The notes under the pieces were generated by a model. It was not told the origin of the DNA. It did no database searches and saw only the letters and a list, made by a program, of their open reading frames with translations. A stretch of 64,000 nucleotides of DNA, from contig OZ024786.1 of NCBI GenBank assembly GCA_964017065.1, positions 604,888-668,887 of the forward strand, in the 5' to 3' direction. Positions 1-64,000 of this stretch are shown piece after piece (within the stretch, counting starts at the first letter, position 1; each line of letters begins with the position of its first letter). The stretch is from Haliclona indistincta (lineage: Eukaryota > Porifera > Demospongiae > Haplosclerida > Chalinidae). A program made the position numbers and the translations under genes.

Positions 1-1582
1 CTGCAATTGATAAAGAAAACGATTCTTCTCTCCCTAGCAACCAGTCTGTCCTCACTGAGATCCTGACCACACTCAGTGATAAAGGTCTCATCCTTTTCAT
101 ACACCATCCCCACTCCAGCTGGGTCGTACTCAAGACAAATGCCTTGCTAAGCGAAATCAATGGAACACTGTTTGCCCCTCGTCAATTCAAAGAGCATCGT
201 GACATTCTTGGCAGCAACACTGGCATAGTATCCACCTCCAGCCTACTCAGTGTATTCCCTCACCACAACACAGATATGCTTGTCGGTTTTCTTCAGTCAC
301 TGGATTTCTGTCGACGAGTTGAGCCCTCAGTACTAGAGAACACCAACCTCCAGACCACACCCTCTCACTCCGCAACTGATCTTCTTTTCTTCCCTGGTCT
401 CGTTCAGTCAGAGCGACCAGACAGCCTCGTCCAGCATGGAGCACTTGAATTTGGCTGGTGTCTGAGGTGTGTGGATTCACACAAGTTCTTTAGCTCTCGT
501 TTTCTTCACGTTCTCCTCCTCTCAGTGGCTTACAAGTTCCCTCTAGCCAGTCAAGGTCTCCATCGCGTGTGCAGAGTGTGGAGGAACGGCATCTTTTGGA
601 GAAATTATGATGACATCACAACGGTGATAGAGCTCCTTGACAACAACCGATGTGTGTTAGTGGCTATGTCGTGTAATGACTCCACTCCAATTGAGCATGC
701 TAAACTACGCAGTTCTCTCATTGGTCTAGTTCGTCACCTCCAACAGCAGTATTGCCCTCGTCTCAATGTACGTGAGTTCCTCATCTCTCCTGATCTCATC
801 CAGCGATACCCTCTGGATAACCTGCCCGACTCTGACCTATTCGACATCCATCACGTCGCTCAATGTGTCCTCCTTCGCAAGTCAGTGGTTCCCAGTTATC
901 AAGATGGGCGTAGTTTCTTTAGAGTCCAATCACTTCCCTTTGAGCCATATCACCAGCTTAGTTCCTCCTCCGTTTCTCAGCTACTCAACCCTGTCATGGC
1001 TGACCAGCCAGTTCCTGCCCCCCTCCTCCATGAGGTACGAAAGCTCTGCCATCACTCTAAGGTGGACTCACTAGTGTACAAGGAACTGAGAGAGCAACTG
1101 GACAAGCTGAGTCTGTTTGCTGGCAGCAATCCTCTGGTAAGCTGTACTGTAGCATGTGATGGTAGTAATGTTTCTCTGGTGTGTACAGGAGGTGGCTGAG
1201 CTAAAGAAGGAGGATCTCCCAAGTGACACAGCTGCTACTGGTGACCCCTGTAGTACCCTCAGTGAGTCACACATGTACACAAGTTGTGACAGTGGTACTC
1301 CTCTATACAGGTATTGATGACCTGCTTGCAGTGCAAATGCGTTTGGAAAGTGTTGTTCGTTGGAAGAAGCTTGGTCTGGCTCTGGGACTGCTTTATCCTA
1401 CACTGCAGAAGATAGAGAGAGCACAGCGTGACAACGTGGATGACTGTATGATGGAGATGCTGGCTGCATGGCTGCAGCAACAAGACCATGTCTCTCGGAA
1501 AGGTATCCCATCATGGGCAGTGCTGAGAACAGCACTAGAGGAGATAGGAGAGCATCAGTTAGCCAGTGAGATTAGCACCTGA
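1..1582 (+). CDS. Roc-COR-Death protein, left tandem copy (5' end outside window)
   Basis: This is the 3' part of a gene nearly identical to the complete one at 7572-10532; window base 1 matches about base 8919 there. The coding frame is open from the first bases. I read exon ends as ..1136, 1189-1261 and 1311-1582, with GT-AG introns of about 50 nt and the same phases as in the right copy. The encoded part is the COR-like region followed by a C-terminal Death domain with a conserved W..LG pattern and a closing PSW..L..AL..IG pattern. Compared with the right copy it lacks roughly ten residues in the middle (a Ser/Arg-rich insert) and has scattered substitutions, but I see no stop or frameshift, so it may be functional. 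The ankyrin and GTPase parts lie upstream of the window. Expected role, from family knowledge, is Death-domain signalling controlled by a Roc GTPase. Confidence 0.8.
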
Positions 1583-3368
1583 TGGTGAGTTGGAGTAGAT
1601 GACTGTGTGTGTGTGTTTATCAGTTGTCTCTCATACAGGAGGACTAGGAGCTGACATATGAACAAAAATTTATCCATTACCGTTACAAATTTTTCCTTAC
1701 CCGTTAATTTTTTACGAGATATTAATATCCGGACATATTGCGTTCGTTTACTAGCTCCGTATATGCACGTGTCAGCCCCGCCTACTTCCATCATGATCGC
1801 CCCCTAGCTAGTGGATCATGTCTTCGTCTCAGCTAGGTCCCGCTGGCATGGACATAGAGCCTGACCTGGTGAGTTGTGGGTCGATAGCTAGCTAGTCGCG
1901 TGTTGCTTGTAAAATTGCGCCAGGACTGTGAGTCTGGTCGACCAGCATCTAGCAGCATGCAGCTGTCGAGTGACTCGCTGAGCTATATATAGTGTGTGTC
2001 TATAGAACAAGGCACCGCCTCATATCGAGGGAGAACTACTGAAACAAAAGGATAGAGTCGTCATAGGTCGCAAGAAAGGATGGAAGAAATACTACTTTGT
2101 GGTAAACTAGCTCTAGCTTCTCCCTCTCCCCCTCCCTCCCCCCTCCCTCCCTCTATCTCCCTCCCTCTCTCTCGATCCCTCTCTCTCCCTCCCTCCTCCC
2201 TCCCTCTATCTCCCTCTCTCTCATCATGTGCTGTCCTCCAGGTGTATCGTGATAAGCTCCTCTACTATCATAGTGTACAGGACTACAGAGCTGACAAGGA
2301 TCCCATTGCACCAATCAGACTCAGCCATGTGAGACCACAGAGCTACCATTACTATAGCAACACACACACATACAGTACTCACAGAGTGTTAGAGAGTGAT
2401 GTAGCTCTATACCAGCTGATAGTAGATGGATGTAGACACTCCACATCTCGATTTAACACTGTTGCAATCCAGATTAGAGTATAGAAAATTAGAAATATTC
2501 GTATTGTTTGAAACGTGTGTGTGTATCCACTCTGATTGGTGATGGGGCTGTCCCTGTGTTAGTGGGTCATAATCACATTATATGGGTCTACCTGACTACT
2601 AATAGTACAGTCCATCTCATTTCACATTAACCCATTGAGCACTAGAGCTAGTCAACAGAATACCTAGTAATGAGTGTGTATTGACCTAGCTGGTATACCA
2701 GTATGGAGGACATGGTCTACTGATTAGTGTGTGTCAGTTGAGATCATTGATGCTGTTCATTGTGTTTAGGTGTTAGAGATCACTGAGGCTATGTTTAGTG
2801 ATGTCCCTGGACGCCATTACACTAACTGTGGCTTCACTATAGTAGTCATACCTCCCTCCACTGAGAAGAGAGAGTTCAACCTACTAGCAGAGGTGAGTGG
2901 GCGGGGTTTCAGATAGGAGGGGCGGGGCACTCGTCCTTACAGTACATGTATTCATGCTTCCTTGAATCATGTAATACCATTTCATCAGTTACCTTCCAAT
3001 TTAACGGCCGGTATCCCTTCCTTTGGAAACTTGTGGTTTAGAGCTAGGTATAGTGAGTAGGTTCTGTGAGGCACATTCAGTGCTTCTGTGAGCTACTAGC
3101 TAGCACTGGGGGCTGCAGAGTTCATGGGACTAGGGTTTTTCAAGGGAGTATTGTGACACACTCTGACAGGAAGCTAAGTGTGTTGTCAAAGTGATTCTTA
3201 TTTTTGTGTATGTAGTGAATCTCTATGTTATTACTAACTGTGTGTTTAATGACTCCACTCTAGTATGTAGCTAATGGAGGAAGTTACTAGTTCACTATAA
3301 ATGTGTTCATGTCACTCAGTTTGCTGTAGTGAGCTATTATTGTATGTCATCTTGCATTGCTGAAGTGA

Positions 3369-3488
3369 AAGTGTAGAGTGTCACCTTCATGCACTAATGT
3401 GTTCAGTCTCTGATCATCCTCCATCGTGTGAATAAAGACAACAGTGACTGAACACATTAGTGCATGAAGGTGACACTCTACACTTTCC
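3369..3488. repeat. Inverted-repeat (hairpin) element in intron 4, left copy
   Basis: Two arms of about 40 bases (starting GTGTAGAGTGTCACC and ending GGTGACACTCTACAC) flank a loop of about 35 bases. The same hairpin occurs in the right copy (about 12512-12975), where another MITE has landed in its loop. It looks like a small MITE that predates the duplication. Confidence 0.75.
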
Positions 3489-4440
3489 ACTTCATCATTA
3501 CAATAAGATGATAGTGTATGTCATCTCTCTCTCTCATGTGTAGACTCCTGATCAAATGCGTGTGTGGATTCGTAACCTACGCTATACCAAGGCATACTGG
3601 TCTATGAAGGACTATCGTGAGACAGTGATCAGTGCTGATCAGGAGAGAATGCTGCTGGACAGACTGCTACGGGAAGAGGAGGACCAGAGAGACGTAAGTC
3701 ACATGACTAGTCCGGGAAATATTGACGGCATTTGATGATCTTTCATTAGGTACTGTTCGCAGATTATGATCCTGATGATGATTATGTTAATGTTGAAGCG
3801 AGTTAGGTCACACACACGCACACTCACACACACACACTCAAAATCGCAAGGCTACTCGTTGGTTTGCTGGTTAAGCCAGTGCACAGGTGCACTTAGCAGG
3901 TACGATATGTTGGTGCAATGCAAGGCTTGTAGGATTTACCAACTGTGTCTCCTCCCACTAATGGTGATGAGACACAGTCAGTGTGCCTTGCTCCCCAGTA
4001 CAAGACCAGGTACCTGGTTTATAGATGGGTGGGCTGGAACATGTGTGATGGGTTAGCAAATACTCCTGCTTTGGGATTCGAACCCTAGAGCAACACTTGG
4101 TTGTTAGGCGAGCACAGTTGAACCATGAGCAACATGCAGTTATAATTTTCTCTCTCTCTCTCTCTCCTCCTCTCTATCTCTAGTAAACCCATTTCTGTGC
4201 ACTTCGCCAGTGGTAGTACAACACTAAAGGTCAGTTGATAGTCACATGATCAGTCATGTGATCACTAACCACACCCACCTACAGATAGGACCTGCTGATC
4301 AAGCAGGAGAGGTCATAGAGAGAGTCAGTGATAGACTGAGTTCATCATCTGCTCAGCTCTGGGTGGTCAACTATAGTGGGAAAGGTGAGGGACAGTACTA
4401 GCTACCAGCCCTGGGAGCATTGCATGATTGTTCTTATAGT

Positions 4441-4832
4441 GCACAGGTGTCCTGGCTCTACCAGTGACCCTCTGTGAGGTAGCTAGACACTGCTTAGTGC
4501 ACAGGTGTCCTGGCTCTACCAGTGACCCTCTGTGAGGCAGCTAGACACTGCTTAGTGCACAGGTGTCCTGGCTCTACCAGTGACCCGCTGTGAGGCAGCT
4601 AGACACTGCTTAGTGCACAGGTGTCCTGGCTCTACCAGTGACCCTCTGTGAGGCAGCTAGACACTGCTTAGTGCACAGGTGTCCTGGCTCTACCAGTGAC
4701 CCTCTGTGAGGCAGCTAGACACTGCTTAGTGCACAGGTGTCCTGGCTCTACCAGTGACCCTCTGTGAGGCAGCTAGACACTGCTTAGTGCACAGGTGTCC
4801 TCTCTCTATGAGACAGCTAGATCGACGCTTTA
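4441..4832 (+). repeat. 58-bp minisatellite, array 1
   Basis: About 6.5 near-identical tandem units of 58 bases (core GTGTCCTGGCTCTACCAG) sit in intron 8 of the truncated RUSC-like copy. The same unit forms arrays in the right copy at 13927-14371 and 18881-19511, plus a single unit at 16733-16795. Confidence 0.95.
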
Positions 4833-4956
4833 TATATTTTTTGTTTCCATAGAACCCCCTCTTGACCCCGCCCATGATCTCCACCCCTATCATCCTAGCT
4901 CTAATCGGTTCTATGCTCTTGATCCAGTGGATAGGGTAAGCTACTCTAGATAGCAG

Positions 4957-5210
4957 AAGATAGAGAGAGCACAGCGTGACAACGTGGATGACTGTATGAT
5001 GGAGATGCTGGCTGCATGGCTGCAGCAACAAGACCATGTCTCTCGGAAAGGTATCCCATCATGGGCAGTGCTGAGAACAGCACTAGAGGAGATAGGAGAG
5101 CATCAGTTAGCCAGTGAGATTAGCACCTGATGGTGAGTTGGAGTAGATGACTGTGTGTGTGTTTATCAGTTGTCTCTCATACAGGAGGACTAGGAACTGA
5201 CATATGAACA
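4957..5210 (+). pseudogene. Third, partial copy of the Roc-COR Death exon
   Basis: From about 4957 the sequence matches the last exon of the Roc-COR-Death genes starting mid-exon (equivalent to about 1407), through the stop codon at 5128-5130 and the 3' flank to about 5210. It lacks the start of the exon and any acceptor of its own, and follows directly after the truncated PH gene. It therefore marks the duplication breakpoint and is not a gene. The retained part covers most of the Death domain. Confidence 0.85.
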
Positions 5211-6197
5211 CTTAAATTTTGAACAAGAGTATTAATTTTGTATCCAAAAGATCTATAATGTTATGTTAGAGGCAAATAAAAAAATTATTTTGGCAGTTCA
5301 TCATAGTGAGTGAGTGAAATATTTTTTCAGTGATAAGGTGTGGTCTGATGATGTCATCATGTCTGTGTGACTAGTGTTCAAGAGGGTACTCTGATATGGA
5401 GCTTGTGAGGAGGACCAATAACATAGTAACCACAAAGTTGACAGAATATCACAGGATGTATAAGTAAAAGAACGAAACTGACAAAAAGACATAAAAATTG
5501 CGTTAAAATTAAGTTTTCATCGTGCATGTGATTGATCAGTAGATGTGTAGTAATGGTGTGTTACATGGTGATGTGGTCCTCCAACATTTTGATATCATAT
5601 TAGACGTGTACATCAATAATCCATTACCGGCTGATATACATGGAGTGTGCTGCATGTGATGGCTGGGTCTCCTATTGAGGCAACTTGGACGGGAGAGAAA
5701 TTGCACGATCATTGTTGATCGGGTCATGGATCTTCCTGAGCCATGCAGGCTGCAGCTGTAATGTGTGATGGTGGAGAGAGTGATGAGTGTTCCTTAGTGA
5801 TCACTGCATGGTGTCTCCTTCGATAGTGAAGCAGTTAGCACTGGATTGCTCTTTTCTGATCCATCAGGGCTATCGACTCCATATACCAAGTTAATTTAAT
5901 TAGTTTAGTTCAAATGTTCGAATTGTTCGTTTCTTCTAGTATGCTGCTACACCATGTGTACTACACAGCCACACAGATATTATTATGAGAATGACGACAA
6001 GAATGACAGCAGCTCTGACAAGAGAAGATGAGATAGTGACGATCATGATGTTATCATAGTTGATTCATGGTGTGTTGGGAGATATTCTGGGACCAGTAGC
6101 AGTTGGCTCAGTGGTGCCTTGAGAATAAGGACTTGATCTGGTACTGTTGATAGCAGTTAGATGATGACTCAGCTGCTGTATGAGAGAGAGAGGGAGA

Positions 6198-6251
<54 letters not shown>

Positions 6252-7571
6252 CTAAGGTCAGTATTGTTATTCTAAGGAAATGGAGCTTGAATTGATTTGT
6301 AATAACAGTACTATTTACAAATCAATTCAAGCTCCGACACACAGCTACAGTAGACACACAGCTACACTGATACAGTTCAAAACTACTTTCTTGTTATAAA
6401 TACGAACCTTGTAAAAGTTAAAACCAAGAGTTCGTTATCTGAGAGTTTGTAATAAATAATTATGAGATTCTAACCTCCAAAATTACTAGAGTATGAGAGA
6501 AGTGATTTACATTATAAGTCAGCTCAGGTTCACAAGCATTGTGTAATGTACTCCATCATGAGCTCATAATGGAAAGGAGCTTCATATTCCAATATTAGTA
6601 GAGTTTGGAAGATAAGGCAGAACAAGTTTGCACTCTTAAAAACTTTTACTTGGTACTTTCTTCCTATAAGGAAAAAGGAGCGAACATTTTCAAGTACTTG
6701 TCCTAATGCTGTATGAGGACTGACATGGAGTTCTACACTCCTTTCTTGCATGTTATGGGCAGCTGGCTACATAGAAAGGTTGTAAGGAAAGGATCTATTA
6801 TTATGTGTTGAAGAAAGGCTTCCATTATTCAACAGATAATTCAGAGAGACCCATTCAAACAAAACACATAACCAGCTAACAATGATTAGACAACACACAG
6901 TGATTCACCATCTCACATCTGGGTCAACACACACCATTGTTAGTGAAGAAAGGTTAAACCATGCTTTGCTTGTGTGAGTGAGTACATTATCTATCAGTAT
7001 GTGGTGTACTAGTCTCACTGGAGTGGATCGACAGGTGAGGAGATCTTCATGATGACACATCACTCAGCTCTGTTTGTTAGTGAAGCAGCTGGTCAGGTCC
7101 AGTGACTACCATAACCACTGCACAATCTGGTCTGCTGCTGCTGCTGCTGCATGGAGTCATGTCATGTGACTGGAACAATCTGATTGGTTGAACTCACTAT
7201 CTATCTTGATCATGTCCTCATGTGTGCTGCTCATATCCACACACACCAGTGACTCTAACTTGTCTACTGACAGTAAGGACAGCAGAGCTGGAACTGGTAC
7301 GATACAGCTCATGCCAGCTAGCTGATGAAGGAGCTAGGCTAGCTCCTTCACTGCTGCAACCTGAGACAACACGAGACTAGTCATACCTGTTTGATAAACC
7401 AGTTTACAATACCTGTCTGCTGTCGAGTTAGTGCAGTCTGAAGTGGAGAGCTTTCTCAATGTAATCGAAGAGTGCTAGCACAAGCATGATCGATATCTGG
7501 ACTTCGACGAAGAAGAAAATGATTGGACTCCATTTTGTTGCTTCTGGGCGGGGTTGGTGGGTGTGGTATTC
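5211..7571. other. Intergenic DNA, no gene seen
   Basis: This stretch separates the duplicated block from the complete Roc-COR-Death gene. It is AT-rich, with many stops in all frames. It holds a GA microsatellite at about 6181-6250, a 20-base inverted repeat at about 6276-6336 and a short CTG run near 7132-7152. The last 40 bases before the ATG at 7572 contain a GC-rich GGGCGGGG box that could be promoter-proximal. Confidence 0.6.
6181..6250. repeat. GA microsatellite
   Basis: An almost pure GA dinucleotide run of about 70 bases lies in intergenic sequence. A small inverted repeat with 20-base arms (GGAGCTTGAATTGATTTGTA and its complement) follows immediately. Confidence 0.95.
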
Positions 7572-10532
7572 ATGATGGCCGCTGCAGAACAACAACACGA
7601 TGTGAGAGATTGTATTAGCGCGTTCGAGAGAGGGAACAAGCTGATGGCAGAGCAGCTACTACACCGCATACCACTACCAGCTGTCCGTACCATCACGACA
7701 ACGTTCAAGTTACCAATCTTAATGGGAGCATGTTCCATGGTGACTCTGCTCCACCTAGCTGCGTACTGGGGCTGGGGAGATGTCGTTACTGCGCTAGTGT
7801 CTGTGTACTACTGCGCCGCCAACAGTAAGGACAGCGATGGACAGATTCCGTTGCACTATGCCGCCTACAAGGGACACGTCGAGGTTGTCAAATATTTCAT
7901 CACTGAACTACAGTGCGACCCTATGGAGAAGGACAATGATGGCTGGACACCACTTCTCTTTGGTTGTCGTTATGGTCACATCAACATTGTTCAGTACCTC
8001 ATCAGAGAGAAACACTGTAACCCATCATGTGAGGAGACTGGTGGCTCGACACCACTTCACTATGCTTGTGCCTTTAACCACGCCCACATTGTACAATATC
8101 TGTTGTCAACTGGTCAAGTGAATCCACTGACTAAGAACAAGTATGGCGAGACTGCATTGTACTATGCTAGTGACAACTATGACATCATCAAACTATTTGA
8201 ACCATTCGAAGAGTGCAGGACAGCCTTCCCAGTGCACACGTTCACTAAACTGATTCTAACAGGAGACAGTGGAGCAGGCAAGACTACCACAGCTAAGCAC
8301 CTTGTTCACCTAGCTAGTACAGCTAGTTCTGATGAACCTGTAGACTGTGTTGCTAATGTCGAACGCTACACAGCAGGGATCGTTCCACACCACATCCAGA
8401 GTGAGCAGCTGGGCAACTTTGTCGTGTACGATTTCGCCGGACAGCAAGAATACTACTCCAGTCATGCTGCCGTACTCGAGCAAGTGATGCGAAGGTCAGC
8501 AGCCATGTTTGTCTGTTTGATAGACCTGCGTAAGAGCAACGAGAGTATCAGTCAGTCACTCCACTACTGGCTAAGCTTTATCGACAATGCCTGCAGCACA
8601 GCAGAGGGACGGTCACACGTGTTGATTGTGGGCAGCCATGCCGACCAGGTCACATCATCAGTGGAGGAGAAGAGCTCACTGCTGCAGACCATCATAGCTA
8701 CCAGAAGAGTAAAGCGACAAGAGTATGTTGGGTGCATTGCTATGGACTGTCGCAGACCCAACACTGATGCTTCACGTCGTTTGATCACCATACTCGCCAA
8801 CAGCCAGAAAGCCATCACTGCCAGTCAGCCCGTCGTCCACTACTATAGTCACGTCGTCTACGCATTCCTTCGTACAAAGCTGACAGTTGTAGGCTGTACA
8901 CTACACGATCTAGTCTCTGTAATTGATAAAGAAAACGATTCTTCTCTCCCTAGCGACCAGTCTGTCCTCACTGAGATCCTGACCACACTCAGTGATAAAG
9001 GTCTCATCCTTTTCATACACCATCCCCACTCCAGCTGGGTCGTAGTCAAGACAAATGCCTTACTAAACGAAATCAATGGAACACTGTTTGCCCCTCGTCA
9101 ATTCAAAGAACATCGTGACATTCTTGCCAGCAACACTGGCATAGTATCCACCTCCAGCCTACTCAGTGTATTCCCTCACCACAACACAGATATGCTTGTC
9201 GGTTTTCTTCAGTCACTGGATTTCTGTCGACCAGTTGAGCCCTCAGTACTAGAGAACACCAACCTCCAGACCACACCCTCTCACTCCACAGCTGATCTTT
9301 TCTTCCCTGGTCTCGTTCAGACGGAGCGACCAGACAGCCTCGTCCAGCATGGAGCGCTAGAGTTTGGCTGGTGTCTGGGGTGTGTGGATCCTGAGCAGTA
9401 CTTTAGTTCTCGCTTCCTTCATATCCTTCTCCTCTCTGTCGCTTATCGATTCTCACGTCCCTTCCGTTCCAGGGGTTCTTCATCTCTACGTGGTCTTCAA
9501 AGAATCTGCTATGTCTGGAAGAACGGCATCTCCTGGACAGACTCTGACAACATCACAACACTCATTGAGCTTCTCGACAACAATCGATGGGTGTTGGTGG
9601 CCATGTCGTGCAGCAAGGACAGACCAATGGAGCATGCCAAGCTTCGTAGCTCACTCATTAGTCTGGTTCACCGTCTTCACCAAGAGCATTGCCCACAAGT
9701 TGAAGTGTGTGAGTGTCTCGTCTCTCCCGATCTCATCCAGCGATATCCCTTGGATAGCCTGCCCGACTCTGACCTCTTTCATATCCAGGACGTAGCTGTG
9801 TCTATTCTTCAGCGTAAACCATCTATTCTTAGTCAAGACGAATATTGTATCGGTCACCTCCCAACACAGTCACTACCCTTAGAGCCATACCACCTCCTCA
9901 GCCCCTCCTCTGTCTGTGAGCTGTTCAACACCAGTAATGCTAACCAACCAGTTCCAGCCACCCTCCTCTGTGCGGTACAGAAACACTTCAGTCTGCAGCT
10001 CAGGGAGAAGCCACTAGTGTACAAGGAACTGAGAGAGCATCTGGACAAGCTGAGTCTGTTTGCTGGCAGCAATCCTCTGGTAAGCTGTACTGTAGCATGT
10101 GATGGTAGTAATGTTTCTCTGGTGTATACAGGAGGTGGCTGAGCTAAAGAAGGAGGATCTCCCAAGTGACACAGCTGCTACTGGTGACCCCTGTAGTACC
10201 CTCAGTGAGTCATAGTACACACATGTACACAAGTTGTGACAGTGGTACTCCTCTATACAGGTATTGATAATCTGCTTGCAGTGCAAATGCGTTTGGAAAG
10301 TGTTGTTCGTTGGAAGAAGCTTGGTCTGGCTCTGGGACTGCTTTATCCTACACTGCAGAAGATAGAGAGAGCACAGCGTGACAACGTGGATGACTGTATG
10401 ATGGAGATGCTGGCAGCATGGCTACAGCAACAAGACCATGTCTCTCGGAAAGGTATCCCATCATGGGCAGTGCTGAGAACAGCACTAGAGGAGATAGGAG
10501 AGCATCAGTTAGCCAGTGAGATTAGCACCTGA
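7572..10532 (+). CDS. Ankyrin-Roc-COR-Death protein (kinase-less DAPK-like)
   Basis: Three exons, 7572-10079, 10132-10204 and 10261-10532, have GT-AG introns of 52 and 56 nt and give about 950 residues. I start at the ATG-ATG at 7572; the frame extends a few codons upstream without a better ATG. In order: ankyrin repeats (about 60-215; repeated PLHYA..GH..VV/IVQYL patterns), a Roc-type GTPase with P-loop GDSGAGKTT (about 231-239), a DxxG-like DFAGQQEYY (about 287) and a GSHAD motif in the NKxD position (about 354), a COR-like region (about 430-840), then a C-terminal Death domain. This is the ankyrin-Roc-COR-Death order of DAPK1 without its kinase. Expected role is intracellular death or stress signalling gated by GTP. 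It lies 212 bases upstream of the RUSC-like gene in the same orientation, and both are tandemly duplicated. Confidence 0.9.
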
Positions 10533-10744
10533 TGGTGAGTTGGAGTAGATGACTGTGTGTGTGTTTATCAGTTGTCTCTCATACAGGAGGACTAGGAACA
10601 ACAAAAATTTTATCATTATTAATGTTTCCTTCTCCGCTAAAAATTGATCTATTATCCGGAAACATTGCGTTCGTTTACTAGCTCCGTATATGCACGTGTC
10701 AGCCCCGCCTACTTCCATCATGATCGCCCCCTAGCTAGTGGATT

Positions 10745-34639
<23,895 letters not shown>

Positions 34640-34845
34640 AAATATTTTTTGCAAACAGGTTCAATTTTAACCTGACAGTGTGTTATTTTTTTCTCCTGTA
34701 AATACATTGGTTTTTTAGCGTGTGCAAAATGTGTGTCAGTAGACAGTTAATTTTATTCATTAGCACGTGGTGTAATTAATCAGGTGGGCGTACCTCGTTT
34801 TTGCTGTGCTGTACAAGGCGTCTACATAGCATTTCTCTTCCAAAG

Positions 34846-35535
34846 ATGAAGCTCCTCGCTCTGATCGCCCTACTCGGAATCGCTACGGCTCGGCCTAGCT
34901 ACGACGCGAAGACCTGCTCGTCTCTGTACAAGGCCGCCGGGATATCCAGCAACTTCAACGAAACGATCGCCCACGCCATCCACTCCATGAACGTGGAGGG
35001 ACTGCGCCTGTTCTCTGACAAGGCTACCGCCGATAACAGAATCCCCACCGTCAATCTGGACCGCAGTGCCGCCGAGAAGGTTCTCCCGTACGCGCCAGAC
35101 TACCCGACAGGTAATGACTTCTCAACCCAAACCATGAACATCATTGACCGCATTCTGATGCACATTGGAAACGCCAAGGACGGTTTGGGAGACAACTGGT
35201 CCCCGATAGAGCGAGTAGTGCACACCTTCCACATGTGGGACCTGTGGAATCAAGTGCAACGTGTCTACAATACCGAGACTGCCTCTAATCCTCCTTCCGA
35301 CCAGCTGTGTGACTGTCTCATGAGCACAAAGACCAACGGCATCTACAAAGCCGTCAAGTGGGTGTCCGACCATTACGACTCAGGCACGCCCATCACCCTG
35401 CTCAACCGACCCATCCCTAAGCTGACCAATGCTGAGTCTTGGGACACCTGGAAGTATCGCTTGCTGTATTACTATGAAGACGCCGCCCTGCATGACGCAG
35501 CCAAGTTCCTCTTCTGTGCCGTGAAAGACTTCTAG
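34846..35535 (+). CDS. Orphan secreted protein
   Basis: An intronless 229-residue frame starts at the ATG at 34846; an earlier in-frame TTG is not used. A clear signal peptide, MKLLALIALLGIATA, is followed by ARPS and a mature chain of about 210 residues. The mature part has four cysteines (TCSSLY near the start, the LCDCLM pair, and FCAVKDF at the very end), consistent with two disulphides. It contains aromatic-rich segments (HTFHMWDLWNQV, YRLLYYYEDAA), one NxT glycosylation site (NFNET), and no transmembrane segment. I do not recognise the family. The GC-rich, biased codon use stands out from the AT-rich surroundings and hints at high expression. It begins only 207 bases after the RUSC-like stop. 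Confidence 0.8.
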   Translation: MKLLALIALLGIATARPSYDAKTCSSLYKAAGISSNFNETIAHAIHSMNVEGLRLFSDKATADNRIPTVNLDRSAAEKVLPYAPDYPTGNDFSTQTMNIIDRILMHIGNAKDGLGDNWSPIERVVHTFHMWDLWNQVQRVYNTETASNPPSDQLCDCLMSTKTNGIYKAVKWVSDHYDSGTPITLLNRPIPKLTNAESWDTWKYRLLYYYEDAALHDAAKFLFCAVKDF

Positions 35536-35737
35536 AAGGCCTTCGGAACCTGCTGATACATATGACAAAATAATTGTTTTGTATTATATTTTAAGTGCCT
35601 GCTTGAAGGCGGTCACTTCTCCCCTACTACTACTACTTTGAGAGCTGAAAAAAATTATTGACTATTAAACCGCAAGCTCGGAAGTAAAATGATAATTACA
35701 CATTGACCAGCATTGACGTTATTATTACGAGATCGAG

Positions 35738-36390
35738 ATGGCGTTGACCTCGAGAGTAGCCGTGGTGACGGGCGCCTCTCGCGGCCTGGGACTAGCTATA
35801 GCAAGAACGCTGCTGAAGAACGGTGCCAAGGTGAGCCAAATGTATCTGTACGTCTACAATTCGGGTAAAATCCAGTCAAAGGCTTAGCCTTAGGGTCACT
35901 GTCGCCCACGTGTTTACGTAACGTACGTTTACGTTACGATATCGTTATTGTGTGCAGGTTAGTATGTTGGATGTTCTTGTTGAAGACGGAGAGAAGGCAT
36001 GTGATGAGCTGAGCAAGGAGTACTCATCGGATAGGGTGATGTTCACACGCTGTGATGTTACCAGCAAAAATGAAATGGTGAGAGGATAATAGTGAGAAAG
36101 CGAGTGAGCTTATGTGTGTTCCGTCTGTTTTTTAGGAGGCAGCGTTTCAAAGCTCTAAGACTAAATTTGGGCAACTTGATATAGTGTGTAACAATGCTGG
36201 TATAGGAGCCGGCTGTGAGGATATCTGGGAGAAAATGGTCGCCATAAACTTGGTGAGACTGCATCGATCTATGTCACATGCTAGCAAGCTAGTTGAGCCT
36301 AAAACAGGCCATGCTCTGTCTGCATATAGTAACATGTCTCTATAAGTATAGTTGATCAATTTTCAAAGTTCTCTCCCTCTCTCTCTCTCC

Positions 36391-36429
<39 letters not shown>

Positions 36430-36467
36430 CTCTCTCCCTCCCTCCCTCCCTCCCTCCCTCCCTCCCT

Positions 36468-36542
<75 letters not shown>

Positions 36543-38905
36543 ACTCTCAGAATGGTCTGCTGTATGGTGTCGAGCTAGCTAGGGATCATATGTCTACTAA
36601 GAATGGTGGATCTGGAGGTCACATAATCAATGTAGCTTCCATGGCAGGTTAGACCCCAGTACCAATACTGTGATTGTGGTAACACTAGTACGACAATAAT
36701 GTGTTGGTTGCTAGAACTATTTAATATACATGATCTGATCTGATAGAAAAGATTAAATTTGAGTCATCTGCTTAATGTGGAGTTCATGCTCCTGATTCCT
36801 AACGTACATTTCTCTTAACTAGCAATTTTAAACCGTCTGGTATCAAATCTGCTACTATAATCAGGTATTGCATGTAGTCAGTCAAAGGTTCATAACTGAG
36901 AGAATCCAATGTAAACAGCATACTCCATAAGTAGATATTGACTGCTGGTTACTGCGGGTCTTATTGCTCCTTGCAACAACCAAAAAGCATAAAGCGTGAT
37001 CCGTGCCTTATTTGGAAGGTTTATTACATTGCGTGATTCAGATTGAACGCGGTTTACGATATGCAGTTGACGCTTTTAGATTGCAAGAAGTAGTGAAACC
37101 GCTGTACAGAATAGGTGTCTATTTACATGGACATCAAATGAGATTCATTGCCTAATAATTGATGACCACTAGTTAGTCGACCTATAGTGGAGAATATAGT
37201 TTGCATTGCGCTGTTGAGGTACTGTCAAGTTTGAAAAGTTGCTGGATCTCTAATAAACGCTGGGTACGAAATTAATAAATAAGCAATGCATTGCAGTTCA
37301 TGAACATTGGTGTACAGCGGTTTTATTACTCCTTGCAACAGCCACAAAAGCGTAAAGCGTGATCCGTGCCTTATTTGGAAGGTAGATTACATTGCGTGGT
37401 TCAGCTTGAACACGGTTTACGCTCTACGCTTCACGCTCTACGCTTGCAAGATGTAATAAAACCGCTGTAACCGGTGTATTGTGCTGTGCAGTCACATTAG
37501 CAATTGAAAGGTCGTGGGGTCGAGTCCCTGTTATTGAGTTATTTTATCGAAAAATTTTTCTACCAAGAGACTTGAAAATGAATACCCATCGTTTTATAGA
37601 GGAAATACGATACATGCATGATTGTAGTGATTATCATTATGCAGGTCTTGTGAATACCAAGGTTGGTCAGGGCTTCCCGATCTACTCCGCTACCAAGTAC
37701 GCTGTGGCTGGATATACCAAGTGTGCTAGTGAGGTAGGTGGAGCTTAAATAAAACCACACCCACAACATCACGGGAGCTTAACTAAAACCACACCCACAA
37801 CATCACGTGATGCATTGCCCCACCCACTAGGAGATGTATAAGGAGCATGGTATTCGGATGAACTCCATCTCACCTGGTCCTGCTGATACTGACTTCAACT
37901 GGACCACACGAGATGTCCTCAACATGTCCTTCGCTCCTCCTGACCTACTGCAGTGAGTGAGCCGCTGTAATGTGGAAAATTTGATTTAAAAAATTAAAAA
38001 AATTTCTACATTTTTGTGGGTAAAAAAATTTGTAATGTGTTGTATATTTTCACTTTGAGAGCAGGCACTAAAATTTTCATGGTTGAAAATGTCTACACTA
38101 CAATAATTATACAGCTATTATTATTGTCATAGATACTTTAGTTTGTAGCTCAGGTGACCGTAAGATCAAAGGCGCCGCTCGGTGGTTATATCTCGTATAC
38201 CATAGGAAATACGTATATTTTCCAGGAAGTGACGTCACATAGCAACACCGTAGCAACAAGATGGCGTCGTCGAAAAACGCATGCAAGATTACACTGCCGT
38301 CTTTCAGGAACGCGCTGTCATTAGCCTCTGGTGACTTCTATGGATGCTCTACTACCTTGAGCGCTTCGTATAGTAACCATAAGAGCAGCTTCCTGGGCTA
38401 CAAAATGGTTAACCCATGGCACCTCGGCGGTACGCGATATAACCTCGGGGGTTAATTTTACTGCCCTCGTGCGCTTCGCGCCCTCGGGCGGTAAAATTTA
38501 CCCCCTCGGTTATATCGCGTACCGCCTCGGTTGCCATGGGTTAACCTATACGTATTGTCCTATAAAGTGGTACATAATCTTTGAGACAGTGCAGATAATC
38601 ATAACCAGAAGGAACTTCAACATGTAATAATGATGATGACTTGAAATTGAAAATTTAAATCATTTTGAACACTAAAATTATTTCATTTGCCGTGCCTTAA
38701 ATTTAGTCAGCAGTTTATGAACTCATGGTGATCTCTCTCTCCATGCAGGCCTGAGGAGGTGGCTGATGGTGTATTGGAGCTGTGTACTGACACCAGCAGG
38801 GTTGGCGCTACCATGGTGTCTCTGCCGCGCCATGGACTGGGCTACCTCAATGGACCTCAGAGCGTACAAGAGCTCCTCCCTAGCATTCAGTTCCTCAAGA
38901 AATGA
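35738..38905 (+). CDS. Short-chain dehydrogenase, HPGD-like
   Basis: Seven exons with consistent phases encode 264 residues: 35738-35830, 35958-36077, 36136-36252, 36551-36647, 37645-37733, 37831-37952 and 38749-38905. Classical SDR motifs are in order: TGASRGLG for cofactor binding (about 11-18), a cofactor-selecting Asp in MLDV at the end of strand 2, NNAG (about 90), the catalytic Ser region NVASMAG, the catalytic YSATK (about 160) and a PG motif (SPGPADTDF). Asp at the end of strand 2 favours NAD. Length and order fit 15-hydroxyprostaglandin dehydrogenase (266 residues in human), which oxidises the 15-hydroxyl of prostaglandins, but other HPGD-like SDRs act on different alcohols. The protein is expected to be cytosolic. 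Intron 3 ends in a long CT/CCCT tract, and intron 4 carries two related MITEs. Confidence 0.85.
36370..36550 (+). repeat. CT/CCCT microsatellite ending at SDR exon 4 acceptor
   Basis: About 180 bases of CT and CCCT repeats end in CCACTCTCAG at 36550. It is the same arrangement as in the RUSC-like gene but in a different gene. Confidence 0.9.
36951..37106. mobile_element. MITE copy 1 in SDR intron 4
   Basis: The element has imperfect inverted ends (TCTTATTGCTCCTTGCAA and TTGCAAGAAGTAGTGAAACC) and an internal AAAGCGTGATCCGTGCC. It is closely related to 37312-37470. Confidence 0.7.
37312..37470. mobile_element. MITE copy 2 in SDR intron 4
   Basis: Inverted ends are TACAGCGGTTTTATTACTCC and its near complement, ATGTAATAAAACCGCTGTA. 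Its internal sequence matches copy 1 over nearly the full length. Confidence 0.75.
37485..37545 (+). other. SINE-like fragment with B-box
   Basis: AGGTCGTGGGGTCGAGTCCC resembles a tRNA T-arm with B box. A similar GGTCGTGGGTTTGAGCCC occurs at about 33126-33143 in intron 24 of the RUSC-like gene. No complete tRNA fold is possible, so these are probably tRNA-derived SINE remnants. Confidence 0.35.
38407..38546. repeat. GC-rich palindrome, 140 bases
   Basis: Arms of about 60 bases start GGTTAACCCATGGCA and end TGCCATGGGTTAACC, around a centre CGTGCGCTTCGCGCCCTCG. The same centre recurs in the palindrome at 54588-54703, so this is a dispersed hairpin family. This copy is in the last intron of the SDR gene. 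Confidence 0.85.
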
Positions 38906-39103
38906 TTACAATGCCCACCGGACAATATACCTGTACCAATTATTCCCCAAAAAATTAATTCATGATCAGATCTAAGTATCCTTGTTCAACTCTTTTATTT
39001 GTGCATAGAGTACTGTACTGTCGCGCTATGACCCTTTCCCGCAAAAAGAAAAAGGGGGCGGGTCCGATGCGCTAGAAGACTTACATAAGGGCGTGTTGTA
39101 GCA

Positions 39104-39781
39104 ATGTCAGCTGACGAAGTAAAGTGCGTCCCTCTCACCTCAGAACACGTTGCTGTAGCTGCTGACCTTATTACAAGTCAGTTCTGTTGTGCAGAGCCTT
39201 TATTCCTCAGCTATGGCGATAGTTACGATGATACTTACCCCTTCTTCCGCCTGATGTGCGAACGTTCTGCAAATCAAGGCTTGAGTACTGTGTGTTTGAT
39301 CAACGGGGAAGTTGCTGCTGCATTCTTGAGCGAAGATTTTAAAGCACCCACTCTGCCTGATGGAGATCCATTCTATACATCCCCTGAGGGAGCCCGTTTG
39401 GCGAAGTTTGCTCCAACAATGGGGTTAGTTGGACAACTTGAACACAAGTTATTTGCAGACCATCCCGAGTTGGCTGATTGCAAACAAGGCGTGCTCTTCC
39501 ATCAGTTTGCAGTAGCAGTTTCAAGCAAGTTCACTCGTCGTGGATTATGTAACAAAATCTATGCAGCCAACCTACAGCAAGCGGCTGCCAAAGGCTTCAC
39601 TACAGCTATCGTTGAGTGTACTGGCAGCTTCTCACTGGCTGCTGCTCTCAAAGCAGGTTATGTGGAACACAACAGGATCGTGTATACTGACTTTGAGTTC
39701 AATGGCACAAAACCATTCTCTAATGTCGAGAGAGACACAGGACATACTGCATGTGTGTTGTTGTCACGGGAATTGACGTGA
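39104..39781 (+). CDS. GNAT-family N-acetyltransferase
   Basis: An intronless frame of 225 residues starts at the ATG at 39104. The acetyl-CoA-binding motif A region is VAVSSKFTRRGLCNKIYAAN (about 132-151), with the R-x-x-G-x-C/G pyrophosphate loop as RRGLCN. The next strand carries AIVECTGSFSLAAALKAGY (about 166-184), the ECT..S..A...GF/Y pattern of insect arylalkylamine/dopamine N-acetyltransferase-like enzymes. The N-terminus LTSEHVAVAADLI.QFCCAEPL also fits that group. The likely reaction is transfer of acetyl from acetyl-CoA to a small amine; the substrate is not predictable. It begins 198 bases after the SDR stop, with a GGGGGCGGG box about 45 bases before the ATG. A decayed relative follows at 40240-40675. 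Confidence 0.85.
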   Translation: MSADEVKCVPLTSEHVAVAADLITSQFCCAEPLFLSYGDSYDDTYPFFRLMCERSANQGLSTVCLINGEVAAAFLSEDFKAPTLPDGDPFYTSPEGARLAKFAPTMGLVGQLEHKLFADHPELADCKQGVLFHQFAVAVSSKFTRRGLCNKIYAANLQQAAAKGFTTAIVECTGSFSLAAALKAGYVEHNRIVYTDFEFNGTKPFSNVERDTGHTACVLLSRELT

Positions 39782-40239
39782 CAAACTTGCTACTGGACTG
39801 GAGAGTTATACAAAATAGTCTGGCCGCTGCCCCTCCCCGCCTATTGAGTGGGTGGTGGACAGCGTGTAGGGTCTATCAAACATTACCATTCATCGATTTT
39901 ATATGAATATTAATCGTGTATAGATAATTAATTATTGCAATGATGAGCGGGGTTTCCTCAATGCCATTGTACCGCACGAATTGCCTCACACTGCGCTGGT
40001 TTAAGCGATCTATGCTTGAATCGCGGTAGACTATGTTCGATAGCATCGTCAACAGTACGACCGTTAGCTTTCACCCACCGTAGCTGTTTCGCCTTAGCCT
40101 GTAATATCAAACCCAGCCCATGATCCATGAATATTACTGCTCAAGATCTTGAGCAGTAGAATCCCTAAAAATTGCTGTAAAATTGATAACTATAGTAACG
40201 GCTGACTAGTAGCAAAACTTCTGAGAATAGCCAAATATT

Positions 40240-40675
40240 ACTGTCCAATGGAGATGCATTTTTAGCATCACCTGAGGGAGCAGCCAGTATGCTTGCTCCA
40301 GCAGAGAAGTTTAGGTAAACGTCTTCGACACAAACTATTTACAGACCATCCAGAGTGGGCTGATGACAAACAAGGCATGTTCTTCTGTCACTTGGCAGTG
40401 GCAGTTTCAGACTAGTTATATTCGTTACGCTACAAAATCTTTGCAGCCAACCTACAGCAAGCAGCTGCTGCTCAAGGTTAACTTAGCATATTTAAATATA
40501 AATAGCATATTTTAAATTAGCATAGTTGTATTAGCATATTTAAATTGCTATTGTGTGTATCCGTGCTACTTGCTAAATATTGTTATTTTAAAAAACAAAA
40601 AAAAACTTCTGCCATTGTTGAGTGTACTGACTGGCGGCTGCTGTCAAAGCATGTTATGTGGAGCACAACAGGATA
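40240..40675 (+). pseudogene. Decayed copy of the GNAT gene
   Basis: Blocks matching the acetyltransferase are recognisable in order: DAFLASPEGA, RHKLFTDHPEWADDKQGM, AANLQQAAA and, after an AT-rich insertion at about 40475-40605, AIVECT..LLSKHVMWSTT in a shifted frame. Stops interrupt the frame (after AEKFR and after AVSD), and the N-terminal quarter is missing. Confidence 0.85.
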
Positions 40676-42237
40676 ACTTGGCTTACCCAGCGATCGATGG
40701 CCGCTGCTGCATGGCGATCTAGAGTTCGCCGTAGACAAACACAGCAAAACCTGTCCAGAAATACGGCGCCGTATTATAAGTAAACCGAAACCGTGTATTA
40801 CGAATACACGGGGTCCGTCGGCTTCCCGTTTTATGACCGTGACAACCCGTACTTGAGACTCGAGATTATACGGATTGCACCGTAGAATCGATGTTCACGG
40901 TTTAAAAACGTACCGTCGAATAAAGATAACGGGAAGGACTGTCCCGTTGAAGTGACGGGTATACACCGTGAAATAGTTGAGTACGGGCTCTCCACGGCTT
41001 GGTGAAATCGTTTGATACGGGGTGATAATAACTGTACCGTATTGTTTCGAATAAAATTAATACTAAACGACAATAAAATAGACACTGAACAATAAAATAG
41101 TTTGTTTGCTTCTTCACTGAATAAATTGTAGCCTTGAAAATCTGTTAATAATTATGCAACAATAAATAAACAATCAAGCACTTACGATATATATATCAAC
41201 AGCCTACAGGTCTGTCTAAGAGTAGATAACCTGAATGAGAGAGACAGTTATACAGCACACAACAGAACAATGAACCTTAGATATTATCTCAGTCATCTTG
41301 AATGAGAAAACCAACGTTGGACTCCGTCTCAGAGCACATAACCTGAATGAGAGAAACAGTTATACAGCACACAACAGAACAATGAACCTTTGATATTATC
41401 TCAGTCATCTTGAATGAGAAAACCAACGTTGGACTTCGTCTCAGAGCACATAACCTGAATGAGAGAAACAGTTATACAGCACACAACAGAATAATGAACC
41501 TTTGATATTATCTCAGTCACCCTGAATGAGAAAACCAATGTTGGACTTCGTCTCAGAGCACATAACTTGAATGAGAAACACAGTTATACAGCACACAACA
41601 GAACAATGAACCTTTGATATTATCTCAGTCATCCCGAATGAGAAAACCACGTTGGACTTCGTCTCAGAGCACATTACCAGAATGAGAGAAATATATATAC
41701 AGCACAAGACAGAATAATGAACCTTTGACACAATCTCAGTCACCCTGAATGATAAAAACACTGTCTAAGAGCAGATAACCTGAATGAGAAAAACAGTGCC
41801 AGAACAATGAACCTAATATCTTAATCCACATAGGTTGCACGGCAAGGTGTGAAGGTGTATAGTGAGAAAACTCCACAACCCATAACAAAGCTACAACAGT
41901 CCAAGTTACTAATCACTAAGTTTTTTCAAACCTTGAACACAGACATCATCATCATGTACGCTCTAGTCTATCAAAAAGTAATGCATCCAAACGGCGCAAA
42001 TACTCAGTCTCAGCTATTAGATCAGTTTCATACGGCTCCTATAAACACAGATAGCTGTAACAATAGTCAGAAAATGATAACAGACATCACCTTGAGTGAA
42101 TGTGAAGGCTGTGGAAGCTGCCCTAGCGCCATATGGCCATATAGATCGACCGCGTGGTTACTCACGTGCGAGAATCGGCTGACCAATAGGATGATTGCGC
42201 GCTAAATAAGGCGCTCCTGATAAGACCGACTAGCAAG
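40676..42237. other. Intergenic stretch with tandem repeat, no gene seen
   Basis: The left part (40740-41060) is rich in CCGT/ACGG words in both orientations and may be a decayed foldback element. The centre is the 112-bp tandem array. A 118-codon open frame at 41849-42205 shows no motif and is not called. Confidence 0.5.
41223..41815. repeat. 112-bp tandem repeat
   Basis: About five units contain ATAACCTGAATGAGAGAAAC, ATGAACCTTTGATATTATCT and CAACGTTGGACTTCGTCTCA. Unit identity drops toward the right end. Confidence 0.9.
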
Positions 42238-42297
42238 ATGTCAGCACGAGCGTGTCAGCATTTAATACCGGTACCAGCATCAGAGTCTGAGATACAA
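42238..42297 (+). CDS. Possible isolated first exon (weak)
   Basis: An ATG opens 20 codons (MSARACQHLIPVPASESEIQ) followed by a perfect GTGAGT donor in phase 0. I could not find a convincing next exon: joining to the acceptor before 42381 runs into TAG after 14 codons. It may be a remnant or the 5' end of a transcript with distant exons. Confidence 0.2.
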
Positions 42298-42429
42298 GTG
42301 AGTTCCACTGTTCCTGTCTCTTGTCTTTGCCTCCCATCTCTCTGTTCTCTCATTCTCTAAACTATTATAGCATGACTCAGATCGATTTGCATTGATCTTC
42401 ATGTGCTATCAGTAGATTATTGTGTATCA

Positions 42430-42442
42430 CCAAAGTAGTAAG

Positions 42443-42480
<38 letters not shown>

Positions 42481-42490
42481 GTGTGTTTGT
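42430..42490. repeat. GT microsatellite
   Basis: A GT dinucleotide run of about 55 bases with single C and T interruptions. Confidence 0.9.
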
Positions 42491-42829
42491 TTTGAACCTT
42501 CATTTGTCTAGTTCAAGTTGTCCCATCTTTTGTCAGCACACTGTCAAGATGTCACATGCAGTTCATATGTAATAATAATTATGTGTGTGTCCTCCAGCAG
42601 TAGCTCTCTGTCCCTTTCTTTCTTGCTCTCAGTCTCTTTCATCTCACAGTCTAGATCACTTATAGTATCATGATGATGGTAATTGGTCACCAATGTATTT
42701 CTATTTCTTCTCTCTTCCTCTGTAGCTGCTGAATATGTGAACACCTAGTAGTGGTAAGCCACAGTGTGTTGGTATCACCTGCAATGAGCAATCAAAGTAT
42801 GTGTAACCCTTGTTTGTGTGAACACTCTC

Positions 42830-42892
42830 TTCCCTCTCTCTCTCTCCCTCTCTCCCTCTCCCTCCCTCCCTCTCCCTCCCTCCCTCTCTCTG

Positions 42893-42945
<53 letters not shown>

Positions 42946-43040
42946 CTCTCTCTCCGTCTTTCTCTCGCTCTCTCTCCCTCTCTCTCTCCCTCTCTCTCCC
43001 TCCCTCCCTCTCCCTCCCTCTATCTCTTTCTCTCTTTCTC
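42830..43040. repeat. CT/CCCT microsatellite
   Basis: About 210 bases of CT and CCCT repeats lie just beyond the 3' end of the minus-strand membrane-protein gene. It gives Arg/Glu or Ser/Leu repeat frames that are not genes. Confidence 0.9.
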
Positions 43041-43123
43041 GTCAGTATGTCTGTCCCTTTGAGGTAGTGCATCATGTGCATGCGTTTGTGTGTGCTTGGT
43101 AGTTCTCCAATTATAGCCCTCTC

Positions 43124-46100
43124 TCACTCTTTCTTGTTCTCTCCTTTCTGAAACAGGGATAAAGAACAGACGGTCCCTAAATGCACTTTAAGCTAGGAAG
43201 GCCTCTCACTGTACTGCTGAAGCTGTTACTCTAACACTCCCCAAATGATTACTGTTAAACATGACAGGTATGTGCAAGGACGTACACCTGTCTGTGTGTG
43301 TGACAGTGTTTTCCAACTCTTTTTCTCTCTTGTTCTTAGCTGTGTGTCTGACCTTAGTGAGTAGTTTCTCCTCGTGATTGGAGGCAGACACATCATTTTG
43401 TGCAGCTACAATTTTGGCTAAAGCTATACTCATCGATGCTTTAACGGTTAGTGCTGCTTGGGTATTATGATTTATGTTTTCTTCTTTTATCAACAGCGAG
43501 CTTTCAAGAACAACACAGAAACTAACTGAGACTTTATTTTGATGAATTAGTACATGTTTTGTATAATCAAAGAGCAAACAGTCACAATCAACAGTAGCAT
43601 GTCATACGCTCTACTGATACAATGGGTTATTAAACTACAGCTAGACAAGTGAGACTCTTTACAGGTCTCAGGGAGGTGTGTACGTACACTCTTAGTGGAT
43701 TGGTTCGTGAAACCCTGATTCTGTTCCAATAGCTGAATAGCAGTCAACTGTATGCATTCTCACTGAATTTAGTGCTGTTTGTTAGACCTAGTGACTATAA
43801 ACCCTGATTCTAGGTAAACAGAGCTATTTCTCTGTTCCAATAGCTCAATAGCAGTCAACTGTATGCATTCTCACTGAATTTAGTGCTGTTTGTTAGACCT
43901 AGTGACTATAAACCCTGATTCTAGGTAAACAGAGCTATTTCTCTGTTCCAATAGCTCAATAGCAGTCAACTGTATGCATTCTCACTGAATTTAGTGCTGT
44001 TTGATAGACCTAGTGACTATAAACCCTGATTCTAGGTAAACAGAGCTATTTCTCTGTTCCAATAGCTCAATAGCAGTCAACTGTATGCATTCTCACTGAA
44101 TTTAGTGCTGTTTGTTAGACCTAGTGACTATAAACCCTGATTCTAGGTAAACAGAGCTATTTCTCTGTTCCAATAGCTCAATAGCAGTCAACTGTATGCA
44201 TTCTCACTGAATTTAGTGCTGTTTGTTAGACCTAGTGACTATAAACCCTGATTCTAGGTAAACAGAGCTATTTCTCTGTTCCAATAGCTCAATAGCAGTC
44301 AACTGTATGCATTCTCACTGAATTTAGTGCTGTTTGTTAGACCTAGTGACTATAAACCCTGATTCTAGGTAAACAGAGCTATTTCTCTGTTCCAATAGCT
44401 CAATAGCAGTCAACTGTATGCATTCTCACTGAATTTAGTGCTGTTTGTTAGACCTAGTGACTATAAATTAAACCCTGATTCTAGGTAAACAGAGCTATTT
44501 CTCTGTTCCAATAGCTCAATAGCAGTCAACTGTATGCATTCTCACTGAATTTAGTGCTGTTTGTTAGACCTAGTGACTATAAACCCTGATTCTAGGTAAA
44601 CAGAGCTATTTCTCTGTTCCAATAGCTCAATAGCAGTCAACTGTATGCATTCTCACTGAATTTAGTGCTGTTTGATAGACCTAGTGACTATAAACCCTGA
44701 TTCTAGGTAAACAGAGCTATTTCTCTGTTCCAATAGCTCAATAGCAGTCAACTGTATATGCATTCTCACTGAATTTAGTGCTGTTTGATAGACCTAGTGA
44801 CTATAAACCCTGATTCTAGGTAAACAGAGCTATTTCTCTGTTCCAATAGCTCAATAGCAGTCAACTGTATATGCATTCTCACTGAATTTAGTGCTGTTTG
44901 ATAGACCTAGTGACTATAAACCCTGATTCTAGGTAAACAGAGCTATTTCTCTGTTCCAATAGCTCAATAGCAGTCAACTGTATGCATTCTCACTGAATTT
45001 AGTGCTGTTTGATAGACCTAGTGACTATAAACCCTGATTCTAGGGATACAGAGCTATTTCTCTGTTCCAATAGCATTTAATTCTGTGTAATCTCACTGGA
45101 AGCTGTTTGATGGAATGTCAGGTTTGTTCGGCACCAACTAACTAGCTAGCCAAAAACATTTTTAGTATAATAATTATTATGTTCATGATTATCTTAAACA
45201 TAGGAACAGATATTGAATAATTATAGTGTCTTGTCCATAATCAAACTGTAGCGAATCTGTCCAATGGTTTTCAACAGTCAACACGTGTAGATTCTCAAGC
45301 TGTCAGCGCAGTGTGCTGAGCCTGAACTCTTTCCCTTTAGGTTTATGTGTGTGTCAAAAGATTTAGGTTTAAGAGCACCAGTTGAGTGAGTTGTGTCTAC
45401 TTGAAGGGAGGAGGAGCTTAGCCTGCGCACACAATATGTTAGACAAAAACTAATAACAGTGAGTTCGTACCTTGGTTTAAGAGCATCAGTTGAGTGAGTT
45501 GTGTCTTACTGTAGCCTCTTTTCGTATCCGGCAGAAATGGATGAAAGACATAGTCTAGAGCAAGATTAGAAGTGAAGTTCACAATACTACACACACCAAC
45601 TTGTGAAATAGTCTGTCCGAAAAATAACATGATCTATGGTAAGCAACTCAACCAATAACTATGTTCACACACACATGCAGGAATCCCCACTCTAGAAGGT
45701 CAGAATCTAACCGCTAGACAACCGGAACATACATACTCACTCGCTCACTTACACTAGACTAGATAGACAGGGCCACCCTTCTGTTGGTATGGTTCTATGC
45801 CTAGCATGATAACTTACCCTCTACCTCAGCTGGGCGAGGAACTGTGGCAGCACTAACTGCATGCAAGATACAATTTATTACAACTATGTTCAACATTGCA
45901 TGGACTTCCTGAATATAGTGTCCTGTCCAAAATCAAACTGTAGCAAATCTGTCGCATGGGTCAACAAGTGGAGATTTCTCAAGCTGCCAGCGCAGTGTCC
46001 ATTGATTGTGCAGAGCCCGAACTCTTGCCCTTTAGGTTTATGTGTGTGTGTATGTGTGTGTGTGTGTGTGTGTGTGGTAAGAGATTTTGAGAGAGTAGAG

Positions 46101-47258
46101 TAAAGAATAAGGAAGACACATACACAAGGGATGCAGTGAGATCAAAAATTGACTAGGTTTCAAATGTAACATCTCCTTGCTCACAGGGTCACAGTCTCTA
46201 AGTTGCTAAGCTACAATAAGGTTACGGGATACAGATGTGATTGGCGTGGATTTCGCTTCTTTGTATAGTCAGCAAGAGATAAAATTTACGAAATAAAATT
46301 TAAGAGCAATAGATAAAGAAAATGTACAACAAAAATAATCATCGTAGCTTTTGCCGTTCGTGCGCTCACACATACACAGGTAGAAGAGAGAGATGGAGAG
46401 GGGTAAAACACTGTGATCGATGACTTTTCAATGATGACTTTAATAACTAGTTCTGATAGAACACACACCTGGGACACTCACTGCAACAAACAGACATCGT
46501 GCCATTATAGCCGTAGAGTGTATACTAGTGACTAACACACAGTTACCACAGATGGTGAAGTTATTCTGAAAACATCGACACAAGGCTCTCACAATTTTTG
46601 TAGATGTATTTCAAGGCATATGAATTGGTTTGAGGACATAATATTTTTTGTTTGTAGCGCTTTTGAATAATGAGATTCTGTACCAGCTGTGTTTTGGACG
46701 GCACACACACATACACATAATACCGACCCACCTAAACACCCCTCCACTGACACATACGCATCCCAGGTAATTATTCTGACACTGCAAGTCGTCTAGATGA
46801 ACAGTGACGTCTGAGAGAGGACACATAAAGTTACGATACAATAGTGGTCCATATTATAATATCTCAAGCATGAATCAATCAGTGATCAATGATATCATCA
46901 TCGGTATAGACTATGGACTTGACCACCGAGTACAAACACAGTACACAAGATCAATGAGCAACACCTACATAATGAACACCAATAGAGAAGAGCTAAAATA
47001 ACTTACTAGACACATGCTGGAGAAGAGAGAGGCACGAAACACAAAATCAGCATACTCAATGAAGGCTCCGCCCACCTGGGCAAGCCACGGCTCGGGCAAC
47101 TGCACTGTACAAGCAACTACAGCGCAGAGAGCCACAAGGTAATCTACTATTATTATTGTTATAACTATAACACAAGTACCTCGGAATCCACTTGGTGATG
47201 GATCACGGTGTATTCGCCTATGGCGATAGTACGGAGCCCGAGATCGATACAAAGTCAT
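43124..47258 (-). CDS. Multi-pass membrane protein, five exons (possibly TMEM42/EamA-like)
   Basis: Minus-strand exons 47258-47007, 46565-46482, 45612-45510, 43525-43353 and 43147-43124 join with matching phases (0, 0, 1, 0) and canonical borders (GTAAGT, GTGAGT, GTAAGA, GTCAGA donors; TTTCAG, GGACAG, TCTCAG, TTTCAG acceptors) to give 211 residues ending GENKKE. An in-frame stop lies shortly before the ATG. The N-terminus is basic, followed by hydrophobic stretches VIVITIIIVDYLVALCAVVA, the region around FVFRASLFSSMCL, MARCLFVATISQVGVCSIVN and ISFCVVLESSLLI, then a charged tail of about 50 residues. The spacing VNFTSNLALDYVF..LP faintly resembles the last part of TMEM42/EamA-type proteins; that is a guess. 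Each exon is short, so the model rests on phase agreement. The third intron holds a 111-bp minisatellite. Confidence 0.6.
43727..45075. repeat. 111-bp minisatellite, about 12 units
   Basis: Near-identical units (core CTGTTCCAATAGCTCAATAG, TATGCATTCTCACTGAATTT) occupy 1.35 kb of intron 3 of the minus-strand membrane-protein gene. Variants such as TATATGCATT, an extra AATT near 44467 and GATAG for GTTAG occur in neighbouring units. Confidence 0.95.
46045..46077. repeat. GT microsatellite
   Basis: A short GT run of about 30 bases lies in intron 2 of the membrane-protein gene. Confidence 0.9.
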
Positions 47259-49103
47259 CACAATGCGAACAAAAAATCACCTGGCTTGCCATCGAGAGAT
47301 TCTCTCCGTGTGTCGAGAGACCGAGAATGGCGTGGAATAGATTGAACTCGCGACTGAACTGTAGCTCCATGAGCCGCCATGAGCATGAGCTCGCTTGTAG
47401 CTGCCACACCCATGGATGATCACGTGGTATATACGGTGATGGGCACGGGCCCGCCGAAAATTAACGGTGTCCGTGTAGACCGTAATCAGACAAAATACCG
47501 TTCGCGACCGTACCAGACGAATTATACGGTAACCGGTAAAATCCGTGTAATCGAAGCGGTTTTGCTGTGAAAACTATCCACAGTTGACTGCCTATAAGCT
47601 GATAGGTGACAGGATAGCAGGGTATCATGTCTAAAGAAATTGTGTAAGCAAGCTATGGACGCTATCTCGCTCGTCTACGAGCTGTGCCCTACACTCGAAC
47701 TCGACACGCCCAGTTGATTGGTAGTCAGCACTGATTGCATAACGCATTGTGATTGCTGTACAGAAAGGTACAACAGCTGCAGTTTAACTTTGCTATGTAT
47801 GTGAAATAGCGGCATTCCACCGAGGCATCTGCACCTTAGGTGCCTAGTTTTACAAACACTGGGTTACTCATTGGAAGCCACGCCCCCACACTTTTGGCTG
47901 TTGCAGCTTGCGCGATCAAGAGACGAACGCAGGGTTACTGAATTTTGGTGATTGTGATAGACATGAGATGGCTCTAATCAGCCGACGTGCATAAATTGCA
48001 CTGAAACAATATCATGAGTTGCCGAACATAGATTGCTCGACCCCGGGGTCTTTGGAAAAGAAAATTACCCGGACGGCAAGACGAGAGCTTTTCAATTGTA
48101 GCTCGTTGTAATGCTGATGGATAAAGGTGTTTGCAGTACTGACTTGCAATCCCGCCCTATTCGTCTATCAGTCACTAGGACTGGTGCCGGATAATAGATT
48201 GCTTTTGCCGAACTTCAATGTTTTCGGCTACCCACTTTCTTCGTCTCCACAGTAGACAAAGAAGCAGTTACGAGCTGCATATTTGCAATGCAGGCAGAGG
48301 AAGTGTGTGTATATATACGTCGGTCAAATGTAATCTGTGTAGCGTATTTGCAAGTGTACGAACGAGTGGCCGATAATAGATCAGTGATGGCCGAATATAG
48401 CCTGGTTTACTCTAACCACGCCCTAGTCTAGGATAGCACAGCAGAGCATGTTCAGTTAGCATACTAAGTACTGCGTTAGTTCTTTGCAACAAGAGTCCAG
48501 GACACTGTAGAGAGGCTGGGCGGCTATCCTACGCACGCTTCAGCTCTCAAATATTCAGCTTGCCTTCAACCAGTATTTTCTGATTCTTTGCTCGCATCTT
48601 CCTACAATTGTAAACTCCGATCGCTAGGTGTTCGTTTTGACCATTAGCAATAACTTCGAATGTTCAGCAAACTGAACAAGCTGCCAAAACAACTTACAAC
48701 TACTAAGGGGCGGGAAACTTGAAACCAATTTTGGGGCGTGGTATTGAGGGCGGTGCAAGACAATAGGGCGGAGCAAACAATAATGGTTATAGTGTACGGA
48801 TAATATACTGAAGTGATTACTAAAATAATATCCGGAGATTTCTTTCGGTGATTTCAGATTTCTGATTTCAAACCGCGATTTCAGATTTCAAACTGTGATT
48901 TCTGACTTCAACTGAGATTTCCGATTTCAGTTAGTGATTTCAACTGTGCATGTACGAGATTTCACGAGTGTCGGACCCCTCGTTCACTGAACTTGAGGTC
49001 AGTCCAGTAATCCAGTAGTCCACTCCTGAGTGGTCCATTCCAGTCGTCCATTCCAGTCGCTCCAGTCCAGCGAATTCTGATACCCCATAGCCAGGCTACT
49101 GTG
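47259..49103. other. Intergenic region, no gene seen
   Basis: This divergent interval lies between the minus-strand membrane-protein gene and the plus-strand NLR-like gene, and so should hold both promoters. It contains one copy of the dispersed motif CCACCGAGGCATCTGCACC (47818) and a run of GATTTC/GATTTCAGATTTC repeats at about 48837-48960, just upstream of the NLR first exon. Confidence 0.5.
48837..48960 (+). repeat. GATTTCAGATTTC-type short repeats upstream of NLR-like gene
   Basis: About eight imperfect units of 13-20 bases, each built from GATTTC and a variable spacer, end some 145 bases before the start codon. They could be a decayed microsatellite or a promoter-proximal array. Confidence 0.6.
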
Positions 49104-52100
49104 ATGTTGCTAAGGCTCCTTCTGTCTGGGGACGTTGAGCTGAATCCTGGTCCCGAACCAGTGAGATTAGGTGAGTAGCCGCACCGTACAAAACGCGATA
49201 TAGTTACAGCTGTTGTCTCCTTAGAAGAAAGGCTTACTCTTCTCAAGCTACAGTGCTTCCAGTTCACTAATGCTAATGGGAAGCAGAAGAGGATTAACAT
49301 CATTGAAGCCACAGCATCACAATGGAGAGAACTAGGAACAGCTCTGAAGCTAGAAAGCTATCAACTCAACAACATTGAGAGTGACTACCATCGTGTGAAG
49401 GATCGCTGTCGTGTTGTTCTAGAAACATGGCTCAATGATAGTGATGATCCACCAACATGGCGTACTCTACTGCTAGCAATGAGAGATGCTGGATCCACTA
49501 GCATGATAGCACAGCAAGTATGGAGAGCACTGACTGATGGAGAAGGTGAGTATGTGGTAATAAAACCTAACTACATAATCCAGTTACCCTGTATAAACTA
49601 CAATCCTTTTTAGATATGCCAATGCTACCAGAAATAACATCCACAAGAAAATGGCTTCTACTAGCAGCCATTTTCCTAGTTCTTTCAATCATGGGTGCAT
49701 TCATAATTCTTGATCCTGTGAGTTCTTCTTGTCCATTGCTTTCTGACTCAATTTTAGAATACCAGAAATATCTGAAAGAGTATTACGGAGAGTATGATTA
49801 CCCTCTGTACTCAAAACCTGTATTCTCGACAAATGAAAATCGTCCCAAGCAACCAATCAATATAGTGCTTTTTCTAAAAGAAAAGAATGAAACTGATTCT
49901 TCATATATTGAGCTGCAGCAATTACTCACAAATGGAAGTGTTAATGAACTAAAAAAACTGAAACAATCTATTAGAGTGGATCAGATTGGTTCTAGAAATG
50001 GAAAGAACAAGGCCGCAAAATTTGTACTGATAGAGGGTGGTCCAGGAATGGGTAAATCAACATTATGTTGGCAGTTGTGTAGACTATGGAGAGAAGGCAA
50101 GCTACAGTGGGATCTAATGGTGATTGTTGAGCTGAGAGATGAGAGCACTCGTAGAGCAAGCAGTCTTTATGATCTCCTCTACCATCCTGATGATGAGACT
50201 AGACTGGCCATTGAACAGGACATTAAGAAACGAGAAGGAGAGGGATTGCTCATATTTCTTGATGGATATGATGAACTGTCCAATGAACAACAAAACGAGC
50301 TTTCATTGGTTCATAAAATATTGACCAATAAACTGCTTCGTAAGGCCACAGTTGTGGTTACCAGTCGACCTCATGCTATTGAAAGACTTCCATCTCAGTT
50401 TAAGCAAGGTTTAAATCAGCACATTGCAATAGCTGGTTTCAATGAGACTGACATACACGCATACACTACTTTAGCATGCAAGGACAATCAAGACTTACTA
50501 GAAGACCTACGTTCTTATGTGGATAGTCATCCTTTTATATTATCTGTCATGTACAATCCCCTTCACTGCTCTATTGTAACAGAGCTATATATACAGTACT
50601 GGCAGAATGGACCACGAAGGGGATTTGCTCCTCAGACTTTAACAGAACTTTATAATGCTCTTCTCTTGAACATTTTGAGACGCTATTTGCCTAGCAACCA
50701 GACTCAGAATTTCCATGATCTGTCTGATCTTTCTCAAGATGTCTACACTAATCTGATGCAACTAGCTGAAGTTGCTGCACAGGGACTACAAAAAAGACAG
50801 TTCATGTTCACTAATCTTTCGTGTGCTAGTCTTGGCCTAATGAAGTCAGTGAGAAAGCTTTATGACATCCGAGCAAAGCAACCAGCAGTTCACACATTCC
50901 TTCACCTCACATTACAGGAGTACCTAGCAGCTTTATATTGGTCTGAGTATCGTGATAGACAACCAAAAACGTTTCTTGATTCTGAAATCAGAAATTGTAT
51001 GTCAATTAAAATGCCGAATAGTGAACTACATCGACCGTTCTGTTTATTTTTTGCTGGTCTCACAAAAAAGAAGATTGACATCGAACAGACTAAGCAAATG
51101 AAATACTTCTTTATTCCTCAGATGTGTGAGATGCTATTCGAGGCTCAGTCTTCTGATTTACTCTTTAATGGCTCAACAGTTATGTTACCTGCAACCAATA
51201 CTGGTAATTTTTCTCAGCAGTTTGTGAACGATCTCATTGAAGCTCCACTGACCTCATTTGCAACAGCATACTGTTTTGTACGGAACAGTGACAGTACCTC
51301 AACTTGGATTCTTACTATAAATGAAAGGAACCACCTGCAAAGGTTGGCAGATGGTATGCATTCAGCCTATAGAGATGAAACCTGGAAAGAGAAAGATACA
51401 CCTTCACTGAGGCTGCATCTCACTCACAACATCAATGATATTCTTGAAGTCTTTCCCAGACTTTATCCCTTCACAAAATCGATAACTCAACTTAACTTGT
51501 CTGGTGATCTCAATGAAAAAGGAACTCTTATCATGAAAAAACTCAGCTACTATTGTCCCAAACTGGCCTCACTGCTCATTACTAGAAAAAGCTTTCGACC
51601 AGATGTGTTTCAGCTTCCAAAGGATATGGACCTGACCAGAGTCACTGTGTTTCTTCCCTCTGATGAGAAACTGTTACACAACCTCCACCTCTACCAAGCT
51701 GTTACTGAGCTTAGAATATGGGCGGAAAGAAGGTATGTTTGCTGTTTTAATTATAAAAGATCTTTATTTTTATATGGGGTTATTGAGTTAAAAACACAAA
51801 GTTATGTTTAATTGGTATAATAGCTCAACAGCCTTGGTGTAGAAAGCTGTGAAATTGTAAAAATTACACGCATGTATTATAATAATAGTAGTAATAGTTA
51901 ATCATAATTATGAATTCTAGTTAGGTTGTCGTTTTTTTCATTACAGTTGCAATTCTGGACTGATGGACATATGTAACTCATTGCTACTAATCTTACCCAA
52001 ACTACATGGAGAGTTACCACAAGTATACTTGATCTCAAAAGATGTCTTAATGTTGGATCAATGTGTGTTAGACATCGCTTGGAAGTTGAGAAAAGCCGTT

Positions 52101-52406
52101 TTACTGTACACTCTTGAAAATCATTACAAGTCGCGCTACAGATCAAAACTTCTAAAATTCTATGACAGATTTGATCAAATACAAGCCACAGAATTTCTCC
52201 GAGTGCCGAAGAAAGATCTATTTCAGTATCAAAGAGTCTTGATCAGTGGAGCTATCGATTGTGATGCAGCAGTGATGTTGATTCAAGCAATGGAGACCAA
52301 GCCTGCTATTGCAAAGAGACTAGTGTTACATCTTAAGAAGAAATGCAAGAATGCTTTAGCTAATGTAAAATACTCAAAAAACACAGTGAAGTTAATATTT
52401 TTGTAA
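49104..52406 (+). CDS. NLR-like protein: 2A-like peptide, Death, TM, NACHT
   Basis: Four exons (49104-49170, 49225-49545, 49614-51732, 51947-52406) with matching phases give 988 residues. An in-frame stop at 49008 and no other ATG in between fix the start. Residues 1-17 read MLLRLLLSGDVELNPGP, a leucine-rich stretch running straight into a consensus 2A-like motif D(V/I)ExNPGP. A Death-fold domain follows (about 45-125; WRELGTALKL, PTWRTLLLAMRDAG). A strong transmembrane segment, WLLLAAIFLVLSIMGAFIIL, lies at about 143-162. The NACHT NTPase carries P-loop GGPGMGKST (about 271-279), Walker B LLIFLDGYDEL (about 341-351) and TVVVTSRPHA. The C-terminal 350 residues are helical with weak leucine periodicity and no clear LRR array. 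Known NLRs sense microbial or stress signals; a 2A element could make two N-terminal forms. The 2A function is inferred from the motif. Confidence 0.9.
49131..49154 (+). other. 2A-like ribosome-skipping motif (GDVELNPGP)
   Basis: Codons for DVELNPGP end at residue 17 of the NLR-like protein; the break would fall between Gly16 and Pro17. In known 2A peptides this motif stops peptide-bond formation while translation continues. Only 16 residues precede the break here, as in reported sea urchin NLR genes, where the 2A region was proposed to double as a signal sequence. Confidence 0.85.
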
Positions 52407-54150
52407 TGAATATTACGAACATTGAGACAGTGACCAAAGTGAGTGCAACCCACTAGATGACTCGTGCATGACCACATTCAAAGTTGTATTAAGCTTATAA
52501 ACAACTGACTAAGTAGCAATTCGATCGTCAGCTCTAGCTCTGGATTCGACAAATAACTTCGTGGTGAGCGTGCATACGCAATAGTAGGCTTAATCGCGTC
52601 AATTAATACCGCTCTTGTCAATCGATGTCGCTCGTTTCCGCTATGCGCTACCAGGAGCACCCTGTTGTCAAATTGTACTTCTGCTCTTGTGCTACAGCTT
52701 CAAGAAAAGGCGCTAGAAAACAGTCATCGGCAATATAGCTCAACTATGCACAGAAAAACACACATGATAAAGTACTGAGCTTAATAAACCAAGATTATTA
52801 ATAAAATTAGCGTGTTTTACTGCTTTGGTTATGAGCAATAAGATCGTCATACAGTCACAAGTGCATGGGACAGGTTATTGAGACATTATTGACATGTTGT
52901 TGAGTCAGTGATTGTCACAATGATTTGAGTGGAATGTTACTGCACAATGTTCAGCTCGACCACTTTGCTGGTCAAAGGTCTTACAGTGAACAATGGGAGG
53001 ACTGTACAGATGGAGGGAGACAGCTGGGTCAGTGTGGCTGAGGTTCTCAACACAATGTAGACCATGAGAATCTGTAGATCATAGCTATTATAACACAAGC
53101 AACATATGACTGTGCAATATGATGCAGATTATGCAAGGAGATACCATTGATATAAGTGACTTCATTCAATTGATATGTGGTGGACCGCACTGCTGACATA
53201 GGTCCCTGGTCCTGCGGCCATTGGTACAGTGTCTCCTTCAGTGATCCACTGAGCATCTTCATGAAGCAGTGTAAGTCAGCATGATCATGGATCGGACTAG
53301 TAACAGGAGGAGAGGTCTACCTAGCTATATAGTTACAGGCAAGTATACTTACCTAGCATGACCAGTACCCCAGCACAATACCAGCAGGTTGTAGCGACCA
53401 TTTCCCTCATCAAAAAGGTTCCTCGTGTACCTATACAGAACATGCAATCTATATAGCTAGGGCATGCAGAGAATAATTATATGCATACCTATGTGGGTCA
53501 AATGTAGCTATAGCTCCCCATGCAGTCCTTCTGATTGCTGCAGTAAGAGGCCATGGCTTCCTTCACCTTATCAACAGATCCGAGGTTTTAACTGCTCCCA
53601 GCTCAAGCTAGGATTTGTCATGGTTTGTTTATTTGGCTTGTAGACTCGGCAAAACAGTAGCTATTGCAATACTAACTATAATATAGGCTGCCACTATACG
53701 GACAAGCAACTTGTCCTAGTAGAGTGATGATGGCTCATGCAGATGAGTCACATTTTATACTTACATGACCAAGTGAGGGGCTTTCCCAGGGGATTTCCTA
53801 CTTATGTAGCATAGTTGCAGCTGAGTTTGTGCCTCAAAACACAATCATGACAAGATATTGATAAGACTTAACTTGCAACAGTGAAACAGCTGTGTATCAT
53901 TATTGTAATAGACAATTATATCCCGTTGCGTGGGCGTATCAAAGGCGCCGGTAGGCACTGTATATCGGATACAGTGCCATCCAATGACGTCATGGGCACT
54001 GTATATTCCTTTGAAGTTTGATACAAGCGCTTGGGCATTATATAGAAATCGAAGCACGTGATCTGGTTTCATGCTACATCAACAATAATGTTATCATAAA
54101 TAAAAACACAATGGATAAGTGATTATTGGTATTCAGCCATGAGCAATAAG
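52407..54150. other. Intergenic stretch, no firm gene
   Basis: No open frame longer than about 70 codons shows a recognisable motif. A 38-codon frame at 52950 (VNNGRTVQMEGDSWVSV) looks weakly coding-like but is isolated. Confidence 0.5.
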
Positions 54151-54507
54151 CTATTCTTTGTTGTAAGTGATATTGAAAGTACAGGAACTATATTGCACTA
54201 TGCCGGATCGTGTTGGCATGGAAGTAGGCAGTTCAGGTACAGCAGGCTTTACTTCTGGCAGCCAAGGTGACGGAACCATTTCTTTTGAATCTCTAGCAAG
54301 TCCTGAAGATGACTGCCGTTCCTCTTGGATTTCTTCTACTGCAGAGCGATAATTGACCTTTTCAGAAGATGACAAAATCTTAGAAACTGCTTCCACTTGC
54401 ACCGGAGATATACGCTCATACTTGCGTAAAGATTCTAGCTGTCTATGCCAGCCTTCACTCGACCAGCCTTCAGGAGCAAGTTCAGTAGACAGAGCTGTAG
54501 ACGCCAT
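54151..54507 (-). CDS. Small hypothetical protein
   Basis: A frame of 118 residues runs from the ATG at 54507, in a TACA-ATG-GCG context, to a stop at 54151. The composition looks coding: a charged helical middle (RQLESLRKYERISPVQVEAV, SAVEEIQEERQ) followed by a Pro-rich part (VPSPWLPEVKPAVPELP). I recognise no family. It lacks a signal peptide or membrane segment. It lies beside the palindrome at 54588-54703 and the retrotransposon. It could be the first exon of a longer gene or a captured exon. Confidence 0.4.
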   Translation of the reverse strand: MASTALSTELAPEGWSSEGWHRQLESLRKYERISPVQVEAVSKILSSSEKVNYRSAVEEIQEERQSSSGLARDSKEMVPSPWLPEVKPAVPELPTSMPTRSGIVQYSSCTFNITYNKE

Positions 54508-54587
54508 TGTAGCCACTATTGCCACGCGGTCAGTGAATGACGTCACTCGTTGCTAGGGATACACCCACGCATTGGGAAATAAATTGG

Positions 54588-54703
54588 TTATAACACCCGT
54601 ACTCGGGAAGTATCCGATTTACAGTCCCGCGCACTCGGGCGCTTCGCGCCCTCGTGCGCTGGGACTGTAAATCGGATACATCCCTCGTACGGGTGTTATA
54701 ACT
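54588..54703. repeat. GC-rich palindrome sharing CGGGCGCTTCGCGCCCTCG centre
   Basis: Arms of about 48 bases (TTATAACACCCGTAC and GTACGGGTGTTATAA tips, with ATCCGATTTACAGTCCC inside) enclose the centre GCGCTTCGCGC that is also seen at 38407-38546. Confidence 0.85.
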
Positions 54704-54920
54704 ATTACATAGAGACTATCACATCCCGCTCAGTGTGACAGGTATAGTTTAATTATAATGTGACCGTACTTTCATAAATCAGGCTTATGGCCCGGAATCC
54801 AAAAATTGAGATTTATATATCAACAGGTAGCCAAATATCTATAGAATAGGTCTGTAGCTTTTGTTTTTCAATCTGGTATTGTTTAAAGGAGTAATAGATG
54901 CTCAAACGTGAGTATGTATG

Positions 54921-55157
54921 TGTAGCGTTCGCGTTGACCTGCGCGAGTTCACCAGGGTATGGGCCACAATACTCAATGTGAATTATGACACAGAGGGAGC
55001 AGAGAAGACAGGAGAAGAATGATGTAAACAAGGGTGATTCAGTTTATATACAACCATGACAAAACTACAAGCAACCGAATAATGACAAGACACATGACAT
55101 ATGACAATGGCCCATGTATTCTTATTTTACAAGCAGAGCAGACATTATGTCTCCACA
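54921..55157 (-). repeat. 3' LTR of Ty3/gypsy element
   Basis: This 237-base direct repeat, beginning TG and ending CA, appears identical to 59013-59249. The element reads on the minus strand, so this is its 3' LTR. The purine tract TGAGAAAGGGAGA (complement of 55158-55170) abuts it as polypurine primer. The pol frame ends 13 bases inside. Confidence 0.95.
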
Positions 55158-58100
55158 TCTCCCTTTCTCACGAGGGCTTGTGAACGGGATCTGGTCATGA
55201 TAGGACTGCGTTTGATAGGAGCCGATGCAGGTCTCTTTGGAGGAGGAGAATGTGAGAGTGGAATGATGTGTTGACGATTTCTTCTCACGAGCCCACCTGC
55301 TGCTGGTTCAACCATGTATGATCGTGGGGCTTCAGCAGGTCTGACTGTGGTGCCGGTTACTCTGCGATCACCAAAGTCTACCAGAACAGGAGACCCATCA
55401 GCTAACTCAGGGAGAGTTGTAGTGCGATGCCGACGATTGTAATCTTGTGACATTCTGTCTTTATACAGCTGGTCTGCCTGTCGGTATTGTTCAAGATAAT
55501 TCCACTCTGGAACAAGGCTCTTTGGTAGCTGAGGCAGGTTGGTGTTGATCTTCCTCCCCATACACAATTCGGCTGGACTTTGATTGCACCATTTGAGTGG
55601 AGTGGAACGATAGATCATCAGAGAAAGAAATAGGTCGTCAGATTTCTTGAGCAAGTTCTTGATGGTTTGAACAGCTCTCTCAACCTGTCCGTTACTTTGA
55701 GGAAAGTGAGGGCTGCTAGTCTGATGCTTGAAACCATATGAGGAGGCGAATGCTTTGATTTCTTCACAGTCGAACTGCGGCCCATTATCGCTCCTAAGAA
55801 CAGCCGGAATTCCGTGTCTCGAAAAAATTGCTTTTAGTGCATTGATGACACTAGATGCTGTAGTCGATGTTAGCTTCACCAATTCAGGAAACTTCGAGAA
55901 ATAGTCCACTACCAAAAGATATGTTGAGCCTTTGAGGTAGAACAGATCAGCTGCTATTTTCTCCCATGGGTAGTCAGGCAAGGGGGTAGGAAGAAGTGGT
56001 TCCTTTCCTTGAACCCGATGTTCTTTGCAGATCCTGCATTCTTGGATCACCCTCTTGAGTTGACCTGCCATGCCTGGCCACCATACAGATGTTTTGGCTC
56101 TCATCAAACATTTCTGGATTCCCATATGACCAGTGTGTATCTTGCTCAATGTCTCTGCCTGCAGGGACAAAGGTACCACAATACATGAATCATACAGCAA
56201 CAGGTCATCGACCACAGTGAGCTTATGTCTGGCTCCCCAGTAAGGGTGGAGCTGTCTAGTGTGGATACGTTGCTCTGGCCATCCCTTTAGGCAGAAGGTG
56301 ACGACCTGTTGACAGATGGTATCTGCTGCTTGAGCTGCTTTGTAAACATCCACACGCTCAGAGGAAGCTGGAAGAGAGGCAATAACTGCATGGATAAAAC
56401 AGTCGACGTCTCTGGTAGAAATGTCTCCTTCAAGAGTTGGAAGCAGATTTCGAGAAAGAGTGTCAGCTGTATTCAACAATTTTCCAGGTACATGTTCCAC
56501 AGAGTATGTAAATCTTGAAAGACGAAGACGGAAACGAAGTATTCTTGGTGGCAAATTATCCAGATTCTTGTTGCCAAGTAGAGACACTAGTGGCTTGTGG
56601 TCAGTCTCTAGCACAAAATGCTTTCCAAGAACATAATCAGTGAATCTCTCTGTAGCCCAAGTGCACGCCAAAGCTTCTTTTTCAACCTGAGCATAACGGC
56701 CTTCAGTGCTGGTTAAAGCTCTAGAGGCATAGGCAACCGGCTTCCAGAGATTGTCAGACTGTTTCTGCAGCAAGACGGCTCCAAGTCCATATGATGAACT
56801 ATCGGCAGAGATTCTTGTCTCCCGTTTCGTGTCATACAATGCCAGAACTGATGGCTTCTGGAGTTCTTCTTTTACATTCTGAAACGCTTGATCCTGCGTG
56901 GGCCCCCAACTCCAGGTATTCTTTGTACTCAGCAGATCTCGAAGAGGCTTTGTTAACTCAGCTAGCTTGCTCGAGAATTTTCCCAATTGATTCACCATCC
57001 CTAGGAAGCGGCGTAACTCTGGTATCCCTTCAGGAGGTTGCATCTTGGCAATTGCGCTAGTCTTGTCTGGATCTGGAGCAACTCCATCCTCATTCAAAAT
57101 ATGACCCAGAAACTTCAGCTCAGTCTGTCGAAACGCACACTTCTCCAGATTTAGTGTAGTTCCTGCAGAAACCATTCTGTCCAGAACTGCCTTTAGTCGG
57201 ATGTCGTGTTGTTGCTCATCTGCAGCATGGACAAGAACATCATCAATTAGACATACAACCCCCTCTAGCCCCTCTAATAACTTATTCATTCTTCTCTGAA
57301 ACAGCTCAGGGGCACTGGACAGTCCGAAAGGTAGCTTGTTAAAGTGATACCGCCCAAAGGGAGTAAGAAAGGTGGTAAGCGGTCTGGAAGAGGGATCAAG
57401 TGGGATTTGCCAGAAGCCACTGTTCGCATCCAATTTGGAGAACACCTTTGAGCCAGACAGTTGAGCGAGAACACTTTCTACTGTTGGTAGAGGGTGAGTC
57501 TGTCTCATGACACTCTCGTTTAGGGGTTTTAAGTCGACACAAATACGGACGCCACCAGACTTCTTAGGGACTGCAACCATGCCAGCACACCAAGGCGTAG
57601 CTTCTTCAATTCTTGAGATAACTCCCGACCTTTCCATTCTCGAAAGCTCTTCTTTAACTTTATCTTGAAGCGGATACGGAACCCTTCTTGGGACGAAAAT
57701 GGAATGAGGCTTGTGATCCTGAGATAATTCTATCACGTATGGCTCTCCTAGAGTTCCTAAGCCTTCAAATACTCCAGGATATTCAGCAACAATTCTCTCT
57801 CTGTAGCTTTCCATTGAGTTCATTCTTGCCACCAGCTGCAGAGCTTGGATCGCAGGTAGACCAAGCAAATTGCTTTTCAGGCCCTTGACAACGAAGACCT
57901 GCTGCTGGGAGGTCTTGTCCTTAACAGTGAGAGGTTGCGTGAACTGTCCCAGAACCGATAGAGGGGAACGGTCAGGTCCATACAGCACCTTGCTTGCCTT
58001 CTGCAGATGAATTCCCTTCAGCTTCCTAAAAGAGAAATCAGAAATAGCAGTAACTTCAGCCCCAGTATCTAGTTTGAACTGGACTGTTTCCTTTCCTACT

Positions 58101-58201
58101 TGCACTGCAACCGTCCAGGTCTCTGGAGCAGAGGTATCATCAGTCACGCCATCCAGGAAGCCACCTATCACAGTCCGGCAAACCCGTACTCGATTCATCA
58201 T
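55145..58201 (-). CDS. pol: Pol polyprotein of Ty3/gypsy element
   Basis: A frame of 1018 residues contains an aspartic protease (LDTGAEVTAIS, about 44-54), reverse transcriptase with the catalytic Asp pair in CLIDDVLVH (about 316-324), RNase H (ADSSSYGLGAVL and later ETDHKPL), and integrase. Integrase has an HHCC zinc motif (H..H in HTGHMG, C..C in ECRICKEH) and DDE core residues in VVDYFSKF, RSDNGPQF and QSNGQVERA. The 5' end overlaps gag by 62 bases in the +1 frame, and a stop at 58208-58210 precedes the ATG at 58201. Expression therefore needs a +1 shift within the overlap or separate initiation. The stop lies 13 bases inside the 3' LTR. Confidence 0.95.
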   Translation of the reverse strand: MMNRVRVCRTVIGGFLDGVTDDTSAPETWTVAVQVGKETVQFKLDTGAEVTAISDFSFRKLKGIHLQKASKVLYGPDRSPLSVLGQFTQPLTVKDKTSQQQVFVVKGLKSNLLGLPAIQALQLVARMNSMESYRERIVAEYPGVFEGLGTLGEPYVIELSQDHKPHSIFVPRRVPYPLQDKVKEELSRMERSGVISRIEEATPWCAGMVAVPKKSGGVRICVDLKPLNESVMRQTHPLPTVESVLAQLSGSKVFSKLDANSGFWQIPLDPSSRPLTTFLTPFGRYHFNKLPFGLSSAPELFQRRMNKLLEGLEGVVCLIDDVLVHAADEQQHDIRLKAVLDRMVSAGTTLNLEKCAFRQTELKFLGHILNEDGVAPDPDKTSAIAKMQPPEGIPELRRFLGMVNQLGKFSSKLAELTKPLRDLLSTKNTWSWGPTQDQAFQNVKEELQKPSVLALYDTKRETRISADSSSYGLGAVLLQKQSDNLWKPVAYASRALTSTEGRYAQVEKEALACTWATERFTDYVLGKHFVLETDHKPLVSLLGNKNLDNLPPRILRFRLRLSRFTYSVEHVPGKLLNTADTLSRNLLPTLEGDISTRDVDCFIHAVIASLPASSERVDVYKAAQAADTICQQVVTFCLKGWPEQRIHTRQLHPYWGARHKLTVVDDLLLYDSCIVVPLSLQAETLSKIHTGHMGIQKCLMRAKTSVWWPGMAGQLKRVIQECRICKEHRVQGKEPLLPTPLPDYPWEKIAADLFYLKGSTYLLVVDYFSKFPELVKLTSTTASSVINALKAIFSRHGIPAVLRSDNGPQFDCEEIKAFASSYGFKHQTSSPHFPQSNGQVERAVQTIKNLLKKSDDLFLSLMIYRSTPLKWCNQSPAELCMGRKINTNLPQLPKSLVPEWNYLEQYRQADQLYKDRMSQDYNRRHRTTTLPELADGSPVLVDFGDRRVTGTTVRPAEAPRSYMVEPAAGGLVRRNRQHIIPLSHSPPPKRPASAPIKRSPIMTRSRSQALVRKGDVET

Positions 58202-59123
58202 TGGTTGTTACATGGGAAATATTCTTGGTGCGACACTGAGACTCGAAATGACCTCTTTTCCTACAGCGGTGACAAGTAGCATCTCGTGCTGGACACTCCG
58301 CTCGCCCGTGTGGTTCTCGTCCGCACCTCGTGCACCTGACATCCGACTGATGATGAGTTGGTTGAGGACGGCGGCGAAAATTTGATCGTCTGCTATCGCC
58401 ACGTCTGCTCCGCGTCCCCTGAAGTGCATCCACCTCAATAGGATTTTCTCTGCTGTCGCCCGCGGATAGTTTCTGGGTTTCCTGGACAGCTTCTGTCTGT
58501 AGAATCATCTTTTTAGCTTTGGTCAAGTCCAAATCTGCAGTCAACTGTAGGCGCTTCGAGAGCTGAGCATCTCGAATACCGATAACCAGACGGTCGCGAA
58601 TGTCTTGTTCTTTCTGTTCTCGGCTGGCGTAGCCGCATCTTCCCGCAAGAGTATACAGTGCTAAGATGTACTGCTCTGCCGACTCTCCTGGCTGCTGCTT
58701 TCGTGAATTGAATTGCGCCCGTTCGAAGATGATGTTCCTCCGTACACCGAAGTACTCGTCGAAACTTGCAATAACAGCGTCGTACACACCTCGGTTCTCC
58801 TCGTCTATACCAGTGGTCTCCAGTACGTCTTGCGCCTCAGGGCCCATGGAGTACAACAAGGTACTGATTTGTCTTCCTTCACTTCGGTCAATAAGTCCTG
58901 AAGCCACTCTGAATTGTTCAAACCTCTGCTTCCACTTCGGCCATTGCGCCGGCTGGAGAAAGTCGAACGTCTGCATAGGCTGTAGATGCATACCCGCCAT
59001 CTGCTGCCACCATGTAGCGTTCGCGTTGACCTGCGCGAGTTCACCAGGGTATGGGCCACAATACTCAATGTGAATTATGACACAGAGGGAGCAGAGAAGA
59101 CAGGAGAAGAATGATGTAAACAA
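58140..59123 (-). CDS. gag: Gag protein of Ty3/gypsy element
   Basis: The frame is open from an ATG inside the 5' LTR (59123) through the primer-binding site. The natural start is more likely the ATG at 59000 (MAGMHLQPM), giving about 286 residues. A capsid-like region (WPKWKQRFEQFRVASGL, GESAEQYILALYTLAGRC) is followed by a basic stretch and two zinc knuckles, CTRCGREPHGRAEC and CHRCRKRGHFESQC. It binds and packages element RNA. Confidence 0.9.
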   Translation of the reverse strand: MFTSFFSCLLCSLCVIIHIEYCGPYPGELAQVNANATWWQQMAGMHLQPMQTFDFLQPAQWPKWKQRFEQFRVASGLIDRSEGRQISTLLYSMGPEAQDVLETTGIDEENRGVYDAVIASFDEYFGVRRNIIFERAQFNSRKQQPGESAEQYILALYTLAGRCGYASREQKEQDIRDRLVIGIRDAQLSKRLQLTADLDLTKAKKMILQTEAVQETQKLSAGDSRENPIEVDALQGTRSRRGDSRRSNFRRRPQPTHHQSDVRCTRCGREPHGRAECPARDATCHRCRKRGHFESQCRTKNISHVTTNDESSTGLPDCDRWLPGWRD

Positions 59124-59249
59124 GGGTGATTCAGTTTATATACAACCATGACAAAACTACAAGCAACCGAATAATGACAAGACACATGACATATGACAAT
59201 GGCCCATGTATTCTTATTTTACAAGCAGAGCAGACATTATGTCTCCACA
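59013..59249 (-). repeat. 5' LTR of Ty3/gypsy element
   Basis: This is the partner of 54921-55157 with the same length and termini. It should carry the element's promoter on the minus strand. Confidence 0.95.
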
Positions 59250-60134
59250 GTATGTAAAGACGGAACTGAGAAAATAGTGCTTTTCTTTCATAAGCACAAT
59301 AGAAACACAATGGCGTAGTTGGCAAAATGGTCTGCTAATGCAGAATCCATAGAAGGAATGACAACTAAACTTTGCAGAAAGATGTCTTAGACAATTTGCA
59401 TGTCACTAATGGTAAAAACTCAATATAGACAAATACTCAGGTTTTTGGCTAAAGTTGCATTTTTTGAAAAATTATAATTTGAGCCATAAGCCTGATTTAT
59501 GAAAGTACGGTCACATATCATGCTGTACTCACAGTGGAAGTTAGAAGACCTCAGCTAGACTTTATAAGAGTGCTAATTAATACTCTTCCGAGGATGATGC
59601 ATGGTGCCCCTTGCATGGTTCCTAACACCTATATGCAGCACTGCATGCACCATCCTCACACTGCATGGCTGTGATCAAGGTTAAACTTGAATTTTAGTGA
59701 AGCACAGTTTAATGATGAAGCTTTAATGATCGCCACATCATAATGGATCTATGTATACTGTGCAATAAAAAAATATTCACTGTCAAATGAAGAGTGGTAT
59801 GAAATATTACACATTAAAATAATTTATCATACTTTTTATATTACATGCACATAGTAGCATAGTAAGTATGCATGCAGCTTATTAACGATCTATTGTTAAC
59901 AAAATAATTAAAAAAATTGTTTTTTTTTTATTCTGAATATGTTATGCAAGCATTATACAAGCAAATCAACATTCCATGAATTATGTACAAATGCTGTACA
60001 AATGTATTGTATTTGCTACACATATGTTGCATTCTCAACACAAGTACCATCCTGTGTTAGTACAAAGTTTTGTTTCCGTGACGATAAACAATCCAAAATA
60101 CGACAAAGCAGCTAGCAAGACAGCTATGGAAAAA

Positions 60135-60270
60135 GTGTGTTGAGTGAGTGAGTGAGGGTGAGTGATTGATGGTGGGTGATGAGTGAGTGTGTTGAGTGAG
60201 TGAAGGAGCATGAGGATGGTGTTGAGTTTGTGAGTGAGCAAGTGAGTGAGTGAGGGTGAGTGTGAGTGAT
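60135..60270. repeat. GTGA microsatellite
   Basis: Imperfect GAGT/GTGA repeats over about 135 bases. Confidence 0.9.
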
Positions 60271-60757
60271 TGAGTGCAAAGTGAGATAGTATGAAAGAGA
60301 TATGAGAGAAAAGAGAGGTCAAGCCAGATTCAAGCTATTGGTAGTTATTTTCAGGAATTGAAAGTTATTTGACATAAAAATGGTCAATCTATAGCTGAAG
60401 AAAAAGATTTGTACTAGAAGCTACGAATTTTTAGGAACTGCTTAGTGAAGTGTGGAGTAGTTTGCCCTGCCTCCTAGTCTCCATAAGGCGTCAACATACA
60501 TTAATAATATAATACTTTTGAAAATAAAATAATACTTTTAGATACGCAAATTTTGTAGTGTCTCTCTTTGATCGTGAAACATAATCCATTACATCATAAT
60601 GACATCATCACTCACTAGTGTAGTTGTATTGAGGAAGTAGCGATCAAGCCTAGCCAAACAGTGCAGAGTACCTATATACATGTATTTGCAATTAGCACTA
60701 CTCAGTAGTTACTAGCGACATTAGTGTATAGCTACGTAAATTCTAAAAACGCTTACA

Positions 60758-61012
60758 AGAGCCCTTAACAAAAAGGAGTATCTATTAACGCTCAATGGAC
60801 CTGTATAACAACCTTTCTGTATTGGACTACCAAATGAGGTAGTATTTTTATGGGATCAGGAGGCATTATATTGGTGGGACTCCCCCTGTCAACGCCTCTC
60901 ATACTAACGGTCCATAATACCTTATTTTGTAGTCCTACTCAGAATGTTGGTTAAACAGGCCCATGCCATTGAGCGTTAGATGCTCCTTTTCGTTATAATT
61001 ATGGGCTCCTAA
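60758..61012. mobile_element. MITE-like inverted repeat
   Basis: AACAAAAAGGAG..AACGCTCAATGG..CCTGT on the left pairs with ACAGG..CCATTGAGCGTT..CTCCTTTTCGTT on the right, over imperfect arms of about 40 bases and a 170-base centre. No coding frame is present. Confidence 0.65.
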
Positions 61013-61204
61013 CTTTCATCAATCCTTTGCAAGATATTGATGATTCTGCTGATGTTTTTTTAATGAAACTTCTACTATAATTACACTTAATAAAAATAGT
61101 ATAATCAAATATACAGATTTGATACTGTGCATTACACTATTATCATGAGAGGAAAGTTACATCTCATAAATATATCAACGTTACACTATCACTTGAGTAG
61201 ATAC

Positions 61205-61618
61205 TAGCTAAAGCTTTCCTACATTTCTTGTCAAGATGTAACACTAGTCTCTTCGCAATAGCAGACTTGGTCTCCATTTTTTGAACAAGCAACTTAGCAG
61301 CATCACAATCAATGGCTCCACTTATATCAATAGTCTTCTACATTTTTTTGATTTTGTCTTCAGCACTTGGACAATTGATGAGGCTAATGACAGATCCATT
61401 TTGTCATAGAAGTACAAGTATTTTAGTCTGTTGTAGTAGTGTTTGCCAACTTCGTAAGTGTGCATAGCAATAGATTTTCTCAAAGACAGAGCAAGTTTTA
61501 GCACACATTGATCAGGTATGTTAATGTCTTGTGTGAACAATCTAATAACTGGCAAATTTCCTTGTAGGTTAGGTAAGACTCGAAGCAGCGAATCACAGAC
61601 ACCAGCAACGTCACACAT
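61205..61618 (-). pseudogene. Inverted fragment of the last exon of an NLR-like gene
   Basis: The minus strand encodes a stretch homologous to the C-terminal exon of the 49104-52406 gene: SLLRVLPNLQGNLPVIRLFT, DQCVLKLALSLRKSIAM, then, after a break near 61322, ISGAIDCDAAKLLVQKMETK and AIAKRLVLHLDKKCRKALA. A stop at 61322 and frame loss separate the two parts, and the Death and NACHT exons are absent within 2.4 kb. It may be a relic or the far 3' end of a decayed paralogue. Confidence 0.75.
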
Positions 61619-61693
61619 GCATCTGTATTGAAAATGAAAAACAATCAGTTATTTGCATGCTAGCATAATATTTTGGCGAATGATTACTATAGC

Positions 61694-61983
61694 TAAATTA
61701 AAAAGATTTCTATCGAAATCAAAAGGATGTAGTGATGAAAAAATCTACCACTGGTTCACAATGTAAACCAACAAGGAACAAGCATGGAATGGTAACACGA
61801 TTGACTTGCTAACAGACCATAGATCCCTACATCAGTGGCTGCTGTGGCCTGACTATAGCTAGTTCAGCTAGTTACTGTTGACTGACACCTGACATGCATT
61901 GAATTGAATTCAGCTGTGTGAACCAGTGGTAGATTTCTTCATCACTACATCCTTTTGATTTCGATAGAAATCTTTTTAATTTA
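61694..61983. mobile_element. Hairpin MITE, copy 1
   Basis: Inverted arms of about 66 bases start TAAATTAAAAAGATTTCTAT and contain AATCAAAAGGATGTAG and TCTACCACTGGTTCAC. No coding frame is present. It is related to 62851-63191. Confidence 0.85.
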
Positions 61984-64000
61984 CAGTACTTGTTTGTGTC
62001 CTTTTTTCTTTTTCAGTGAAGCGCAGTTCAATATCATGCATGTACTGAGAAGTCTTTGTTTCCACCATTAATTTAGTATTCCTGTTGTTGATGGCTTTTC
62101 TTAAACTTGTAGCTAAACTTGACATATCAGCTCTGCCTAGTCGCCTACGCATGCATGCATTGCATACGAGCCCCGCCCACCCTTGTTTGCAGACCTATAC
62201 GGCGGTTATAATTATCTGGCAAGCGCAGAATGGCGATCCAACACGAGCTTACCGTTCTTCGAAGACTCCAGACAAACGCCGGGTAATGTGTTCTCCATGA
62301 TATTGATCCATACGGCGCGGCGATACTCTAGTTGCTTGGTCACGTGCGCTAGCCACTGCTTGGTCACGTGCGTATTGCGCAATCACAATAATGGCGTCTA
62401 TCACTAAGCTGACAATCGATCACGATCGAGAAATCACTGAATTTATATCGCCGTTACGCTAAAAACAAAGTTCAAAAGGCACATGCCAGGAGAATTTCAT
62501 GACTGTTCGTGGGTGTTTTGGTCTCGGCACTGCTCGCGTAAAGGCGCTAGGCGAGTTGAAGAAAGAAGAAAGAAGAAGACGAAGATGACGAAAGTCGATT
62601 TTCACCATTTCCAGGTTCGTCACTTTAGTAACAATTTCGAGCAATCTCCTTGCTACTGTAAGATGGGGCAACGCCAGATAGCAGATCTAAGTGTCTATGG
62701 ACGTATAAAATTCATCACCAGGCGAAATATCAGCGTTTGAACGCTAATACATTGTATGTAGCCGCCATCTTGTTTTCTCGTTCATCCCTACATAGGGAGT
62801 CACTACCGTGCCTCCCTAATAATACATGCATACATAATTAAAAAAGGAAACTAAAAAGATTTCTATCGAAATCAAAAGGATGTAGGGTTGTGAAATCTAC
62901 CACTGGTTCACAATGTAAACTAACAAGGAACAAGCATGGAATGGTAACACAATTGACTTGCTAACAGACCATAGATCCCTACATCAGTGGCTGCTGTGGT
63001 TGACCTACTTGTTGACTGCTGACACCTGACGTGCATTCAGCTTGTGTACAGCCACTGATGTAGGGATCTATGGTCTGTTAGCAAGTCAATTGTGTTACCA
63101 TTCCATGCTTGTTCCTTGTTAGTTTACATTGTGAACCAGTGGTAGATTTCACAACTCTACATCCTTTTGATTTCGATAGAAATCTTTTTAATTTTCTTGT
63201 TTGTGTCCTTTTTACTTTTTTAGTGAAGTGCAGTTTAAATATCATGCACATACTGAGCCGTCTTTGTTCTACCATTGGTTTAGCTTCTTGTTGTTGATGG
63301 CTTTTCTTTATTTTAAATTTAAACTTGTAGCAAAAAATAATTGTTATGCTATACTATCAGCTCATCAGTCGCCTAAGCATGTAAGCATGCAGTGCATACG
63401 AGCCCCGCCCACACGAGTTTGTTGACCTGTACTGTACCGTCTGTACGGCGGTTATAATTTATATCTGGCAAGCGCAGAATGGTGATTCTACAGCTTACCG
63501 TTCTTCGAAGACTCCATACAGATATGTGTTCTCCGTGAACCATACGGCGCGGAGATACTCAAGCTAGTGCTTGGTCACGTGCGATAACCACTGCTTGGTC
63601 ATGTGCGTATTGCGCAATCACATTACCGGCGTCTAACACTAAGTTGACAATGGATCACGATCGAGAAATCGCGGAATTTATATAGCCGTTTCGCCGGCTA
63701 AAAACTAAGTTCAAAAGGCACATGCCAGGAGAAGTTCACGACTGTTCGTGGGTGTTTTGGTCCCGGCACTGCTCACGTAAAGGTGCTATGCGAGTGGAAG
63801 AAAGAAGAAGAAAACTAAGATCATAGTGACGAAACTCGATTTTCACCGTTTCCAGGTTCGTCACTTTAGTAACAATTTCGAGCAATCTCCTTGCTACACT
63901 GGGGCAACGCCAGAGAGCAGATTTAGGTGTCTTTTGATGTATAAAATTCATCACCAGGTGAAATATCAGCGTTTGAACGCTAATACATTGTATGTAGCCG
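61984..64000. repeat. Direct duplication of a block of about 1.2 kb
   Basis: Sequence at about 61984-62760 (TACGAGCCCCGCCCAC, TACGGCGGTTATAAT, CGCAGAATGG, TGGTCACGTGCG, AACGCTAATACATTG) recurs in order at about 63195-64000 and runs off the window. Each block is preceded by the hairpin MITE. Divergence is clear, with several indels. I see no gene in either block. Confidence 0.8.
62851..63191. mobile_element. Hairpin MITE, copy 2 (long palindrome)
   Basis: Arms of about 144 bases are almost perfectly complementary (outer AAAAAGATTTCTATCGAAAT, inner CTACATCAGTGGCTG and CAGCCACTGATGTAG) around a loop of about 50 bases. It is the longest hairpin in the window. Confidence 0.9.

Follow-up and report, generated by a model that had tools for sequence, protein, structure and literature searches.

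The first exon of a predicted Death-NACHT receptor gene of the sponge Haliclona indistincta very probably encodes a working StopGo (2A) element. This assessment rests on three results, the fidelity of the core motif across the genome, the upstream motif that accompanies it and the silent-only divergence of the element between paralogues. The gene lies in the window, i.e., the whole 64,000-nucleotide stretch of DNA that was analysed (G000:C4:604888-668887 of a 144-Mb genome). At a StopGo element, the nascent chain is released at a Gly and synthesis restarts at the next residue, a Pro. The exon 1 peptide (49104-49170) is read as MLLRLLLSG, DVELNPG, the Pro and finally EPVRL, with the predicted skip site between the Gly that ends at 49151 and the Pro that starts at 49152. 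The features of the gene are collected in Table 1.

Table 1. Features of the receptor gene and of its StopGo exon, in positions of the window.
Feature	Position	Strand	Remark
In-frame TAA	49008..49010	+	32 codons upstream of the predicted start
Exon 1	49104..49170	+	67 nt = 22 codons + 1 nt; encodes MLLRLLLSGDVELNPGPEPVRL
Upstream StopGo hexapeptide RLLLSG (p6-p11)	49113..49130	+	LLLLSG-like class, followed by D at p12
StopGo core octapeptide DVELNPGP	49131..49154	+	matches the core pattern (D/G/C/N)(V/I)ExNPGP
Intron 1 (predicted)	49171..49224	+	GT-AG, phase 1
Exon 2, Death domain	49225..49545	+	Pfam stretch aa 50-114 = 49305-49499
Exon 3, membrane helix and NACHT	49614..51732	+	predicted gene model, Pfam
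Transmembrane helix (predicted) LLLAAIFLVLSIMGAFIIL	49655..49711	+	aa 144-162; Kyte-Doolittle 2.98 over 19 residues
NACHT domain	50024..50464	+	Pfam stretch aa 267-413
Exon 4, C-terminal part and stop	51947..52406	+	predicted gene model

The four-exon model, with predicted GT-AG introns, gives a product of 988 aa with no internal stop, the start codon and the splice sites being predictions from the sequence. The donor GTGAGT directly follows exon 1, and intron 1 terminates with CTCCTTAG at 49224. Pfam detects in the product a NACHT domain (PF05729, E 9e-22) and a Death domain (PF00531, E 4.5e-8, above its cut-off), which bears out the preliminary description of this DNA in placing a 2A-like sequence at the predicted N-terminus of a receptor of this kind. 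As no LRR family is found by Pfam at E<=0.001, a search that divergent repeats may escape, the product is named here a Death-NACHT receptor and not a bona fide NLR. The predicted membrane helix sits between the Death and NACHT domains; a comparable helix is present in the homologues P0002, P0003, P0004, P0006 and P0011, and absent from the predicted frames of P0005, P0010 and P0019. Upstream of exon 1, an 84-bp stretch (about 48899-48982) is 94% identical to one near the StopGo exon of a paralogue on C10 (L086), and is probably a dispersed repeat.

The full match of the 22-residue exon to the 2A consensus, on which the preliminary description was built, is confirmed: the core is the only match of its pattern in the window, and none of 100 shuffles contains one. 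Genome-wide, D(V/I/M)ExNPGP has 189 exact matches (91 starting with GAT and 98 with GAC) vs none for the reversed pattern. When the final Pro is removed from the pattern, 190 sites are found, of which 189 retain the Pro, and the reversed control gives one. When the Glu codon is left free, with a Gly in front, the number of sites is 203, and among the 100 matches listed the residue is E in 88, H in nine and Q in three. A natural viral element with His at the core Glu position is active at about 90% or more (PMC12846837). The nine His sites, all DVHPNPGP, form one cluster (G000:C3:16066669-16253730), and seven of them, including L094 and L095, have a Death match from the subfamily of the window receptor 67-80 nt downstream. 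Separately, 17 canonical cores and two Gln variants are found within about 15 kb on the minus strand (L019/L020, G000:C4:10637065-10652476), in short, mostly start-less open segments among which a 130-aa open frame recurs; this array could possibly consist of repeated mini-exons, perhaps of one gene, or result from decay.

The residues preceding the core are the strongest evidence, because they are absent from every search pattern. The DNA around all 189 cores was extracted and identical contexts were merged, giving 180 distinct contexts, 15 of which belong to the L019/L020 array and were left out. In the 165 others, (A/S/C)G stands at p10-p11, directly before the core, in 160 cases, compared with 24 of 1997 cases of D(V/I/M) in the remainder of this DNA, read in every frame. 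Among p6-p9, two or more residues are L, I, V, M or F in 160 of the 165, and p7 is Leu in 148. The five exceptions to (A/S/C)G are three copies of a leader AIGRRG, one QLIMSE and one LLLLGG; they represent three of the 29 leader clusters obtained at 50% identity over 20 residues, a crude rule applied to contexts that include paralogues and are therefore not independent. An LLLLSG-like upstream StopGo class ending in (A/S/C)G has been described in a 2026 survey, in which mutations of characteristic residues in the tested upstream motifs led, in almost all cases, to a near-complete loss of StopGo (PMC12846837). In the sea-urchin element SpNLR2A6, the L13V and L13A changes lower recoding substantially (Roulston 2016; PMC4981915), and L13 would correspond to p7 according to our own mapping. 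An in-frame Met is present within the open segment in 106 of the 165 contexts, 25 are closed by a stop without Met and 34 reach the end of the extracted DNA without Met, so that an N-terminal position is seen for part of the sites only.

The comparison with paralogues gives further support to a working StopGo element. The neighbour gene, L013 (C4:671 kb), was retrieved in two ways, through the motif and through its Death domain, and the two Death exons are 96% identical. The alignable block around exon 1 spans 49114-49175, from Arg4 (p6) to the donor, with 52 of 62 nt identical (84%), and nothing aligns upstream of Arg4 in blastn at E<=0.01. Over RLLLSGDVELNPGP (14 codons), all seven differences between the two genes are silent, with no replacement (P 2e-4 in a neutral simulation), and so are the four that separate the window gene from the C10 paralogue L086 over LLLSGDVELNPG (P 0.01). 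Directly after the core, the residues vary (EPV in the window gene vs DTA in a paralogue). The StopGo unit is thus conserved as a peptide, while the leader starts differently. An exchange of the sequence upstream is seen in one close pair, and the variety of leaders in the genome suggests more such exchanges, which are undated. The Death exon of L013 contains a frameshift, and this copy may be decaying; it is separated from the window receptor by two long open frames on the minus strand (window 55145-59135) that have, by eye, the look of a Ty3-type retroelement. The StopGo element is not universal in the Death subfamily, since eight of ten Death-domain relatives lacking the canonical core (L089-L093 and L096-L098) contain no NPG in the three frames over about 1.1 kb upstream. 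The remaining two, L094 and L095, have DVHPNPGP upstream, preceded by a strongly hydrophobic leader.

An association of such cores with NACHT genes, for which a genome search had been proposed, was indeed found. Among the best 102 of 631 candidates scored in a Pfam NACHT scan, 22 places have a core on the same strand at most 6 kb upstream, vs two in the downstream control and none on the other strand, and the count rises to 30 when the DVHPNPGP sites are added. In a pooled NACHT set, 55 of 317 places have a core at most 5 kb upstream, vs four downstream and none on the other strand, and 200 circular shifts give a mean of 1.3 and a maximum of 7; two of the three pooled scans were queried with NACHT domains from 2A-bearing genes, and the set is biased toward such genes. 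At 8 kb, the pooled count is 60 upstream vs 23 in the downstream control, which increases because NACHT genes are clustered. Seen from the cores, 53 of the 189 have a listed NACHT place at most 5 kb downstream. As for the domain encoded after the StopGo exon, L018 gives a Pfam match to Death that stays below the cut-off of the family (E 0.00065). A CARD had been seen by eye in the exon following that of L015, L026, L023, L025, L010, L009 and L028, and was rejected, as no Pfam family is found there at E<=0.01.

The other cores include one located upstream of a mobile-element protein. The 2161-aa open frame of L021 (G000:C4:10777019-10786141, minus strand) encodes a Helitron-type protein according to Pfam (Helitron_like_N, 3e-35; PIF1, 9.6e-22; in addition OTU and Exo_endo_phos), and is preceded by a hydrophobic stretch and a StopGo core, a location that makes spread by transposons possible. 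At L080 and L088, a cysteine-rich, PHD-like stretch (by eye) follows the core, with the appearance of a retroelement ORF. 2A sequences reportedly occur in APE-type non-LTR retrotransposons, which are cellular mobile elements; the present case differs in that the core also stands before a Helitron protein and before many NACHT genes.

The preliminary description had interpreted the leucine-rich start of exon 1 as a signal sequence that could give one receptor two locations. The leader of the window gene consists of nine residues, with an Arg inside, and its longest run free of Pro, Gly and any charged or strongly polar residue, used here as a proxy for signal-peptide prediction, is four residues vs 12 in SpNLR2A6. 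The signal-peptide reading was therefore rejected for this leader and kept open for longer ones. The same run is five in L013 and nine in the C10 relative L086, the leader of L013 being no more hydrophobic than that of the window gene and the leader of L086 being more so. Hydrophobic leaders exist elsewhere, at L055, L010 and the His variant L094. The largest leader cluster contains 59 of the 165 contexts, 51 of which have a 19-residue core of at least 1.6 in the last 32 residues, whereas no member of the clusters of 25, 15, 8 and 7 sites has a hydrophobic core of 1.6. As the constant part is the StopGo unit and not hydrophobicity, we read the leucines of the window gene as StopGo motif and not as signal peptide.

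Part of the largest cluster carries a recognisable leader: WRAxIG or WRAxLG is present in the extracted open segment of 14 of its 59 contexts, many starts in this cluster lying beyond the extracted DNA. A protein search with the leader of L025, starting with MISVELWRARIG, gave 49 proteins, 46 of them with a canonical core; in the three others the core is changed to NPCP or NPGL, or the protein ends in an unrelated reading. This leader family, MISVELWRA(R/T)IG followed by a membrane segment, (L/I)IISG and the 2A sequence, comprises P0121-P0169 and is seen at L002, L004, L005, L007, L008, L024 and L025. Four of the 49 proteins, encoded on contigs shorter than 3 kb, could be those of a different species.

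The helix between the Death and NACHT domains is common in the subfamily P0001-P0083, and its possible orientation was approached with two indicators. The ratio of observed to expected sequons is 1.43 in 48 proteins with the helix and 1.02 in 62 without it. When the proteins are grouped by homology rank, a grouping chosen after the helix-split table was known, P0001-P0083 (82 scored) contain 286 sequons vs 153 occurrences of the reversed motif and 194.5 in shuffles, and P0084-P0120 (35 scored) contain 34 vs 56 and 58.9, respectively. Sequons occupy 61 alignment columns vs 51 for the reversed motif, and much of their excess thus comes from few shared columns. In a count limited to models with a helix score of at least 2.2 and an N-side flank, 25 proteins have more Lys and Arg on the N-side of the helix and four have more on the C-side, with six ties. 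These indicators suggest, as a lead, that the Death domain is inside and the NACHT domain outside (lumenal or extracellular). Such a position of NACHT, if true, would be unusual.

Taking all our results together, we consider it somewhat probable that this minimal StopGo first exon serves to free, or insulate, the N-terminus of the receptor from sequence encoded upstream. The exon would act as a minimal element directly after the start codon of a Death-TM-NACHT receptor: once the ribosome has completed MLLRLLLSGDVELNPG, formation of the Gly-Pro bond would be blocked by the nascent chain, still within the exit tunnel, a 16-residue peptide would be released and translation would resume, so that most receptors would begin with Pro-Glu-Pro-Val and have a free Death domain. 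The released peptide and the Pro-start of the receptor, both already pointed out in the preliminary description, do follow from the sequence if skipping occurs. The receptor would then be held at the membrane by its own helix, its Death domain being probably cytosolic. In such a scheme, the StopGo exon would be a modular first exon, an 'N-terminal insulator', and since the N-terminus of the receptor would be fixed irrespective of what lies upstream, 5' exons and promoters could be exchanged when genes duplicate. The occurrence of skipping in Haliclona, its efficiency, the topology and the advantage of this arrangement are what we infer from sequence data.

Two alternatives concern the nature and the position of the element itself. 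A chance match, or a functionless relic of a mobile element, is strongly disfavoured: the core ahead of the Helitron protein L021 and the 25 contexts without in-frame Met would fit a relic, but the genome-wide fidelity of the motif, the upstream motif and the silent-only divergence all argue against it. It is also rather unlikely that the gene begins in a different exon, in which case the ATG at 49104 would be internal or unused and a longer leader would precede the StopGo unit. The frame is open over 31 codons upstream of this ATG, with nine AG dinucleotides in 49011-49103, and open leaders reach about 190 residues elsewhere in the genome. On the other side stand the in-frame TAA at 49008, the G (a purine) at -3, the C10 paralogue, in which an in-frame ATG precedes the core by 17 residues and is itself closely preceded by a stop, and the failure of L013 to align upstream of the block. 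Two further ATGs upstream, at 48783 and 48950, open short frames that are both closed before 49104. The claim that exon 1 provides the true N-terminus is supported by the upstream stop and by the absence of any in-frame ATG between it and 49104 in the window sequence, while any of the nine AG dinucleotides could join an upstream exon. The StopGo reading would survive even in this case.

The other alternatives accept a StopGo element and assign it a different role. Dual targeting as in sea urchin, in which the unskipped leader would direct the receptor to the secretory pathway and the skipped form would be cytosolic, agrees with the behaviour of SpNLR2A6 reporters in mammalian and plant cells (PMC4981915) and with the hydrophobic leaders mentioned above (L055, L010, L094 and 51 of the 59 members of the largest cluster). 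We nevertheless regard it as improbable, since MLLRLLLSG has a nonpolar run of four residues vs 12, the Leu-rich hexapeptide is part of the StopGo motif (PMC12846837), the receptor has a membrane helix of its own and four of the clusters are devoid of any core of 1.6. The main rival to N-terminus insulation is control of dosage or by stress: the element would lower the output of the receptor because some ribosomes halt there for good, or because the state of eEF2 or of release factors shifts the ratio, so that the level or form of the receptor would become a readout of translation. Three outcomes of 2A have been described and a link with eEF2 and stress has been postulated by the same authors (PMC4981915), and conservation across families whose leaders differ is in keeping with a role in translation itself. 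This possibility, which we hold as a minority view, is compatible with N-terminus insulation and does not exclude it.

The closest known system is that of the sea urchin Strongylocentrotus purpuratus, as had been noted at the outset, and N-terminal 2A sequences on NLRs are already known from this animal: 85 of 241 NLR proteins have 2A-like sequences, these are N-terminal in 14 of 87 NCBI entries, and the elements are of 26 aa, 12 of the 14 being predicted signal sequences (PMC4981915). The window gene shares with SpNLR2A the D(V/I)ExNPGP motif at the N-terminus of Death-NACHT receptors and an L-rich stretch ending in SG. It differs by its unit, which with 16 residues before the Pro (p3-p18) falls two short of F2A and is also smaller than the sea-urchin elements, by the lack of a plausible hydrophobic core, by the helix between Death and NACHT, by the absence of LRR according to Pfam and by the animal in which it is found. 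With F2A and viral StopGo sequences (PMC12846837), it shares the core octapeptide, the LLLLSG-like upstream class and D at p12, but here the element belongs to a cellular gene, is N-terminal and has its own exon. The NLR repertoire of the sponge Dysidea avara likewise comprises large NACHT families, some with Death domains (PMC12909245), and the terms 'ribosome skipping' and 'signal peptide' do not occur in the main text of that article. Among the leading matches in the open-licence literature, no report of 2A in sponge NLRs was found, and none of a 2A-like sequence with a Helitron was found in the open-licence literature. What is new is thus the animal, the minimal form without plausible signal peptide, the receptor's own helix, the varied leaders and the Helitron.

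Cellular genes use StopGo only rarely according to the 2026 survey (PMC12846837), and the Haliclona genome, with its 189 cores, one of which stands ahead of each of at least 22 of the best 102 NACHT places, looks like a second cellular exception, of sea-urchin-like scale; as the sea-urchin figure is of similar order, this scale is not in itself new. The StopGo leucines persist in the window gene, where a signal peptide is implausible. As the same leucines are StopGo motif, re-examination is needed of the hydrophobic 'signal sequences' attributed to N-terminal 2A elements. One broader and tentative possibility is that StopGo is a standard first-exon device of innate receptors in this animal, in which unrelated leaders are swapped before a conserved unit and the N-terminus stays constant. 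On this reading, the membrane segment of the largest leader cluster, which stops immediately ahead of the skip site, would be turned by skipping into the tail anchor of an independent small protein, and the receptor would be freed, whereas it would stay anchored whenever skipping failed. The proportion of skipping would act as a switch that responds to the condition of the ribosome, e.g., during viral interference with translation.
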